NCBI RefSeq assembly: GCF_009937975.1
Contig: NZ_AP018441.1
Coordinates: 4,340,001-4,404,000 of the forward strand
Length of the DNA: 64,000 nucleotides
Source: Undibacterium sp. YM2
GTDB taxonomy: Bacteria > Pseudomonadota > Gammaproteobacteria > Burkholderiales > Burkholderiaceae_D
Reading direction: 5' to 3'
This document shows, in pieces, positions 1 through 64,000 of this stretch (positions are counted from its first letter, which is position 1; every line of letters starts with the position of its first letter). Made by a program: the position numbers and the translations under genes. The notes beneath the pieces are model-generated. The model searched no databases. It was not told the DNA's origin and saw nothing but the letters and a program-made list of their open reading frames with translations.

Positions 1-1725
1 GGTTTCATGCCCAATGGCTTCGCGCGTTCCACGGCAGGCGAATACACCAGCAATATGTTCTGGATCGTCGGCATTGCCCTGATCGCGTCCTGGGTGGTAG
101 CCGTCGTATTTACCCCCTATCTGGGGGTAAAGATGCTGCCAGACATCAAGAAGGTCGAAGGTGGGCACGAAGCCATCTACAACACCCGCCACTACAACCG
201 ATTCCGGCAAGTGCTGGGACGCGTCATCGCCCGTAAATGGCTGGTGGCAGGAGCGGTCGTCGGGACCTTTGCGCTAGCCATCGCTGGCATGGGGCTGGTC
301 AATAAGCAGTTCTTCCCAACCTCGGACCGGCCAGAAGTGCTGGTTGAAGTGCAGATGCCGTATGGCACCTCCATAGTGCAAACCAGTGCTGCGGCGGCAA
401 AGGTTGAAGCCTGGCTTGCGAAGCAGAAAGAGGCCAGGATCGTGACATCCTACATCGGCCAGGGCGCTCCACGCTTCTTCCTGGCGATGGCACCTGAATT
501 GCCCGATCCGTCGTTTGCCAAGATCGTGGTGCTCACGGGTGACGACAAGGAACGCGAAGCCCTCAAGTTCAGATTGCGTCAGGCGGCGGCTGACGGGTTA
601 GCCCCCGAGGCGCGGGTGCGCGTTACCCAAATTGTGTTCGGCCCTCCTTCGCCATTCCCCGTGGCCTACCGCGTCATGGGGCCGGACCCGGACAAGCTAC
701 GCACGATCTCCGCGCAAGTCGAGAGCGTCATGCACGCCAGTCCAATGCTACGCACCGTCAACACGGATTGGGGCCCGCGTGTACCTGCCTTGCACTTCAC
801 GCTCGACCAGGACCGGCTCCAGGGTGTTGGTCTTACCTCTGCTTCAGTTGCCTTGCAGTTGCAGTTCCTGCTGAATGGGGCACCGCTTACTGAGGTGCGC
901 GAGGATATCCGTTCAGTGCAGGTCGTCGGCCGCGCAGCTGGCAATATCCGTCTCGACCCTGCGAAGATCGCAGGCTTTACGCTGGTCGGCTCGGCAGGGC
1001 AACGTATCCCGCTGTCTCAGGTAGGTGCCGTCAACGTGCGTATGGAAGACCCCATTCTGCGGCGTCGTGACCGTACACCGACCATCACGATTCGCGGCGA
1101 CATCGCCGAAGGTCTGCAACCGCCGGATGTTTCCAACGCCATCATGAAGCAGTTGCAGCCGATTATCGACGGGCTTCCATCGGGCTACCGGATTGAACAG
1201 GCTGGCTCGATAGAAGAATCCGGCAAGGCTTCTACGGCGATGCTACCACTGTTCCCGATCATGATTGCGCTCACGTTACTCATCATCATTTTGCAGGTCC
1301 GCTCGATCTCGGGGATGGTCATGGTATTCCTGACCAGTCCACTGGGGCTGATCGGCGTGGTGCCGACGCTGCTTCTGTTCCAGCAGCCATTTGGCATCAA
1401 TGCACTGGTTGGCCTGATTGCGCTGTCAGGCATCCTGATGCGCAACACACTGATATTGATCGGGCAGATTCGTGAAAACGAAGAGGCCGGACTGGACCCT
1501 TTCCGCGCAGTTGTCGAAGCCACCGTGCAGCGCGCCCGACCTGTGGTACTGACAGCATTGGCGGCCATTCTGGCCTTCATTCCACTGACCCATTCTGTGT
1601 TCTGGGGGACGCTTGCCTACACGCTGATTGGTGGCACATTCGCTGGAACAATTCTGACCCTGGTGTTCTTGCCGGCAATGTATTCCATCTGGTTCAAGAT
1701 CAGGCCAAGCCAATCAGAAAACTGA
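1..1725 (+). CDS. RND efflux transporter permease, C-terminal part (5' end outside window)
   Basis: The reading frame is open from the first base, so this is the last 574 residues of an inner-membrane RND (AcrB/HAE1-like) proton-driven efflux pump, which normally has about 1000-1050 residues. Visible parts are membrane helices near residues 20-40 and 80-98, a periplasmic pore/docking region (about 100-405), then a bundle of five hydrophobic helices (about 412-560) typical of the C-terminal half. The partner membrane-fusion protein would be expected upstream, outside the window. An SDR gene follows after 41 bp on the same strand and may be co-transcribed. Family assignment is secure; the substrate cannot be told from this half. 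Confidence 0.93.
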   Translation, partial: GFMPNGFARSTAGEYTSNMFWIVGIALIASWVVAVVFTPYLGVKMLPDIKKVEGGHEAIYNTRHYNRFRQVLGRVIARKWLVAGAVVGTFALAIAGMGLVNKQFFPTSDRPEVLVEVQMPYGTSIVQTSAAAAKVEAWLAKQKEARIVTSYIGQGAPRFFLAMAPELPDPSFAKIVVLTGDDKEREALKFRLRQAAADGLAPEARVRVTQIVFGPPSPFPVAYRVMGPDPDKLRTISAQVESVMHASPMLRTVNTDWGPRVPALHFTLDQDRLQGVGLTSASVALQLQFLLNGAPLTEVREDIRSVQVVGRAAGNIRLDPAKIAGFTLVGSAGQRIPLSQVGAVNVRMEDPILRRRDRTPTITIRGDIAEGLQPPDVSNAIMKQLQPIIDGLPSGYRIEQAGSIEESGKASTAMLPLFPIMIALTLLIIILQVRSISGMVMVFLTSPLGLIGVVPTLLLFQQPFGINALVGLIALSGILMRNTLILIGQIRENEEAGLDPFRAVVEATVQRARPVVLTALAAILAFIPLTHSVFWGTLAYTLIGGTFAGTILTLVFLPAMYSIWFKIRPSQSEN

Positions 1726-1766
1726 TTTTCTGCCCATCCTCATTCACTTATACAAAAGGAACAGCT

Positions 1767-2585
1767 ATGTCGAATTCTAAAGTTGTCGTTGTTACCGGCG
1801 TGTCGTCAGGTATTGGGCGCGCCTCTGCGGAGAAATTTGCCAGGCTTGGTTGCCGGGTATTTGGTACCGTGCGCAACCCGGCAAAAGCGCAAACAATACC
1901 AGGCGTTGCACTCATAGAGATGGATATCCGGGACGAAGCGTCGATTGAGCTCGGAATCCAGACCATCATAGATCAGGCCAAACGCATCGACGTGCTGGTC
2001 AACAGTGCTGGTGTGACTTTGCTTGGCGCGACGGAAGAAACCTCGATTGCCGAAGCGCAGACCTTGTTTGATACCAATCTCTTCGGCCTCTTGCGCACGA
2101 TCAAGGCTGTGCTGCCGCACATGCGCGAGCAACGCTCTGGCCGCATCGTCAACGTCAGCTCGGTACTCGGCTTTTTACCTGCGCCATACATGGCGCTCTA
2201 TTCTGCCTCCAAGCATGCCGTTGAAGGACTGTCCGAAACCCTGGATCACGAGGTACGTCAATTTGGCATTCGCGTGGCACTTGTCGAACCATCCTTTACA
2301 AAAACCAACCTGGATCTCAACGCGCCCCAGACCGCCTCAAGAATCCCAGATTACAGCAATGAACTTGGCATCGTTTCCCAGGCGATCCAAAACAACGTCC
2401 AAAAAGCACCTACGCCCGATGGAGTTGCTGCCACGATTGTCGACGCAGCGTTGGGCCTATGGAAGATGCGCCATACACCCAAAGGTGAAGCGTCTCTTCT
2501 GGCTAGGTTGCGCCGCTTCATGCCCGCTGGCCCCGTTGAGAAAGGTCTGCGGAAGACGTTTGGGCTCGACGGGAAATCTTGCTGA
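1767..2585 (+). CDS. SDR family NAD(P)-dependent oxidoreductase
   Basis: This 272-residue protein is a classical short-chain dehydrogenase/reductase. The N-terminal dinucleotide-binding motif TGVSSGIG is at residues 10-17, the conserved NVSS serine is near 133, and the catalytic YSASK motif is near 145. The specificity loop and C-terminus resemble retinol-dehydrogenase-like or ketoreductase SDRs, but the substrate cannot be read from sequence. The ATG is preceded by AAAGGAACAGCT, a good ribosome-binding site. It lies 41 bp after the RND pump gene and 118 bp before the FadL-like gene, all on the plus strand. Confidence 0.92.
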   Translation: MSNSKVVVVTGVSSGIGRASAEKFARLGCRVFGTVRNPAKAQTIPGVALIEMDIRDEASIELGIQTIIDQAKRIDVLVNSAGVTLLGATEETSIAEAQTLFDTNLFGLLRTIKAVLPHMREQRSGRIVNVSSVLGFLPAPYMALYSASKHAVEGLSETLDHEVRQFGIRVALVEPSFTKTNLDLNAPQTASRIPDYSNELGIVSQAIQNNVQKAPTPDGVAATIVDAALGLWKMRHTPKGEASLLARLRRFMPAGPVEKGLRKTFGLDGKSC

Positions 2586-2703
2586 GAAACTGTGTCAACG
2601 GCACTACAACCGTGATCGAGAGGAACGCGGCATTCTTGCCGCCGACTTCAAAAACTGTATTGTCTGAATTACCTAAACAATTAATAATTACTGAGACCAT
2701 ATC

Positions 2704-4115
2704 TTGAACCCAAAATTCCTTACCCTGACCATCGCTGCCGCCTTGGGCGCTGTATCCCTATCCTCGCATGCGTCCGGCTATCGTTTCGGCTCCCAGAGCG
2801 TGTCGGCGCAAAGTACTGCTGAAGCCAACAGTGCCGAAGCGGCTGACGCCTCCACTATCTTCACCAATCCGGCTGGCCTGACCTACCTGGATGGCACCCA
2901 GATCGCAGTAGGCGTGACCGCCGTCGTACCGAATTCGAGCTTCTCAGATACTGGCTCCAGGCGTTTCACCGGCACCAGTTCTGGCGGACTGACTGCCCAG
3001 GATAGCTATACGCCGGGCATGGTGGCGGCACCATCCTTGTATGTCAGCAAGAAGATCAACGACCAGTGGGCCGCTGGCTTTGGCCTGTTTGTACCTTATG
3101 GTACCAAGCTGGACTACGACAACAACTGGTCTGGCCGCTACGCGCTGACCAATGTGAAGCTGGAATCGGTCAACCTTAATCCGACTGTCGGCTTCAAGCT
3201 GAATGAACAGCATTCTTTCGGCTTCGGGCTCAACGCACAGTTCATGAAAGCCAATCTGGGCCAGGGGTGGACGTGCCAGGTTCGATCGCCGCCCTGACTG
3301 GCACGCCAGCGGCAACGGCATTGCTGCGTGCCATTGTTGCATCTGGCGGCAACCCGGCAGCCCTCGCAAGCGTCAAGGATGGTCACGGTTCTATGAATGG
3401 CGAAGACTGGGGATATGGCTGGAATCTGGGCTATCTGTTCCAGTTGGACCCGGACACGCGCCTGGGCCTGTCTTACCGTTCTGCAATCTCACACAAGCTC
3501 AAGGGCAGTGCTGTGTGGGACTTTAACGTCACCACTGATCCGCTAGTCAACAAGATCATTGCCGCCAATTCGGCCAAAAACAACTCCGCTGTGCTGCTGG
3601 ATATCCACGCTCCAGAGAGCTTCTCCATCAGCGGTTTCCGGCAGATCGATACCAAGTGGGCCGTGATGGGGGATGCCACCTGGACACGCACCTCGCGTTT
3701 GAAAAACCTGAATATCCAGTTTCCCGGAACCGTGCAGGGCGACGAAGTGATCCTCCAGAACTGGAAAAATACCTGGCGCTTCTCGGCAGGAGCGAGCTAC
3801 AAGCTTGATGAAAAGTTCACTCTGCGTGGTGGTTTAGCGTACGATCAGTCGCCAGTTGCAGGCACCACCCTGCGCCACCCGGCTCTGCCAGATGCGGACC
3901 GCTTGCAGTTGTCGCTTGGTACGAACTGGAAATTGAACGGCAACTCGTCCGTCGATTTGGCGTATTCCTATTTGCACTTTCAGGATGCAGACGGCAGCTA
4001 CAAGAATTCTTGTTCGCCTTTGATCGGTGGATGCACTGGCAATGGGGAACTTACCAAGGGTACCTGGCAAACCCGCCTGAATATGATCAGCGTGGCTTAC
4101 AACTACAAGTTCTGA
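2704..4115 (+). pseudogene. FadL/OmpP1 family outer-membrane transporter, interrupted by a -1 frameshift
   Basis: Two overlapping frames together make one FadL-type long-chain fatty acid/aromatic transporter of about 470 residues. The first (2704-3297) carries a signal peptide ending at SSHASG, the family N-terminal GYRFGSQSVSAQSTAEAN and the TNPAGLTYL motif. The second (from about 3267 to 4115) carries the rest of the beta-barrel and ends in the aromatic C-terminus YNYKF used for outer-membrane insertion. The switch is at a run of four G at 3264-3267: one more G would give a continuous LGQGVDVPGSIAAL. The apparent start is TTG at 2704 with no in-frame ATG nearby. A sequencing error is as likely as true inactivation. 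It acts in the outer membrane if functional. Confidence 0.88.
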
Positions 4116-4457
4116 GTCGACCGAAGGTGCCTGATTTCAGCCTGCTTGATGAGAACTTGCGTGGGCAGTCCCGGCGCGTAAGTTCTTGAAATCATTGCTG
4201 AGACTTATATGGTATTTTTCCATCTTGACCAATACCGCAACAGTAAAAGTACGCGATATTGAATTTGATAGATTGCCCGGCGACACTACCAGAACTTACG
4301 CAAAATTGTCAAAACAAGGTAAATCGACGAAAGCAGATCACCTCAAAAGGACTTACACAAAGTTGTCCCAGCAAGGCGGAGCGACGAAGACAGGCCTTTA
4401 GTACGACTAGGAGCTGCAACACAGTTGGGATGGCTTTGCGTAAGTCTTATTCAATAA
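4116..4457. other. Intergenic region with hairpin and repeats, no gene seen
   Basis: No convincing gene. It contains an imperfect hairpin (AGAACTTGCG at 4152-4161 against CGTAAGTTCT at 4177-4186) just after the FadL gene, and the ACTTACGCAAA repeat described separately. A 71-codon open frame at 4186-4401 runs through the repeats and is not believed. Confidence 0.6.
4293..4446. repeat. Palindromic repeat with GACTTACRCAAAG ends plus a partial upstream copy
   Basis: Bases 4350-4446 form a 97-bp element bounded by inverted ends: GACTTACACAAAG on the left and CTTTGCGTAAGTC on the right, 12 of 13 positions complementary. A diverged partial copy lies directly upstream, starting AACTTACGCAAAATTGTC at 4293 and continuing as AAGG..CGACGAA.GCAG like the left part of the main copy. 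No coding capacity. It looks like a non-autonomous MITE-type repeat; I see no second full copy in this window. Confidence 0.6.
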
Positions 4458-6317
4458 TCATCCCAGCCATTCGGTATAGACCACACCGTTTTGTATCTGC
4501 CCTATGACCTGCGCCTGGTTTTCTGCGCTCTCGCAAAAACTGGCGAGCGCGCCTGCGGGGGAAATCATGCCCTTGTTGAGCTGGTTGGACCAGTAATCAA
4601 AACCGGCCTGGTCAGGTGCGCGGTGCAGCACATTCTGGTAGAAATTATTGATTAAAGTGCTTATGCTGGGACTACTGCCATATAGTTGCTTAAATTCTGC
4701 TGACTGGAAAAAACCTGCAGCTACCGTTGTCAGGCTGGAACCCTTGTCCATATCCTTGATCCAGTATCCCAAGCCAGCCAGATCAGGTTTGCGGCCAAAT
4801 GCAGCTTGATAAATGCGGTAAGCCTGGCCTGCGACCCCGTTCACATCGAAGGCAACTGTCACATCTGCAAACTGTAGTCGTTCTACTTGCCCTGCTGTGT
4901 CGGTACCATCTTTTCCGATATTATCTTTCACGACAAAAGAGGTAGCGTTTCCAGAAATCGTATAGTTAGCCATTTTTCCAGTGTAGACCAGTGTATCAAG
5001 GCCATTACCCCCTGTAATAATGTCGTCTCCACCACCGGCAACGATGGTGTCATTACCCGAACCAGCAAGAAAAACATCATTTAAACTACTACCTGTCAGA
5101 TAGTCATTTCCTTCAGTGCCGTTGACGTTCTTGCCTACGGCAGACGGATTCGGTATTGTCCAAAAAGTAAAATCGCTTGATCCAGCATAGAAATTAGCAT
5201 TCAGATCCCAAATTGCCCCCTTGGGAATGCTAAGCGTATATTTTGCATCATAAGCGAGCGTGACCATGTAAGGAATGACGAGCTTGTTCTGATCCATTAT
5301 GCTCATATTACGATTGTTGATTGCGTCGAAACTGGCGACAACTTTTCCTGTTTCATCCTTTATCGTGATGATGCCGTAGCCTAAAACGATAGCTTCATTA
5401 AAGGTGACGACAAGTTCATCCCTGATGGGCATGGGCTTACCCAACTGCGTTGGAGAGAACGAGACAACAGTGGGTGGGACATCATCAATTGCGCCATATA
5501 CTTTGATTTTCGTGTTTACCCGAAATAGTGCTTGAAGAAGCAAAGAGTTATAGCTCGTTACGTTCCCGTCATAGTCCGTAATATCGACACGTACTACATT
5601 GTAGGTACCATTTTTACTGGTGCGGTCTATCGAAAAAGTTTGCGTCGAAGCGCCATCCTTCCACGAATCGTTTGCACCGGTTAAAGTCAGGGTATTACTG
5701 GTGCCACCATTGTTTTTTAAATCGTAGGTGATGGGGGCATCAAGGACAATAGCAAAGCTACGGATTCCTGATATGTCATCCTTGGCATAGGTAGTAATTT
5801 TTAGCTGCCCATCATTTTTTGACAAATCCAGCGTATCTGGAATCTCTATCGATTGCAGAGTCGGTCCCATGATGTCGGTTGTCTTACCAAACTTGTTGAG
5901 AAACAACATGTAGTCAGCTTCTGGATTACCTTGATTTGTTACCTTGACAAAGTAATCTGTATAGTTGGCCTGACCGGTATAGTGAAAATTGATGCTAGTT
6001 TCAAAAATCTCGGTATTAACGGCAGACGAAGCACCGGAGACAGGATTACCGTTACGGTCCGTGATTTCTATTTTTACTCCGCTATTGGACTTAGCCCAGG
6101 TGCGTCCCAAACTGTTAACGCTATCGGTAGACAAGTTCAGTATATAGTCAGCTGGGCCATCGAGCTCCAGGACATACCAGTCAACCAAGTCCGATGAAGA
6201 CAATTTACCAAATGACTTCTTGCTTAGTTTTACTTTAAAAGTTGTATTGGGTTCGCTGGAATCATAGCCATAAGTTCTTTCATCAGTATGCGATTCGTTC
6301 CCAATAATGTATGCCAT
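4458..6317 (-). CDS. Secreted/surface protein: PPC-like, Ig-like, RTX and DUF4214 domains
   Basis: A protein of about 619 residues. The start is taken as ATG at 6317 (MAYIIGNESHTDE) rather than the upstream TTG at 6332, because the neighbouring paralog begins MAYVYGDDGVYDE. In order: an N-terminal pre-peptidase-C-like beta domain (about 1-140, WYVLELDGPADYIL), an Ig-like region including a Big_5/SwmB-type module (about 275-385, PPTVVSFSP, VVTFNEAI), RTX calcium-binding nonapeptides (GSGNDTIVAGGGDDIITGG, about 410-430), and DUF4214 repeats (about 485-600, YQAAFGRKPD, FYQNVLHRAPDQ). No classical signal peptide; RTX proteins are usually type I-secreted, so export by that route is inferred. Its last 191 bp are 97% identical to the next gene. 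Confidence 0.85.
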   Translation of the reverse strand: MAYIIGNESHTDERTYGYDSSEPNTTFKVKLSKKSFGKLSSSDLVDWYVLELDGPADYILNLSTDSVNSLGRTWAKSNSGVKIEITDRNGNPVSGASSAVNTEIFETSINFHYTGQANYTDYFVKVTNQGNPEADYMLFLNKFGKTTDIMGPTLQSIEIPDTLDLSKNDGQLKITTYAKDDISGIRSFAIVLDAPITYDLKNNGGTSNTLTLTGANDSWKDGASTQTFSIDRTSKNGTYNVVRVDITDYDGNVTSYNSLLLQALFRVNTKIKVYGAIDDVPPTVVSFSPTQLGKPMPIRDELVVTFNEAIVLGYGIITIKDETGKVVASFDAINNRNMSIMDQNKLVIPYMVTLAYDAKYTLSIPKGAIWDLNANFYAGSSDFTFWTIPNPSAVGKNVNGTEGNDYLTGSSLNDVFLAGSGNDTIVAGGGDDIITGGNGLDTLVYTGKMANYTISGNATSFVVKDNIGKDGTDTAGQVERLQFADVTVAFDVNGVAGQAYRIYQAAFGRKPDLAGLGYWIKDMDKGSSLTTVAAGFFQSAEFKQLYGSSPSISTLINNFYQNVLHRAPDQAGFDYWSNQLNKGMISPAGALASFCESAENQAQVIGQIQNGVVYTEWLG

Positions 6318-6591
6318 GAAAGACGCTTTCAAATAGAGTAAAAATTTTGGTGATGGCCTGGATCAGATGGTAAATTCCATATCGGCACCAGTCTCAACCC
6401 TGATAGTGGATTGAAGTTTTCCTGATACCTGCGAACATAGGCAAAAAAGGACGAGAATTGTAACAATTATTTAATTGCACCAGTAATTTTTCTAGCGCCT
6501 CGTCTATCCTCGCAAGCAAGAGGGACAAATATCACACTAACAAGGCTTGCGTCCTTGACGGGTTGACCTCGCCAAAGCTTTGCGTTAGGGC

Positions 6592-6620
6592 AAAAAAAAA
6601 GGGCTGCATAGCAGCCGCCC
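6592..6620 (-). terminator. Rho-independent terminator of the 372-residue DUF4214 gene
   Basis: Read on the minus strand, GGCTGC-TAT-GCAGCC forms a 6-bp GC stem (extended by flanking G/C) followed at once by a run of nine T (6600 down to 6592). It lies about 70 bp past the stop codon at 6690. This is a canonical intrinsic terminator. Confidence 0.85.
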
Positions 6621-6645
6621 CATTTCATTGTTCACTACACACGGC

Positions 6646-6669
6646 CTCCGCTTGATCTATCAAGCGGAG
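6646..6669. repeat. Perfect 11-bp inverted repeat
   Basis: CTCCGCTTGAT at 6646-6656 is followed after 2 bases by its exact reverse complement ATCAAGCGGAG at 6659-6669. It sits about 20 bp beyond the stop codon of the DUF4214 gene and before the T-tailed terminator, so it is probably a second RNA hairpin protecting the 3' end. Confidence 0.7.
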
Positions 6670-6689
6670 ACTCCAGGCTAATCGATCAA

Positions 6690-7808
6690 CTAACCCAGCC
6701 ATTCGGTATACACCACACCATTCTGTATCTGCCCTATGACCTGCGCCTGGTTTTCTGCGCTCTCGCAAAAACTGGCGAGCGCGCCTGCGGGTGAAATCAT
6801 GCCCTTGTTGAGCTGGTTCGACCAGTAATCAAAACCGGCCTGGTCAGGTGCGCGGTGCAGCACATTCTGGTAAAAATTATTGATCAGTGTCGTTGTGCTG
6901 GGGAAGCTGCCATACAGTTTCTGGAACTCTGCAGACTGAAAAAATCCTGCGGCAACTTGCGTGAGGCTGACGCCGTGATCCATCCTGTCTATCCAGTAAC
7001 CAAGACCTGCCAGATCAGGCTTGCGGCCAAATGCGGCCTGGTAAAGGCGATACGCCTGCCCGGCTGCGCCGTTGATATCAAAGGCCAGTGCTGCATCAGT
7101 AAAGATCAGGCGTTCTACTTGTGCGACTGCATCCGTGCCATCCTTGCCTACCGTATCTTTGACGGTAAAGCTGGTGGTCGTGCCATTGATGGCATAATCA
7201 CCGAGCTTGCCCGCCAACACCAAAAAGTCGAGGCCGGCGCCGCCGTCTATCACATCATTGCCTGCACTGCTGATGATGGTGTCATTGCCAGCGCCTGCGG
7301 TGATATTGTCGTCACCATTTGTACCCTGCAGATAATCATTGCCGCTGGTGCCATAGATATTCTTGCCGGGTACAGAGAGGTTCAGGCCGAGTATATAGTC
7401 GGTAGCCGCATACGACAGGTTGCTGACGCGCACAAAAAAATCACCGTGTGAATATCCGCCTGTGTAATTGAAGACGATGCTGCCATCTGTCGTCAGGCTG
7501 GCATAGCTGGTGTCAAGACCGGCCAGCGGGTTGCCTGCGCTGTCGGTAATCTTGACTTCTATGCCGCTATAGGTTTCGCGCCATTCATTGGTCGCACTAT
7601 AGTTATTCACGATGTCGGTAGAGACCACCAGGGTATAGGTACCAGGGCCATCGAGGTTGAGCTGGTACCAGTCTGTGAGGTCAGTGGCGGACAATTTGCC
7701 AAACGACACCTTGCCCAGGTTAACCTGGAAATTGGCGCTCAGAGAACTGGAATCATAACCCTTGGTTCTCTCATCATAGACACCATCATCACCATAAACA
7801 TAGGCCAT
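6690..7808 (-). CDS. RTX/DUF4214 domain protein
   Basis: A 372-residue paralog of the gene ending at 4458, without the Ig-like middle. Order: PPC-like N-terminal domain (1-140, WYQLNLDGPGTYTL), RTX nonapeptides (about 155-195, GTSGNDYLQG, GAGNDTIISSAGNDVIDGG), then DUF4214 repeats (about 245-365, LYQAAFGRKPDLAGLGYW, FYQNVLHRAPDQ). The start ATG is preceded by AAGGAGTGAAAG, a strong ribosome-binding site. Calcium-dependent folding outside the cell is expected for RTX proteins; no secretion genes are nearby. DUF4214 is found in secreted S-layer-like and adhesin-like proteins, so a surface role is inferred. Confidence 0.87.
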   Translation of the reverse strand: MAYVYGDDGVYDERTKGYDSSSLSANFQVNLGKVSFGKLSATDLTDWYQLNLDGPGTYTLVVSTDIVNNYSATNEWRETYSGIEVKITDSAGNPLAGLDTSYASLTTDGSIVFNYTGGYSHGDFFVRVSNLSYAATDYILGLNLSVPGKNIYGTSGNDYLQGTNGDDNITAGAGNDTIISSAGNDVIDGGAGLDFLVLAGKLGDYAINGTTTSFTVKDTVGKDGTDAVAQVERLIFTDAALAFDINGAAGQAYRLYQAAFGRKPDLAGLGYWIDRMDHGVSLTQVAAGFFQSAEFQKLYGSFPSTTTLINNFYQNVLHRAPDQAGFDYWSNQLNKGMISPAGALASFCESAENQAQVIGQIQNGVVYTEWLG

Positions 7809-7954
7809 CTTTCACTCCTTACTCTTTCTGGACATACGCAACATACGCAAAAACGCGCTTGACTCTTGCAGCTTTAACGCAATAACGGCATCATCGGATG
7901 ACAGGAATGTCAAAAAAGTTTAAGCATGAATAAACCAGGCATGGAAACTTGCGC

Positions 7955-8596
7955 ATGAAGAACCCTACAGAAATCACCGTCGCCACTTTCAATAAACTGG
8001 CACAGCGCTACCAGGACAAGTATATGAACCTGGAAGATTATGACGATACCTATGCGCTGTTTTGCAAGAATTTGGTTTCCAGCAATGCGCGTGTATTGGA
8101 ACTGGCTTGCGGGCCAGGCAATGTGACACGTGCCCTGCTGGCACGCCTGCCTGATTTACAGATAATAGCAACTGACCTCGCACCGCAAATGGTGGAACTG
8201 GCGCGCAGCAATAATCCCAAAGCACAATTTGCCGTCATGGATTGCCGTGATGTAGGCGGGCAAGGGAAAAATTTTGATGCGCTGGTCTGCGCCTTTGGTC
8301 TGCCCTATTTATCGCGTGCTGAAGCAGCCATACTCATTGCTGATGCCGTTGCAGTGCTTAATCCCGGTGGCCTGCTTTACCTGAGCGCGATGGAAGCAGA
8401 TGAAACACGCTCAGGCTGGCAAACATCAAGTACCGGTGACCAGGTCTATATCCACTATCATGATGAAGCTCACTTGCGCACTGCGCTGGCAAGGTACGGC
8501 TTTGACATCATCGATATCAAACGCAAACCCGGGCCTGCACAAAGCAGCATGGCGAGCACGGATTTATTTATCCTGGCCCGCCTGCGTGCTGCTTAG
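7955..8596 (+). CDS. Class I SAM-dependent methyltransferase
   Basis: A 213-residue cytosolic protein with the Rossmann SAM-binding motif I VLELACGPGNVTRALL (about 46-61), motif II LQIIATDLAPQMVELA and a motif III region DALVCAFGLPYL. Size and motifs fit the Methyltransf_25/11 families. I chose ATG at 7955, about 10 bases after GGAAA, over the TTG at 7949. The substrate is not identifiable. It stands alone, converging on the hydrolase gene that ends at 8628. Confidence 0.88.
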   Translation: MKNPTEITVATFNKLAQRYQDKYMNLEDYDDTYALFCKNLVSSNARVLELACGPGNVTRALLARLPDLQIIATDLAPQMVELARSNNPKAQFAVMDCRDVGGQGKNFDALVCAFGLPYLSRAEAAILIADAVAVLNPGGLLYLSAMEADETRSGWQTSSTGDQVYIHYHDEAHLRTALARYGFDIIDIKRKPGPAQSSMASTDLFILARLRAA

Positions 8597-8627
8597 TGAC
8601 TGTGCTTTAGTAATTTAGTGATACAGC

Positions 8628-9515
8628 TTATTTCAAAAAGTTTTTGACCTCAGCCTGAAATTGCTCAGGCTGGTCCCACATGATGAAGTGGGCACTGGCA
8701 GGGATGCGCTTGAGCTGCACATCTTTGACGGTGGCATAAGCCATCTTGTAAAAACCATCCATCTGCTCTGGCGTCACCGGCGCACCATTTGGCACCACAT
8801 ACAAGACCGAGGTCGGCACGGCAATGTTTTTCAGCTCAGGTGTCAGGTCCGTCGTGATTAATTCATGATAGGCGCGGGAAGCAACGTCCTGGTCACTCTT
8901 GAGTGCGTCATCCAGCCCAGCAGGACGCATGGCGGTGTTATTGATCATGCTGTTGATGGTTGCCGTGGTTCTTTGCGCCCGCGCTTCTGGTGCGGCTGCA
9001 CGCATCTTGGCCAGCATATCGTCTGCCATCGGTTTAATACTTTGCGGTGTCGTGCCCGGCGGGCCAAACATCACACCGAGGAAAGGGAACATATCGACGA
9101 TCATCAGCTTGCTGATGGATTGCGGATGCCGCGCCGCCACCATCATGCCTATCGTGCCCCCCATGGAATGCCCGATCAACACCGGTTTATTGATATTTTG
9201 CTGCGCAATATAACGCGCAATTTCTTCTGCCACTGGTGCCGCCACCGCCCCTTCGGTATTGCCACCAACTGCCTGCCCAGCAAAGCCCGATACCTGCACC
9301 AGATGATACCGGTAGCCAGGCACTGCCTTGACCATCTCGGCCCACACTCTAGGCGAAGAACTCAGGCCAGGCACCAGGATCACATCCCTGCCCTCGCCTT
9401 CTACCCTGACACTGATACGGTCAGAACTGAAAGCTGCAGCCCAGGCAGCGACAGGGCTAAGGACTGCGCAACTAAATGCCAGAGCGGTCTTGAGCAGGTG
9501 ACGGCGAAGTATCAT
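8628..9515 (-). CDS. Alpha/beta hydrolase, exported
   Basis: A 295-residue alpha/beta-hydrolase-fold protein. A signal peptide (RRHLLKTALAFSCAVLSPVAAWA) suggests export to the periplasm. The nucleophile elbow GHSMGG is near residues 113-118, and a likely catalytic histidine lies near the C-terminus in SAHFIMWDQP. The oxyanion region VILVPGLSSSPRVW follows the signal. Start ATG at 9515 is preceded by AAGGAATTGTTT. The substrate is unknown; the family includes esterases, dehalogenase-like and lactonase-like enzymes. Confidence 0.88.
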   Translation of the reverse strand: MILRRHLLKTALAFSCAVLSPVAAWAAAFSSDRISVRVEGEGRDVILVPGLSSSPRVWAEMVKAVPGYRYHLVQVSGFAGQAVGGNTEGAVAAPVAEEIARYIAQQNINKPVLIGHSMGGTIGMMVAARHPQSISKLMIVDMFPFLGVMFGPPGTTPQSIKPMADDMLAKMRAAAPEARAQRTTATINSMINNTAMRPAGLDDALKSDQDVASRAYHELITTDLTPELKNIAVPTSVLYVVPNGAPVTPEQMDGFYKMAYATVKDVQLKRIPASAHFIMWDQPEQFQAEVKNFLK

Positions 9516-9580
9516 AAACAATTCCTTGGTTAATATTCTGCTAGCATACTACAGTCTGCATTCATTTTTTAAAACCACTC

Positions 9581-10018
9581 ATGTCCGCAAGCAATCTACA
9601 AAACGCTATCGCCAGCCAGCTCAGTCAATGGCTGGCAATGAGCAACACGGGCGACTGGCAAACCTTAGCCAGCACCGATGCCCCGCACCTGCCCTATTTG
9701 CTGGCAGCACGCTTCGACCATGATGTGCGCCAGGGCGGCTTTGCCCAGTTTCTCTACAATATGAACGGGCATTTACTGGCACAGATTGAAGACATGCTGA
9801 TCGCCGCCAATGCCCACGTCGCCCATGATTTTTATGTACAGGCCATCAGCCTGTGCCTGAAAAACAAAGCGGACTACCAGCGCTTTTTAGCCAGCAACTA
9901 TACCGATGCCAATGCGCTCAAAGACGAACTGCATCTGCTCAGCATTGCTTATCTTGGCAAGAAAGTGGATTTCCAGACCGAAGCGCATGTTTTTCTGGTG
10001 AGTGGCTTGCCCGCTTAA
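9581..10018 (+). CDS. DUF4375/DMP19-like protein
   Basis: A 145-residue soluble, mostly helical protein. The central QGGFAQFLYN segment (about 50-60) matches the NGGFxQYxYN signature of DUF4375/DMP19-like proteins, a family often seen beside SMI1/KNR4 and immunity-type genes. No membrane segment or signal. Function is unknown; family call is from the motif only. Confidence 0.72.
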   Translation: MSASNLQNAIASQLSQWLAMSNTGDWQTLASTDAPHLPYLLAARFDHDVRQGGFAQFLYNMNGHLLAQIEDMLIAANAHVAHDFYVQAISLCLKNKADYQRFLASNYTDANALKDELHLLSIAYLGKKVDFQTEAHVFLVSGLPA

Positions 10019-10037
10019 GTTCTGATAATGATTGCCC

Positions 10038-10625
10038 CTAACCTGCATACCCAGTGATAAAACAAGCATAAAAATGCTTGAGCAAAGGCTGATCCTGGCA
10101 CTTCATCATGCCGCCAATTTTATCCAGCCGCGCCTGTTCTGGCATCTGTGCAGGGTCTGCTATATACAGGATGCCGTGATGCTCTGAAAACGGCACATGC
10201 AAGGCATAGGGAAAATACACATACACCGGCTTGCCATCGTCGGCGTAACAGTCATCTGTTTTCTTGCAATTCCCTGGCAAATTACTACTGAGTACAGCAA
10301 CTTCCTTTTCATAATGCCCTTGAAAAATCCAGGCATCAACATGCTCTGCCAAAGAAGTTGTGGGCACATAAAACCAGGCAGCCCAGCATACTGTGAGCAG
10401 CGCAATCAATGCCCATGACCAACCCGCCAGCGGGCCATCGAAAGAATGCCGGAAAAACTTCAAGGCGCGGTAACTGGCATACAGCCCCAGAACAAACATC
10501 AGCATCAATACCAAAAGAAAAATAGCCAGATGCATTTGTACGTACAGTGCCGAGAAACCCAATACGGCAGCGGCAAAAATGAACGGAGACTTTGGTAAAG
10601 GTCTTTTTTCAGTAAGCAGTGTCAT
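10038..10625 (-). CDS. Hypothetical membrane protein
   Basis: A 195-residue protein with three hydrophobic segments in the first 95 residues (PFIFAAAVLGFSALYV, LAIFLLVLMLMFVLGLYA, WSWALIALLTVCWAAWFYV) and a soluble C-terminal half with four or more cysteines (GNCKKTDDCYADDG, MMKCQD, FYACF), which fits a periplasmic disulfide-bonded domain. Start ATG at 10625 rather than TTG at 10628. I do not recognise the family. Confidence 0.75.
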   Translation of the reverse strand: MTLLTEKRPLPKSPFIFAAAVLGFSALYVQMHLAIFLLVLMLMFVLGLYASYRALKFFRHSFDGPLAGWSWALIALLTVCWAAWFYVPTTSLAEHVDAWIFQGHYEKEVAVLSSNLPGNCKKTDDCYADDGKPVYVYFPYALHVPFSEHHGILYIADPAQMPEQARLDKIGGMMKCQDQPLLKHFYACFITGYAG

Positions 10626-10662
10626 CAAGGGTAATCCGTGCAGATACGATATCGACAGACAA

Positions 10663-11127
10663 TTAACCCTGCACCATCATCTTTGCAAACCTGGCACGCA
10701 ACTCGTCATAAGAAACATCTTCCTTGCGACTTGCCAGCAACCAGACATGGCCAAATGGATCGATCAGGGTACCGCGCCTGTCGCCGTCAAACTGATCAGC
10801 AACAGGCATCGCAGCCTTTGCCCCCAGCTCTACGGCACGGCCAAATACAGCGTCTACATCATCAACATACAAGTGTATGGATACTGACGACCCACCCAGC
10901 GACTGCGGGCCGCGGTAGCCCATGTCCGGGAACTCGTCTGCCAGCATCAACCGCGCATCGCCTATGCTGATTTCTGCATGCATGATCTTGCCGTTGCCAT
11001 CGTCCAGGCGTACCAGTTCATTGGCAGCAAATGCAGCCGCATAAAATTCAAGCGCAGCAGCAGCGCTCTTGATGATGAGATAAGGTGTGGCGCCACGATA
11101 AGCAGCCGGTATAGCAATATTTGACAT
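10663..11127 (-). CDS. VOC family protein (PhnB/glyoxalase-like)
   Basis: A 154-residue vicinal-oxygen-chelate protein of the PhnB-like type: paired beta-alpha-beta modules beginning with TPYLIIKSAAAALEFY and with SIHLYVDDVDAVFGRAVELG, and the closing DPFGHVWLLASRKEDV signature. These are small cytosolic metal-dependent enzymes or antibiotic-binding proteins; the ligand is unknown. Transcribed away from the OmpA-like gene. Confidence 0.88.
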   Translation of the reverse strand: MSNIAIPAAYRGATPYLIIKSAAAALEFYAAAFAANELVRLDDGNGKIMHAEISIGDARLMLADEFPDMGYRGPQSLGGSSVSIHLYVDDVDAVFGRAVELGAKAAMPVADQFDGDRRGTLIDPFGHVWLLASRKEDVSYDELRARFAKMMVQG

Positions 11128-11467
11128 GAGGATGTACCCATCTAAGGTGCAAGGTAAGAGAAGACTGCCTTCAACAACAAATCAGTTCATCATGATGTGC
11201 CGTGAACTGCAGGCATGCAGAGACAATTGCCGCCTCAGAAGCCGGAATGTCAGCATCTTGGGTATTTTCATTTTATCAATGATTTGCATAGCTGGGTAAA
11301 TTAGCGGGTAAATTAAGGACTAAACTCACCGCACGCATGACGATCAGTTGCCCCGCACCGGAAACCCGCATGAGGATGCCGGTATGCCACTTGATCACCA
11401 CGACATGACAGGGTTAATATGCTGAGGCTTGACACTGACTATCAACGCTCACCAAACGGAAATCAAT
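11128..11467. other. Divergent intergenic region with a direct repeat
   Basis: No gene. It separates the divergent VOC and OmpA-like genes, so both promoters must lie here. A tandem direct repeat GGGTAAATTA occurs at 11294-11303 and 11306-11315, which could be a regulator-binding site, but no factor can be named. Confidence 0.45.
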
Positions 11468-12736
11468 ATGCGATGGTTTTCCAAGTCTCAACTCCTGTTG
11501 CTGGCCTTGGCCTGCACACTGACATCACCAGCCTGGGCTGACCTGGGCTTTCCTGATTATCTGAAGCTGCCACCACAAATCATCCTCAATCCTGATCAGG
11601 CATTGCAGGCAGAGAATGTCGCCGAGGCTGAGTTTGTGGTCGATGCTGCGGGTACCAGCAAGCTGTTCAAAGGCAAGCGCTTTGCGCGCTGGATGACTTA
11701 CAAGCCTGCTGCTGGTGAGCCTGCACTCGGTTATTACAACGGCAGCGAGCTGCGCATCCATAACGCCATGCAGGCGGTACTTAGCAAAGCTGGCTGGCAG
11801 ACCGTGCGTACAGACGACAACAAGGCGCGCTGGACCATGCGTTATCAGGCAGGTGGCAAGCAGGCCTGGGCCGAGGTCAAGATGGATGCGCCGCAAGCGC
11901 AGGTTTGGGTGGAACTGATTGAGTCTGCCGATGCAGGCACGGCATTCACCATACCCAGGCCAGCAAAGCAGCCCGAGAAATTCAGTGCCAAGGATGACAT
12001 CCCCTACCTGCCGCCCTGGCCCGGTTCCAAACGCACAGGCGAAGGCCATGGCAATGAACCACTTGATGTTGCCGAACCCGGCAAGAGCCAGGAGGCGCAA
12101 CTGGTAGGGCAAGCGGTAGAGATACGCAACTACCAGGGCCCGACTACCCTGTCCAAGCTGCAATTCATTGGCGAATACCGAGAAGCTTTGATCAAGGCTG
12201 GCTGGACTGTGATCTTCCCTGCCAGTGCCGCTGCGGCACGCGACTATGGCATGCTGGTGGCGCACTATACCCAGGATGGGCGCGACATCTGGGCACGCAT
12301 CAATTACGAATTTACTGCCTCACTCTCGATCAGCACCACTGACGTGGGCAAGGCCGATCTCGCCAGCGCATTCGCCAAAGATTGCCGTGTGCCCCTGTAT
12401 GGCGTGTTCTTTGACTTCAACAAGGCCACACTCAAGCCTGAGTCCGACAGCGTGCTGGGCAAGGTCGCAGCCCTGCTCAAAACCGACGCCAGCATCAAGG
12501 CCGAGGTCGAAGGCCATACCGACAATGTCGGCGGCGACGACTACAACCTCAAACTCTCCGACGCCCGCGCCGCGAGTGTGCGCAACTGGCTGGTGCAGCA
12601 TGGTATCGATGCTACACGTCTGACTTCCAAAGGCTATGGCAAGTCACGGCCTGTTGCAGACAACAACACAGACGCAGGCCGTGCACGTAATCGCAGGGTG
12701 GAGCTGGCGAAGTTGAGCTGCAATAAACCGAAATAG
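11468..12736 (+). CDS. OmpA family protein
   Basis: A 422-residue exported protein. The signal peptide is MRWFSKSQLLLLALACTLTSPAWA (within a 24-residue lead), so ATG 11468 is preferred over the upstream ATG at 11429. A long central region of two similar halves (each with YNGSEL/YQGPTTLSKLQF and an ALIKAGW-type motif) precedes a C-terminal OmpA peptidoglycan-binding domain (about 310-415): FDFNKATLKPESD, VEGHTDNVGG, LSDARAASVRNWL, GYGKSRP, NRRVEL. It probably links the outer envelope to peptidoglycan. The following SMI1/KNR4 gene starts 22 bp later. Confidence 0.9.
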   Translation: MRWFSKSQLLLLALACTLTSPAWADLGFPDYLKLPPQIILNPDQALQAENVAEAEFVVDAAGTSKLFKGKRFARWMTYKPAAGEPALGYYNGSELRIHNAMQAVLSKAGWQTVRTDDNKARWTMRYQAGGKQAWAEVKMDAPQAQVWVELIESADAGTAFTIPRPAKQPEKFSAKDDIPYLPPWPGSKRTGEGHGNEPLDVAEPGKSQEAQLVGQAVEIRNYQGPTTLSKLQFIGEYREALIKAGWTVIFPASAAAARDYGMLVAHYTQDGRDIWARINYEFTASLSISTTDVGKADLASAFAKDCRVPLYGVFFDFNKATLKPESDSVLGKVAALLKTDASIKAEVEGHTDNVGGDDYNLKLSDARAASVRNWLVQHGIDATRLTSKGYGKSRPVADNNTDAGRARNRRVELAKLSCNKPK

Positions 12737-12758
12737 AAAAACTTTAAAAAAAACCAAC

Positions 12759-13307
12759 ATGACTAAGCAGCTAGAAAAAATATGGCAAGAAATAGAAGCA
12801 TGGAACGATATCCATAAAAATACGGATTTGGGATCGTACCTGAATGACGCGGCATCAGATCATGAGATTGATGATCTGAATACACAATTGGGTGGCAGAC
12901 TGCCTATAGAGTTTTTAGACAGTTTAAGACGACATAACGGCACCGTTTGCTGGACAACTAAATTTTGTGACGGATGCCTGTTTGACGCAAAATCAGTTTT
13001 AAGCACCCTGCATGAGATGAGAGGCATCGCCAAAGATTTGATCGATGCCAATATCCGCAATGGCGAAGTGGACAATAGTCCACTCATTACGTCAGGCAGT
13101 GTAAAAAGTGATTTGTGGTCAGATGGCTGGATTCCATTTCATGAAACCGACTGGTCCAACACTTGTTTTGATTTCGACCCAGATGTTGGTGGAGAAATGG
13201 GCCAGATTATTTCTGTCAATTGGGAAGGCAATTCTGTTTCAGTAGTTGCAAAGAACTATGTAGAATTTCTTGCTTTGTGCGCCAAGAATTTGCCGGATGC
13301 GTCCTGA
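12759..13307 (+). CDS. SMI1/KNR4 family protein
   Basis: A 182-residue cytosolic protein with the SMI1/KNR4 (SUKH) fold signatures: the N-terminal IDDLNTQLGGRLPIEFLDSL segment, RRHNG, the WIPFHETDWSNTCFDFDP core and IISVNWEGNSVSVVAKNYVEFL at the end. SUKH proteins are common immunity proteins against polymorphic toxins and also occur as stand-alone regulators. No toxin gene is adjacent, so the role is open. It has lower GC than the OmpA-like gene before it. Confidence 0.88.
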   Translation: MTKQLEKIWQEIEAWNDIHKNTDLGSYLNDAASDHEIDDLNTQLGGRLPIEFLDSLRRHNGTVCWTTKFCDGCLFDAKSVLSTLHEMRGIAKDLIDANIRNGEVDNSPLITSGSVKSDLWSDGWIPFHETDWSNTCFDFDPDVGGEMGQIISVNWEGNSVSVVAKNYVEFLALCAKNLPDAS

Positions 13308-13344
13308 CGCAGATGATTCTGATGAATAAGTCAACGTATTCCGC

Positions 13345-13535
13345 GTAGGTACGATTAGCGCAGCGTAATCGTACGCATGCCAATCCTTACAGCAACAAAA
13401 ATGCACCTGATTGCAAAGCCTTCATCTACTGGGAAACGATGCGTTTAAAATATGTTTTTGCGAGAATAAACAAATCCAAAAAATCTGAATCCGTAGCTGA
13501 CATGCGTACGATTACGCTTTGCTAATCGTACCTAC
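13345..13535. repeat. GTAG-type REP pair (GTAGGTACGATTAGC family)
   Basis: Two inverted copies face each other: GTAGGTACGATTAGC..GTAATCGTACGCATG from 13345 and CATGCGTACGATTAC..GCTAATCGTACCTAC ending at 13535, about 110 bp apart. Each half can itself fold into a hairpin. The GTAG at the tip is the signature of REP elements mobilised by RAYT (TnpA-REP) transposases. The right half overlaps the 3' end of the minus-strand gene at 13512. Confidence 0.75.
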
Positions 13536-13766
13536 ACACCTTTCTCTGCTTGCAGACATTAGCATCGCGCCGCCTTTTTGCGACAATGTCACCAGCCCGT
13601 TCACGCCGCCTTCGCAACTGATCAATCCTTCTGCACAGGCATCTTCCCAGATACATAATCTTGGACATGTACTGTGCCAGGCCTCAATGACTTCAGTATA
13701 ACTGTGAGGTCGCTGCTGTATCCATTCCAGCATTTGGAGAGTAAGGCTGGTGTGCGCGTCGGACAT
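13512..13766 (-). CDS. Small hypothetical protein, C-terminus supplied by a REP element
   Basis: An 84-residue protein with a good ribosome-binding site (AGGAGAAATATC before ATG). It looks like a winged-helix-type small protein (LTLQMLEWIQQRPHSYTEVIEAW..LVTLSQKGGAMLMSA). The last residues VGTISKA and the stop codon are encoded by the REP sequence GTAGGTACGATTAGC plus following bases, so the native C-terminus was probably replaced. It begins 16 bp after the stop codon of the chromate-transporter half and is likely in the same operon. Confidence 0.75.
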   Translation of the reverse strand: MSDAHTSLTLQMLEWIQQRPHSYTEVIEAWHSTCPRLCIWEDACAEGLISCEGGVNGLVTLSQKGGAMLMSASRERCVGTISKA

Positions 13767-13782
13767 GATATTTCTCCTGATT

Positions 13783-14316
13783 TCAGATCAAATGCAACAT
13801 CCCGGCGCCTGCCCCGGCGGCGATCAGGATGACTGGGTTCAGTTTACTGCGCACGACAATGATGGCTGTCAATACGGTAATCATGTCGGTGCGCCAGCTT
13901 GCGGTGTCGAGTTGTGTGAACAGGCAGGCGGTGGCCAGCAAGAAGCCTATCGAGATAGGGGCAAAGGTATCGCGTACGGCAGCGGTCAGGCGCTGGTTAT
14001 AGTTGGAGGTATTCAGGCTGATGACGGACAGCGTCAATATTGTCGAAGGGATGATGACTGCGAGCGTTGTCAGTATCGCGCCTGTCCAGCCAGCGATGAG
14101 CCAGCCAACCAGAGAGATGAACAATAGATTGGGGCCGGGTGCTGCCTGGGCGATGGCATAGGCTGAGGCGAACTGGGCGCTGGTGACCCAATGTTTTTCT
14201 GTAACGACAAAATGGCTGATGTCGGGTGCCATCATCACCAGCCCGCCGCCAACTGCCATCATTGACAGGATGGACAGATGCAGGCACAGGTCCAGCATGG
14301 GGGATTCGTCATTCAT
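13783..14316 (-). CDS. chrA: Chromate transporter, half-size (second half)
   Basis: A 177-residue membrane protein of the CHR family with four to five hydrophobic segments. The family motifs are visible near the N-terminus (GGGLVMMAPDISHFVV, FASAYAIAQAAPGPNLLFI) and in the GWLIAGWTGAILTTLAV segment. Short-chain CHR proteins work as pairs encoded in tandem; the partner gene overlaps by 8 bp upstream. Expected role: chromate efflux across the inner membrane, though many CHR pairs are untested. Confidence 0.9.
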   Translation of the reverse strand: MNDESPMLDLCLHLSILSMMAVGGGLVMMAPDISHFVVTEKHWVTSAQFASAYAIAQAAPGPNLLFISLVGWLIAGWTGAILTTLAVIIPSTILTLSVISLNTSNYNQRLTAAVRDTFAPISIGFLLATACLFTQLDTASWRTDMITVLTAIIVVRSKLNPVILIAAGAGAGMLHLI

Positions 14317-14941
14317 TTTTTTCTTTCAGAAAATAAGCAGCCACGCTGCCTGGCAAGGCCAGCAATACGAAAACAATAATCAGGCGAAACTTGAGCAGAG
14401 CCAGCCCGGCAAAGGCCAACGCCATCAATGCCGCCTGCAAACTGATCCTGCTGTTGAACAGCCTGTTTTTGTCTGGCTCTGCACTCTGGGCATTTTTTCC
14501 AAACAGGGACATTGCCATCTTGATTGCTGTTGACAGCACCAGGCCCGCTGCCACGGCTGTCATGCCTGTCAATGCATCCTGCACCACGGCCAGTTTGCCA
14601 AAACGCTGGTAGGCAACGCCGAGGGCGATCACCAGCAAAAAAGGGGCAATGATCAGGCCCGCCATCGCTGCCAGTGCACCTGGGATACCGGCATAGCGCT
14701 TGCCTATCATCAGGGCGACATTGCATATCGTGGGGCCGGGCAAGACCTGGCTCAGGGCCAGGTAGCGGGCGAATTCTTCGGCTGTAAGCCAGCGGTATTG
14801 CTCGACCAATGCCCGGTAGGCAAAGGGCATGACGCCACCAAAACCTGTCATCGCTATTTTTGAAAACGCCAGGAACAGGCGCCAGGCGGAGATGCTGGCA
14901 GCATCATTGGCAACCAGAGTTGATACAGGCGGATTCAGCAT
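14309..14941 (-). CDS. chrA: Chromate transporter, half-size (first half)
   Basis: A 210-residue inner-membrane protein, the first of a tandem CHR pair. Motifs: FLAFSKIAMTGFGGVMPFAY near the N-terminus and FARYLALSQVLPGPTICNVA (about 55-75), both typical of CHR domains, followed by four hydrophobic segments. It overlaps the downstream half by 8 bp, implying translational coupling. A LysR gene is divergent, with 104 bp between the starts, and probably controls the pair. Confidence 0.92.
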   Translation of the reverse strand: MLNPPVSTLVANDAASISAWRLFLAFSKIAMTGFGGVMPFAYRALVEQYRWLTAEEFARYLALSQVLPGPTICNVALMIGKRYAGIPGALAAMAGLIIAPFLLVIALGVAYQRFGKLAVVQDALTGMTAVAAGLVLSTAIKMAMSLFGKNAQSAEPDKNRLFNSRISLQAALMALAFAGLALLKFRLIIVFVLLALPGSVAAYFLKEKNE

Positions 14942-15045
14942 GGGGCACCATCTAATCGGTAAGAAATATTTTCTGCATGAACATCTTCTTACCTGGGCAA
15001 TTAAAAGTACAATGAATTTATTTAGACGATTGATTCATTTTCCTT

Positions 15046-15978
15046 ATGAAAATCGATATCCTCGGTGTACAGGCTTTTGTCGCCATCGCCGACCATGGCA
15101 GTTTTAACAAGGCGGCTGATGTGCTGTTTGTTACGCAGACGGCGGTAACGCAAAGGCTGCGCAATCTGGAGATTTTTTTGGGCGTGACCTTGCTCGAAAG
15201 AACCACCCGCTCCATCGCCCTGACCAGGACCGGGCAAGACTTTTTGCCGCAAGCCAGACGTTTGTTGCAAGAGCTGTCTGCCGCCCTGACCGAGATACGC
15301 GAAACCGGCAAGGCGTTGCGCGGTGATGTCTCGATAGCCTGCATACCAACAGCGGGCGTGCGTTACCTGCCGCAAGTCATCCGCGAATATTCTGCACTCT
15401 TCCCGGACAACCGTATCAAGATACTCGACCATGCATCAGTCGGCGTGGCAGAGGCCGTGCTACGGCGCGAGGCTGAATTTGGCATCAACCTGGCGGGCCC
15501 TAACCATCCTGAACTGAGTACCACGCCTTTGCTGGAAGACCGCTTCGTGCTGGTCTGCCGTGATGATCATGCACTGGCCAGGCGCAAGAGCCTGACCTGG
15601 GCACAATTGCAGCCCTACCCGTTGATTTTTGCCGGACAGGCCAGCGGCAACCGCGCCCTGCTAGATGGTTACCTGGGCGCAGAGAATATGCATGGTGGCC
15701 GGGGTGCACAAGATGGGCAGGCTGGTTTAAGCCTGCAGATACATTATGAGGTACAGCGCAACTCCACCGCACTGGGCCTGGTCGATGCAGGTATTGCTGC
15801 CGCCATCGTGCCCAATCTCGCCATGCAAAAAGCCAACTACCCGCGCCTGCGCGTGATCAGGCTGCAAGACCCTGTCATTTCCAGAACCCTGGTGCTGGTG
15901 GCCCGCAAGGCCGCCCGGCTGTCACCAGCGGCGCAGTTGTTATATGACATGATCAGGGATAGCCGGGTGGTTAAATAA
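15046..15978 (+). CDS. LysR family transcriptional regulator
   Basis: A 310-residue LTTR. N-terminal winged helix-turn-helix (about 1-60: FVAIADHGSFNKAADVLFVTQ, TAVTQRLRNLEIFLGV, LLERTTRSIALTRTG) and a C-terminal effector-binding domain (about 90-300: VSIACIPTAGVRYLP, ILDHASVGVAEAVL). It is divergent from the chromate-transporter pair, the usual layout for an LTTR and its target. The inducer is unknown. Confidence 0.93.
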   Translation: MKIDILGVQAFVAIADHGSFNKAADVLFVTQTAVTQRLRNLEIFLGVTLLERTTRSIALTRTGQDFLPQARRLLQELSAALTEIRETGKALRGDVSIACIPTAGVRYLPQVIREYSALFPDNRIKILDHASVGVAEAVLRREAEFGINLAGPNHPELSTTPLLEDRFVLVCRDDHALARRKSLTWAQLQPYPLIFAGQASGNRALLDGYLGAENMHGGRGAQDGQAGLSLQIHYEVQRNSTALGLVDAGIAAAIVPNLAMQKANYPRLRVIRLQDPVISRTLVLVARKAARLSPAAQLLYDMIRDSRVVK

Positions 15979-16024
15979 AGGAGCGAGGAAGCGTGGCATG
16001 GTCACAGGCATGCAGGCTGTGTCG

Positions 16025-16564
16025 TCAGGTTGATTTTTTCAAGACAGCTTCAGTTTCATCCCTGTATCCCATCATGCATAGTCCCGCCAGAAAAAATGGC
16101 AGCAACCACCAGACTGAAGCGTGGGCCAGATCTGCCCAGCGACTGCCATATGACCACCATGTCTCGTCAGCGATATACACAGAATTAACCTTGCTTGACC
16201 AGGATGGATAATAGACAGGGGAACCGCCACGAAAAAACTCAAAGACATACGCATCTACAGGTGGCTTGCCAAATTCGCTGATCAATTCATCGGAAAACGG
16301 CGCTGCCTTATATGAAAAACCTATGCCTTGCAGGTCTGGCCTGACACGTGCCCAGTCATCAAAGTCTTGAGCAGTCGGCATGCGCGCATGCTGTTCCCGA
16401 AAGCGCTGTACATACTCTTTGGCATCGGCAATTTCAGTTTCATAACTGCCATTCAAGGCCTTGTGTTGTTCACTCGGCACCAGGGCAAGATACAAGCTGA
16501 AAAGCAATCCTGGCAAACCCGCCAGCACAAACACCACAGCCATCAAAAAATTAATCGCACGCAT
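16025..16564 (-). CDS. Hypothetical membrane-anchored protein
   Basis: A 179-residue protein with a hydrophobic segment at each end (INFLMAVVFVLAGLPGLLFSLYLAL and ASVWWLLPFFLAGLCMMGY) enclosing a soluble domain of about 120 residues (YVQRFREQHARMPTAQDF, FEFFRGGSPVYYPSW). It resembles, in layout, the small proteins at 58565 and 59161 (helix, then a KLxEYxxxHGxLP-type domain), but is not clearly homologous. Family not recognised. Confidence 0.75.
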   Translation of the reverse strand: MRAINFLMAVVFVLAGLPGLLFSLYLALVPSEQHKALNGSYETEIADAKEYVQRFREQHARMPTAQDFDDWARVRPDLQGIGFSYKAAPFSDELISEFGKPPVDAYVFEFFRGGSPVYYPSWSSKVNSVYIADETWWSYGSRWADLAHASVWWLLPFFLAGLCMMGYRDETEAVLKKST

Positions 16565-16628
16565 GAATCAATTACTCGCAATCATACAAATTTACTGTAA
16601 AAACCGGACTATATCATGCAGACAGCGT

Positions 16629-17201
16629 TTAATCCGGCTGCACTTTCCTGATATCAGTAATAAGCAAAAACACAAAGCCAGTCTCAAACGGCACGCGGTA
16701 AATACCTTTGGTCTTGAGCAGATAATTGGCCACGGTCGCCATTTCCCATCCATCTGACAATTGCGCAGGCCAGCTGCGTTGCGTCAGCTTGTTGAACTGG
16801 TGCTTTGCACCCAGGCTCCTGAGCACATCCATGCGTTTGTACAAGGCCGGGGTGATGGTGGAATTACCCCAGCTCCATAGCCAGGTCTTGCTGCGATCAG
16901 AATAAGAACCGACAAACTCGATTCTGGCACTGAGCTTGACCACACCTCCATCTGAGAATGTGAGCTCACCGGCTACCTGATCAAGATCCCAATATTCATA
17001 GCTGGAAACCAGGTAATCGTCGTCAAGCGCTTTTTGGGTGGCTGCTGAATAGTCGGCGCTGGCGCTCAGGACTTGCTCCCAGCCTTGCTGGCGGGCTTGG
17101 GCGTTGCCAGTCAAAAGCATTAACACAATACTGATCAGCGATATCAGGGAGAGGGCGGGCATGCTGTATGCATTTTCAGATGATTTGCAGCCATGCCCCA
17201 T
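16629..17201 (-). CDS. Hypothetical exported protein
   Basis: A 190-residue protein with a signal peptide (MPALSLISLISIVLMLLTG, cleavage near NAQA). The start could be ATG 17201, preceded by GAGAGCGAAAG, or the internal ATG 17162 at the beginning of the hydrophobic stretch; I kept 17201. The mature part is mainly beta-strand with many Trp and Tyr (SSYEYWDLDQVAGELTF). Family not recognised. Confidence 0.72.
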   Translation of the reverse strand: MGHGCKSSENAYSMPALSLISLISIVLMLLTGNAQARQQGWEQVLSASADYSAATQKALDDDYLVSSYEYWDLDQVAGELTFSDGGVVKLSARIEFVGSYSDRSKTWLWSWGNSTITPALYKRMDVLRSLGAKHQFNKLTQRSWPAQLSDGWEMATVANYLLKTKGIYRVPFETGFVFLLITDIRKVQPD

Positions 17202-17226
17202 CTTTCGCTCTCACAATCAACAGAAA

Positions 17227-17460
17227 TTAACTCAGGATGACGCCACCAATAACCAATAGCACCAGGCCCAGAATATAAAATTTGAGAAAATGGCTAAACA
17301 GGCCATGCCGCTTCGCCAGTAAAAAAACATAACCCGGAATGAACAAGGCCACAAAAGCCTTGCCTGCATCAAACTTGAACAACATCAAGCTAAGGTAAAG
17401 CTGGGCAAGAAAAGCGATGGTCATCCCAGATAACAGCGTGCAAACGCCAAGATTATGCAT
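17227..17460 (-). CDS. Small hypothetical membrane protein
   Basis: A 77-residue protein with about three hydrophobic segments (LLSGMTIAFLAQLYLSLMLF, AFVALFIPGYVFLLAKRHG, LKFYILGLVLLVIGGVILS). Codon use looks coding and it is followed 25 bp later by the exported hypothetical gene on the same strand. No function can be assigned. Confidence 0.65.
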   Translation of the reverse strand: MHNLGVCTLLSGMTIAFLAQLYLSLMLFKFDAGKAFVALFIPGYVFLLAKRHGLFSHFLKFYILGLVLLVIGGVILS

Positions 17461-17529
17461 GACTATCCTGATGCTATTTTAATACTTCAATGTATCACGG
17501 AAACCGTCAAAAACAAATGGCATTCGGCA

Positions 17530-18372
17530 TTAAACTGAAGTGATATTCACCCGCGCTATGCGCTTACGCAAATGTGCAGCCTGCTGCTCATTGAAATGAA
17601 TACCATCAAGCCAGATATTCTTCAATGAGACTAGCGCCTCCAGTTTGGGTATCAGTTCAGCTGCGTCAAAACCTGGCGCATCATCAAAATTGCCCAGTGA
17701 CAGGTACTCCAGGTGTGGCAGTTGTGCGAGTAGATCAAGATCATCAAACTCGATTTTCGTTGCCCATAAATCCAGCGACCTGAGCTGCGTCATGCGGCAC
17801 AGGTGGACGAGCCCCTTACCTGTGATTTTTGTATTGCCGAGATCCAGCGTGTGAATCTGCTTGCTGGCGCTCAGGCTCGCGGCCATGGCATCATTAAATG
17901 CTGTTCGTTCCATATCCAGCGCAAGCAGATGCGGGTGGGCCAGCATCGCAGCAATCAGGCGTGGCGACAGATCTGCGCTCTGCATGCCCAGCTCTTTGAG
18001 TGCTGGTGCCTGCAGGATGCTTGCTACGTCGTTCTCAGACATGCCAAGATTCGCCCGCACAATCTCCAGATCAGGGGCTGTGGCAAAGCTGTCCATCCTG
18101 TCCGGCCCCTTGATATTGAGTATGTCCAACACCCGCAAACCCGGGGTGTTGATGACATGGCGCATGGCCTTGCGTGTGACATCGCACCACAACCAGAGCT
18201 TTTCCACTGATTCCAATGTTGGCAGAGCCTCCGCCAGTTTGTCGGTCAGCGTGGGCATTTTGGCGAGCTGGAGTTCATGTATCGCCCCTTTGGCACGCAG
18301 GTTTTTGATGTCGGCGGGGGTGATCTTGCCGCTTAGCACAGCATCATTTTTTTGTTCTTCATTTTTTGTCAT
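17530..18372 (-). CDS. Leucine-rich-repeat-like protein
   Basis: A 280-residue cytosolic protein with irregular leucine-rich repeats from about residue 35 to the end (LRVLDILNIKG, LKELGMQSADLS, IHTLDLGNTKITGKGLVHL, LRSLDLWATKIEFDDL, LEYLSLGNFDD, LKNIWLDGIHFN). No signal peptide. Bacterial LRR proteins of this kind usually mediate protein binding. No partner is evident; soxR follows upstream on the same strand. Confidence 0.8.
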   Translation of the reverse strand: MTKNEEQKNDAVLSGKITPADIKNLRAKGAIHELQLAKMPTLTDKLAEALPTLESVEKLWLWCDVTRKAMRHVINTPGLRVLDILNIKGPDRMDSFATAPDLEIVRANLGMSENDVASILQAPALKELGMQSADLSPRLIAAMLAHPHLLALDMERTAFNDAMAASLSASKQIHTLDLGNTKITGKGLVHLCRMTQLRSLDLWATKIEFDDLDLLAQLPHLEYLSLGNFDDAPGFDAAELIPKLEALVSLKNIWLDGIHFNEQQAAHLRKRIARVNITSV

Positions 18373-18419
18373 TGATGTATTTCATTCTCTTTATTTACTC
18401 TTTATTTATGTCACCGTCT

Positions 18420-18887
18420 TCATGACGATTCCATCCCCAGCAACCTCGCCCCTGCCCCCTCTTTTGACAAGGTATCCAGCGGGTTACGCAACTTGCAGGC
18501 CTTGATAGACAGGCAGCCGCAGCCTATGCAGTCACCCAGTTGCTCACGCAATTCCATGAGCTGATGGATGCGTTCATCGAGTTCTGCCTTCCAGCGTTTT
18601 GACAATCTGGCCCAGTCGGCCACGGTGGGTGTGCGGCCTTCAGGCAATTCTGCCAGGGCGGTTTGTATGGATGCAAGCGAAATACCCAGGCGCTGCGCCA
18701 CCTTGATGACAGCGATGCGGCGCAACACATCGCGCGCATAACGGCGCTGGTTGCCTTCATTGCGCTGGCTGTGTATGAGCCCCCTGGCTTCATAGAAATG
18801 GATGGCTGACACCGCGACGCCACTGCGTGCCGCCACCTCACCGACAGCCAGCGGTTTGCCTATATCTTGCGGATTGATTTTTGCCAT
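18420..18887 (-). CDS. soxR: Redox-sensitive transcriptional activator SoxR
   Basis: A 155-residue MerR-family activator. N-terminal MerR helix-turn-helix ([25 protein letters not shown]) and a C-terminal [2Fe-2S] ligand set [12 protein letters not shown] (about 117-128), the SoxR-specific pattern that senses superoxide/redox-cycling compounds. Start ATG 18887 (MAKINPQD) is chosen over a 7-codon-longer frame. A near-perfect SoxR operator lies 16 bp upstream in the divergent region, so it probably controls the SnoaL-like gene and itself. Outside enterics SoxR usually has direct targets rather than soxS; this layout fits that. Confidence 0.95.
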
Positions 18888-18898
18888 GCAAATTCTCC

Positions 18899-18929
18899 TT
18901 GACCTCAAGTTAAGTTGAGGTTTTACACT
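18899..18929 (+). promoter_or_regulatory. SoxR box within a 19-bp-spacer promoter
   Basis: CCTCAAGTTAAGTTGAGG at 18903-18920 differs at one base from the enteric SoxR operator core. It sits between TTGACC (18899-18904, -35) and TACACT (18924-18929, -10) with a 19-bp spacer, the overlong spacing that MerR-family activators correct by DNA twisting. The promoter points toward the SnoaL-like gene at 18971, with the -10 about 42 bp before its start. Confidence 0.88.
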
Positions 18930-18970
18930 ACTCTTCGCCTGGTTTCAAGCTAACATTTGGAGAAATAAAG

Positions 18971-19414
18971 ATGACGACAGCAATTCAAGTTGAACCGAAC
19001 CACACCGGACAGTATCACACCGATCACAATCTGCAACTCGTACGCCGCCTGTATGAAGACTGCTTCAATACCGGCAATCTTGATCTTGTGTCACAGATGA
19101 TCGCCACTGATTTTGTCAGCAACCGTGGCGAGCAAGGTCAAGCGGAATTTGCCGCCAATATCGCGGGCCTGCGCAAGGCCTTTCCTGATGTGCATTTTGT
19201 GCTTGAGGATATCTTTGGTGCAGCAGACCGCATTGCCGTCAGATGGAGTTTTACGGCCACACATAGCGCGCCGTTTGCAGGTTTTCCAGCTAGCGGCAAG
19301 GCGGTCACGCAGCAGGGTAATGTGATTTACAGGATCAAGGATGGCAAGATTGCCCAGGCCTGGGTGCAGATAGACAGGCTGGGTTTGATACAACAATTGG
19401 AGCTTAATGCATAG
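18971..19414 (+). CDS. SnoaL-like ester cyclase / NTF2-fold protein
   Basis: A 147-residue NTF2-fold protein of the SnoaL-like polyketide cyclase/ester cyclase family: LVRRLYEDCFNTGNLDLV, then GLRKAFPDVHFVLEDIF, VRWSFTATHSAPFAGFPASG and IYRIKDGKIAQAWVQIDR. The GEGLG-type tail is replaced by QIDRLGLIQQL as is common. The ATG follows GGAGAAATAAAG. It is the likely direct SoxR target, so a role in response to redox-active small molecules is inferred. Its 3' end overlaps the convergent gene by 11 bp. Confidence 0.87.
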   Translation: MTTAIQVEPNHTGQYHTDHNLQLVRRLYEDCFNTGNLDLVSQMIATDFVSNRGEQGQAEFAANIAGLRKAFPDVHFVLEDIFGAADRIAVRWSFTATHSAPFAGFPASGKAVTQQGNVIYRIKDGKIAQAWVQIDRLGLIQQLELNA

Positions 19415-20045
19415 CGCCAGAAAGCAAGACAGTTTTACCTTGCGCTTGCGGTACCTGGCTCAGCAAAGCTTTGGCAACGGCAGTTGCCGCAATGGGCCGG
19501 TAATTGCCAGGGATCAGAAAACCGATTAGCTTGCTGATCGCCAGGCCCAGCTTTTCTCCGCGCCGCTCTGGCTGCCCCAGCACTACCCTGTCGCCAACCA
19601 GTAGCGAAGGTCGGGCAAAGACCATGCCTTCAAACGGCATTTTCTCCAGCGCATTTTCAAGCTCGCCTTTGACGCGGTTATAGAAGACACCGGATTTGGC
19701 ATCTGCCCCCATGGCACTGACCAGGCCCAGTTTCTTGACGCCCGCCGCCTGCGCTGCCCTGGCAACGGCCAGATTGGCATCGTAGTCTATGGCACGAAAA
19801 GCCTCCTGGCTGCCAGCGACCTTGATGGTCGTACCCAGCGCCAGATACACTTCGTCGGCCTGCGGTAAAAGCGGCAGGTTGGCGAAATCTACAACATGCA
19901 CTTCCAGCTTGGGATGCTGCAAGGCAGGTGCCTTGCGGCCAAGGGCATACACCACGGCAACCGTGTCGTCTGCCAGCAGGCCTGCCAGGATTTCCTTGCC
20001 CACCATGCCAGTGGCACCGGCGATGATGACAGCTCGCTTGCTCAT
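19404..20045 (-). CDS. NAD(P)-binding oxidoreductase (atypical SDR, HTATIP2-like)
   Basis: A 213-residue Rossmann protein with N-terminal GATGMVGKEILAGLL (about 10-24), an NAD(P)H-binding core (VVDFANLPLLPQADEVYLALG) and the LGLVSAMGAD / VKGELENAL segment typical of HTATIP2/YwnB-type atypical SDRs. A GGGAG ribosome-binding site precedes ATG 20045. The substrate is unknown. It converges with the SoxR-linked gene. Confidence 0.87.
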   Translation of the reverse strand: MSKRAVIIAGATGMVGKEILAGLLADDTVAVVYALGRKAPALQHPKLEVHVVDFANLPLLPQADEVYLALGTTIKVAGSQEAFRAIDYDANLAVARAAQAAGVKKLGLVSAMGADAKSGVFYNRVKGELENALEKMPFEGMVFARPSLLVGDRVVLGQPERRGEKLGLAISKLIGFLIPGNYRPIAATAVAKALLSQVPQAQGKTVLLSGAMH

Positions 20046-20224
20046 GTCTGCTACTCCCTAAAAAAACACCTGGTGAATTAATTTCATGTCCGGCTTTTGT
20101 CTATATTGCATGAATACTGTTATTCTAAGCCAAGCCTATCACTGTACATCAGAACTCCATAAGACCTGAACAGGTGTCAATAGCGAGCATGCCTGTAACA
20201 TCTATTGCCAAAGGGAGATATCCA

Positions 20225-20938
20225 ATGCCTGAGATCATTAATTCAACTGCGCATCCCACCATGCATCCCTTCTACGAATCACATCGCCCTGCCATGGAAG
20301 CAGCCATGCGCCACCGTCTTGAACTGGCGGAACCTATGTTGCGCGAACGTGCACACTTGTCTGACATCGCGGCAATCAGGCAAGAGGTGATGGATGAATT
20401 TAACATCGTACTCCGGCAGATGCCGTATGTCGGTGGCGCAGCAAGCCGCATGAGCGATTTCTTGATGCGGCTGCTGGGTTTTATGGCGATCAGCCGTGTG
20501 CTGCGGCGGCATGATGTGGCAGTGCCTGTCATCGGTGACATAGAGCGGGACACTTACCAGGCGCAATTACTGAGCACGCCAGAAGCGGAGCGCCTCGCGT
20601 CCGGCGAGCAATTCATGTCAGCAGAAAACCAGGCTTTGCTGCGCGAGCAGGCGGCACAAAGCGCGACGGAAGAACATCAACAAGCGTTTCCACAAGATTT
20701 TGTGTATGACTTTGTAGCACCTGGCCCGGGCGACAAGTTTGAATTTGGCATCAACTACAAGGCCTGCGGCTTTTGCAAATTCGCCGCCAGCCACGGCGAT
20801 AAAGAAGTTTTACCAAACATTTGCGGGCTCGATTTCGTCGCCTATGCAGCGCGGGGAATACGCCTGGAAAGAACGCAAACCCTGGCTGGCGGTGCTAGCC
20901 ACTGTGATTTCCGCTTTTCAAAGCTAACAACTGACTGA
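20225..20938 (+). CDS. L-2-amino-thiazoline-4-carboxylic acid hydrolase-like protein
   Basis: A 237-residue protein. The C-terminal half carries the ATC-hydrolase family pattern: YKACGFCKFAASHGDKE, LPNICGLDFVA, GIRLERTQTLAGG and CDFRF, with conserved cysteines. In Pseudomonas, ATC hydrolase opens the thiazoline ring in conversion of DL-ATC to L-cysteine; most family members elsewhere are uncharacterised. Start ATG 20225 follows AAAGGGAGATATCCA; the frame extends upstream to 20174 without a better start. It is alone on its strand, so a cysteine-salvage role is only inferred. Confidence 0.82.
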   Translation: MPEIINSTAHPTMHPFYESHRPAMEAAMRHRLELAEPMLRERAHLSDIAAIRQEVMDEFNIVLRQMPYVGGAASRMSDFLMRLLGFMAISRVLRRHDVAVPVIGDIERDTYQAQLLSTPEAERLASGEQFMSAENQALLREQAAQSATEEHQQAFPQDFVYDFVAPGPGDKFEFGINYKACGFCKFAASHGDKEVLPNICGLDFVAYAARGIRLERTQTLAGGASHCDFRFSKLTTD

Positions 20939-20946
20939 AGCCTCCG

Positions 20947-21016
20947 GTAGGGTGCGTCTTGACGCACCAACCCGGCAACTTTAAAGAGAGATTTGGTGCG
21001 TCAAGACGCCCCCTAC
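20947..21016. repeat. GTAG-type REP pair (GGTGCGTCTTGACGCACC family)
   Basis: GTAGGGTGCGTCTTGACGCACC at the left is mirrored by GGTGCGTCAAGACGCCCCCTAC at the right, 70 bp in total. Each side contains an internal palindrome. It lies between two convergent genes, a usual place for REP elements, and one base before the MFS stop codon region. Confidence 0.8.
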
Positions 21017-21017
21017 C

Positions 21018-22253
21018 TCAGACAGCCACCACAGGCACCAAAGTACGCAAGCGCAGCGTAATCGCCAGACCTACACTGAGTATGCCAGCCAGCAGCATGA
21101 CCACGCCCGCCCAGCCGTGGCTGGCCCAGACCACGCCAGTGAAAGAGCCAATGAGACTGGAACCGAGGTAATAGAAGCACAGGTAAATTGCAGAAGCGAC
21201 AGCCTTGTAAGCCTGCGCACGGCGTGCGACCCAGCTGCTGGCGACTGAATGTGAGGCAAAGAAACCGAAGGTGAACAGGGCCATGCCAGGGATCATGATG
21301 TACAGAGAATTAGACAGGCTCAGCAGCAAACCCGCCATCATGACCAGCAAGACTATCCACAGCACACCACGGCGGCCTATACGGTCCACCAGACGTCCTA
21401 CCCAGACCGAGCTGCCCATGCCCAGCACATATAGCAAGGCAATCGTGCCTGCGGCACTTTGGCTAAAGCCAAACGGTGTGCCTTGCAGACGGTAGCCTAT
21501 GTAGTTATACACACTGACAAAACAGCCTGTGAGCATGAAGGCCAGGCAAAACAGCATGCACAGGCCACCATCAGACAGATGCAGACGCAAACCCTGGTGC
21601 AGGCTGCCCCAAACCCGCGCTGCTGGTTTGAAGTTGCGCGCCAGTGGCAGGCTGCGCCAGAATTCCCACGCGGCATAGATGCCGGCAACACCAATCGCCG
21701 CCATCGCCGTGCGCCAGCCAAAATGGTCACTCAACAGGGCTGACAGCAAGCGCCCTATCATGCCACCCATGGCACTGCCTGCGATATACAGACCCACTGC
21801 CGTGCCCATGGCTGCAGCCTCTATCTCTTCGCCCATATAGGCCACTGCCACTGCAGGCATGCCACCAAGGGCAAAGCCCAGCAGGCCGCGCAAGAGCAAC
21901 AACTGGCTAAAGTCTTGCGTCAGCGCGCACAGCACCGTGGCAGTGGCCGCCAGTGCCAGCGCTGCCACCATCATGGGCTTGCGGCCTATGCGTTCACTGA
22001 TGGCGCTGCTGATGAGCAGAGAGAAAGCCAGCGATAAAGTCGATATCGACAAGACCCAGCTGCTTTGCGCAGGTGTCAGCGCAAATTGCAGGGCCAGCGA
22101 AGGCATCAGCGGTTGCATGCTGTACAACAGTGAAAAGGTGGAAAAGCCACCAAAGATCATGGCGCGGGTGATATGCCGGAATGCTGGCGTGCCTGCGACG
22201 ATGCGGGCTGGCTGGTTTATTTGCGGCGGCGGGGTAGTGCTGGCGACGGTCAT
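21018..22253 (-). CDS. MFS transporter (YnfM-like, DHA1 family)
   Basis: A 411-residue inner-membrane protein with twelve predicted helices. Signatures include FGGFSTFSLLYSMQPLMPSL in helix 1, the loop 2-3 motif SERIGRKPMM, and LLLRGLLGFALGGMPAVAV in helix 4-5. The N-terminal GTPAFRHITRAM closely resembles E. coli YnfM, and the gene is likewise divergent from a LysR gene. The substrate is unknown; arabinose-like or drug efflux has been suggested for relatives. Confidence 0.9.
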   Translation of the reverse strand: MTVASTTPPPQINQPARIVAGTPAFRHITRAMIFGGFSTFSLLYSMQPLMPSLALQFALTPAQSSWVLSISTLSLAFSLLISSAISERIGRKPMMVAALALAATATVLCALTQDFSQLLLLRGLLGFALGGMPAVAVAYMGEEIEAAAMGTAVGLYIAGSAMGGMIGRLLSALLSDHFGWRTAMAAIGVAGIYAAWEFWRSLPLARNFKPAARVWGSLHQGLRLHLSDGGLCMLFCLAFMLTGCFVSVYNYIGYRLQGTPFGFSQSAAGTIALLYVLGMGSSVWVGRLVDRIGRRGVLWIVLLVMMAGLLLSLSNSLYIMIPGMALFTFGFFASHSVASSWVARRAQAYKAVASAIYLCFYYLGSSLIGSFTGVVWASHGWAGVVMLLAGILSVGLAITLRLRTLVPVVAV

Positions 22254-22379
22254 GATGGTGTGGCTGGACGATCAGGGAGTAGCCATCTTATATTTGCTCT
22301 TTTATAGCGTCCAATATATATTTAAGGCGTTAGTAATACATTTTTTAGATGATTGGATAAGGAATAGTGATAGCTTCTC

Positions 22380-22480
22380 GTAGGTTGGGCTACGGGTTAT
22401 CAGCCCAACACTCGGCGCTTGAATAACGTATACGTTTGTTGAGGCCCAGTGTTGGGCTGATAACCCGTAGCCCAACCTAC
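22380..22480. repeat. 101-bp palindromic REP/BIME (GTAGGTTGGGCTACG family), copy 1
   Basis: Begins GTAGGTTGGGCTACGGGTTA and ends with the matching inverted sequence TAACCCGTAGCCCAACCTAC. The middle carries TCAGCCCAACACTCGGCG and CCAGTGTTGGGCTGA, so arms fold over most of the length, with ACGTATACGT at the centre. A second 101-bp copy is at 49565-49665. It lies between the divergent MFS and LysR genes and may separate their promoters. Confidence 0.85.
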
Positions 22481-22510
22481 ATCCTGCTCAACCTACGACT
22501 CCACACCCCC

Positions 22511-23413
22511 ATGGAACTCCGCCACCTCAAATACTTCATCGCCGTCGCCGAAGAACTGCACTTCACCCGTGCGGCGGAGCGGCTGCACATAGGCCAGCCA
22601 CCTTTGAGCCATGCGATACAGATGCTGGAAGCCGACATAGGTGCGCAATTGTTTGAACGCAGCAAGCGCTGGGTGCGCCTGACGGAAGCGGGCAAGCTGT
22701 TCTTGCAGGATGCGCGGCATATCCTGGCGCTGGCTGAGCAAGCCAGTGAAAACGCCCGCCGGGCCCAGCGTGGCGAAACCGGCGAGCTGCGCATAGGTTT
22801 TACTTTCTCGACTCCGTTCACACCCCTGTTTGCCACCGTCATCAACAGCTACCGCGAGCAATACCCGAATGTGACACTGAGCCTGCAAGAAATGGCCACC
22901 AATAATCAGCTCGAAGCGCTGTCGCAGCACAAGATTGATGTGGGATTCATACGTCCGCCAGAAGGGGGTGAACTGGCGCGCGGCATATCGTCACCATTGC
23001 GCTTTCGCAAGCTGCGTGAAGACCCGCTGGTGGCGGTGTTACCTACCACACATGCATTGGCAAAGAAGAAAAAAGTGCCTATGAAAGACCTGGCACAAGA
23101 AGGCTTCATCATGTACCCGCCCAGCGCAGGCACCGGCATTTACCCGCAAATATTACGGCTCTGCCATGCCGCGGGCTTTGTCCCAAAGATTGCGCAGGAA
23201 GCCTTTGACGCCTCCACCATCATAGGCCTGGTGGCAGCAGGCTGTGGCATCTCCATCTTGCCCGGTTCGTTTTACACGATACATTTTGACGGCATCTGCT
23301 ACCGGCCGATTGCCGATGCCGGGGCAACTACTTCTTTGCTGCTGGCCCAGCGCAAGGGAGATGCCTCGCCGCTGGTGGAAAATTTTGTGAAGCTGGCGGC
23401 AGGCATGGTGTGA
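22511..23413 (+). CDS. LysR family transcriptional regulator (YnfL/BenM-like)
   Basis: A 300-residue LTTR. The start is ATG 22511 (MELRHLKYFIAVAEELHFTR), the standard LTTR N-terminus; the frame extending to 22436 is REP-derived. Helix-turn-helix: AAERLHIGQPPLSHAIQMLE. Effector domain from about 90 (LRIGFTFSTPFTPLFATVI). It is divergent from the YnfM-like transporter, as YnfL is in E. coli, and is the likely regulator. A MITE begins 3 bp after its stop codon. Confidence 0.92.
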   Translation: MELRHLKYFIAVAEELHFTRAAERLHIGQPPLSHAIQMLEADIGAQLFERSKRWVRLTEAGKLFLQDARHILALAEQASENARRAQRGETGELRIGFTFSTPFTPLFATVINSYREQYPNVTLSLQEMATNNQLEALSQHKIDVGFIRPPEGGELARGISSPLRFRKLREDPLVAVLPTTHALAKKKKVPMKDLAQEGFIMYPPSAGTGIYPQILRLCHAAGFVPKIAQEAFDASTIIGLVAAGCGISILPGSFYTIHFDGICYRPIADAGATTSLLLAQRKGDASPLVENFVKLAAGMV

Positions 23414-23414
23414 G

Positions 23415-23695
23415 TAGAACTCATTTCATAAATAGGGATGAGTGCGAACAAGGCGATTTGGGATGCAGTGCAAGGCGTGGCCTGCAGCTAAGACTCATGC
23501 CTTAGCAAAGGAGGGGTGGCATACTACCCGCAGCAATGCACCCAAATCGTCAGTTCCCGAAGGGTTTGCCTCATAACGCACACCAGATAACATAGAATTT
23601 ATTTTTGATGATGCAAGCATTAACTGCCGTGTCCGCATTGCCATTTCGCGTTATGAGGCAAACGCACCTCATTCATATTTATGAAATGAGTTCTA
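23415..23695. mobile_element. MITE copy A, 277 bp with TA flanks
   Basis: The element (23417-23693) starts GAACTCATTTCATAAATA and ends with the exact inverted sequence TATTTATGAAATGAGTTC, flanked by TA on both sides, which fits a TA target duplication as used by IS630/Tc1-type transposases. Inside are perfect 14-bp inverted arms GTTTGCCTCATAAC (23564-23577) and GTTATGAGGCAAAC (23650-23663) around 72 bp. No transposase frame. A second copy in opposite orientation is at 42576-42844. Confidence 0.88.
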
Positions 23696-23728
23696 GCAAA
23701 CTGTCGCGGTGAAAATCGTAACACCAGC

Positions 23729-24400
23729 CTATTGCTCAGCAACCGGGCGAGCCGGATACAGCCAGCAAAACACCAGCGTCGCCACCGCCGCACCCAGCAA
23801 TTGCGCAATGATAAAACCCGGCGCATCGACAGGGCGTATGCCTGCAAAGCTATTACTGGCCGCCCGTGCCAGCGTCACTGCGGGGTTGGCAAATGAGGTT
23901 GAAGAGGTAAACCAGTATGCCGCCGTGATATAGGCCGCCACCGCAAATGGTGTCACCGCCGGGCGGCTGCGGCTGGTGCTGATGATGACCGCAATCAGGC
24001 CAAAGCTGGCGACAAACTCGCTCCACCATTGTGCCATGCCGGTACGCGCATGTTCAGATGCAAAGAACAGCGGCAGGTCAAACATGGCATGCGCCGTGGC
24101 TACCCCGGCAAAGGCGCCCAGCACTTGCAGCAGGATATACGGCAGCACATCCCTGGCTGGCAGGTTTTTTTGGTAAGCCTCAGACAATGTCACGACAGGG
24201 TTGAAGTGCGCACCCGAGACGGGGCCAAACATCAATATCAATGCGATCAGACCCGCGCCCGTGGCAATGGCATTGGCCAGCAGCGCAATCGCAACATTGC
24301 CGCCCGCCAGCCGCTCTGCCATGATGCCCGATCCCACCACGACAGCCAGCAACAAGGCGGTGCCCAGGCCTTCAGCCACCAGACGTCTTGCCATGCTCAT
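23729..24400 (-). CDS. Aquaporin/MIP family channel of the ars operon (AqpS-like)
   Basis: A 223-residue membrane channel with six predicted helices. The two pore half-helices carry HFNPVVTL (about 65-72) and FANPAVTLARAASNSF (about 170), the second a canonical NPA box and the first the NPV variant found in arsenic-associated and other short MIPs. Its ATG overlaps the arsC stop codon (ATGA), so the two are coupled. In Sinorhizobium, AqpS lets arsenite made by ArsC leave the cell down its gradient; the same job is inferred. No ArsB or Acr3 pump is present in this unit. Confidence 0.9.
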   Translation of the reverse strand: MSMARRLVAEGLGTALLLAVVVGSGIMAERLAGGNVAIALLANAIATGAGLIALILMFGPVSGAHFNPVVTLSEAYQKNLPARDVLPYILLQVLGAFAGVATAHAMFDLPLFFASEHARTGMAQWWSEFVASFGLIAVIISTSRSRPAVTPFAVAAYITAAYWFTSSTSFANPAVTLARAASNSFAGIRPVDAPGFIIAQLLGAAVATLVFCWLYPARPVAEQ

Positions 24401-24876
24401 GGGGTGATCTCGCCTATCTGGTCCAGCGCGGCCTTGAACTTTTGCCTGTCCTGCGCCAGGGTTTCCAGCGGCAGCGCAAGCATGGCCTCGATGCGGGCAC
24501 GCAGGATGCGGTAGGCAGTCATGAAGGCAGCGTCGAATTCTTCATCTGTCCCGCTGACATGGGCAGGGTCTGCCACACCCCAGTGGGTGCGCAACACTGG
24601 CCCCAGATAAGCCGGGCAGGTTTCACCCGCAGCACTGGCGCAGACGGTGATGACGATGTCCGGTGTGGCTGGCAGATTGTCCCATGATTTGCTGGCATAG
24701 CCCGTGGTCGAAATACCTTCCCGCGCCAGCAATGCCAGCGAACGCGGGTGTACTTCCCCCGTTGGCTTGCTACCCGCACTCATGGCATGCCAGCCTGCAG
24801 GGGCCAGATGATTGAAAGTGGCCTCACCGAGGATGGAACGGCAGGAATTGCCGGTACACAGAAACAAGACGTTCAT
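24397..24876 (-). CDS. arsC: Arsenate reductase ArsC (low-molecular-weight phosphatase type)
   Basis: A 159-residue cytosolic enzyme reducing arsenate to arsenite. The LMW phosphatase P-loop CTGNSCRS (Cys about 7 to Arg about 13) is at the N-terminus, and the redox cysteines VCASAAGETCPAY (about 80-90) mark the thioredoxin-dependent family. The C-terminal SWDNLPATPDIVITVC and DPAHVSGTDEEF regions match ArsC. It overlaps the aquaporin gene by 4 bp and follows arsR after 62 bp. Confidence 0.94.
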   Translation of the reverse strand: MNVLFLCTGNSCRSILGEATFNHLAPAGWHAMSAGSKPTGEVHPRSLALLAREGISTTGYASKSWDNLPATPDIVITVCASAAGETCPAYLGPVLRTHWGVADPAHVSGTDEEFDAAFMTAYRILRARIEAMLALPLETLAQDRQKFKAALDQIGEITP

Positions 24877-24938
24877 AAGTCACCAAAAATTGAAAACAGA
24901 AATAAAGAAAAAGCAGAAATCGCCTGCACTGCTATCGC

Positions 24939-25274
24939 TTATTCAGCGGCACATTGCTGCACCTGTACCGGCGTGCATGGATTGCCGCCACAGCAGTTTT
25001 CAGTCAAAAAGCCCAGCATCTGGTTCATCGTCGTGATATTCGCCGAGTAAATGACAAAGCGCCCCGCCTGGCGTGACTGCACCAACCCGGCATGCGACAA
25101 CTCTTTGAGATGAAACGACAAGGAAGAGGCAGGTATGCCCAGCTCTTCACCTATTTTGGTGGCGGCCCTGCCTTGCGGACCAGCCTGCACCAGCAGGCGG
25201 AACACCGCCAGGCGTGACTCTTGCGCCAGCGCGGCCAGTGCCAGTAATGCTGCTTTGGTTTCCATCATATCCAT
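24939..25274 (-). CDS. arsR: ArsR family arsenic-responsive repressor
   Basis: A 111-residue dimeric winged-helix repressor. Recognition helix region PASSLSFHLKELSHAGLV (about 49-66) and a C-terminal cysteine cluster ENCCGGNPC..QQC. Vicinal C-terminal cysteines are the As(III) site in the AfArsR/CgArsR type, so arsenite sensing through this tail is inferred. It begins the minus-strand unit arsR-arsC-aquaporin. An 11-bp inverted repeat just upstream is the probable operator. Confidence 0.92.
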   Translation of the reverse strand: MDMMETKAALLALAALAQESRLAVFRLLVQAGPQGRAATKIGEELGIPASSLSFHLKELSHAGLVQSRQAGRFVIYSANITTMNQMLGFLTENCCGGNPCTPVQVQQCAAE

Positions 25275-25295
25275 GTCCTTGCGATTATGAATAAA

Positions 25296-25327
25296 TTCTA
25301 TATTTCTATAATAATGGAAATATAGAA
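25296..25327. promoter_or_regulatory. Probable operator of the minus-strand arsR
   Basis: TTCTATATTTC (25296-25306) and GAAATATAGAA (25317-25327) form a perfect 11-bp inverted repeat with a 10-base gap, 22 bp upstream of the minus-strand arsR start. AT-rich dyads of this size are typical ArsR/SmtB binding sites. The sequence differs from the ATTCGT dyad used on the plus side. Confidence 0.75.
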
Positions 25328-25382
25328 TTACTGTAAAGCCGATTTTAAAAGAACTTGCATGCGGGGATTTTTGTGTTATTCT

Positions 25383-25404
25383 TTATTCGTCAATTAACGA
25401 ATAA
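25383..25404. promoter_or_regulatory. ATTCGT-N6-ACGAAT operator, copy 1
   Basis: TTATTCGT (25383-25390) and ACGAATAA (25397-25404) are a perfect 8-bp inverted repeat with a 6-base centre, ending 5 bp before the plus-strand arsR start. Its position over the start region suggests autorepression. The same 7-bp core recurs at 25745-25764. Confidence 0.8.
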
Positions 25405-25409
25405 GCCGT

Positions 25410-25724
25410 ATGTCCACCACTTGCTGCACGACTGAACCCGCCGTTCTGGAGATGAATTTCCAGCCAGAAGAGATTGCTGCGCTATGCAAGGCGCTGGGGC
25501 ATCCTGCGCGAGTCAAGCTGCTCAGGCACTTGTCCAATTATGGCGAATGTTTTTTTGGCAGCCTGACCGACATCCTGCCACTGGCAGCATCGACGATATC
25601 GCAGCATGTGAGCATACTCAAAGAAGCGGGCCTGATACTGGGCTCGGCTGACGAGCAACGTGTTTGCTATTGTGTCAATGAAGTACGTCTGGCGCAGTTC
25701 AAGAAGCTGGTAGCGGGTCTTTGA
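25410..25724 (+). CDS. arsR: ArsR family repressor, second copy
   Basis: A 104-residue winged-helix repressor only distantly related to the other ArsR. Helix-turn-helix LAASTISQHVSILKEAGLIL (about 58-77). Cysteines are at the N-terminus (TTCCTTEP) and inside (NYGECFFG), so a metalloid site different from the other regulator is inferred. It has its own ATTCGT dyad and a second dyad follows its stop codon, before the flavoprotein gene. Confidence 0.9.
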   Translation: MSTTCCTTEPAVLEMNFQPEEIAALCKALGHPARVKLLRHLSNYGECFFGSLTDILPLAASTISQHVSILKEAGLILGSADEQRVCYCVNEVRLAQFKKLVAGL

Positions 25725-25744
25725 GCTGGTTTTTTTTGCCTTTA

Positions 25745-25764
25745 TATTCGTATTTTGACGAATA
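25745..25764. promoter_or_regulatory. ATTCGT-N6-ACGAAT operator, copy 2
   Basis: TATTCGT (25745-25751) and ACGAATA (25758-25764) repeat the dyad in front of the plus-strand arsR with the same 6-base spacing. A further half-site ACGAAT follows at 25765-25770. It lies about 60 bp before the flavoprotein start, so the second ArsR probably represses the downstream genes from here as well. Confidence 0.8.
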
Positions 25765-25822
25765 ACGAATTAATATAGAAACACACTGATATAGTCCTCA
25801 TTGAAAATGATTGGAGATCATG

Positions 25823-27295
25823 ATGAAACCACAGACCAGCGCATTACCCATTGCCATCATCGGCGCCGGACCAGTCGGGCTGGCGGCAGCCGCGCACCTG
25901 CTCTTGCGCAGCCAGCAGCCACTGATACTGGAAAGCGCAGCAAGCATTGCCGCCAACCTCGCCAGTTATCGCCAGGTGCGCCTGTTTTCGCCATGGCGCT
26001 ACAATCTGGACCAGGCTGCAGTCAGCTTGCTGACAGCGTCAGGCTGGCAGCAGCCTGATCCTGAAGGCTTGCCAACTGCCGGGGAGATGATAGACCACTA
26101 CCTGCAGCCACTTGCCCAGCTACCCGCCATCGCAGCAAGTCTGCACCTGCAACACCGTGTCATCGCCGTCAGCAGGCAATCTTACGACAAGGTCAAGACC
26201 AAAGGGCGGGAAGACGCCGCCTTTGTCTTGCGGGTAGCAACACCAGAGGGCGAACGGGATTACCTCGCCAGCGCCATTATCGATGCCAGCGGCACCTGGT
26301 CGCAACCCAACCCGCTGGGAGCGAATGGCATACCCGCCATCGGTGAAGAGCAATATGCAGCCCACATCAGCTACGGAATGCCCGACATACTTGGCACACA
26401 GCGCCAGCGTTTTGCTGGCAAACGGGTGCTGGTCGTGGGCACCGGGCATTCAGCCGCAGGCAACCTGCTGGCGCTGGCACAACTGGCAGAACAAGTGCCG
26501 GGTACCACCCTGCTGTGGGCAATCCGGGGCAATCATGTTGCCAAGGTATTTGGCGGCGGCAGTGCCGATGGCCTGCCAGCACGGGGGCAGCTTGGTGCCC
26601 GCCTGAAGGCCTTGAAGGATACTGGCCAGCTCAGTCTGTACCGCAATTTCAGGATACGGCAATTGCAGTCTGGCGAGCATGGCGAAGATGGCATCACCGT
26701 CACAGGCGACATGCATCTGGGTGAAACACCTGTCCTTTCCGGCATAGATGAAATCATCGCCGCCACCGGGGCCAGGCCCGACCTTAGCCTCAGCCGTGAA
26801 TTGCGCCTGCGCCATGACCCCTGGCTGGAAAGCACAGAAGCACTCGCGCCACTGATCGACCCTAATGAACATAGCTGCGGCACGGTGCGCCCGCATGGCC
26901 ACCGCGAGCTGGCCCACCCTGAGCCGGGCTACTATGCCGTGGGAGCCAAGAGCTATGGTCGCGCCCCCAACTTTCTGATGGCGACAGGGTATGAACAGGT
27001 GCGCTCCGTAGTTGCCGCATTGTCGGGCGACCTGGCTGCCGCCGACGAGGTACAGTTAAGCCTGCCGCAAACCGGCATCTGCAGCACACAGCCGGTCTAT
27101 GAATTACCTGAGAAAGAAGAACCGGCCGCATGCTGTGGCGGCGCTGCACCGGCAGGTGCAAACGCCTGTTGCGCACTCGATGCCACTGAAAAAGCCAAAG
27201 GAAATGCGGGTTGTGGATGCAGTACACAAAGCGAGACGCCAGCAATGCCAACGCTAAGCAAGCCAGCAGCAAGCAAGCCAAATTGCTGCTCTTGA
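25823..27295 (+). CDS. FAD/NAD(P)-dependent oxidoreductase with cysteine-rich tail, arsenic island
   Basis: A flavoprotein of about 490 residues. N-terminal FAD motif AIIGAGPVGLAAAAHLL, a second dinucleotide motif VLVVGTGHSAAGNLLAL (about 200) and an IDEIIAATGARPDLSL motif (about 310), as in flavin monooxygenase-like proteins such as ArsO. The last 60 residues form a low-complexity tail with nine cysteines, including ACCGG, ACCAL, GCGCS and NCCS. Pairs of this kind can bind As(III). ATG 25823 is chosen because GGAG lies 6 bases upstream. The MFS gene follows after 19 bp. The reaction is unknown; oxidation or reduction of an organoarsenical is an inference from context. Confidence 0.82.
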   Translation: MKPQTSALPIAIIGAGPVGLAAAAHLLLRSQQPLILESAASIAANLASYRQVRLFSPWRYNLDQAAVSLLTASGWQQPDPEGLPTAGEMIDHYLQPLAQLPAIAASLHLQHRVIAVSRQSYDKVKTKGREDAAFVLRVATPEGERDYLASAIIDASGTWSQPNPLGANGIPAIGEEQYAAHISYGMPDILGTQRQRFAGKRVLVVGTGHSAAGNLLALAQLAEQVPGTTLLWAIRGNHVAKVFGGGSADGLPARGQLGARLKALKDTGQLSLYRNFRIRQLQSGEHGEDGITVTGDMHLGETPVLSGIDEIIAATGARPDLSLSRELRLRHDPWLESTEALAPLIDPNEHSCGTVRPHGHRELAHPEPGYYAVGAKSYGRAPNFLMATGYEQVRSVVAALSGDLAAADEVQLSLPQTGICSTQPVYELPEKEEPAACCGGAAPAGANACCALDATEKAKGNAGCGCSTQSETPAMPTLSKPAASKPNCCS

Positions 27296-27314
27296 GATTT
27301 GCAGGTACCTATCG

Positions 27315-28529
27315 ATGAACCAGCAGCTACTGACCAGAAAAACCATCGCCATCCTGGGTTTTACCCAAATCGCCTCCTGGGGGTCGCTGTACTATGCCAT
27401 CGCCATCCTGGCACCGTCCATCCAGCAAGAAATGGGCTGGTCATCTGGCACCGTGTTTGGTGCTTTCTCCTGGAGCCTGCTGGTGGCCGGGCTGGCCTCC
27501 ACTCCAGTGGGCATGCTGCTCGACCGGCATGGCGGGCGGCTGGTGATGGCCAGCGGCTCTTTGCTGTGCGCTGCAGGCATGGTCTTGCTGAGCATGGCAC
27601 AGGCCAAGGCTGTGTATTTCATGGCCTGGACACTGCTGGGGCTGGGAATGGCGCTAAGCCTGTATGAAGCCGCCTTCGCAACCATCAACCGCATGATACT
27701 GGCGAACAGCCGTCAGGCCATCTCTACCCTGACACTGTTCGGTGGCTTTGCCAGCACCGTGTTCTGGCCGCTGACCTTAAAGCTCAACAGCCTGCTGGGC
27801 TGGCGTGACACCTACCTGCTGTATGGCATGCTGCAATTGTGCCTGTGCCTGCCGCTGCACCTGATGCTGGGTACCGCCAAAGCCAGCAACACACCAGACA
27901 GCGCGCACGGCCAGACCTCACTGGCAAGACCTGGCCATACCCTGGCCGAAGCCCTGCGCCATCCGGCATTCTGGAAACTGGCGCTGGCCTTTTGTGCGAA
28001 CAGCTTTGTGTTTTCTACGCTCTCGGTCCACCTCATCCCCTTGCTGGGCCAGTTTGGTCATGCCAGCGCCTGGGTAGTCATGATGGCCGCCTTCATCGGC
28101 CCCATGCAAGTCGCTGGCCGCCTCGGTGAAATGACGTTTGCCAGACATGCCTTGCCACAGACCGTCGGCAAATGGGTGTTCACCGCCCTGCCCGCGGCCT
28201 TGCTGGTGCTGATGTCATTTGGTACGCAAGCATGGGCAGTCGCCCTGTTCTGCCTGCTGTACGGCCTCAGCAACGGCATCCTGACGATAGTGCGCGGAAC
28301 AATACCGCAAGCCCTGTTCGGGCGGGATAACTATGGTGCGATTTCCGGTGCGCTGGCTGGCCCCTCGCTGCTATCCAAAGCTGCAGGCCCACTTGCGATG
28401 GCTGTCGTGGCGCAAGATTCCACAACACCTTACCCGTTTCTGCTGATACTCTTGCTGTTTACCCTCGCCTCACTGGCATTTTACCTGGCCGCAGTCAGGC
28501 AGCAAGCAGTGAGCCTGGAAGCCAGCTAA
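27315..28529 (+). CDS. MFS transporter, arsenic island
   Basis: A 404-residue inner-membrane MFS protein with twelve predicted helices (first helix FTQIASWGSLYYAIAIL; loop 2-3 DRHGGRLVMASGSLL). The IASWGSLYY helix is typical of a subgroup of MFS exporters often found in ars clusters. It sits between the flavoprotein and an ArsN1-type acetyltransferase, so export of an arsenical (an ArsK- or ArsJ-like job) is inferred. No specific residue proves this. Confidence 0.85.
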   Translation: MNQQLLTRKTIAILGFTQIASWGSLYYAIAILAPSIQQEMGWSSGTVFGAFSWSLLVAGLASTPVGMLLDRHGGRLVMASGSLLCAAGMVLLSMAQAKAVYFMAWTLLGLGMALSLYEAAFATINRMILANSRQAISTLTLFGGFASTVFWPLTLKLNSLLGWRDTYLLYGMLQLCLCLPLHLMLGTAKASNTPDSAHGQTSLARPGHTLAEALRHPAFWKLALAFCANSFVFSTLSVHLIPLLGQFGHASAWVVMMAAFIGPMQVAGRLGEMTFARHALPQTVGKWVFTALPAALLVLMSFGTQAWAVALFCLLYGLSNGILTIVRGTIPQALFGRDNYGAISGALAGPSLLSKAAGPLAMAVVAQDSTTPYPFLLILLLFTLASLAFYLAAVRQQAVSLEAS

Positions 28530-28549
28530 ACCCACTCAAGTCCAGCACC

Positions 28550-29035
28550 ATGATACGAACAGCCACCGCCGCCGACGCCGCCGCCATCATCAACATCTAC
28601 AACCACTACATCGCCACGACCACCATCAGCTTTGAAGAAAACCCGGTCACAGAACAGGAGATGGCCCAGCGCATCAAGGATGTCAGCGCCAGCCTGCCCT
28701 GGTATGTAGAAGAACAGGATGGCGTAGTCATCGGCTATGCCTATGCCACTCCATGGCGGGCCCGCAGCGCCTACCGGTTTTCAGTAGAAAGCACGGTGTA
28801 TGTCGCCACCAGCCATGAAGGCCAGGGCATAGGCAAGCGCCTGTATCAAACCCTGATAGCCGACCTGCGCCAGCGCGGCATCCACGTCATCATAGGCGGC
28901 ATCGCCCAACCCAACGCCGCCAGCGTCGCCCTGCATGAAAGCCTGGGTTTCGAGAAAGTCGCCCACTTCAAGGACGTAGGGCGCAAGTTTGAACAATGGG
29001 TGGATGTAGGATATTGGGAATTGCAGTTGAATTGA
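28550..29035 (+). CDS. arsN1: GNAT acetyltransferase, arsinothricin/phosphinothricin resistance type (ArsN1-like)
   Basis: A 161-residue GNAT enzyme. IRTATAADAAAIINIYNHYI and TTISFEENPVTEQEM at the N-terminus, GYAYATPWRARSAYRFSVES in the middle, the acetyl-CoA loop GQGIGKRLYQ (about 91-100) and NAASVALHESLGF near the end match PAT/ArsN1 proteins. ArsN1 acetylates the amine of arsinothricin, a glutamate-mimic organoarsenical antibiotic; PAT does the same with phosphinothricin. Location in an arsenic operon favours the former. The next GNAT starts 4 bp later. Confidence 0.85.
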   Translation: MIRTATAADAAAIINIYNHYIATTTISFEENPVTEQEMAQRIKDVSASLPWYVEEQDGVVIGYAYATPWRARSAYRFSVESTVYVATSHEGQGIGKRLYQTLIADLRQRGIHVIIGGIAQPNAASVALHESLGFEKVAHFKDVGRKFEQWVDVGYWELQLN

Positions 29036-29039
29036 GCAC

Positions 29040-29543
29040 ATGAAGACAAACTGGATCATACGCCCGGCGACACCATCAGATATCGCCATCATCACCCGCC
29101 AGCGCTTCCACCGGGAAGACGAACGGCAAGAAGACCTGGATGCCTATGCAAACTGGCTGACAGGCACGCTGGCTGCCGGCAATTACCTGGGTTTGCTGGC
29201 CCAGGCCGGAGACACAGTCGTCGCTGGTGCAGGCCTCTCCATACTGGATTGGGGACCAATACGCGGCGATACACAGGCCCGTCGCGGCAGGATAGTCAAT
29301 GTGTATACCGCACCAGACTGGCGCAGGCTGGGCATTGCCAGGGCACTGGTCGCAGGCATGCTGCAACTGGGCAAGGAGCAAGGCCTGAACACCTTCAATC
29401 TGAGTGCCTCAGAAGAAGGCCAGCCACTGTACCGGGACCTGGGTTTTGTTTCTTATGCGGCGGAGATGATATACAGGTCAGGAACAGGTCAGGAAAACAA
29501 GAGAGTTAGTACAGGTGGTCAACATCATTCTGGACGTCCTTGA
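29040..29543 (+). CDS. GNAT family N-acetyltransferase
   Basis: A 167-residue GNAT protein distinct from the ArsN1-like one: IRPATPSDIAIITRQRFHRE, VYTAPDWRRLGIARALVAGML (acetyl-CoA loop about 95-105) and FNLSASEEGQPLYRDLGF. It starts 4 bp after the ArsN1-like stop codon, so it is in the same operon. The substrate is unknown; its place in an arsenic unit is notable. Confidence 0.87.
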   Translation: MKTNWIIRPATPSDIAIITRQRFHREDERQEDLDAYANWLTGTLAAGNYLGLLAQAGDTVVAGAGLSILDWGPIRGDTQARRGRIVNVYTAPDWRRLGIARALVAGMLQLGKEQGLNTFNLSASEEGQPLYRDLGFVSYAAEMIYRSGTGQENKRVSTGGQHHSGRP

Positions 29544-29554
29544 AACTCAAATGA

Positions 29555-30406
29555 CTATTTCACTTCTTCGTAATAATCGTCATAAGGCCAGTAATCCCCA
29601 TCATTTGCAGATGCCATATTTGTGATACAACGATGTTTCAACAGATTGATGCGATCTGCTGTAATCAAATCATCCATCATCGCGTGCGCAGGGATAGATT
29701 CTCTCAAATCAATCGCCTTGACGCCACGATCAACGTTATAGGCATAGCGATCACCCAGATCAAAATCACGCCGGAAATCTGTCCGCCATTGTGAATTGCG
29801 TCCCCATCCATGGGAGAGATCATTCGCTGGCCGGTATTTCCTGCGATACGCCCAGTATAAACAAGAGCAGTCTGCAATTCCCCTGCTCAGCAGATGCGCA
29901 GGGGCTTTCACCCTGACGCCCGCACGTGCAAACATCATATTCCCCAGCATGAAGGCAGGCCACAGCACTTCCAATAATTCGATACTGTTACCTTCACTTT
30001 GAATCACGTCCACGATTTCACATGAAAATGCGTGAAATTGCACAGGTTTAAGCACCTCAAAACCAAGGTGTGTGAATAATTCTGTATAGTTCTCCATCGT
30101 CGTACCTAAGCCAGCAACATCAAGGTCTCCGGGCTGAAACGACAACAACATCAGATCGCTCAGGCGCGAAGCACAATACAGATTCATGCTTTCACCTTCC
30201 AGCAAATCTGGCCACGGATGTGCGCTACTATCCCGATCACGGATTTCTTTAAAATATTGTCCAGCAGACTTCAACGCATCCCAATGCGCGAGAAAAACCT
30301 CTTGCCAGATTTGCTCTCCCTGATACTCGCAAACAGCAGCATACAAATTACGCAAACTACCAGACTCGTGCCTCTTTGCATCAAAGGGAATCGATAAAAT
30401 AGGCAT
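29555..30406 (-). CDS. Hypothetical protein
   Basis: A 283-residue soluble protein. Visible features: SLRNLYAAVCEYQGEQIW, a central FLAHWDALKSAG segment, and an acidic C-terminus rich in Asp and Tyr (YWPYDDYYEE). I do not recognise the family. Start is ATG 30406, with GTG 30409 as alternative. It starts within 4-6 bases of the stop codon of the zinc-ribbon gene, so the two are coupled. Lower GC than the ars genes. Confidence 0.75.
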   Translation of the reverse strand: MPILSIPFDAKRHESGSLRNLYAAVCEYQGEQIWQEVFLAHWDALKSAGQYFKEIRDRDSSAHPWPDLLEGESMNLYCASRLSDLMLLSFQPGDLDVAGLGTTMENYTELFTHLGFEVLKPVQFHAFSCEIVDVIQSEGNSIELLEVLWPAFMLGNMMFARAGVRVKAPAHLLSRGIADCSCLYWAYRRKYRPANDLSHGWGRNSQWRTDFRRDFDLGDRYAYNVDRGVKAIDLRESIPAHAMMDDLITADRINLLKHRCITNMASANDGDYWPYDDYYEEVK

Positions 30407-30409
30407 CAC

Positions 30410-30766
30410 TTAATTGGCTTTCTGTTTCAAATCTGATGGAGCGCCGGAATCAGAATTCTCCACTTCCCACACCAGGTTTAGCGACTTGCAGCGCAGGCAA
30501 TCGACAATTGCGCCATCACCCAATACTGATTTGCACTGGTGGCAGCGACGGCCTGGCAGAGCGACATGCATGAAAGTTGCCTTGGCTTCACCGATGGAAC
30601 AGGAAGTCATCGCCCGTATCGCCGGAACAAAGCCCAGAAAATCAGCTTTCGCTGCTTTGGCATGCAAAGCTGTCCTGTCAACCTCATCTTCAACCCAGAT
30701 AAGTTCTGACAAACAACCACATTGCTTGCAGCGCGGCTCGCGCTGATTGACTTCATCGATATTCAT
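30410..30766 (-). CDS. Hypothetical zinc-ribbon protein
   Basis: A 118-residue protein with three CxxC pairs (CKQCGC about 13-18, CHQCK about 76, CLRCK about 90), suggesting one or two zinc ribbons. Between them lies FVPAIRAMTSCSIGEAKATFMHV, which resembles the L7/L12 C-terminal-like helix pair (AIRxxTxxxLxEAK). The function is unknown. Between SRAP and the hypothetical gene at 29555, all on the minus strand. Confidence 0.78.
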   Translation of the reverse strand: MNIDEVNQREPRCKQCGCLSELIWVEDEVDRTALHAKAAKADFLGFVPAIRAMTSCSIGEAKATFMHVALPGRRCHQCKSVLGDGAIVDCLRCKSLNLVWEVENSDSGAPSDLKQKAN

Positions 30767-30775
30767 CTACTGCTT

Positions 30776-31489
30776 TCAATCAAACAAATCCAGATTAGTC
30801 GGCACCACTATCTGCGGCTTCTTAGGCTTGATAATCTTCGCGACTTTCTCCACCGGCGGCTTGGGAAAGAAATCAGCAAACATGCGATCAGCCGGATAAG
30901 GCCGCAAGAAGGCGCGGGCGAATTCCGGGTCGCGGCAGGATAGCCAGTCATCAAAATCTTCTGGCGGCACGATGACGAGGGAGCGTTTTTCTTCGCCGGG
31001 TTTGTGGAAGCGGCTCATCAGCGGATGCTCGTCGGCATTGATGGTGATTTGCGTAAAAGAATAACTGACGCTGCCATCTTCCTGCGGCCATTCCTTGTAC
31101 AGGCCTGCCACGGCAAAGTCAGGTTCTTCGATGAGCCCTATGCGCCAGCGTTCGGCTGCGCCGCTTTCATAATTGGGTTCAAAGAAGTGTTGCATGGGCA
31201 CCAGGCAGAGTTTGCCGCTGTGCCAGGATGGCGCATAGCTGCGCAGCGATCCCAGCGTCTCTGCCCTGGCATTCATGGTCGAAAATCGTTTGACACCGGG
31301 CTGCATCTTTGACTTGGGTATCATGCTGTAAGCACCTAACAGGGCTTGCCGCCTGCCCTGCTCATCATGCCTGATGATGGGGGCATCGTAGTCTTGCCAG
31401 ACTTCAACATTCCAGTCGTACATGCTCCTGCCGTGGACTTTGAAATACTCCATCAGCTCTGGGCGCGTGGGGGTGTAGTTGATGCACAT
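30776..31489 (-). CDS. SRAP domain protein (YedK/HMCES family)
   Basis: A 237-residue SOS-response-associated peptidase. Start ATG 31489 places the catalytic cysteine at position 2 (MCINYTP), as autoprocessing demands. Other conserved parts are FSTMNARAETLGSL, the CLVPMQHFFEPNYE segment (with H and E of the active site) and SFTQITINADEHPLMSRFHKP. The family covalently traps abasic sites in single-stranded DNA. This member has a somewhat divergent FEPNYE in place of FYEW. No SOS box was identified. Confidence 0.92.
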   Translation of the reverse strand: MCINYTPTRPELMEYFKVHGRSMYDWNVEVWQDYDAPIIRHDEQGRRQALLGAYSMIPKSKMQPGVKRFSTMNARAETLGSLRSYAPSWHSGKLCLVPMQHFFEPNYESGAAERWRIGLIEEPDFAVAGLYKEWPQEDGSVSYSFTQITINADEHPLMSRFHKPGEEKRSLVIVPPEDFDDWLSCRDPEFARAFLRPYPADRMFADFFPKPPVEKVAKIIKPKKPQIVVPTNLDLFD

Positions 31490-31660
31490 GGATAATAGCT
31501 TGTTACACTCGTTGGATTTCGTCGTTGCTCGCATTTTCTCACATCTGCCATGGTAAAAATGCCGCCCGATTACCGCTGCTTAAAACTTGCGCAGCCGACC
31601 CTTGTCTGGTTATAGTCCTGCTTCCATCTTATTCAAATAACAAAATCAGGAGACCAGGAT

Positions 31661-33049
31661 ATGCCCGCAACCATCGAAGCTGTGCACGCATCAACAAGAT
31701 CAGTAAGCTGCCTGTACAGGCTGGCCTTGCTTTCAGCTCTGTTTGCCTTGCCTTATGCCAGCGTACAGGCCCAGGTACAATTCAGCATGACGGCCAGCAA
31801 CCCTGCCTTGTCAGGCGAGCCTCTGGGTATCAGCCTCAAGGGCTTGCAGCCCGGGCAAACCGTGCAGCTCTTTGCCGAGCGCCGTTTTGCACCGAATGCC
31901 CCCATCTTCATGTCCAGTGCAGAAATGCAGGCCGATGCACAGGGCAATATCGCCCTGGCCACTACCGAGTCCAAGGCTGGCAGCTACACTGGCGTGGATG
32001 CGGCAGGCCTGTTCTGGTCAATGCAAACCAGCAACAAGGTCGATACCGCATGGCAAGCCGCAGAAACCCGGCTGACCGCACTGGCGGGCCAGCAGCAGCT
32101 CGCGCAAATGACATTCGCCCTCCGCAGCACGATCACGCCAGTCAAGACCGAGGCCATTGCCGGGCACACGGGTGCAAAGATTTACCTGCCTGCCACCAGC
32201 GTCAATGCCAATGGCAAGCCACCTGTCGTCATCATCCTCGGCGGCTCTGAAGGTGGTGACTCTGCCGGGCGGCGCTTTGGCCTCAAGCTGGCGGCGCGCG
32301 GCTTTGCCGCTGTGAGCTACCCCTACTATTCACCGAATACGCCGCGCGGGCAAGAAGTGCCCGGCTTGCCCAAAGACTTTATCGACATCCCCATCGATGG
32401 CCTGGATGCGCTGTACAAAACCCTGGCAGCACGCAATGACATAGACAGCACCCAGGTCGCCCTGATGGGTGGCTCAAAAGGTGCAGAGATGGCCTTGCTG
32501 TCTGCCAGCCTGCTGCCCTGGGTAAAAGCCGTGGTCGCCATCGCCCCGAGTGACCTGGTATGGGAAGGCTTTGCCATGGAAAGGATGCTGGAAGCTGGCC
32601 GCTATGGCAGCTTTAGCTACCAGGGCAAGACCCTGCCCTACACGCCCAATGCCGGTCTCGACAAGGCCTTTGCCACTACCCAACCGGTGCTGGCCCACAT
32701 CTACATCGAAGGCCGCAAAGCCTACCCAGAACGCGCCAAAGCTGCCCGCATCGCGGTAGAAAATTTCAAAGGCAAACTCTTGCTGATCGCAGGCGGCGAC
32801 GACCAGATGTGGCCTTCGCTGGACATGGCCAACAACATCGTCAACAGCCGCAAGGCAGCAGGGCTGGAAACAGAATTGCTCGCCTTCCCTAAAGCCGGGC
32901 ACCTGGTCGGCGGTGATGGCTACAGCCCGAATGATTACTACACCCCATTTGCCATGGGTGGCAATGCCAGAGAAGATGGCCATGCGCAGACTGTCGCCTG
33001 GCCGGCGACCATGGGGTTTTTGAAGAAGGCTTTGCAGAGCAAAAAATGA
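31661..33049 (+). CDS. Exported acyl-CoA thioester hydrolase/BAAT family protein
   Basis: A 462-residue protein with a signal peptide (LYRLALLSALFALPYASVQA). The N-terminal beta-sandwich (about 40-150, ALSGEPLGISLKGLQPGQTV) is the acyl-CoA thioesterase/BAAT N-domain; the C-terminal alpha/beta-hydrolase part (about 170-460) has the nucleophile elbow ALMGGSKGAEMAL and GKLLLIAGGDDQMWPS, with a histidine in KAGHLVGG. The nucleophile position reads GGSKG, serine rather than the cysteine of BAAT enzymes. The substrate is unknown; export argues against a CoA-ester substrate. Confidence 0.87.
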   Translation: MPATIEAVHASTRSVSCLYRLALLSALFALPYASVQAQVQFSMTASNPALSGEPLGISLKGLQPGQTVQLFAERRFAPNAPIFMSSAEMQADAQGNIALATTESKAGSYTGVDAAGLFWSMQTSNKVDTAWQAAETRLTALAGQQQLAQMTFALRSTITPVKTEAIAGHTGAKIYLPATSVNANGKPPVVIILGGSEGGDSAGRRFGLKLAARGFAAVSYPYYSPNTPRGQEVPGLPKDFIDIPIDGLDALYKTLAARNDIDSTQVALMGGSKGAEMALLSASLLPWVKAVVAIAPSDLVWEGFAMERMLEAGRYGSFSYQGKTLPYTPNAGLDKAFATTQPVLAHIYIEGRKAYPERAKAARIAVENFKGKLLLIAGGDDQMWPSLDMANNIVNSRKAAGLETELLAFPKAGHLVGGDGYSPNDYYTPFAMGGNAREDGHAQTVAWPATMGFLKKALQSKK

Positions 33050-33155
33050 CGGTGATCCCGCGACAGGCCAAAAGAAGTTGTTGAGGCTGCCGCCAATTTG
33101 TTTATGATGAAGGCTTTTGCAAGCTGCCCTCATCTTCACATCACCAATTTTTCCC

Positions 33156-33950
33156 ATGCATTCCAGTCTGAAAGTTTTACTTGCTCTGCTTATTCTGATG
33201 GCTGGTATTTTGCTGTTGGACCGCCAGCTTCCAGCCACAGAAATGATGACAACGATCATCAGCAGCGAAGCAGACAACATGCGTTATAACCTGCCTCTTA
33301 GTGGCGGTGACGAGACCAGTTGCAAGCCACGAAATACAGATACGCTGCCACTACCTGCCCAGACCCTGGCGGTGATACAACACACTGCCCTATTCGGAAT
33401 TTGCCTTAACGTAAAACCAGTCCCCAAAGCTGTACTGGCCTGCCGTGACGAGCAGGTGGAAAAAATTTACCAGCAGGCGCTGGAATTTGAACAACAATTG
33501 AAACTCGTGCAAGCGCATGATTACTATGAAGCCGTGTGCAACGCGCGCGGTTCAAAGATTAACAATTCAGACAACAGCAATTCACAAAGTGGCAAAAAAG
33601 ATCCCTGCGAGACTAGCCAGAGACTTTATACAAAAACGCAAAAAACCTACGATGCTGTCATCGCCGCCCTGGAAAATGTGAAATCAGGAACCGGGCAATA
33701 TCCAGACAAGCTTGACAGCATACGGGGTGACCTGTCACCCGTCATGCAAGAGCTGGCACAAGATTTTGTCTATTGCAAAAAAACCAGACCCGGCGACAGA
33801 ACTGCCCCATGCTCTGATGGTGGCGAATCTTTTTCCGATCACGAAATTACTGTTGACACTGGCCTGCACAGGGCCAGGCCAGCACTTGAACAAAAACTGG
33901 CGATACCGCAGTTTTTGCATTGCGTGGCTGCTGGTACAAGCAAACAATGA
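33156..33950 (+). CDS. Hypothetical protein with N-terminal membrane anchor
   Basis: A 264-residue protein. Start ATG 33156 gives MHSSLKVLLALLILMAGILL, a single membrane anchor; a longer frame to 33117 is possible. The periplasmic part has a coiled helical region (DEQVEKIYQQALEFEQQLKL), a Ser/Asn-rich linker (NNSDNSNSQSG) and a KSGTGQYPDKLDSI stretch resembling the YPxxLDxI motif of pseudopilin-like proteins. The last 60 residues look atypical, so a frameshift near the 3' end cannot be excluded. Confidence 0.65.
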   Translation: MHSSLKVLLALLILMAGILLLDRQLPATEMMTTIISSEADNMRYNLPLSGGDETSCKPRNTDTLPLPAQTLAVIQHTALFGICLNVKPVPKAVLACRDEQVEKIYQQALEFEQQLKLVQAHDYYEAVCNARGSKINNSDNSNSQSGKKDPCETSQRLYTKTQKTYDAVIAALENVKSGTGQYPDKLDSIRGDLSPVMQELAQDFVYCKKTRPGDRTAPCSDGGESFSDHEITVDTGLHRARPALEQKLAIPQFLHCVAAGTSKQ

Positions 33951-34072
33951 GCGATGCCAGTCAATTACATCCAAATCACAATGGCATGTTCTGGAAGAAA
34001 GCACAAAAACTTCTTGCTGAATCACACGCTACAATACTCCCTAATCTCGCTGCCCATCGCCGCACATCTTAA
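33947..34072 (+). CDS. Candidate small ORF (41 residues)
   Basis: An ATG overlaps the stop codon of the previous gene (ATGA), and the frame MSDASQLHPNHNGMFWKKAQ and onward ends at 34072, before the next gene. Evidence is only the coupling arrangement and plausible composition. It may instead be the true C-terminus of the upstream gene in a shifted frame. Confidence 0.2.
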   Translation: MSDASQLHPNHNGMFWKKAQKLLAESHATILPNLAAHRRTS

Positions 34073-34130
34073 GCGTTGAACTTTTCGCCGCAACACCCCT
34101 GAATCTCGTTTTCATACCAGAAAGAAAATC

Positions 34131-34589
34131 ATGTCTTCACCTCAAGAATTAATACTTCATATAGCGGCAGATGTAGAAATATCTGACATTGAAGATATCT
34201 TGCACATCAAGTTTGAGCCCGTGGATAATTATTACGATTTTATTGCTACTGTAGTTATCGGACAAATGATGGTGAATTTAAGAGAGCCATTCTGGAAATC
34301 ATACAAGACGAGCTGTGGCGTGCCATTTAAGTTCAGGATTGAATTTGAATGTGAAAATTCGTTGGTGCGCTCGCGGGAAATCCTGATGATGCAATTATGC
34401 AAGGAACTTCATGCAAAATTTGGAGGGCATTATGTCGCATCCCGTGATGACGCTCCTATAGAATTCTGGACAGATGATAAAGGCTTCATCATCAATGAGG
34501 CCGAGCGGGCATACTACGATATGTTTCCCCATCATTTCACGAGCAGCAATTTTATCAATGCCCTGACTTGCGTTGGTAAAAATGACTAA
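34131..34589 (+). CDS. Hypothetical protein, first of a tandem pair
   Basis: A 152-residue soluble acidic protein with a start preceded by AAAGAAAATC. It shares layout with the next product: a strand-rich N-terminus, a KPEWKxYRxxxE/EPFWKSYKTSCG motif, a helix with MQLCKELHAKFGGHYVASRDD and a terminal YYDMFPHHF. AT-rich relative to the surroundings. Paired small proteins like this are often immunity proteins, but no toxin is adjacent. Confidence 0.72.
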   Translation: MSSPQELILHIAADVEISDIEDILHIKFEPVDNYYDFIATVVIGQMMVNLREPFWKSYKTSCGVPFKFRIEFECENSLVRSREILMMQLCKELHAKFGGHYVASRDDAPIEFWTDDKGFIINEAERAYYDMFPHHFTSSNFINALTCVGKND

Positions 34590-35034
34590 TACAATTCTTG
34601 AATTGCATACAACTGCGATACTTCCCTCACATCGCATCTGGTCTCTTTTCGGTGATGTTGATTGGCACGACAAATCTGACACAGAAGATATTTCATGTGA
34701 CGCTGCCTTTGGCCCCATTCAAATCAAGATCAGAAAACCAGAATGGAAAGCATATCGTCCTCATGCTGAACTGATTTGGAATACAGCAATCTCTTTCCTT
34801 TGCGAAAAATCATGGAATGATGTCCGCATGATCCACGCTTTGGAACAGTGCTCTAATTTATACGAGCTTATCGGAGGGTATTATCTGGTCAAAGAAGATC
34901 ATGGCGATCTGGGGTTCATCGTCAAAGAAAATAAACTTATCCTGCCAGAGCAATATAGAGATTATTTTTCTAAATTCCCCATAGCATTTGATCACATAAC
35001 TTATGGCGCACCGCCGCAGTTTTCGCATTCGTAA
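34582..35034 (+). CDS. Hypothetical protein, second of a tandem pair
   Basis: A protein of about 150 residues starting at ATG 34582, 8 bp inside the preceding gene, so translation is coupled. Shared features with the first: FGPIQIKIRKPEWKAYRPH against MMVNLREPFWKSYKTSCG, CSNLYELIGGYYLVKEDHG against LHAKFGGHYVASRDD, and LPEQYRDYFSKFPIAF against NEAERAYYDMFPHHF. Likely an ancient tandem duplication. Function unknown. Confidence 0.72.
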   Translation: MTNTILELHTTAILPSHRIWSLFGDVDWHDKSDTEDISCDAAFGPIQIKIRKPEWKAYRPHAELIWNTAISFLCEKSWNDVRMIHALEQCSNLYELIGGYYLVKEDHGDLGFIVKENKLILPEQYRDYFSKFPIAFDHITYGAPPQFSHS

Positions 35035-35052
35035 GCGGTGCATCATATATTC

Positions 35053-35092
35053 CCTACATGGATACGACCAGAGATTCATCGTATCCATGGGG
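35053..35092. terminator. Strong hairpin, probable bidirectional transcription terminator
   Basis: CATGGATACGA (35057-35067) pairs perfectly with TCGTATCCATG (35079-35089) with an 11-base loop, and flanking CCC and GGG can extend the stem. It lies between the convergent hypothetical pair and HAF-repeat gene. There is no T-run, so terminator function is inferred from position. Confidence 0.5.
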
Positions 35093-35151
35093 ACTGGAAA
35101 AATGTAGCGCCAGAAAATTCTATCATTAGCTAGCGCATTTCATTACTTCAC

Positions 35152-36291
35152 TCAAGGCAGCGGCGTCAACAAAAATGCCCGCTGCACGCCATTGATCTTG
35201 CCTGTACCGGCCAGTTGGCCTGCATCGTTGATGCGCAGAGTGTAATAGTCGACGTCGGCGAGGCCGCTTGCCAGGCTGCTGACATCAGCAATCACACCAT
35301 TACTGTACAAGAAGGCGCGGCTTACTTTGTTAGTATCACTATTGAGCGTGTAATAACCGATCACCTGGCCCTTGCTATTAATGGCGCGCGCATAACTACT
35401 ACCTGCAGCATCTGCGGGCATACCCAGATTCAGCATGCTGCCTGCGCTATACAAAAAGGCACGGTTGTCACCACCGGCAATGCTGGACGTGCCTGCGACC
35501 TGCCCCTGGTCATTGATGCTATTAGCTATACTACTGTTCCCCCCCAGAGTACCAAGGTCAAAAAACTGACGGCCATCATACAAAAAAGCATGCGCAGCCT
35601 GACCATTGTTTGACATGCCTACGATCATGCCAGAAGAGTTGATCGCCATTGGCACACAACTGCCCGTGGCTGACAAGGAGCCTATATCTGTCAATCCGCC
35701 GCCATAAGACAAGCCGCAGCGTGTTTTCCCCTTCGCATTGCTGGCGCTGGCAACAATAGCACCAGCATTATTGATTGCCACTGCCCTGCTAAAGCGGCCA
35801 CCCAGGGTACCGAGATCTACCAGCCCGGCTGTGGTAGCGACGAAGGCGTGCTCGTTATAATTGGAAAAGACACCAAAGCCTACGACCTGACCATTATCAT
35901 TGATGCCGTTGACATCGATGTAGCCACCACCAAAGCCACCTAGCGGTATCGTGTTGTTGCCGCTGAAGATGCCAAGCTCTATGCGCAAGCTATCGGCGCT
36001 GGTAATCCGCCCTGCCGCAAGGCCATTTTTGTTGGCGGCTTGCACAACACCAGTAGTATTACCTATGGATGCGAGCTGACCATTCTGGCTCAGGAAGGGA
36101 TAAGGCAAGCCATCTGCACGCGCAGATGCACCACCCACCCTGCCATCTGCAGTCAAGGCCAACCCATTGCTTGTACCTGATTCAAAGGCACCAAGATCAG
36201 TCAATTGCCAGCCTGCTGCGAAGCAGGAGCCACTCATGACCAGCAGCGCACTAAAACCGCCGAGATATTTTTTAAGATTGAATTTTTTCAT
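35152..36291 (-). CDS. Exported HAF-repeat protein
   Basis: A 379-residue exported protein; start ATG 36291 (MKKFNLKKYLGGFSALLVMS) gives a signal peptide ending near CFAAG. The mature part is a series of about 45-residue HAF-type repeats with the recurring pattern VDLGTLGGxxSxAxxINxxGxIVGxS..AFLY, seen at least six times (DLGTLGGRFSRAVAINNAG, DLGTLGGNSSIANSINDQG). These repeats probably form a beta-propeller-like extracellular domain. Unknown role. Confidence 0.87.
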   Translation of the reverse strand: MKKFNLKKYLGGFSALLVMSGSCFAAGWQLTDLGAFESGTSNGLALTADGRVGGASARADGLPYPFLSQNGQLASIGNTTGVVQAANKNGLAAGRITSADSLRIELGIFSGNNTIPLGGFGGGYIDVNGINDNGQVVGFGVFSNYNEHAFVATTAGLVDLGTLGGRFSRAVAINNAGAIVASASNAKGKTRCGLSYGGGLTDIGSLSATGSCVPMAINSSGMIVGMSNNGQAAHAFLYDGRQFFDLGTLGGNSSIANSINDQGQVAGTSSIAGGDNRAFLYSAGSMLNLGMPADAAGSSYARAINSKGQVIGYYTLNSDTNKVSRAFLYSNGVIADVSSLASGLADVDYYTLRINDAGQLAGTGKINGVQRAFLLTPLP

Positions 36292-36670
36292 GAAGTCTGG
36301 TGTCAATCCGGCCCATAGACCGGAGCGGCATTGTGCATCTGCAGAGACAGCACAATCTGGTGGAAGCCTGCACACCCCTGTTTTATCCACCGTTCAATAG
36401 AGCTTGCGAGCATGCGCAAGCGGCCCTGCCTGATGCCGGAAAGCCCGTTCATGACATCAGCGCATGGGTGAAACGATACCGATCGAAGTGGGGTGATGCA
36501 AGTGGGAAAAGAATATGCAGGGAGTAGTAATTGCGCAGAATCTACCGGGATTAATGAGACTCAGACTAAGAATTCATCGCGCCTCATCATCCCATATTAA
36601 AATCATTCCCACATTGTTTGGACTGGAATACATCAGACTTACGCTGAGAGTGCAGACTGACCTCGCCAGC
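36292..36670. other. Intergenic region, no gene seen
   Basis: About 380 bp between two minus-strand genes. The stretch nearest 36300 must contain the promoter of the HAF-repeat gene. I see no repeat family, hairpin or convincing frame in it. Confidence 0.5.
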
Positions 36671-37012
36671 TTATCCAATAAGGACAACAATATCACTCCT
36701 AGTCTTTAACATTCTCACCGTCTCAACTGACAAGATGTTCAATCTTTGGAGAGTATGCTGCTTTGCCCGAGTCGATAAATTATCCAGCTGTTCAATGCAA
36801 TCGCAAAGCGTATTCAATTCGCCAACGAACAAGTTTATGTTTTCATGCTGGATACTGACAAAGATACCCCAGTCATCTATCAGTGACAAATTGTGGGCTT
36901 TTGCAATCGGAAAAATCACTTCACGAAACCATGACTCGGTACAAACAGGAACATTGAACAATCGCTCTTGATCGTTCAGCGGTGTCTCCACGGTTGCCGT
37001 TACACTCATCAT
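36671..37012 (-). CDS. Hypothetical protein
   Basis: A 113-residue soluble protein (WFREVIFPIAKAHNLSLIDDWG, INLFVGELNTLCDCIEQLDN, RLNILSVETVRMLKTRSD). Mainly helical, with a pattern common in small immunity-like proteins. AT-rich compared with neighbours. No family recognised. Confidence 0.68.
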   Translation of the reverse strand: MMSVTATVETPLNDQERLFNVPVCTESWFREVIFPIAKAHNLSLIDDWGIFVSIQHENINLFVGELNTLCDCIEQLDNLSTRAKQHTLQRLNILSVETVRMLKTRSDIVVLIG

Positions 37013-37137
37013 TAGTCTCTTGGTTGTTGACGATAAATTATTTTAAAAATGTAAGCAGGACATCAGGTGAGCGCAGTCTACGCCATTCCAGCTTTCGGCC
37101 CGATTTTAGGAGTGCAGGCAATGAGTCTAAGTTTAGC

Positions 37138-37797
37138 CTAACGACGCACCTGGATGCGAACACAGCCCGGCAATAATGGCGGATCAAACAAACTTACGTT
37201 CAGATCACTTTCTTCGCTGCCAGCATGAGTAAGCCTGTACGTTTCAGGGTCATAAGCATACACCAGGGAATCACGGCGGCTCACGCCTATTCTTATTAAA
37301 TTCCCCAACGACCAGACCTTGATATTGCCGGAGTCGGACTTACCATCGCGTGAAAATTTCACATCCAGAACAGGGCCATCGACCTGTGATTCGTCAAAAA
37401 TCGAGGCAAACGGCCAACAGTTAATTACTTCACGAAAATCTGATTCCCCTGCAAGATCCTGTGCCCTGACCCAGCCCTGCGGGGAGATGTCATTGAGGCC
37501 GTCTGACTTGATGCCCACATACACCCATTGACTCTTCGCAGTCTTGCTCAGCTTCCAGTTGATGCGGACAATTTGCCCAATTGCCAGACGAGAAGAGACC
37601 TCCGCCATCTCGTCTGGTTTGGTGCGAACGGCAGCCCCACTGATCCGGCTTACGAATAGAGCGCAAGCCAGGTCATTAGTACGGGAAGTGCAGGCAGATA
37701 AAAACGTTCCGGCATAGGCAGGTGTGTAGAACACTGAACCAATCACGCACCCAATCAAGATTCTGGCGGTCAGGTGCATGATTAAATATGTTCTCAT
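37138..37797 (-). CDS. Hypothetical exported SH3-like protein
   Basis: A 219-residue protein with a signal peptide (LTARILIGCVIGSVFYTPAYA). Residues about 50-110 look like a bacterial SH3 domain (ISGAAVRTKPDEMAEVSSRL, QWVYVGIKSDGLN, GWVRAQDLAG), followed by a beta-rich C-terminal domain and four cysteines. Location would be periplasmic. Function unknown. Confidence 0.75.
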   Translation of the reverse strand: MRTYLIMHLTARILIGCVIGSVFYTPAYAGTFLSACTSRTNDLACALFVSRISGAAVRTKPDEMAEVSSRLAIGQIVRINWKLSKTAKSQWVYVGIKSDGLNDISPQGWVRAQDLAGESDFREVINCWPFASIFDESQVDGPVLDVKFSRDGKSDSGNIKVWSLGNLIRIGVSRRDSLVYAYDPETYRLTHAGSEESDLNVSLFDPPLLPGCVRIQVRR

Positions 37798-37853
37798 AGG
37801 TCAATTTTCTAAAATGATGATCTTGAATAGTGCATATCTTAGGCGATCGCTCA

Positions 37854-40372
37854 CTATGCCTGAAACGCAAAATTAATTTGCCCCGTCAAAGTCCCGCTAC
37901 CTACGGTTGGCACATACACCGCCTGTATCGCAAACCCCACCAGCGCCGCATTGGATGTGATGGTGGTGGATGTCCCTGTAGCCTCTGTAGTGGCATTACC
38001 ACTCATGGTGATCGTGCCGGGGCTGAATGAGATTATCGTCGTGTCTGGGCTTATGCCTGTGCCTGTGAGCACTTGTCCTGGGGTCAGGTCACTGGTACTG
38101 CTGACGCTGGAGATCTGGTTGTTGCCACTGGTGACGATGCCGGTAAAACTCAGCACATTGGCGGGAATGTCAAAGGGCGTGACATTGGTGGCGCTGCTGA
38201 CGCTGGAGGCTGCGACGCTGGCGACCACGTTTTGCGATGAGTCTATGAGGTTCAGCGCCAGTGTGCCAGCGACTGTTGCGACTGGCAGCACAGTGGTGAC
38301 GCTGACAGTGGTACCAACCGGGAATTGCGGCGGGTTCAGACTGACTGCAAAATCACCGCTGGGGCCTGTGAGTTGCACGGTCTGGGTGGCAACGGCAGGC
38401 TGGTAATTGCTGTCGCCGGAATAGACCGCGGTGACGGTATAGCTATGGGTATAGGCCCCATCAGGCAAGGCGGGAACAGTAAAGCTGGCGGCTGCAGCCT
38501 GGCCATTTGCCAGTGCTACACTGGTCTGGCTGCTGGTGTTGCTCATGACACAGCCATCGACAAAATAACTGACGCTGCCAGTTGGAGTCGCACCACTACC
38601 AGCAACGCTGGCTGCGAGTTGCAGGCTGCCACCTTGCGTGCCGCTGGCGGGGCGATCAGCGTCACGGTCGGCATGGGTGTGCTGCCCCAGGTGCTGAGGG
38701 TGATACTGACATTGCCGACACTGCTTTGCTGGATATTGGTGCTGCTGCCAAACTTGTCGTCGTATGGAAAAGCATAAGCCAGGCCGCTCTCGGTCAGGCC
38801 AGCCTGGTGCCAGTATTTAACCCAGTAGTTGAAGGGCTGGCTATCTGGATACCAGGTGCTGCTATCGCCCCAGGTCGAAGGGTCATTGAGAATGATGCCA
38901 CGGTTGAATGCGGCAGAAATCGAATTCTCCAGATCACCCTGCACCGCCAGTGCCGCACCGCTCAGGCCACGCAGGGTATTGTCCGCAAACACGGCGTCGC
39001 AGGCGAAGATCATTTGCGAGGCAGATTCCTTGGCCATGGCAGCGCTAATCCATGCAGGTGGCGCAGCGACAGGGAAAACCGGGGTGTAGTCAGCCAGCAC
39101 ATTTTGGGTAGAGAACGGGTAGTAAATCGTATAGATATTGCTGTCGGTGCCACTGGCGTCAGCGAGTGAAAGTGCATAGCTGCCATCAGTCTGCAAAGTC
39201 ACGCTGCCGCTATAAGTCAGTGACTGACCAAAGGCTGAGGATTGCAGACTAAAAATCTTGCCGCCGCCATTTGCAGGCACACCAGGGCTTGATGTGGCGG
39301 GGCTGGTGAAGTATTGCAAGAAAAAGTTATCGACCTGCGCATTGAAATAATTGTTCAGCGCATCGCTGGCGGACACATTGGGGTTCTCGCAAATGTCCTT
39401 GGGCGAAACGATACGCATGGGCGCGGCACTCAGGCATTCCATGAAAGGGCTGGCATAGGTCTTGTTGCTTTGCTCCTTGATGAAGGTCGCAAAATTACTC
39501 ATGTCGCTGCCATTGAAAATATCATCGCGTACACCAAGCACGCCGACAGGCCCGGCCATCACTGCCGTTAAAGCTGCGCCAGTGGCGGTGGCGGTAGCTG
39601 GCAGGTTCAGTGTCATGCTCGTGGGGTTGGCACCCACAGGCACGCTGACCACTGCGCTTCCAGGAGCCATGACGCTCCCAGTCACAGGTACGCCCTGGCC
39701 CAGGCCAGTTGTCGCCGTTAGCGCCGTGACCTCGGTGCTGCCTGCGATGGTGTCTCCCGTGAAGCTGACGTTATAAGTCTGCGTTGCCGCAGCATCCTTG
39801 AAGAACTGTAATTGCATGGGCAGGCCAAAGGCATCGACCTGTGAGGTATCAATATCGACGTTGATGCTGCCGTCCGCATTCGAGGCCACGGTAAATTCGA
39901 GAAAATCATAAAACGTGCCAGTGCTCGGGTCTTGCGCACTGGCCGGGCTGGGTGACGAGACTGAGGCAGGTGTGGATGTGACCGACACCTGGGCTTGCGT
40001 GGGCGCACCGACAGAAATCAAAATGCGCCCCGAATATTGCTGGTTGTTGTTGCCGTTTGCGTCCCCCGTATAAGTCGGTGCAGGCAGGCTCAGGCTATTG
40101 CCCCATTGCGTGAGGGTGTAGCTCGGCAGGATAACGCCATCTGGCGAATTGGGCCCTGGCGGTGGCAAATCAGCCACGGCAGTCGGCACTACCTGCGTCT
40201 GCCCTGCCGCTGGCGGCACCAGATAATAATTGGCACCCTGCGCCGGGGTCTGGTTGTTGCCGGGATTGATGATAAGGCTGCCATACACCGTCACCCAGAC
40301 ATTGTCATTATTGGCGGGCGAATTATTGGTGATCGTGACGGGGACGGTTGATTGAATGGGGAAGGAAGACAT
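37854..40372 (-). pseudogene. GH64-like beta-1,3-glucanase with C-terminal Ig-like domains, frameshifted
   Basis: Two frames, 38543-40372 (609 codons) and 37854-38546, join into one protein of about 839 residues if one base is restored near 38641-38644. The first part has a thaumatin-like/GH64 catalytic region: TFYDFLEFTV, TSQVDAFGLPMQLQFF, a helical segment, and a GLAYAFPYDDKFG motif near the end. The correct frame past the shift reads GTQGGSLQLAASVAGSG and PTGSVSYFVDG, a standard Big_3_5 Ig-like start that continues seamlessly into the second frame, which holds the rest of that domain and another. The ATGA overlap at the frame change is therefore coincidental. Expected role: degradation of fungal or algal beta-1,3-glucan. 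Confidence 0.85.
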
Positions 40373-40402
40373 GAGGAAACGCTCCTAGAATGTAGTGACA
40401 TC

Positions 40403-40460
40403 GTAGAAAAGGCAGGCGGCAAGCCCACCACGGCTGACGCAATATCCTTGCCTATTCTAC
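40403..40460. repeat. GTAG-type hairpin
   Basis: GTAGAAAAGGCA at 40403 pairs with TGCCTATTCTAC ending at 40460, 11 of 12 positions complementary. It has the GTAG tip shared with the other REP-like repeats here, but its own sequence. Confidence 0.5.
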
Positions 40461-41216
40461 ATGATCAAAACACAAACAAAGCACCTGCCCACCACGGTGG
40501 TTGAAGTAGTCAGGGCAGATTTGTGCCAGCACTCATTCTGGCATCTCCTGCTGGGGCCCTGATCATGCCAGGCATTCTTCGCTCCCAGTATCTGTAAACT
40601 TTTTGTAATAAAAGAATCAATATTTTTCTTGCAAATCTGGCAAAATCACTCTGAACATTAAACATCATTTTCATTCTCTTCATGTGCAGGCTGTGTGCGT
40701 TATTTCGTCCTGCTTTTTTTGGACAGTTTTTGTCAACTAACCTGACAAATATCACATGCAATGACCAACATCTGGGTGACCATCGTAGATGCCAGAATTT
40801 TTGCGGCCCCTTAACTGATTATTGTGTTACCAATTCTCTGTTGGACATCTGCCCATCGACACGCGCAGGCAAGCATCAAAGTGGGATGTTTTCCAAAGAC
40901 TGAATAGTTATGTCAACACGCTGACAAAAATTGAGATGCCCAGCGTCTGATTTTTTGTCATTGCAGATGCATCGCGGCTCCCGTTTTTACAGTTTTTTGG
41001 CGCGCTTTTTTAGTGTTCACCACCTGCTGACCACCAGCTTGCAAGCAGCATGCTGGTTGAGCAAGGTTGCCAGCCTGCGGGCAACAAATCCGTATTCGCG
41101 GCAGCTTGATGCATTGAAAATGTCTTCCGCAACATCACCGGTCTGCCATGCAGTGCTGGTAAGCTGGCAGTGTTGCCGCCTGCCCCTGAGTTGGCAAGCA
41201 TGGAGGGGGCGCATAT

Positions 41217-41247
41217 TCACCCGGGGTTTCATCATCACCCCGGGTGA
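41217..41247. repeat. Perfect GC-rich palindrome
   Basis: TCACCCGGGGT (41217-41227) and ACCCCGGGTGA (41237-41247) are exact reverse complements with a 9-base loop. It lies 70 bp past the stop codon of the minus-strand hypothetical gene at 41318, so it may be a terminator hairpin without a T-run, or a protein-binding site. Confidence 0.6.
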
Positions 41248-41317
41248 CGTGGCCAGGTTTCGCGCTCAACACTACTGATAAGAAATAGAGCATGGAAGAC
41301 AGGCTCATCAAGCTTCC

Positions 41318-41992
41318 TCAGACAATGATATAACCCGTCCTCTTGAAACGAATACTGCCGTCCTGGTATCTGGCAAACGCCATCCACTCGACATAACCAA
41401 AGCCGCGAACCATGGAAGCATGGAAGCACTGTGCGGGCTTGTTAAAAGGCCAGAGACGATCCCACACATCCAGGCACTGCTCTGCTTTTACCTCATGCAC
41501 TGCAGCTACATGTAATTTGGCTGAATCGTCCGGGTTACGATCATACTTATCCCATGGCAAACCCGCCTTGCGCAACAGCGCGATACCGCTGAGTTCGGCC
41601 AGGTTCTTGATCTCCATGGAAGCTTCCAGTGTGGTATCAGGGTAGATTTCTGTCCAATGTTGCCCAGGGTAGAACTTTTCACGATAATCCACTACTGGAC
41701 ACTGCCCCTTACTGTCAATGCGCGCTGCGTATTTTCTGACTTCGCTATCAAGAAAATTCCAGGCCCGGTTCTCCCAATTGATACTCATTATGTCTAGCAC
41801 ACAGGCCTTGCCTGGTATGACAACAACCGGCTTACTGACAAATACTTCTCGCCTGGTAAGACAACGTACCAGATGCTTGCCATCCTTGAGCCTCGCGGCT
41901 GACTGCGCCATATCACTGGCACTGAGCACCTGCGCTACCGGCGCTACATCGCAAGAAAAATAAGGGATCTCATGCAGGGTGACGGGGATCAT
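41318..41992 (-). CDS. Hypothetical protein coupled to a metzincin-like gene
   Basis: A 224-residue protein starting at ATG 41992, whose A is the last base of the upstream stop codon (TAATG), implying translational coupling. A GTG start at 42016 is possible. Segments such as VSKPVVVIPGKACVLDIMS and YREKFYPGQHWTEIYPD are strand-rich and KNLAELSGIALLRKAGLPWDK is helical. Family not recognised. An immunity or accessory protein for the protease is an inference from coupling only. Confidence 0.7.
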   Translation of the reverse strand: MIPVTLHEIPYFSCDVAPVAQVLSASDMAQSAARLKDGKHLVRCLTRREVFVSKPVVVIPGKACVLDIMSINWENRAWNFLDSEVRKYAARIDSKGQCPVVDYREKFYPGQHWTEIYPDTTLEASMEIKNLAELSGIALLRKAGLPWDKYDRNPDDSAKLHVAAVHEVKAEQCLDVWDRLWPFNKPAQCFHASMVRGFGYVEWMAFARYQDGSIRFKRTGYIIV

Positions 41993-42507
41993 TATTTGCT
42001 CCGAAATAAATTCCACATGCTGGACGTACGTGCGGGGTAATCACGATAATTGTCCACCAGTATCTTATAGTCTCTTTTCGTTGGCCGGGTCGAACGGATA
42101 AAGTCCGTGGCATAGGACATGACACCAGGCCGGTTTTGTATGTCACGATAATTGAATACATCATGACCACGACCCAATGCATGCAGGAATTCGTGTTCCG
42201 TCACAGTGAAGTTACGACCGCGCGGGAGATACATCGTCATATCATCACCGTTCCAATATCCACCTGTATTTTTGGTTAGCCTGGGGTTTGTCGCAACTTT
42301 TTTCGCGAACGCATCATCGTCCATCACATTCACATTAAATGCCACGGGCTCGTCTTTTTGTGCCAGATGGAAATCAATATTCATACCGTAACCATCATCC
42401 TTGCCATTGACCAAATTCAGTTGCCTGAGCACCAAATCGCAATCAGGGATTGTTCCCAGACAACTCAACGCAGCATTGGCAGAAAGCACATTATCAGCAA
42501 CGCTCAA
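41992..42507 (-). CDS. Metzincin-like zinc metalloprotease domain
   Basis: A 171-residue frame with a complete metzincin zinc site HEFLHALGRGH (about 107-117), matching HExxHxxGxxH, followed by a Met-turn-like VMSYATDF (about 130-137). No start ATG near its 5' end; the only candidates are TTG 42507 or an internal GTG, and there is no ribosome-binding site. The same frame upstream reads through FAPQLRNL and a TAA at 42511-42513, so this may be the 3' part of the interrupted gene at 43491. Confidence 0.72.
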   Translation of the reverse strand: MSVADNVLSANAALSCLGTIPDCDLVLRQLNLVNGKDDGYGMNIDFHLAQKDEPVAFNVNVMDDDAFAKKVATNPRLTKNTGGYWNGDDMTMYLPRGRNFTVTEHEFLHALGRGHDVFNYRDIQNRPGVMSYATDFIRSTRPTKRDYKILVDNYRDYPARTSSMWNLFRSK

Positions 42508-42575
42508 GTTTTACAAATTCCGCAACTGTGGAGCAAACCATTCACCTACCGTGCCACGATCAGGCTCAGGGCTAT

Positions 42576-42844
42576 TAGAACTCATTTCATAAATATGAAT
42601 GAGATGCGTTTTCCTCATAACACGGACCGGTAACACGTTTGTGGTTGTCAATAGTGGCACTATTTTCAATAAATCAATGTTGTCTGATACGTGTTATGAG
42701 GCAAACCCTTCGGGAACTGACGATTTGGGCGCATTGCTGTGTTGCGTCCTTTGCTAAGGCATGAGCCTTAGCTGCAGGCCACGCCTTGCACTGCATCCCA
42801 AATCGCCTTGTTCGCACTCATCCCTATTTATGAAATGAGTTCTA
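42576..42844. mobile_element. MITE copy B, 265 bp with TA flanks, inserted in a gene
   Basis: The element (42578-42842) has the same GAACTCATTTCATAAATA ends as copy A (23417-23693) in opposite orientation, with TA on both sides. It contains matching inner arms (42608-42621 and 42693-42706, one mismatch) around 71 bp. Most of the 5'-GGCAAACCCTTCGGGAACTG part is close to identical between copies, while the enclosed 71-72 bp are only loosely alike. It provides the last 33 codons and stop of the frame beginning at 43491. Confidence 0.88.
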
Positions 42845-43491
42845 GTAATAGCGTGCGCCATACTGCCGCGAATTGTTCGCAAAAGTTCAGGTGGCACTTG
42901 AGAATAATACTTACTCCCTTTCCTGGAAAATTCCGCATAATCGACATCGGGCAAAAGCCTGGTATCAATGCCGAGCCGATTCTGAAACAACTGCCGTTGC
43001 ATCCATGTTGCCTCCTGTTCACGAGTGAGGCCAGGTGGCGGCAGATCAAGTCTGGTATTGCGCCCTGGAGACACATCTGCAACCGTGTCCCGGTATCCGG
43101 TAGGAGAGACCTCACCCTGAGGCTGTTCACTGACACGCATCACAGGGGGTGTTGCCTGTTCATAGTCCCTGCCCCAGGAACTTGTTCCTGGCACCTCGCT
43201 ACGCTGCCAGCTATTGAGGGCCAATCCTGGTTGGCTACTGGCGCGTAGCAACAAAGGATCATCAATCTCATCCACACTACCTGCCAATGCGAAATTATCC
43301 TGCTGTGGCCAGAAGTCAGCTTCCCTCCAGCCAGACAGACCGCCAGAGTGAGTCAGTGTCATATCGGTTTGTGGACCGGTAATACTACCTGACAGGACTT
43401 CCATATTGCCCTGCGCATCGTCCTGCTCATCATCTAAAACCGGGAAAAAATACGGCAAGCCATCCCTGCCTGTGTAAGTGCTTCTTATCAT
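42754..43491 (-). pseudogene. Hypothetical protein truncated by MITE insertion
   Basis: A 245-codon frame of which the first 212 residues are native and the last 33 (from TRTHFINRDECEQGDL on) are MITE sequence. The native part is Pro/Gln/Asp-rich and probably disordered to about 150 (LDDEQDDAQGNMEVLSGS), then LTREQEATWMQRQLFQNRLG and PELLRTIRGSMAHAI. If the element and one TA are removed, the frame continues as TNSPEPDRG and on to FAPQLRNL before a TAA, then into the metzincin frame. So this was probably the N-terminal region of a larger protease or effector protein of about 400 residues. Confidence 0.7.
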
Positions 43492-43524
43492 CTCACCCTC
43501 CTCTTATCTAAAAACGCAACAATG

Positions 43525-43785
43525 CTAGTGAACTGTAACAGTGAAAATCGGAGTGCCTGCCATGTGCGCGACGATCATGGCTGCGTTGCAAATACTCGCG
43601 ATAGCCCCGCTATCGCTGTGCTCATTTGTTCCACCCTTGTCTTGCCCTGATGCGCCGGACACATGTCCTTCACTCTCGATTTCACTGTTACAGTCCACTA
43701 GTGCCTGATTTTTGTAAGTGTTCAACTGATTCTTCAAGACTGCCTGCAAATCAATATTCTTCTTCATCAAAATAAGTCTCTTCAT
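43525..43785 (-). CDS. Small hypothetical protein
   Basis: An 80-86 residue protein (ATG 43785 after GGAAGC, or ATG 43767). Helical charged N-terminus (KNIDLQAVLKNQLNTYKNQ), a Gly/Ser/Glu-rich middle (GHVSGASGQDKGGTNEHSD) and a hydrophobic end (ICNAAMIVAHMAGTPIF). The layout resembles a precursor or leader peptide, but no modification or export gene is recognised. It overlaps the 3' end of the DUF1376 gene and precedes the interrupted gene by 33 bp. Confidence 0.6.
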   Translation of the reverse strand: MKRLILMKKNIDLQAVLKNQLNTYKNQALVDCNSEIESEGHVSGASGQDKGGTNEHSDSGAIASICNAAMIVAHMAGTPIFTVTVH

Positions 43786-44590
43786 GCTTCCATAAGGGAC
43801 GCTCGTCCCAGTCGGTCAGATAATGTCGTTCGGGGCCAAAGAAAACGCTGACATGCATCACCTCATCAAGCTCCACTTGTTTATCCAGGACAAAATCGGC
43901 ATAGCTACCGGCACCTTGAAACATCTGTACGGGGCTAGCTCCTTCTGCAAGGCGGGCATTCCAGGCCTGGTAAGCGGCAATTCTGGTGCAGGCAGATGTT
44001 TTAGGATAATCTTCCCATGCGTATTCAAAATATTCTTCGCACTGCTGCGGCGTAGCCGCGGTTTTTGATTTTGGTTTTATTTTTTTTATTGGTAGATTGT
44101 TTATTGGTTTATCGTTCCTGGTTACTGGTTCATGGTTATTGGTTGCGATCTGTGCAGTTTGCAATTCCGTCTCTGATCTTGTTTCTGATTTCAGAGGCGC
44201 AAGGTTTGCATGGGTAGCCCTGCCTTTGCTGCTTTGCTCAAATTCTTCATCTGCCTCTGCAGCCAAGCCTGCCCTGGCACCGCCCCAGCGCGCCTTGTTG
44301 GCAGATTTGGCACGGTCGGCTTTGGCCCGGTATAAGGCCAGCTCTTCTTCACAGCGACTATTGGTATGACCTGCATCTGAGATCACAAAGAAGTCAGACA
44401 AGACATCAGCCACTTCATGCACATATTCACGCATGCCTATCAAGCGTGCGACTTTTTCAGGCTCAACAGGCAGGGCAGCTTCGGTGGTGTAGTACAAATC
44501 CAGCATGCGGCGGTAGGCCAGGTCTTCCAGCAAGCTCAGGTGACGGGTGTGGGACGCATAATCGCCCAGGTGGAAGGGGTAAAAATTCAT
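43751..44590 (-). CDS. DUF1376 domain protein (phage-type replication accessory, YdaU-like)
   Basis: A 279-residue protein. N-terminal DUF1376 (MNFYPFHLGDYASHTRHLSL, LEDLAYRRMLDLYYTTE, about 1-95), a charged linker with a RAKADRAKSANKARW motif seen in many such proteins, and a C-terminal acidic domain (TPQQCEEYFEYAWEDYPK, WNARLAEGASPVQMF). DUF1376 proteins occur in prophage replication modules. No other phage gene is recognisable here, so this is probably a remnant or a domesticated copy. AGGAGGGAGCGT precedes the ATG. Confidence 0.88.
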   Translation of the reverse strand: MNFYPFHLGDYASHTRHLSLLEDLAYRRMLDLYYTTEAALPVEPEKVARLIGMREYVHEVADVLSDFFVISDAGHTNSRCEEELALYRAKADRAKSANKARWGGARAGLAAEADEEFEQSSKGRATHANLAPLKSETRSETELQTAQIATNNHEPVTRNDKPINNLPIKKIKPKSKTAATPQQCEEYFEYAWEDYPKTSACTRIAAYQAWNARLAEGASPVQMFQGAGSYADFVLDKQVELDEVMHVSVFFGPERHYLTDWDERPLWKHEETYFDEEEY

Positions 44591-45127
44591 ACGCTCCCTC
44601 CTCTGGCACTGGTGTTGTAGCCGCGAGATATAAGATAAATGGCCAGCCCTGCAAATGACCGGGCGTGACTGTACGCTTGAATCAGGATATTCAAAGAAAA
44701 CCTCATGAACAAAAATAGTGATGCACAGGTCAGGAAAACCCGTGCGGAAAATGATATGTGTGCAAACTTAAAAACAACGCGAATTGATGTGTTGTCTGGC
44801 GCGTTGCGAGATGTGTTAAAACGTCGCGTTGCTGCGTAATTTGAATTCGTGCCTTGATTGCACGCAGTAATGTTGTGTAAAACGCTGTTCAGAAAATCAG
44901 GTAGTGACGCCTGCCTGATGGAGGATAAGCTTAAGATACACTTTCCCCGCAAGGATGCATGTTACACAAACTGCCAGCATCCTCCAAATTTTTATTAAGT
45001 CAGTTTAAAACCAAGAAAAGACTTAAAGAAAACCCTGAAAAAACATGGCCAAACGCCCGGAACCAAGCTTTTTTACCTCCGCCCCAGTACAATACTAGCT
45101 GGTTCATTTCCCACCATCGACAACATA
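44591..45127. other. Intergenic region of 537 bp
   Basis: Divergent region between DUF1376 and the TPR gene; both promoters must lie within. The only frame with plausible composition is the 44-codon one at 44705-44839. In a prophage this would be the place for a small regulator. Confidence 0.5.
44705..44839 (+). CDS. Candidate small ORF (44 residues)
   Basis: A polar, charged frame (MNKNSDAQVRKTRAENDM ... DVLSGALRDVLKRRVAA) divergent from the DUF1376 gene. It has no clear ribosome-binding site and no known family. Included because composition is protein-like and small regulators are usual at this position. Confidence 0.25.
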   Translation: MNKNSDAQVRKTRAENDMCANLKTTRIDVLSGALRDVLKRRVAA

Positions 45128-48100
45128 ATGCCGGTTAAATTTCAACCCCTGTTCTGCCTCGCCCTGGCGCTGCCTGCCATGTATAGCCAAAGCACACTGG
45201 CTTCTACAGAAAAACAGGCGACCGTTACCAGCACTCAGATTAAAAAGCAGTTATCTGCCACTGAAACAGAGGCCAATAACTTGCGCAAGCAGGCGGCAGA
45301 GAACCCCGACAAATACCTGCCCCAATTGATCACGGCCATCACCCGGCAGGGCACTATTTATCATAAGGAAAATCGCTACCAGGAGGCGCATACAGCCTAT
45401 GAAGAGGCGCTGGAACTCTGTAACAAGGTAGAGGCAGGCAAAGCAGACACCTACCAGGCACACCTGTATATGCTGCTCAATAATCTGGCCTTGCTGTATC
45501 AGGCAGAAAAAAACTGGTCACAGACCAGGGTTTATTTTGAAAAAGCAGTTGCCGTCAGCCGCCTGCAGGTAGAAAAAAACCGTGATGCTTACTTGCCGCA
45601 ATTGACTTCGACCCTGCATAGCCTGGCAGATCATGACAAAGAACAGACTCTGCGCCCGCAAGCGCTGGCGGCCTATAACGAAGTCATCGCCAACTATCGC
45701 GAGTTGGTAAAGAAAGATGCCTATACCTACACGCCAAGGCTGGCCAGCGCATTTTTTCATGCGGGCGTGGTTCAGTATCAGGAGAAAAAACTTCCTGAGG
45801 CGAGGCAGATGTTTGAAGAATCGATTGCGTCTTACCGTCTTGCGGTAGTAAAAGAAGAAAAATTCAAACCGGAATTGGCGCTCAGCCTGTTCAATCTTGG
45901 TGTCACCCATAAGGCCGACAACAAATACAATGCAGCACGGACCGCTTTTGATGAAGCCATCGCCATCTACCAGGCGGAAAAGCAAAAAAGCGCGCATACC
46001 CAGTACGCTTACGCCAATGCAGTCAGAAGCGTGGGGGATTTGAATGCTATCGAGAACAAGAGAGAGCAAGCGCAAACATCCTTCGAAGAAGCCATCAAAA
46101 TCTACAGGCAAATCCCGGCCAGTTACGCCAGCGAGGCTCAGCCCTACTTTGCATCTTCGCTGCTTGAACTGGCAGGCATTTACAAACAGAAAAATCTTCG
46201 ACCGCAAGCAATCACCGCCTTTGGCGAGGCTATCGGCCATTATCGCCAGCTAAGCCAGAAAGATGCGCTGACCTACACACCCAAACTGGCCAATGCGCTG
46301 CTTAATCTGGGTTTTGTTCTGCACATGGATAAAAAGTACGCTGAGGCCAAAACAGCCTATGAAGAATCAGTAAACTTTTACCGCCAGGCAGCAGCAAAAG
46401 AACCCATGTTCAATGCCAGGCTGGCGCTCGCCTTGAGTAATATTGCCCTCGTCAACATGCAAGAGAATAACAAGCCTGAAGCGCGCCAGGCTTTTGATGA
46501 ATCCATTGCCCTTTATAAGGGAGATATAAAAAACAATCCGGCGTCCCTGCATGGCTATGCCGTGACACTGGAGGGCTTGGCTGAACTCAACAAGAAAGAA
46601 AACAAGCTGGCGCTGGCGCAGGCAGCTTATGAAGAAGCCGTCCGCGTTTATAAGCAAGAGCTAGCGACAGAGCCTGCACAGGCCTTGCCAGCATTAACGA
46701 CGGCGCTCATCAGTCTTGGTGACTTGTACCGGCAAATGAGGCTTTCTGACAAGGCAATTGGTGCCTACGGTGAGGTCGTCGCCAACTACCGGCAGTTAAT
46801 CCAGAAAGATGCTGATACCTATACACCCAGGTTGGCGAGCGCCTATTTTTATCTGGGAGTGCTGCATTTCAACGAAGACAGATATTCAGAGGCAAGACAG
46901 GCATATCAGGAGTCTGTCAATTTTTACCGTACCGCGATAGGAAAAGAACCCCGGTTCAAGCCTGAACTTGCCCTGAGTATTTCCAATCTAGGCGTCAGCT
47001 ACAAGAATGACAAGAAATTTACCGAAGCGCGGCTGGCGCTTGATGAGGCCATCGCCATCTACCGCGCAGAAAGCCAGAAGAGCGCCCATACCCTGTATGC
47101 CTATGGCGACACACTCAAAAACCTGGGCGATCTGAATGTTTTAGAAAAAAAACAGGCACAAGCGCAAACATCCTACGAAGAAGCCGCCACTATCTATCGC
47201 CAGGTACCAGCCAGCTATGCCGACCAGGCAAGGCCCAACTTTGCAGCAACACTCAACGAACTCGCAGATATCTACAAGCAGGCAGGGCAAAGCGACAAGG
47301 CGCGGGTGATTTATGAAGAAGCCGTCGTTCAATGGCGCAAACTGGCCGTCAAAACACCAGAGTATTATCAAAGAAGACTGGCGGGTACGCAATTGTCACT
47401 CGGTCTGATTTATTACAATGAACGTAAAAATCAAGAGACACAGCAGGCGCTTGAAGAAGCCATCAGCATGTATGGCGCGCAGGTAGAAAAATATCCCGAG
47501 CTGACGCACAATCTTGCCGTCAGCTATTTAAACCTCGGCGATGCTGCGCTCGTCAACAAGCAAACCCAAAAAGCCTATACCGCCTATGGCGAAGCCCTGG
47601 CCCTTTACCGCAAACTGTTCAAGAAAGATAGTGACACTTATTTGCCACCACTGACCAATTTGCTGGCCACCATGGCAGAGATAGACCTGACGCAAAAACG
47701 CAATAAAGAAGCTTACCCTGCGCTGGAAGAAGCGGCAGTCAATTACCGCAAGCTCTCGGCAAAGGATGCGGCCTCAGCGCAGCTGTATGCGAAAAAGCTT
47801 GCCAGCGTCTTGAGCCAGTTTGGCTACCTGAATCTGACTAACAAGCCACAACTGGCCGAAGCACTATACACTGAAGCCCTGGCTATCTATCGCCCGCTTG
47901 CCGCCAGAGAACCGCTTTACCTGCATGATCTTACGTCGGTACAAGTCAGGCTGGCCATGGGCTTCAACAATCAGAGAAAGACGGTCCTGGCACGCCCCCT
48001 GATGGAAGAAGCTATCGTCAATTATCGCAAACTGGTACAGCAAAAACCGGAATTAACGGATGAACTGATCTTTACGCTGTCACAACTGGGCGAGCTCAAT

Positions 48101-48790
48101 CTGAAAGAATTTCACATCGATGATGCCCGCAAGATGTACGCAGAAATACTCGCACTTTGCCGCCAGCAAATTGACAAAAACCCGGCTACTGAAAAGCGCA
48201 AACTGGCATGGGTACTTGCCAGACTGGGCACGTTCAACATCATCGGCAGAGACCTGATACAGGCCCGCATTTTCCTGAATGAAGCAATCAGTATCTATCG
48301 CCTGGATTACGCACAACGCAGCGATACTGCCAACGAATTTGCGATGGCCCTGTATGGCCTGGGTTTGCTCAACGAGGCAGATAACAGAGCCTCAGCAGCA
48401 ATCAAAGCTTTTAGTGAAGCCAGCACCCTGCTGCAGGAGCAAAAGCAATTAAGCCCTGCACAGCAAGCTGAACTGGCCAAAATACTCCACAGCCTGGCGA
48501 CCGTAGAGTTGACCGAAAAGCGTCTCAAAGATGCACAGGAACATATCAATGCAGCGCTGGCTGTCCGCAGGCAATTGACAAAGAATGACACTGAAGCTGA
48601 GCAGCAAGACCTGATCGACGATCTTGCCCTGCTCTCCAGCATTCATATGCTCAATAGGGATTTGCCCAGGGTCAGGCAAGTCTATGCAGAAATCACACAG
48701 CTTGCCGAACGCACAGGGTCGCTGCCACCGAAAATCCAGGCACGCGTCGATGTCATCAAACTCTTTATCAAAAATACCAAGGGCTTATAA
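45128..48790 (+). CDS. Very large exported TPR-repeat protein
   Basis: A 1220-residue protein with an N-terminal signal peptide (FQPLFCLALALPAMYSQSTLA). The rest is almost entirely tetratricopeptide repeats of about 42-55 residues with the recurring phrase EARxAYEEAxxxYRxxxxKD and LxxLGxLxxxxxxxxxA; I count about 18-20 units. Blocks are themselves duplicated: KDAYTYTPRLASAFFHAGV and KDADTYTPRLASAYFYLGV are nearly alike, as are LDEAIAIYRAESQKSAHTLY and FDEAIAIYQAEKQKSAHTQY. It presumably forms a long solenoid scaffold in the periplasm. No partner gene is adjacent. Confidence 0.87.
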   Translation: MPVKFQPLFCLALALPAMYSQSTLASTEKQATVTSTQIKKQLSATETEANNLRKQAAENPDKYLPQLITAITRQGTIYHKENRYQEAHTAYEEALELCNKVEAGKADTYQAHLYMLLNNLALLYQAEKNWSQTRVYFEKAVAVSRLQVEKNRDAYLPQLTSTLHSLADHDKEQTLRPQALAAYNEVIANYRELVKKDAYTYTPRLASAFFHAGVVQYQEKKLPEARQMFEESIASYRLAVVKEEKFKPELALSLFNLGVTHKADNKYNAARTAFDEAIAIYQAEKQKSAHTQYAYANAVRSVGDLNAIENKREQAQTSFEEAIKIYRQIPASYASEAQPYFASSLLELAGIYKQKNLRPQAITAFGEAIGHYRQLSQKDALTYTPKLANALLNLGFVLHMDKKYAEAKTAYEESVNFYRQAAAKEPMFNARLALALSNIALVNMQENNKPEARQAFDESIALYKGDIKNNPASLHGYAVTLEGLAELNKKENKLALAQAAYEEAVRVYKQELATEPAQALPALTTALISLGDLYRQMRLSDKAIGAYGEVVANYRQLIQKDADTYTPRLASAYFYLGVLHFNEDRYSEARQAYQESVNFYRTAIGKEPRFKPELALSISNLGVSYKNDKKFTEARLALDEAIAIYRAESQKSAHTLYAYGDTLKNLGDLNVLEKKQAQAQTSYEEAATIYRQVPASYADQARPNFAATLNELADIYKQAGQSDKARVIYEEAVVQWRKLAVKTPEYYQRRLAGTQLSLGLIYYNERKNQETQQALEEAISMYGAQVEKYPELTHNLAVSYLNLGDAALVNKQTQKAYTAYGEALALYRKLFKKDSDTYLPPLTNLLATMAEIDLTQKRNKEAYPALEEAAVNYRKLSAKDAASAQLYAKKLASVLSQFGYLNLTNKPQLAEALYTEALAIYRPLAAREPLYLHDLTSVQVRLAMGFNNQRKTVLARPLMEEAIVNYRKLVQQKPELTDELIFTLSQLGELNLKEFHIDDARKMYAEILALCRQQIDKNPATEKRKLAWVLARLGTFNIIGRDLIQARIFLNEAISIYRLDYAQRSDTANEFAMALYGLGLLNEADNRASAAIKAFSEASTLLQEQKQLSPAQQAELAKILHSLATVELTEKRLKDAQEHINAALAVRRQLTKNDTEAEQQDLIDDLALLSSIHMLNRDLPRVRQVYAEITQLAERTGSLPPKIQARVDVIKLFIKNTKGL

Positions 48791-48925
48791 GCATTTTACT
48801 TCGCGCCATGATCAGGTTCACAGCACGCCTGCCTGGGCGTGCTGGCCTGACAAAGGTCTGACCATCCACGCAAGCATGCCGGGCCTGGCTGCTGAAACCC
48901 ATTTTGGTGCAGAGGGTCTATATGA

Positions 48926-49504
48926 TCAGCGCCCAGGCGCCGACACATGCCCCACTTCATAGGCCTGCACTTGATTCTGCAAACCTGCAGCTTGCGCGGC
49001 AAAGGCATCACGCCATAAAGTAAAGCGCACCAGTGTCCATGCATTTGGATCAAAAGCCACCAGCGTTGCCAGCACACCGGCTTGCTGGCTGATGTTTTTT
49101 GCGGCGGCAGTTTCAAGCTCGCGCAAAGCACCGAGATCTGTGTAAGCCGCAATCTGACTGATCTCGCGCGTAGCAAATGTCGCGCTACGCACCTGCGCAT
49201 CCACATGACTATGCCACACCGACCACTGACTGACCGCAGGCCAGCCAAAAGCTTGCGAGACCGCCTTGAAGCCATCGCCGCAGATGAAATTATTCAAACC
49301 TTCATTGTCATGCCAGAGGTAAAAAGGCGCATAGGCATTATGGCTGGACGTCGTTGGCTCCAGGCCTTTGCTCGCATGCAGATAGGCCTTGAAAGCCAGG
49401 CCGGGGAAGTTATCCAGCATATGCCCCTTGCTGGCAATGCGCTGACGCACGATGTCCATGTCGTAGTCGGCAGGCAGGGTGAAGTTGTATTGCATGGCGA
49501 TCAT
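48926..49504 (-). CDS. DUF4865 family protein
   Basis: A 192-residue protein: MQYNFTLPADYDMDIVRQRI, FPGLAFKAYLHASKG, NAYAPFYLWHDNEGLNNF and WPAVSQWSVW are characteristic of DUF4865, a monooxygenase-like (ABM/EthD-like) ferredoxin-fold family. Start ATG 49504 follows AAAGGACACCCAAC. It is the last gene of a minus-strand group with tautomerase and carboxymuconolactone decarboxylase, a combination common in proteobacteria with a divergent LysR gene. Confidence 0.9.
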   Translation of the reverse strand: MIAMQYNFTLPADYDMDIVRQRIASKGHMLDNFPGLAFKAYLHASKGLEPTTSSHNAYAPFYLWHDNEGLNNFICGDGFKAVSQAFGWPAVSQWSVWHSHVDAQVRSATFATREISQIAAYTDLGALRELETAAAKNISQQAGVLATLVAFDPNAWTLVRFTLWRDAFAAQAAGLQNQVQAYEVGHVSAPGR

Positions 49505-49564
49505 GTTGGGTGTCCTTTTGAAATTGGTTTGATGAGAAATTTTTTCTTGCAGCTTGCAATTGTC

Positions 49565-49665
49565 GTAGGTTGGGCTACGCCTCATCAGCCCAACACTCGG
49601 CGTTTCAATGACGTATACGTTTGCTTAGGCTCAGTGTTGGGCTGGTAAAGCGTAGCCCAACCTAC
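49565..49665. repeat. 101-bp palindromic REP/BIME, copy 2
   Basis: Same family and same length as the copy at 22380-22480: GTAGGTTGGGCTACG at the start, CGTAGCCCAACCTAC at the end, with GACGTATACGTTTG in the centre. The inner stem differs (GCCTCATC against GGTAAAGC). It lies between the tautomerase and DUF4865 genes and may split their transcript. Confidence 0.85.
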
Positions 49666-49748
49666 GAAACTGTGTCTCTGTGCCTCTGTGTTGAGAGGTC
49701 TTGAAGTTGCTCCGGTTTAAGCGGCCCAACCTGCGTCATTGCAAAACC

Positions 49749-50153
49749 TCACTCATACCGCGCCACCCCGTCATACATCACACCGCCACTAAACGACCAG
49801 TCCTCCGCTGCGGTAGTATTGATAATGACCAGCACATCCTCAGCCCTGATACCTGGCGACAATCCCAGCAACTCCGCCAGCCTTCGGTAAAACGCCGCCT
49901 TGGTAGCAGCACTGCGCTGGCGGCCAGCGGTGATCTGTATCAACACAAAATCATCCGACCTTGGCTTGCCCTGGTGACTAAGGTAATTACGGTCAAACAC
50001 CAGTTCATTCACTTCATGCTGATGGATGATCTGGAAGCGGTCCTTGAGTGGCACTTCATATGCTTCCACCAGTGCCTGATGCAAAGCATCCGACAAGGCT
50101 TGCAGGTATTCAGGTGATTTACCCTTCAACAGGGATACACGGCTCATGGGCAT
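49749..50153 (-). CDS. Tautomerase family protein
   Basis: A 134-residue tautomerase-superfamily protein of the longer Tautomerase_2 type (LSDALHQALVEAYEVPLKDRFQ, KAAFYRRLAELLGLSPGI, EDVLVIINTTAAEDWSFSGG). In most family members the catalytic Pro is at position 2, and here the start is MPMSRVS, with Pro2 present. ATG 50153 overlaps the upstream gene by 10 bp and has AAAGGAG 7 bases away. Confidence 0.92.
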   Translation of the reverse strand: MPMSRVSLLKGKSPEYLQALSDALHQALVEAYEVPLKDRFQIIHQHEVNELVFDRNYLSHQGKPRSDDFVLIQITAGRQRSAATKAAFYRRLAELLGLSPGIRAEDVLVIINTTAAEDWSFSGGVMYDGVARYE

Positions 50154-50509
50154 GGTTTACTCCTTTGATTTTGCTGGGGTTTGATTGGCAGACAATTAGC
50201 AGACAATTGGCGCAGCACGGTAACAGCCGATGCCGCCGTTGGCCAACCAGCATAAAACGCAAGGTGGGTGATGACCTCGACCAGTTCTGCATTGGTGATG
50301 CCGTTGTCCAGCGCCCGCTGCATGTGAAAAGGCAATTGCTCACTGCGGTTCAGCGCGATCAGGGTGGCAACGGTAATCAGGCTGCGTTCACGCGCGGCCA
50401 AACCCGGCCTTTGCCAGATGTCATCGAATAAAACAGTGTCGGTCAGCTCGGCAAACTTTGGGGCGATGTCGCCCATGAGTTCGCGGGCGATGGTGCTGGG
50501 GATTTGCAT
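50144..50509 (-). CDS. Carboxymuconolactone decarboxylase family protein
   Basis: A 121-residue AhpD-like helical protein: RPGLAARERSLITVATLIAL, LPFHMQRALDNGIT and EVITHLAFYAGWPTAASA are diagnostic. The CxxC of peroxidase-type members is absent, so a decarboxylase-like or structural role is more likely than AhpD activity. GGAGTCGCACC precedes the ATG. It is the first gene after the divergent LysR gene, with the tautomerase overlapping its end. Confidence 0.92.
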   Translation of the reverse strand: MQIPSTIARELMGDIAPKFAELTDTVLFDDIWQRPGLAARERSLITVATLIALNRSEQLPFHMQRALDNGITNAELVEVITHLAFYAGWPTAASAVTVLRQLSANCLPIKPQQNQRSKPCP

Positions 50510-50638
50510 GGTGCGACTCCAAAAGCGTTATTGACAAGTACAAGATACCCGACTATCTTCATCCATAAAATCAGATAATTTCAAACCCATCATTCCAAAA
50601 ATTGGGATGGACAAAAAATAAACAAAAGGAGCAAGCCA

Positions 50639-51538
50639 GTGAGCAAGATCACCTTTGACCTAGATGTCTTGCGCACCTTTGTGACTGGTATAGAGCTGGG
50701 CAGCTTTGCCAAGGCGGCAGACAGGCTGGGCCGCTCCACCTCTGCGGTCAGTGCCCAGCTCAAGAAACTCGAAGACCAGGTCGGCAGCCCCATCCTGCGC
50801 AAGTCAGGGCGTGGCATGCTGCCCACGGCAGCGGGCGAAACCCTGCTGGCCTATGGCCGCCGCCTGCTTGAACTCAATGACGAAGCCGCTGCTGCCGTGC
50901 GTGGGGTTGATCTCGAAGGCTGGATCAGGCTGGGCATACCTGAAGACTTTGGCGAGCGCATACTCACCGACGTGCTGGGCCGCTTCGCCCGCGCCCACCC
51001 CAGGGTGAGGATAGAAGCCAAAATCGCCCGCAACGCCACCCTGCTTGACCTCATCACCGGCGGCCAGCTTGATCTGGCGCTGACCTGGGATGGCGGCATC
51101 AGCACCCCGCACAGCGAACACCTGCGTAACTTTGCCATGCACTGGATAGGCGCGGCAGACCCGCAACTGCAAGCCAGCTATGCCGGTGATGAACCCCTGC
51201 CCCTGGTCGCATTTGAAGCCCCCTGCCTCATGCGCAGCTGCGCCACCAGCGCGCTTGATCATGCCAACATCCCCTGGCGCTTGTCCTTCACCAGCCCCAG
51301 TCTTTCTGGCATCTGGGCCGCCGTCGCCGCAGGTCTGGGCCTGACCGTGCGCACCGCCGCTGGCCTGCCCAAACACTTGCGCATTATCGACAGCCCTGCC
51401 TTGCCCACCTTGCCCATGCTGGGCCTGAGCCTGCACCGCCTTGAGGCTGAGCCTGACATGGCCGTGCAAAGGCTGCGTGAGATTATGGTGGAGACGCTGA
51501 TGGAGGAAGAAATGGGGCAGCAGCTCAGGGCGGCGTGA
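50639..51538 (+). CDS. LysR family transcriptional regulator
   Basis: A 299-residue LTTR starting at GTG with AAAGGAG at the right distance. Helix-turn-helix: FVTGIELGSFAKAADRLGRS, TSAVSAQLKKLEDQVG. Effector domain from about 95 (IRLGIPEDFGERILTDVLG). It is divergent from the carboxymuconolactone decarboxylase/tautomerase/DUF4865 genes and is their likely regulator. The GxxEDFGE type is common in this cluster. Confidence 0.93.
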   Translation: MSKITFDLDVLRTFVTGIELGSFAKAADRLGRSTSAVSAQLKKLEDQVGSPILRKSGRGMLPTAAGETLLAYGRRLLELNDEAAAAVRGVDLEGWIRLGIPEDFGERILTDVLGRFARAHPRVRIEAKIARNATLLDLITGGQLDLALTWDGGISTPHSEHLRNFAMHWIGAADPQLQASYAGDEPLPLVAFEAPCLMRSCATSALDHANIPWRLSFTSPSLSGIWAAVAAGLGLTVRTAAGLPKHLRIIDSPALPTLPMLGLSLHRLEAEPDMAVQRLREIMVETLMEEEMGQQLRAA

Positions 51539-51600
51539 AGGCCGTACCGGGCTGAACGCCAGCTATTGCAGCACTGCTCCATGACGCAACACCGCAGTTT

Positions 51601-52086
51601 ATGAATTCAATCAACTTTCAAATCTATAGCACCATGCGCACAGCAATTGAACTCGTCACATTGATACGATCCGCCTGGGAAAATGCGACGCCACCTGAGC
51701 CCGGCAATATCTCCCAGCCTACTTACGACGACGAAGGCGTGGCCGGCTACTTTACCGGCAAATCATGGCAAGGCCACAATGCGGCACAACTGCGGCGTCT
51801 GACTCATGCGCTCACATTTTTTACCGATGAGGCATTTGCCTACTATCTGTCATCCTACATGATTGCCGACATCGAAGAGCCTGAGGTATCGGATGTCAAT
51901 GTTGAGGGAATGCTGTACAGACTCGATCGCTATCAGGCCCAATCTATTGTTACCATGCTCAACGCCAAGCAGAGAAACGCATTACGCTCTTATATCGTAT
52001 TTGTTAAAGCAAGGGAGCTGGGCATGCTCAGCAGGGAATGTTCAACCATTCTGAGCTTTCTGGATGAAGCGGATAAACATGATTAG
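51601..52086 (+). CDS. Hypothetical protein (DUF6714-like)
   Basis: A 161-residue soluble helical protein (ELVTLIRSAWENATPP, LRRLTHALTFFTDEAFAYYL, MLNAKQRNALRSYIVF). The FTDEAFxYYLxSYM pattern fits small DUF6714-type proteins, though I am not certain. Start ATG 51601; ATG 51634 (MRTAIEL) is also possible, since no ribosome-binding site decides it. Confidence 0.72.
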   Translation: MNSINFQIYSTMRTAIELVTLIRSAWENATPPEPGNISQPTYDDEGVAGYFTGKSWQGHNAAQLRRLTHALTFFTDEAFAYYLSSYMIADIEEPEVSDVNVEGMLYRLDRYQAQSIVTMLNAKQRNALRSYIVFVKARELGMLSRECSTILSFLDEADKHD

Positions 52087-52240
52087 CTTGCGATCCGATA
52101 TCGCTTCGTTTTGAGTTTATCGTTTTTGAAAAGAGCTTGCTCGACATACCAGGAAGATTTTTGGCCTCAATCAAGAATTTGATAAATTCCGTTTTCAAAT
52201 TCAGATATGATGTACGTTTTACATCTTTCCTCATCTGCCC

Positions 52241-53773
52241 ATGCCTGCTCTCAAACTGCGCCCAGTCTCTGCCTTGATACTTGCCTCCGGCCTTTTGCTG
52301 GCTGCAGCCAGCCAGGCACAATTGCCAGCGAGCTATACCCTCGAGGACAAAAGACTCTTGTGGGAAGAAGCAGTTTCTTATGCCGATGGCATACAATATA
52401 ACTACGACCTGCTGCGTTTTGACAACCAGGACGCGGCCAATACTTGCGAAAAATATTCTGCTACCTGCGTCAATGTCAAAACCAGGGGCAGGGAAAATTT
52501 CCGGCTACCTTTACCCAGCGTTCCTTTATATCTCAAAGAGACGGTGAGTAATATGCTGCTCACCCCTGTCAGCAAGCCACTGCTTGACCCTGCCAGTAAT
52601 ACCTGGGTCCTGGTCGTCATGAACACCACAAAATCAAGCGAGTTCCCCAAAAATGTTGACCCGCAAAACTGGCTTGACCAGTATGCCCTGACAACCCTGC
52701 CAGCTTTGAACGATGTCAAAAATGACCCACAACTGGCTACACGACGCGAGCTGGGCCGCATTCTCAATCAAGCATCGCTGACAGCAGCCTTGACTGCAGA
52801 TAAAGTCAACAGCCGCAATATCAATACCCGGCTGGCCGATGGTTCTACCCTATTGCGCAGGGCCATCATGATGAGAGACAGCGAAATGACAGACACTCTG
52901 CTCAAGAACGGTGCCCGTGCAGACGTATGCACGCCCAGATGCCCCTTGAACAGCGCGATTCACACGGCAGACCTCAATCTGATCAAGAAACTGCTTGATG
53001 CCGGTGCCAACCCCAATGGTGGCACAAGTGACTACCGCCCCCTGTCCCTCGCAACACTGCTCGCCAACAAAAATGTCATCGGGCTCTTGCTGGACAAGGG
53101 TGCCAATCTCTTGTTGCCACAACCAGAAATCGCATTTGGCAGCGTCATTGAAAAAAACTTGTTGCAATACGCCCTTCCCGGCAACCCTGAATTTGCCAAC
53201 TGGTTGCAAACAAAAATAGAGCAGGCGCTGGAAAAGTCTGGCAACTACAAATGGGCAGCCTGGATAGAGCAAAACGGCCAGAGGACAAAACTCACAGACA
53301 ATGCCGTCATCACGCTCAAAAAAGCACCGTTCAAGATTGCCATGCAGATCAACCCCGAACACTCATTCAGGTTGATTTGCGCTGAAGACAAGAGCCTGTT
53401 TGAACATGCCAAAGACATCCACTTCAGGACTGACACCCTTAGCCCGTTCAAGGTTGGCGCGTCAGGCGACGATAGCAAATATCTCAGCTGTGGCAAGATC
53501 GTCATGGAAAAGGGCAAGTGGACATTTGACGGCGCGACCAAAGAACTGAGCTATACCGAAAATGTCGATGAAAAGACTGGCACGCAGCGCATAAAGGGGC
53601 CGAAAGGCATGGAATACAGCTACAACGTCACTGAATTTCTTGACGACGATAACGCAGTCCCGCTGGCCCAGTACAATGGCAAAGACCTCGCCATGATCAT
53701 AGGCACCGTGCCCAGATCAGGCATGGGCGCAGACTACTTCCGCCCGGCCAGCTTTACGATCAAGTTTCAGTGA
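52241..53773 (+). CDS. Exported ankyrin-repeat protein
   Basis: A 510-residue protein with a signal peptide (RPVSALILASGLLLAAASQA). An N-terminal region of about 170 residues is unrecognised. Three ankyrin-like repeats at about 198-292 follow: GSTLLRRAIMMRDSEMTDTL, NSAIHTADLNLIKKLLDAGA, RPLSLATLLANKNVIGLLLD. The C-terminal part is beta-rich (FRLICAEDKSLFEHAKDIHF, YLSCGKIVMEKGKWTFDG). Periplasmic location is expected; target unknown. Confidence 0.82.
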   Translation: MPALKLRPVSALILASGLLLAAASQAQLPASYTLEDKRLLWEEAVSYADGIQYNYDLLRFDNQDAANTCEKYSATCVNVKTRGRENFRLPLPSVPLYLKETVSNMLLTPVSKPLLDPASNTWVLVVMNTTKSSEFPKNVDPQNWLDQYALTTLPALNDVKNDPQLATRRELGRILNQASLTAALTADKVNSRNINTRLADGSTLLRRAIMMRDSEMTDTLLKNGARADVCTPRCPLNSAIHTADLNLIKKLLDAGANPNGGTSDYRPLSLATLLANKNVIGLLLDKGANLLLPQPEIAFGSVIEKNLLQYALPGNPEFANWLQTKIEQALEKSGNYKWAAWIEQNGQRTKLTDNAVITLKKAPFKIAMQINPEHSFRLICAEDKSLFEHAKDIHFRTDTLSPFKVGASGDDSKYLSCGKIVMEKGKWTFDGATKELSYTENVDEKTGTQRIKGPKGMEYSYNVTEFLDDDNAVPLAQYNGKDLAMIIGTVPRSGMGADYFRPASFTIKFQ

Positions 53774-53951
53774 TGTGGATTACCTGCCCTTGCAAGCAAC
53801 TCAGGGCCGGTGATCCCAAGTGACCCATGTAAGGCTCTCGCGCGCAGAGCACTCCCGGTTTGCGCTGCGCCTGCGGGACATGTACTATCTCTTTTGGATA
53901 AAAGAGCAGGCAAACCGGATTCATTTCAAAAATTCATCCTCAGGAGGCAAT

Positions 53952-54323
53952 ATGAAACGTGTTGTTGGCATAGGCGGTGTGTTTTTCAAGGCAAAAGACC
54001 CGCAAGCATTAAGCGCCTGGTACCGTGATCATCTCGGTTTTGAACTCAGCCCCTGGGGCGGTGCCGTATTCAAGGCCAATGGCGACAGCACGGAAAAAAC
54101 CGCCTGGTCATTGTTCCCGGCAGATTCCACCTACTTCGCCCCCAGCACCCAGCCCTTCATGATCAACTACCGCGTCGATGACCTGCACGCCCTGCTCGCC
54201 GCCTTGCGAGCAGAAGGCTGCGACGTCGATGCCAAGGTCGATGAATCAGAATACGGCAAGTTCGGCTGGGTCATGGACCCTGAGGGTAACCGCGTGGAGT
54301 TGTGGGAACCGCCAAAAAGTTAA
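53952..54323 (+). CDS. VOC family protein (glyoxalase/bleomycin-resistance type)
   Basis: A 123-residue protein. Start ATG 53952 is fixed by AGGAGG four bases upstream; a longer frame to 53820 is not needed. Modules: GVFFKAKDPQALSAWYRDHL, FMINYRVDDLHALLAALRAE and WVMDPEGNRVELWEPP, the last with the usual metal-binding Glu. Substrate unknown. Confidence 0.9.
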   Translation: MKRVVGIGGVFFKAKDPQALSAWYRDHLGFELSPWGGAVFKANGDSTEKTAWSLFPADSTYFAPSTQPFMINYRVDDLHALLAALRAEGCDVDAKVDESEYGKFGWVMDPEGNRVELWEPPKS

Positions 54324-54380
54324 TGCTGCAGGACCCGGTCTCTATCTTGCCAACGGCAAACCCTGCACATAGGCGCATTC

Positions 54381-54403
54381 ATTAGGGTGCGCCGTGCGCA
54401 CCG
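54381..54403. repeat. Partial GTAG-type REP (GGTGCGCCGTGCGCACC)
   Basis: TTAGGGTGCGCCGTGCGCACCGG contains the palindrome GGTGCGCcGTGCGCACC of the same family as at 20947, 60393 and 62176. Only one half is well preserved; a weak match GTGCGCCACAA follows near 54449. Confidence 0.6.
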
Positions 54404-54487
54404 GCTAGTCTCGCGGGCAATAATAATGACTTCAAGAATGTGCAGATAGTGCGCCACAATTCATCAAAAAGATAAGCGTAGTGAGTC

Positions 54488-54871
54488 ATGGATAGTCAGT
54501 TAAATTATGATGCGATTTTCAGTTCCTTCAAATGGGAATTTCAGCACGCTATCAAAACGCTGAATTTCAATGTTCATCAGGCATTTGGATACATGTATGA
54601 TGAAAAAGAATCTGTGCTTCGTAGCCCATCACTCTGGATCAGAATTGCGGCTTATACTGCCTTGTTCAAGTGCGCATCTAACTATGGCGTACCGCTCGAT
54701 CACGTGGACAAACAAGATCCATTCATCATGGATGTGAAGAGTGAGCTTTTGGAAATTTTTGCAAGCTATGATCGTCTCTTGGTGATCGAAGAAATACCGA
54801 CAGATTTTCGGAATATGCAAACAGATTTGCTGCTTATAAAAGAAAAATATGGAAACTGGGCTAAAGTATAA
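54488..54871 (+). CDS. Hypothetical protein
   Basis: A 127-residue soluble helical protein (FKWEFQHAIKTLNFNVHQAF, ALFKCASNYGVPLDHVDKQD, MDVKSELLEIFASYDRLLVI). AT-rich compared with flanks. No family recognised. Confidence 0.7.
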   Translation: MDSQLNYDAIFSSFKWEFQHAIKTLNFNVHQAFGYMYDEKESVLRSPSLWIRIAAYTALFKCASNYGVPLDHVDKQDPFIMDVKSELLEIFASYDRLLVIEEIPTDFRNMQTDLLLIKEKYGNWAKV

Positions 54872-54954
54872 ATGCCTGCAATGAACATACTGTGAATGAT
54901 GCTTACGCCATTTTCCAGGCGCAATATCACAGCAATGCCAGCAAGAAGATATTT

Positions 54955-54980
54955 GTAGGGCGCATTGTTATGCCCCCTAC
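54955..54980. repeat. Short GTAG-type REP hairpin
   Basis: GTAGGGCGCATTGTTATGCCCCCTAC is a 26-bp near-palindrome with GTAG and CTAC ends, matching the GTAGG/CCTAC pattern of the other REP families. Confidence 0.65.
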
Positions 54981-55021
54981 ATTATGGAACTGAACAAGTT
55001 GCAATCCATTTTTTCCACCAC

Positions 55022-55466
55022 CCTCAAACTCGTCATGCCGGACTTGATCCGGCATCCAGTGTCTTTAGACCCGGGCTTCAAACTTGCTGATGATCTAAGC
55101 AAAACCATGCGTAGTTTCTCATTTCCGAATACCTGCACCACCTTACAACGAAAGCCGCTGGATGCCAGATCAAGACTCACTGCTGTCCAGAATAATGTCC
55201 TTGACAAACAATAACGAGTAAATTCCCTCCCTTTCAAGGGGATGTCGTCGGGGTTTCACAAAGCTTCGCTTTGCGAATTCCCACAAATCTCCCCTTGAAG
55301 GGGAAGGAGCTTCAAGCATGATCGCTGACAAAAATTATTCAATTGCAGAATTAAGTCTTCGACGTAGAAGAATCGCCGGAACGCTGTTCGTACTTGACTC
55401 TCCGAATGAGTCAAGATAATTATTCCGGACAGCAGTGAGATCAAGTCTGGCATGACGGGTTTGAGG
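55022..55466. repeat. 445-bp composite inverted-repeat island
   Basis: Outer arms CCTCAAACTCGTCATGCC (from 55022) and GGCATGACGGGTTTGAGG (ending 55466) are inverted copies. Inside, CACTGCTGTCCAGAATAATG near 55177 mirrors the segment near 55415-55440. The left end carries GTCATGCCGGACTTGATCC followed by GGCATCCAG, a repeat widespread in proteobacteria. A second nested dyad, CTCCCTTTCAAGGGGA (about 55228) with TCCCCTTGAAGGGGAAGGAG (about 55290-55309), sits in the middle. No coding sequence. Confidence 0.75.
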
Positions 55467-55684
55467 TCTTAGTCAGCAATAAGCTCAAGGTCTTTTAAGC
55501 GAACAACAAATCAGCCCTGGAGTACGCAGCTCAGTTCATTAGCACGATGATGCCGTGCCAAGCGCACCTGCGCCTGGTGGCAATATCAATTGAGCCAAAC
55601 GATGCTATATTGCGTTTTTGCCCGTTGCCTGCCGTGTGTCAGGCCATGCATGTGCAGGCAAAGGCGATCAACTTAATCTGCCCC

Positions 55685-56089
55685 ATGACCAGCATACCCA
55701 CACCACCAACAGGCACCAGCCGCAAACACCTGCTCCCGTGGATCAGAATATCCCTGCTCTGCTGTCTCATGCTGTATTCACTGGCACGCGCCATTGATTA
55801 TCTGCATCAGGCAGGCTGCGCGCAAAACCCCGGCGTGGGCGCGACGATAGCATCAATTGACCTGGGTATGATCTCTGCCGGTTTTCAATGGTTGTTCATG
55901 TTGTCGGGTGCGTTCATACTCGGCACCTGGCCGGGTGTGAGAAAATGGCGCAGGCTGGGGCAGGCATCTGTGTTTTTGGTGCTCAGCTTTTGCCTGTCTA
56001 TCGTGCTGTCAGTCTGGTATGAGGCTGAGGTGGCAGAAACTTGCGCCCAGCCAGGTGTAACCCAGCCTGCCAATGCAAGAACGCCTTGA
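55685..56089 (+). CDS. Hypothetical membrane protein
   Basis: A 134-residue protein from ATG 55685 (MTSIPTPPTGTSRKHLLPW) with three hydrophobic segments (ISLLCCLMLYSLARAI, MISAGFQWLFMLSGAFILG, ASVFLVLSFCLSIVLSVWY). An upstream extension to 55547 is open but looks non-coding. Family not recognised. Confidence 0.68.
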   Translation: MTSIPTPPTGTSRKHLLPWIRISLLCCLMLYSLARAIDYLHQAGCAQNPGVGATIASIDLGMISAGFQWLFMLSGAFILGTWPGVRKWRRLGQASVFLVLSFCLSIVLSVWYEAEVAETCAQPGVTQPANARTP

Positions 56090-56150
56090 GCCGCTTGTCT
56101 GTCTTTGCCATTCAAGTGTATAGTTTTTCACTCTCAAAAAATTCCACGCC

Positions 56151-56882
56151 ATGCCCACGCTGATTTTCACCCCGCGCTATACCGACGACTCACAAGCCTT
56201 GTGGAAGGCAGCAGGTGCACTGGGCTGGCAGGTGCAGCGCCTGACAAACTGGTGGGTGCCTGAGCACTTGCAAAACCTTGAGCAAGCGGTATTGTATGGC
56301 GAAGCCCTGTTCGGCCCGACGCTGGCAGAGCAACTGGGCATACGCCTGCTGAGCCCGCCAGAAGACTGGCTGGTGCGCCTGCCCATGGAATACAAACACC
56401 GTCAGATCAGCATGCAAAACCTGGGGCAGGCACGCCAACTGACAACGCCCGCTTTTATCAAGCCGCCCAATGACAAGAGTTTTCCGGCGGAAGTATATAC
56501 CGGTGCCAGCCTGCCGCTTGAGTATGATGACGACATGCTGGTGCTGGTGTCAGAGGTCGTCCAATGGGAAAAAGAATTTCGCTGTTTTATATTGCAGCGC
56601 CAATTGGTCACCTACTCTCTCTATTCCCGCTTTGGCGATGTTCAGCGCGAGACAGAGTTCGCCAGCACGATGGATGAAGACAACGCGCTAAAGACATTCA
56701 TGCACACCCTGCTGGCAGATGAACGCGTCGATTTACCCGATGCCTGCGTCATCGATGCTGGCATGCTGACTGGCGGCACATGGGCCTGCGTGGAACAAAA
56801 TGCGGCATGGGGTGCGGGCATTTATGGTTGCGATCCTGCCAGGGTGCTGGAAGTATTGAGGCATGCTTCTATCGGGATTTAA
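56151..56882 (+). CDS. ATP-grasp domain protein (R2K-type)
   Basis: A 243-residue protein. PTLIFTPRYTDDSQALWKAA at the N-terminus, FIKPPNDKSFPAEVY and LVLVSEVVQWEKEFRCFILQ in the middle, and VIDAGMLTGGTWACVEQNAA with WGAGIYGCDP at the end match the R2K family of ATP-grasp enzymes (DUF4343), which have unusual Arg/Lys residues and are often found in toxin-associated or peptide-ligase contexts. Expected reaction is ATP-dependent ligation of an amine to an acyl group; substrate unknown. A hypothetical gene follows 36 bp downstream. Confidence 0.85.
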   Translation: MPTLIFTPRYTDDSQALWKAAGALGWQVQRLTNWWVPEHLQNLEQAVLYGEALFGPTLAEQLGIRLLSPPEDWLVRLPMEYKHRQISMQNLGQARQLTTPAFIKPPNDKSFPAEVYTGASLPLEYDDDMLVLVSEVVQWEKEFRCFILQRQLVTYSLYSRFGDVQRETEFASTMDEDNALKTFMHTLLADERVDLPDACVIDAGMLTGGTWACVEQNAAWGAGIYGCDPARVLEVLRHASIGI

Positions 56883-56918
56883 ACAATACAAGAGCAGACA
56901 TACGAAAGCGTTAAATCA

Positions 56919-57914
56919 ATGCCGCGCGTTTTAAGTACAGCACTTACCTTCGTTGACAATATTTATTACCTGGATAATGAATTATTCAGTGGTACGGTAT
57001 TTGATATTGCGCATGGCGTGGTCAGTGCAAACAACTATATCAATGGGAAGTATGATTCGCCTTATCAGCCAGATTATTTTTCCAATACAGACGTAGGCTT
57101 GCAGATTGTAGCCTTTGCAAGCAGTGGCGATGATGAGAACAGTCAATATTTACCTTTAATCTACCAGGGCAAAGCTTTCACGGGCATTGTTTATCATTTC
57201 TGGAACAATCAATGTGACTGCGAAGTTGCCTATCTGGAGGGAGAATGGCGCATAGCTGCACACTGGTCTGGCGACTTACTATATTCACTTGAAATAGATG
57301 GCGAGCATGGCTATGAAGAATATGGCTGGCATACAAACAAGCTGCTGGAAAAATTCAATCACACGCTGGATCCAGACAACTCATGCAGCAGTAATTTTGA
57401 TGTCGATGGAAATATCTGTTATCTGCAGCTGTCTGAAAACTACTTTGAATGTATAGGCGAGAGGCTGCAATCATGCCGATACTCACCCTTCAAAAGCCGC
57501 GCAGAGCTTTCCAGTTTGCAGCCTGCTAAAGTACTTGTGTTGTCCGGTGCTGGTATTGGTGACGATTTGCTCCATAACTTATTTTGTCATTCGACGTCTG
57601 TCAATCTGGCAAAAAAATGTGGAGAGCTCACGTTCAAAGATACCTTGTTATCGCTAAAAAGCCTGGACTTATTATGTGCGATAACAGATCTAAAAAAAGT
57701 AAAAATAGAGAATGCCACAGACAGCCAGCATACCTTGGCACAGGCATTAATAGCTGCCAGGCCTGATATTGAAGTTCGATATGAATCACGTCAACCTGAA
57801 CAGGTGGTGCCTGCCATAGCAGATACAAAGCGGCCTCTCACTATTCCACTGTACTATGTTGTAAATGCATTCATTCTGGTTTTACTGCTGATCGCCGTGT
57901 TCACGAACAGATAA
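56919..57914 (+). CDS. Hypothetical protein with C-terminal membrane anchor
   Basis: A 331-residue protein with a single hydrophobic segment at the extreme C-terminus (LYYVVNAFILVLLLIAVFTN), so it is probably tail-anchored. The N-terminal half has repeated strand pairs with YYLDNELFSGTVFDI and YLEGEWRIAAHW, similar to YwqK/MORN-like repeats. The second half has a leucine-patterned stretch (DTLLSLKSLDLLCAITDLKK). Family uncertain. Confidence 0.72.
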   Translation: MPRVLSTALTFVDNIYYLDNELFSGTVFDIAHGVVSANNYINGKYDSPYQPDYFSNTDVGLQIVAFASSGDDENSQYLPLIYQGKAFTGIVYHFWNNQCDCEVAYLEGEWRIAAHWSGDLLYSLEIDGEHGYEEYGWHTNKLLEKFNHTLDPDNSCSSNFDVDGNICYLQLSENYFECIGERLQSCRYSPFKSRAELSSLQPAKVLVLSGAGIGDDLLHNLFCHSTSVNLAKKCGELTFKDTLLSLKSLDLLCAITDLKKVKIENATDSQHTLAQALIAARPDIEVRYESRQPEQVVPAIADTKRPLTIPLYYVVNAFILVLLLIAVFTNR

Positions 57915-58089
57915 GATTTGCAGCCAATGATACAGCCCCTCCTCCGGTATTGTGTCTGCCCACATGCCTGCAATAATCAATCGCACGCAGGTTCATGCGC
58001 GATGAGCAAGTCGATAAAAGAGAATGCAGCATGCATGTTATATTAGCCTCCCATCTATTCCCTGAGTCAAGTGCAACAAAGGTGACAAC

Positions 58090-58560
58090 ATGTTTGACCA
58101 ATTAAAAACCCTGCTGCAAACCCACAATGCCCGCTTCCGTGTTGTTGAGCACCCTGCCGAGGGCCAGTCTGAAAAAGTCGCTGCCATACGTGGTACCGAA
58201 GTTGGCCAGGGTGCCAAGGCCATGCTGTGTCAGAGCAAGGATGAGTCTGCGAAACTGATTTTGGCTATTCTGCCGGGTGACCAGAAGATCGATTTCAAAA
58301 AACTGGCCGCCGTCATGCAGGTCAAAAAAACCAGCTTTGCTGCCCCTGAGGCAGCGATGGAAAAGACCGGCTGTGTCATCGGTGCGATACCGCCTTTTGT
58401 ATTTTCTGATGACATTGCACTGGTGCTGGACCCTACTCTGGTCGCACGTTATGCAGAGATCGCTTTCAATGCGGGGCGGCTGGATACGTCCATCATTTTG
58501 AATACAGAAGACTACCTGCGCATAGCCAAACCGATGCTGCATGATATTTGTGCGGCTTGA
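58090..58560 (+). CDS. YbaK/EbsC family aminoacyl-tRNA deacylase-like protein
   Basis: A 156-residue protein with the YbaK/ProX editing fold: FRVVEHPAEGQSEKVAAIRG, GAKAMLCQSKDESAKLILAI, and VIGAIPPFVFSDDIALVLDP. Family members hydrolyse mischarged Cys- or Ala-tRNA(Pro) or similar. The NDPALV-type loop is diverged, so the exact specificity is not clear. AAAGGTG precedes the ATG. Two small membrane-protein genes follow directly. Confidence 0.88.
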   Translation: MFDQLKTLLQTHNARFRVVEHPAEGQSEKVAAIRGTEVGQGAKAMLCQSKDESAKLILAILPGDQKIDFKKLAAVMQVKKTSFAAPEAAMEKTGCVIGAIPPFVFSDDIALVLDPTLVARYAEIAFNAGRLDTSIILNTEDYLRIAKPMLHDICAA

Positions 58561-58564
58561 TGCA

Positions 58565-59077
58565 ATGCAGCTCACCCGGCTTGCGCCCTTGTGGTCGCTT
58601 ATCAAGCGTCATCCTTACCTGATCGCGATATGGGCGCTTATCACTTACGTTTCCAGTGCAGAGTATTTTGGCATCGCTATTTTTGAAATTGGCATACCTT
58701 GCCTGATCTATGCGTGTATCAGATGCGCCTTGAACTGGCGTAAGTTTGAAGTGCGCAGCACATACGTGTTTCTGATAGCACTGATATTGCTGTCATCCGG
58801 CATCGCCATGAGCATCCAGACGCACCGTCGTAATGAAGCGCGTGCCTATGCCGATCATATCCTCACCAAACTGCTGGAATACCAGCGCAGCCATGGCAAT
58901 CTGCCAGTAAAACTGGATGAGATACCAGAGCTGGCAAGCAAGGTGAAGCGCCCCCACATGCTTTTTTACATCAAAGACAAAGATGAGCCTCACTTGTATT
59001 ACGCGGATACCTTTATGCCCTTTGAAGGCTGGCGTTATGATTTCAAGGAAAAGCGCTGGGTCTATGTCCCTGACTGA
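58565..59077 (+). CDS. Hypothetical membrane protein, first of a paralog pair
   Basis: A 170-residue protein from ATG 58565 (MQLTRLAPLWSLIKRHPYLI), chosen because it matches the paralog at 59161; the frame opens at 58541. Helices: IAIWALITYVSSAEYFGIAI, FEIGIPCLIYACIRCALNW, TYVFLIALILLSSGIAMS. Soluble C-terminal domain: LLEYQRSHGNLPVKLDEIPE and a Tyr-rich end. It starts 4 bp after the YbaK gene. Confidence 0.75.
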   Translation: MQLTRLAPLWSLIKRHPYLIAIWALITYVSSAEYFGIAIFEIGIPCLIYACIRCALNWRKFEVRSTYVFLIALILLSSGIAMSIQTHRRNEARAYADHILTKLLEYQRSHGNLPVKLDEIPELASKVKRPHMLFYIKDKDEPHLYYADTFMPFEGWRYDFKEKRWVYVPD

Positions 59078-59160
59078 TCTGATGCAGCATCTACGCCCGG
59101 GCTGTGGCAAAATAACGGCATGATCCTGCATGCGACTGACTGTGTGAGCTACCAGAAAAA

Positions 59161-59655
59161 ATGCGTCTCTTTTCCATCTTCAAACAACACCCTTACCTGA
59201 TCTTGCTTTGGGTTGGTATTACCTGGCTTTGCAGTATTGAGCACATGGGCATGCTGTCATGGGTGATCTTGCCCGTCGTCTTGGTATATGCCTGCATCCG
59301 CTATGCCAGCCATTTGAAGAATGATGTTGTAAGAAAAAGGGCCGTACTACTTATGAGACTTTCCTTGGTGTCATTCACCATCGCAATGCTGATTCAAAAT
59401 CATCATGAAGCATCAGCGAAAGAATATCGCGATATGGTGGTATCAGCTCTCAAGGAATATGAAAAAACTCACGGGCAATTGCCAGCCAGCCTTGACGACA
59501 TACCTGCGCTAGCGAGCGATGGGCCTCGCCCTCATCATTTAAAATACTATCGAGACAGATATGGCGCACTGCTTTACTACTCTTCCGCCTTCTCACATTT
59601 GAATAGAATGAAGTACGATTTCAGCAATCAGACATGGAAAAGCGTCTCTGATTAA
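59161..59655 (+). CDS. Hypothetical membrane protein, second of a paralog pair
   Basis: A 164-residue paralog of the preceding product. Same order: FKQHPYLILLWVGITWLCSI, ILPVVLVYACIRYASHLK, LMRLSLVSFTIAMLIQNHHE, then LKEYEKTHGQLPASLDDIPA and the DRYGALLYYSSAFSHLN end. The HGxLPxxLDxIPxLA motif resembles the type II secretion pseudopilin-like periplasmic domain. Unknown function. Confidence 0.75.
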   Translation: MRLFSIFKQHPYLILLWVGITWLCSIEHMGMLSWVILPVVLVYACIRYASHLKNDVVRKRAVLLMRLSLVSFTIAMLIQNHHEASAKEYRDMVVSALKEYEKTHGQLPASLDDIPALASDGPRPHHLKYYRDRYGALLYYSSAFSHLNRMKYDFSNQTWKSVSD

Positions 59656-59716
59656 ATCTGGCTTAATGCCTGTCATGCATCCCCACTTTTTTTTTCACTC
59701 TCCCCAAGGACAAGCC

Positions 59717-60385
59717 ATGCAACAAACCACCTGGACTGCAGTTGATGATTATTTTTGTGAGCGCCTGATCCCTGGCGACCCTGTGCTGAATGCAGCGCTG
59801 CAAGACAGTGATGCGGGCGATTTGCCGCAGCATCATGTGGCACCGAATCAGGGCAAATTTTTGCACTTGCTGGCGAAGTTACAAGGCGCAAAGACCGTGC
59901 TGGAATTTGGTACTCTGGGTGGCTACAGCACCATCTGGCTGGCACGTGCCCTGCCAGAAGATGGGCGGGTCGTGTCGCTGGAATTCAACCCGCACAATGC
60001 GGCGATTGCGCAAAAGAATATTGAACGTGCCGGCCTCTCGCACAAGGTGGATGTACGCGTGGGCAAGGCGCTCGACACCCTGCCACAACTGGAGGCAGAA
60101 GGCATACATCCGTTTGACCTGATCTTTATCGATGCCGACAAACCGAACAACCCGCATTATCTCGACTGGTCGATCAAACTCTCGCGCCCCGGCACCCTCA
60201 TCATCGGTGATAATGTGGTGCGTAATGGCGCGGTGGCTGATCCTGCCAGCACAGACGCCAATGTACAGGGCGTGCGCAGTTTTTTTGACTTGATGGCAAA
60301 CAACCCGCGCCTGTCTGCCACGGCTTTGCAGACGGTGGGCAGCAAAGGCTATGATGGCTTCTCGATGGCGCTGGTGATTGCCTGA
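59717..60385 (+). CDS. O-methyltransferase (CCoAOMT-like)
   Basis: A 222-residue class I SAM-dependent O-methyltransferase of family 3. VAPNQGKFLHLLAKLQGAKT, the SAM motif VLEFGTLGGYSTIWLARAL (about 60-78), VVSLEFNPHNAAIAQKNIER, FDLIFIDADKPNNPHYLDW with the metal ligands, and TLIIGDNVVRNGAV are all present. Start ATG 59717 has AAGGA upstream. Substrates are usually catechols or flavonoid-type phenols. Confidence 0.93.
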   Translation: MQQTTWTAVDDYFCERLIPGDPVLNAALQDSDAGDLPQHHVAPNQGKFLHLLAKLQGAKTVLEFGTLGGYSTIWLARALPEDGRVVSLEFNPHNAAIAQKNIERAGLSHKVDVRVGKALDTLPQLEAEGIHPFDLIFIDADKPNNPHYLDWSIKLSRPGTLIIGDNVVRNGAVADPASTDANVQGVRSFFDLMANNPRLSATALQTVGSKGYDGFSMALVIA

Positions 60386-60392
60386 ATAGCCT

Positions 60393-60462
60393 GTAGGGTG
60401 TGTCTTGACGCACCATTTTGGCAATCTAAGTAAAAATAAAAGCGGTGCGCAAGCCCCCCTGC
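60393..60462. repeat. GTAG-type REP pair (GGTGCGTCTTGACGCACC family), degenerate
   Basis: GTAGGGTGTGTCTTGACGCACC at the left and GGTGCGCAAGCCCCCCTGC at the right, with AT-rich DNA between. Same family as 20947-21016; the right end has drifted from CCCCCTAC. It overlaps the upstream frame of the next gene, which is why that gene starts later. Confidence 0.7.
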
Positions 60463-60486
60463 AGCACGCTATCAACATCCTCCTCC

Positions 60487-61581
60487 ATGAAACGCATCGT
60501 CACAATGTCACTCCCGCTCATCCTCATCTTCGCGGCTTATATGGGCCTGAAGCCTGTTCCCATCACGCCCGTCGCCTGGCAGGCGCCTGTCAGCCAGGGT
60601 TACACTGGCGTGCATGCAGCCAATACCAAACTGCAAGACTTGCACACGATAGACCTGCAAGGCGAAGTGGGGCCCGAACATGTCGTCATCGGCCCCGATG
60701 GCAAACTCTACACCGGTGTTGAAAGCGGCAAGATTTTGCGCATGCAGCCAGATGGCAGCGCGCAGGAAGTATTTTGCACTACCGGCGGCAGGCCGCTGGG
60801 CATGGCCTTTGATGCAGACGGCCAGCTCACCGTGGCGGATGCCTTCAAGGGCCTATTGTCCATCGCTGCCGACGGTAATATCACTGTCTTATTGGGTATT
60901 GCCGAAGGCGGGCCATTACATTTCCCGGATGCCGTGGTCGTTGCCAGGACAGGCAAGATTTATCTGACAGATTCGTCGACCCGCTTCACACCCAGGCAAT
61001 GGGGCAGCACCAACGAAGCCGCCATGCTGGATATTTTTGAACAGTCATCGACCGGACGGGTGCTGGAATATGATCCAGTCAAAAAGTCTGCGCGCATCAT
61101 CGCCCAGGGCCTGAGCTTTGCCAATGGCATTGCCCTCAGCGGCGATGAAAGCAGCCTGCTCGTTGCCGAGAGCGGCAAATTCAGGGTATGGAAGATCACG
61201 ACAGCCGCCGAACAACTGGACCTGACACAGCCCACACCACAAGCAAGCATCCTGTTTGATAACCTGCCCGGCTACCCGGACAATCTCACGCGCGGCAAAG
61301 ACGACAAGCTGTGGCTGGGTCTGGCCGGCCAACGCAACTTCCTCGACCAGACCGCACAACGCCCCTACCTGCGCAACATGGCCTTGCGCATCCCGCGCCT
61401 GTTCTGGAAAATGCCACCAGTTTATGGTCATGTCATCGCTTTTACCGAAGACGGCAAAGTCATCAACGACCTGCAAGACCCCAGCGGTAATTCACCTACC
61501 GTCACAGGTGTGACGGAAACTGCGAACCGGCTGTATATTCATAATGTCAGTGGGAAGGGTTTGGGGTGGATGGGGAAATAA
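60487..61581 (+). CDS. Exported SMP-30/strictosidine-synthase-like beta-propeller protein
   Basis: A 364-residue protein starting at ATG 60487 with a signal or anchor segment (MSLPLILIFAAYMGLKP). The six-bladed propeller is shown by GPEHVVIGPDGKLYTGVESG, RPLGMAFDADGQLTVADAFK, FPDAVVVARTGKIYLTDSST, GLSFANGIALSGDESSLLVA and DNLPGYPDNLTRGKDDKLWL, in the order found in strictosidine synthase-like/APMAP proteins. Such proteins hydrolyse lactones or arylesters; activity is not established here. It converges with the frameshifted gene at 61596. Confidence 0.9.
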   Translation: MKRIVTMSLPLILIFAAYMGLKPVPITPVAWQAPVSQGYTGVHAANTKLQDLHTIDLQGEVGPEHVVIGPDGKLYTGVESGKILRMQPDGSAQEVFCTTGGRPLGMAFDADGQLTVADAFKGLLSIAADGNITVLLGIAEGGPLHFPDAVVVARTGKIYLTDSSTRFTPRQWGSTNEAAMLDIFEQSSTGRVLEYDPVKKSARIIAQGLSFANGIALSGDESSLLVAESGKFRVWKITTAAEQLDLTQPTPQASILFDNLPGYPDNLTRGKDDKLWLGLAGQRNFLDQTAQRPYLRNMALRIPRLFWKMPPVYGHVIAFTEDGKVINDLQDPSGNSPTVTGVTETANRLYIHNVSGKGLGWMGK

Positions 61582-61595
61582 AGGAAAATGGCAAC

Positions 61596-62143
61596 TTACA
61601 ATACGCCTCTTCTCCCCCGTACCATCCAGCCATCATCAACTGACGGTACAGGATAAAGGTATTGCTCAAATAATTCACGGAAGCCGCCAGCAAACAGTGC
61701 AGAGCTAGCGACCAAGCTCGCATCATAGCCTGCTGCAAGATCCTGCCAAAATCCCTGCTGTTTGTGTTTGTTGCCTATAAAATTCTCTATGCCATTATCT
61801 ACACCCGCCGTGCCGGTCGTCAGGTGAACGACATGGCCACCGACATCAAGGGGGCTATGGTGCTGCTGAACTGTACTCCACTGTTACGATGGCGCCAGTT
61901 TTGCCGCATGCGAATTCGCCTGTCATCATCCAGGATCAATAAATCTGCCTGGTTACGGATAAGCGCATTGTCATTTGTCGTTTCATATTCAAATTTCTGA
62001 CTATCCACAGTCAATGGAAGGCTATAACATCCACCGCTGGCGACAAATTCGAGACCGTATCGATCAGCAACATCCCACAATAAACCGACATTGACAGGTA
62101 TGTTCACAGGTATGAAGAAGTAAGTATCAAGCTTGTTTGTCAT
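61596..62143 (-). pseudogene. Hypothetical protein gene (about 182 residues), frameshifted
   Basis: The frame from ATG 62143 runs to 61820 (107 codons) and stops. A second frame then continues in protein-like sequence to a TAA at 61596: LDVGGHVVHLTTGTAGVDNG, then NFIGNKHKQQGFWQDLAAGY, SSALFAGGFRELFEQYLYPV and DDGWMVRGRRGVL. The change is at a run of five G (plus strand 61850-61854); six would restore one frame. This second part resembles, as I recall it, the C-terminus of DUF6402-type proteins, but I cannot verify that. The start is preceded by GAGCC only. Confidence 0.72.
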
Positions 62144-62175
62144 GGCTCAGCATTTGCAGGTACGATAAGCAGTCA

Positions 62176-62340
62176 GTAGGATGCGTTGTAACTCACCATA
62201 TCCCATCGCGCAAAAAATCGAAGAAATGGCAATAAGAGCGGTGCGTTACAACGCACCCTAAACCGGTGCGCCGTGCTCACCGCTTTCGCGTCTATGCGTT
62301 CATGTGAATAGCAAAAACAGTGCGCGCAGCGCCCCCCTAC
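62176..62340. repeat. Compound GTAG-type REP cluster
   Basis: Two REP pairs in a row. The first runs from GTAGGATGCGTTGTAACTCACC (62176) to GGTGCGTTACAACGCACCCTA (about 62261). The second begins GGTGCGCCGTGCTCACC (about 62265) and ends GTGCGCGCAGCGCCCCCCTAC (62340). Both are relatives of the GGTGCG family. It lies between the frameshifted gene and the PI-PLC gene. Confidence 0.75.
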
Positions 62341-62374
62341 AGAAGACACTTCAGCTCATAGTAGCCAGCAAGGA

Positions 62375-63706
62375 CTAAGCGTACTGATAATTCATCGCCG
62401 CCCGCACGAGCAGGCTGATGTTTTCCCTGGTAGGAAAATCCATGAGCACGGTGCCGAAGTAGGCGCCCCAGGAATCATAGGGTTTGTTGATGGCATTGGT
62501 GTAGAGATAGTTCTGCACTTGCGGCAACAAGTAGTTGGCATAGTCCTCAGGGAAGTAAACTAGCTCGGGCACGCGGCTGGCTGAAGTGTAGGTCACATAC
62601 CAGATGACGGAAGCGGTGCCGGTGTCCAGGGCTTTGTGCAGATGTTTTTCTATCCTGTCCCACTTGGCGTCTTTAAAATCCTTCCAGTGGTTTTCTACAT
62701 CGAGGCCGGGTTGCTGGCCTGGCAGCACATGGTTCCATTCGACCTGGTAATCGATATTGCCCCAGTACAGGCCACGGTCTGGTGCTGTCAGTTGGTAGTT
62801 GGTGCCATCATCGCCATCGACAAAAGCAAAGATGATCTTGCCTCTGGCATCTTTCATGTTGGGGACGGTGTGGTCCTTGTAGAATAACTGGTCGAGGGTC
62901 TTGCCGTTGTAGCCATTGCGCTTGTTGATGATTTTCCAGAAGGCGTCGTAAAAGACTGAGCGTACCTGTGCATCTTTTTCTTGCTTGATCAAGAGTACGA
63001 TGCATTCGGTGGGGTTGTCTTTTAAAAATTGCAGACAATCGTCGAGCACAAAATACTTGGTTCCCTGGTCATGGGGAGTATTGGAATCAAAAAAGGCTTC
63101 CTGGTAATAGCTGGAATGGTGAATGGAAAAATTAACTTCGTTATTGGCAACCGGCAAATAGCGCAGACGTATGTCAAACACGCGCAGGCCTTGCCGCAAT
63201 TGTTCGGCCAGTGTCCATTGCTGGCATACGCAGCCATAGCCAAAGCGTGACATCGATTCATGCGTACCTGGCAGGCTGACCATGGACAACAGGGCCTTGT
63301 CATCAATCGCAGACATCCAGCCTTGCGGGTAGGCATAAAAGGCAATGACGCCTTCGCTCCAGCCTGAGTGGTTTTCTTTGCTGGTGTCGTAGTAGTAGCG
63401 GTCAGGGTTGGGCGCATTATGGCGGTAAATAGGCACAGTACCGGTCTGCTGCTCAGTCCAGGCATAGAAAACGACGCGACCTTCACTCCAGCCTGCATTG
63501 TTTTCTTTATGGGTATCGTAATAAAAACGGTCGGGGTCGGCGGCAAAATGGCTGTAGATAGGAACGGTGCCTGGTACCTGGTCTTTATATGCCTGGAAGA
63601 AAATCTCGCCCTCAGACCAGCCAGGGTAACTGGCTACATTGGTGTCGTAGTAATAGCGTACCGGCTTGTCTATGCTATGCAAAAAAACGGGCGTCAGTTC
63701 TGCCAT
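62375..63706 (-). CDS. PI-PLC X-domain protein with three N-terminal repeats
   Basis: A 443-residue protein. Residues about 5-130 hold three tandem repeats of about 42 residues with YYYDTxxxxxxGWSEGxxxFxAY..TVPIYxHxAxxPDR, similar to DUF5648-like repeats. Residues about 135-440 are a phosphatidylinositol-specific phospholipase C X domain: SLPGTHESMSRFG with the first catalytic His, FDIRLRYLPV, FSIHHSSYY with the second His, CIVLLIKQEKD and GKIIFAFVDGDD. No signal peptide. AGGAGAGCAGC precedes the ATG. Bacterial homologs are toxins or lipases; here the target is unknown. Confidence 0.9.
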   Translation of the reverse strand: MAELTPVFLHSIDKPVRYYYDTNVASYPGWSEGEIFFQAYKDQVPGTVPIYSHFAADPDRFYYDTHKENNAGWSEGRVVFYAWTEQQTGTVPIYRHNAPNPDRYYYDTSKENHSGWSEGVIAFYAYPQGWMSAIDDKALLSMVSLPGTHESMSRFGYGCVCQQWTLAEQLRQGLRVFDIRLRYLPVANNEVNFSIHHSSYYQEAFFDSNTPHDQGTKYFVLDDCLQFLKDNPTECIVLLIKQEKDAQVRSVFYDAFWKIINKRNGYNGKTLDQLFYKDHTVPNMKDARGKIIFAFVDGDDGTNYQLTAPDRGLYWGNIDYQVEWNHVLPGQQPGLDVENHWKDFKDAKWDRIEKHLHKALDTGTASVIWYVTYTSASRVPELVYFPEDYANYLLPQVQNYLYTNAINKPYDSWGAYFGTVLMDFPTRENISLLVRAAMNYQYA

Positions 63707-63948
63707 GCTGCTCTCCTGAATGTAAGGCGATGCTAAAAAAGGGGGCGATGCGTAAGCTGGGGCGATGACAAGTAATCACGTCTGTCTGCGCTGATCAATA
63801 CATGTGCATATCGATAGCGTGATTAATTTGGCATCAATAATAGCTGTTTTATCAAAATCAAGAAATGCTTTTTGTATCATTTTGTCATGTCAAATGCACA
63901 AAGCCTGCGATGCCGTATAATTTTTTCACCAGCATTTTTTTGAACTCC

Positions 63949-64000
63949 ATGATCAATAGACATCCCGCTACCTTGCTCCGCACCTTGCCTGGCGTCTTGC
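63949..64000 (+). CDS. Possible gene start, cut by the window end
   Basis: ATG at 63949 opens MINRHPATLLRTLPGVL and is still open at the window end. No strong ribosome-binding site is visible. Too short to identify. Confidence 0.3.
   Translation, partial: MINRHPATLLRTLPGVL

Follow-up and report, generated by a model that had tools for sequence, protein, structure and literature searches.

The DNA analysed here (the window, 64,000 nt, positions 4340001-4404000 of contig 1 in a 6.66 Mb Undibacterium genome) contains an arsenic locus in which one dyad stands before an arsR gene and again before the flavoprotein gene that follows it. The locus raises the question of what a single repressor governs through two sites, and for which arsenicals. 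We consider it moderately likely that it is an ArsR2-controlled unit for trivalent arsenicals, with flavin-dependent oxidation, ArsK-like export and arsinothricin acetylation, lying within a two-unit island. The features are as follows.

23729-24400, minus strand: MIP channel, aquaglyceroporin-like (Pfam MIP, 93.7 bits), final gene in the divergent arsenic unit
24397-24876, minus strand: LMW-phosphatase-type ArsC-like protein (LMWPc domain)
24939-25274, minus strand: arsR1, AfArsR-like repressor (NF033788, 62.3 bits, cut-off 55)
25294-25329, no strand: dyad ahead of arsR1, unlike the ArsR2 dyads in sequence (16-nt arms, 94% complementary, 4 nt apart)
25355-25382, plus strand: putative arsR2 promoter, TTGCAT-16 nt-TATTCT (7/12 in the window itself)
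25385-25402, no strand: O1, predicted operator of ArsR2, exact ATTCGT-N6-ACGAAT
25410-25724, plus strand: arsR2, ArsR-family repressor with Cys5-Cys6 and Cys47 (NF033788, 61.7 bits, cut-off 55)
25730-25737, plus strand: T-run of eight, 8 nt ahead of O2, kept in most relatives
25746-25763, no strand: O2, predicted operator of ArsR2, exact ATTCGT-N6-ACGAAT
25823-27295, plus strand: NAD(P)H- and FAD-type flavoprotein with a Cys-rich tail, 490 aa
27315-28529, plus strand: ArsK-like MFS transporter (ArsK, 279.9 bits, below the cut-off of 400)
28550-29035, plus strand: predicted ArsN1 family B (ArsN1b), arsinothricin N-acetyltransferase (NF040504, 243.1 bits, cut-off 210)
29040-29543, plus strand: GNAT2, unnamed acetyltransferase accompanying ArsN1b, doubtful member of the unit

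From arsR2 through the flavoprotein, MFS and ArsN1b genes to GNAT2 the intergenic gaps are 98, 19, 20 and 4 bp; the genes would share a transcript. The order of flavoprotein, MFS, ArsN1-like acetyltransferase and a further GNAT 4 bp on (29035/29040) is as the initial annotation gave it; this order and the predicted families are established by the sequence and by comparison with relatives. The divergent minus-strand genes (23729-25274) were overlooked at that stage, as was the ArsK likeness of the MFS protein. The arsR1, arsC-like and aquaporin genes are members of the same arsenic island, which would consist of two divergent units; that on the minus strand would handle arsenate and arsenite. 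The best NCBIfam model of its ArsC-like protein is arsC_pI258 (TIGR02691, thioredoxin type), at 71.8 bits under the cut-off of 174.3, and the MIP channel gene adjoins ArsC in many relatives.

The cysteines of ArsR1 are Cys94, Cys95, Cys100 and Cys108. The protein aligns with 6j05 (AfArsR), ENCC included, placing Cys94-Cys95 on the CC pair; Cys100 is outside the aligned stretch and closer by one residue than in AfArsR. The likeness of ArsR2 to 6j0e (Arsenic responsive repressor ArsR), which we take to be CgArsR, is weak. Here the N-terminal CC pairs are aligned (Cys5-Cys6), while Cys47 is near the third Cys of 6j0e without being aligned with it. All 21 ArsR2 sequences have Cys47, and 20 have the CC pair, which is HC in L085. 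As described in the available text of PMC8470949, As(III) is bound in AfArsR by a C-terminal trio (Cys95, Cys96 and Cys102), and in CgArsR by Cys15 and Cys16 together with Cys55 of the other subunit. The island thus possesses two sensors and two operator sequences.

The twin dyads had been taken to let one ArsR govern both itself and the downstream genes. Both are exact, and the wider spans first given to them take in extended arms: 25383-25404 for O1 (11-nt arms, 91% complementary) and 25745-25764 for O2 (7-nt arms, 100% complementary). A third half-site, ACGAAT, lies just 3′ of O2 at 25765-25770. At up to two mismatches the window contains O1 and O2 only; shuffles of the window average 1.61, so the rarity of the motif does not follow from window statistics alone. 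It follows from two exact copies 361 bp apart with no other anywhere in the 6.66 Mb genome. The flavoprotein is present in four of 43 genomes from the genus (G000, G063, G004 and G065); each of the four has exactly two exact dyads, all at the flavoprotein locus, and the other 39 have 19 scattered exact dyads spread over 16 genomes. G034, a relative without the arsenic block, has none. By chance the bare motif thus arises at a rate of roughly one per two genomes, and it is the pairing that counts.

Allowing up to one mismatch, twenty other loci bearing an ArsR2-type gene (255,827 bases) contain 34 sites, whereas 60 permuted dyads average 0.37 on the same loci and never exceed 3. Not among the twenty are L011, which duplicates L010 on its contig, and L081 and L082, which come from the same genome as the window. 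By a fixed rule 33 of the 34 are upstream of arsR2 or of the flavoprotein gene. The remaining one (L003:5505) falls just beyond the rule, ahead of a longer frame, an ArsN2-like GNAT preceding the flavoprotein. One locus, L013, has no dyad at this threshold. Where arsR2 stands directly before the flavoprotein gene, O1 and O2 are both kept in 19/19 loci at up to two mismatches (16/16 of a first set, which includes both the window and its near-identical sister L127, and 3/3 further loci). Where it follows the MFS gene, 8 loci of 14 have both sites, five have one and one has none (L154, with two sites and no ArsR2 match, left out); in the four such loci of the first set O1 and O2 are 61-93 bp apart, before the flavoprotein gene. 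From the further-locus set, 14 of 26 had been dropped as duplicates of earlier loci (>95% identity over >900 bases). The twin sites are established by sequence and comparison; it is very likely that both are operators of ArsR2, as predicted, and the 19/19 conservation supports the proposal of one repressor acting on itself and on the genes downstream. ArsR2 would bind O1, just 3′ of its own -10 element, and O2, just 5′ of the flavoprotein gene, and a trivalent arsenical, the predicted ligand, caught by its Cys residues would free both sites.

O2 might be the operator of a separate second promoter, with arsR2 and the flavoprotein operon as independent transcripts under one repressor. This picture, implicit in the initial annotation, is a real possibility, if one that falls a little short of probable. 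In the window TTGAGC-16-TATATT (9 of 12) abuts O2, and hairpin-plus-T terminators that we judge convincing lie before O2 in four loci (L012, L016, L041 and L085), which would need a later start. Against it, the mean promoter score at O2 (6.65 of 12, 20 loci) does not exceed that of shuffles (6.47, range 5.9 to 7.05), whereas the mean at O1 is 9.48 (21 loci; shuffles 6.80, at most 7.29), where relatives commonly have a -35 of TTGAC type with a -10 like TATTCT. Moreover, O2 still follows O1 in 8/14 loci in which arsR2 is placed after the MFS gene, and four such loci score only 4 to 7 at O2.

The junction between arsR2 and the flavoprotein gene has a second conserved feature. A run of at least six T within the 70 nt that follow the arsR stop is found at 32 of 36 junctions (14 of ArsR2, 19 of alphaproteobacterial and three of Bacillota type), compared with 5 of 482 control gene ends, these being the remaining long reading frames at those loci, mechanically defined and some surely not genes. 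A loosely defined half-site begins 7-10 nt past the run at all 29 T-run junctions of the ArsR2 and alphaproteobacterial types. Where arsR2 follows the MFS gene, a T-run of this kind is absent after the arsR2 stop (6/6 loci). The run is not just an intrinsic terminator; adjacent hairpins reach the score limit at 7/33 junctions, with 5.28 expected from shuffles, despite the four convincing cases.

Tentatively, and as something we think rather unlikely, O2 could be a natural gate on elongation instead of a promoter operator. ArsR2 on O2 would halt a polymerase that had escaped O1, and by the presumed geometry the active site of the halted enzyme would lie over the T-run, where release is easiest. 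ArsR2 would then be made at a leaky level, with enzyme and pump silent until arsenic frees O2. The junction data favour such a read-through gate, with reservations. Three further loci with arsR2 upstream, not used to frame this reading, back the T-run only partly: just one (L140) has six T, while L147 has five T after six A and L141 three T after seven A. What is conserved may be an A/T tract and not a U-tract in the RNA. Against the gate, the pair of sites is incomplete in 6/14 loci with arsR2 downstream, and in Alphaproteobacteria the element at the junction matches only imperfectly.

Other ArsR types and operators show the same arrangement, clearly in two related Paenibacillus loci (L066 and L067), where another dyad sequence stands before arsR and again in the junction, and in part in Alphaproteobacteria. 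The 19 alphaproteobacterial loci, a set to which L086 and L133 do not belong, have a different ArsR type and the operator ATTTC-N10-GAAAT. The upstream operator is exact in 15 of the 19; at the junctions the best match is off by 2 to 4 of 10 positions, and in several loci this match is a different element from the one that follows the T-run. At up to three mismatches each of these loci has 18 to 42 matches. Since different ArsR types and operator sequences share the layout, it may have arisen more than once.

Engineered arsenic bioreporters have the same succession of operator, arsR, second operator and output gene. According to the accessible parts of the sources, a second ArsR site after arsR lowers their background (PMC3918153), and E. 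coli ArsR is listed among road-block proteins (PMC10310618). The bioreporters are man-made with E. coli ArsR, whereas here the arrangement is natural and has a T-run whose spacing from the second site is nearly fixed. It is a concrete and widely shared layout of one ArsR and two operators with a T-run between; should O2 be a gate, the engineers' biosensor trick for cutting background has a natural counterpart. No published description of this junction was recognised in the literature searched, most subscription journals lying outside its scope.

The flavoprotein has ten Cys, eight of them within residues 437-489, which agrees with its first description as Cys-tailed; the body contains only Cys352 and Cys420, and there is no CxxC. 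The tail has no match in NCBIfam or Pfam. The best curated model is ArsO (NF040505), at 43.8 bits against a cut-off of 425 and covering residues 14-228 of the 494-aa reading, and the best sequence match among solved structures is 4usr, a monooxygenase. The predicted structure (pLDDT 84.6) has the folds of FAD- and NADPH-type enzymes, with the bacillithiol disulfide reductase YpdA as top fold match. ArsO and ArsV titles are absent among the 50 fold matches listed, an observation without evidential weight.

Mercuric reductase has a vicinal Cys tail. By analogy the flavoprotein could be a thiol-disulfide reductase, its tail acting in the same way, that frees arsenic or restores arsenic-damaged thiols and is not an oxidase. 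We consider this unlikely, given a YpdA model score (TIGR04018) of 27.6 bits against a cut-off of 339.9, the want of a CxxC with just two Cys in the body, and best sequence matches to ArsO and the 4usr monooxygenase. We infer oxidation rather than reduction: the flavoprotein would take a trivalent (organo)arsenical or antimonial, perhaps via its Cys-rich tail, and then oxidise it.

The nearest flavoprotein, in Undibacterium hunanense CY18W (L001), is 80% identical (among the best 80 of 551 confirmed), and close relatives (E ≤1e-150) occur in 40 of 392 genomes drawn from the family. Among the matches listed, the protein family extends over Pseudomonadota, Actinomycetota, Bacillota, Bacteroidota and others, and most plasmid records give it no more specific name than NAD(P)-binding or FAD-dependent protein. 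Its neighbourhood was compared at 80 loci in named genomes, the best 80 of 551 confirmed, using our own BLAST thresholds; some loci have incomplete flanks, and both copies from a single contig (L010 and L011) are counted. ArsR is found at 67/80 of these loci, ArsC at 56, MFS at 54, the MIP channel at 22, ArsH at 20, Acr3 at 19, ArsN1 at 16, an ArsO-like match at 13 and ArsN2, nearby or fused, at 6. The flavoprotein and MFS genes thus do co-occur with arsR, as had been proposed; the association does not extend to ArsN1 in most of the best 80 of 551 loci, nor to GNAT2, found at 0/80 at the threshold used. This is a broad flavoprotein family, mostly near arsR, ArsK-like or other arsenic genes, with at least one listed arsenic-neighbourhood feature at 76 of the best 80 of 551 loci (none at L056, L061, L069 and L071).

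The unit was first thought to have no pump and hence to act on an organoarsenical. Neither ArsB nor Acr3 is found in the 6.66 Mb genome, and ArsH is indeed missing from the unit, a two-piece homologue lying ~0.73 Mb away. The MFS protein is nevertheless a pump candidate, its best curated model being the arsenite pump ArsK (NF033733), as it also is for 7/8 other flavoprotein-linked MFS proteins scanned. The argument from a missing pump therefore fails. The protein would export arsenicals. It is not the arsinothricin permease ArsQ, since it belongs to MFS_1 (Pfam) and ArsQ is annotated as GntP-related, of gluconate-permease type, in the available part of PMC8552651.

The assignment of ArsN1b is genuine on its model score, in agreement with the initial annotation. 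ArsN1 acetylates arsinothricin, according to the available text of PMC6465285, and ArsN1b would do the same here, inactivating the antibiotic. GNAT2 has no arsenic-family match among the curated models, and it is not ArsN2, having no match to NF040501 (cut-off 125) at E 0.001 and no significant similarity to the ArsN2-carrying P0093. It is present in the near-identical sister genome G063, the only one to repeat the whole gene set; in G004 and G065 the MFS gene is followed by ArsN1b without GNAT2 alongside. In G034 GNAT2 stands beside ArsN1b with the arsC-to-MFS block absent: homology to the window stops at 23413, is missing over 23414-28534 and starts again at 28535, extending across ArsN1b and GNAT2 as far as 29484. 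Loss of the block is the simpler reading than insertion, and in either case the ArsN1b-GNAT2 pair can stand alone. The two acetyltransferases had been regarded as parts of one unit; GNAT2, of no arsenic family and not conserved with the unit, does not bear this out.

An organoarsenical role gains some weight from the ArsN1-type and ArsN2 neighbours (16 and 6 of the best 80 of 551 loci). A dedicated operon for resistance to arsinothricin or another organoarsenical, its two acetyltransferases serving two positions or two substrates, is improbable even so. In its favour, ArsN1b is over its cut-off, ArsN1 relatives adjoin the flavoprotein in Cytobacillus (where the relative is named ArsN1 family A) and, below the cut-offs, in Catellatospora and Ensifer, and ArsN2 is fused to it in Oxalobacteraceae. 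Against it, GNAT2 is not kept with the unit, ArsN1 is infrequent, and the ArsK-like pump with its ArsC-like and aquaporin neighbours also fits inorganic arsenic.

The favoured unit for trivalent arsenicals resembles several known systems. ArsO is likewise a flavin enzyme of ars operons, the resemblance in sequence being weak. ArsV is a flavin monooxygenase for organoarsenicals and antimonite, and ArsW exports methylarsenate (PMC10080717; titles cited by PMC11719878). As described, they follow the same logic of flavin enzyme and transporter; the portions of PMC10080717 and PMC11719878 available mention neither ArsN1b nor twin operators. The same gene order, arsR-flavoprotein-arsK, is found in Rhizobiaceae, on a Rhizobium plasmid (L086) and Ensifer plasmids (L133 and L134). 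There the MFS protein exceeds the ArsK cut-off (635.9 bits in L086 and 513 bits in L133), unlike that of Undibacterium, and the other neighbours differ: L086 has acr3, arsC and arsH, and the Ensifer plasmids have aio and pst genes.

The arsenic island carries two operator sequences for two sensors, placed adjacently. The dyad ATTCGT-N6-ACGAAT is associated with ArsR2, while arsR1 is preceded by a dyad of its own:

25294-25329, dyad upstream of arsR1, unlike the ArsR2 dyads in sequence

In three Oxalobacteraceae loci (L003, L012 and L016) the flavoprotein has an ArsN2-type acetyltransferase fused in front, as in protein P0093. This fusion is a natural link of a predicted acetyltransferase activity with that of the flavoprotein.

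Two Ensifer adhaerens plasmids (L133 and L134) carry arsR–flavoprotein–arsK flanked by arsenite-oxidase-type and pho/pst genes, with a GNAT gene directly 5′ of arsR. In L133 the product of this gene is ArsN1b-like, with a profile score of 137.7 bits that lies below the cut-off (210 bits). The flavoprotein is also carried, with a reduced Cys tail, by two Staphylococcus plasmids (L083 and L084), which come from poultry litter in one case and chicken in the other. An arsR gene is located close to it in both, and in L084 so are mer genes and erm(B).

Elsewhere in the Undibacterium genome (L161, G000:C1:5094400-5096200) the genome's own ArsH homologue matches in two pieces ~250 bp apart, and so it may be interrupted. 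The LysR gene adjoining the arsenic island is flanked by one copy of a palindromic element of ~103 bp, which occurs in the window at 22378-22480 and 49563-49667. A search of the genome gave 79 matches, counting both strands, and the computed fold of the RNA form has an energy of −70.9 kcal/mol (z = −10.0). The element looks like a dispersed repeat of the REP or MITE type.
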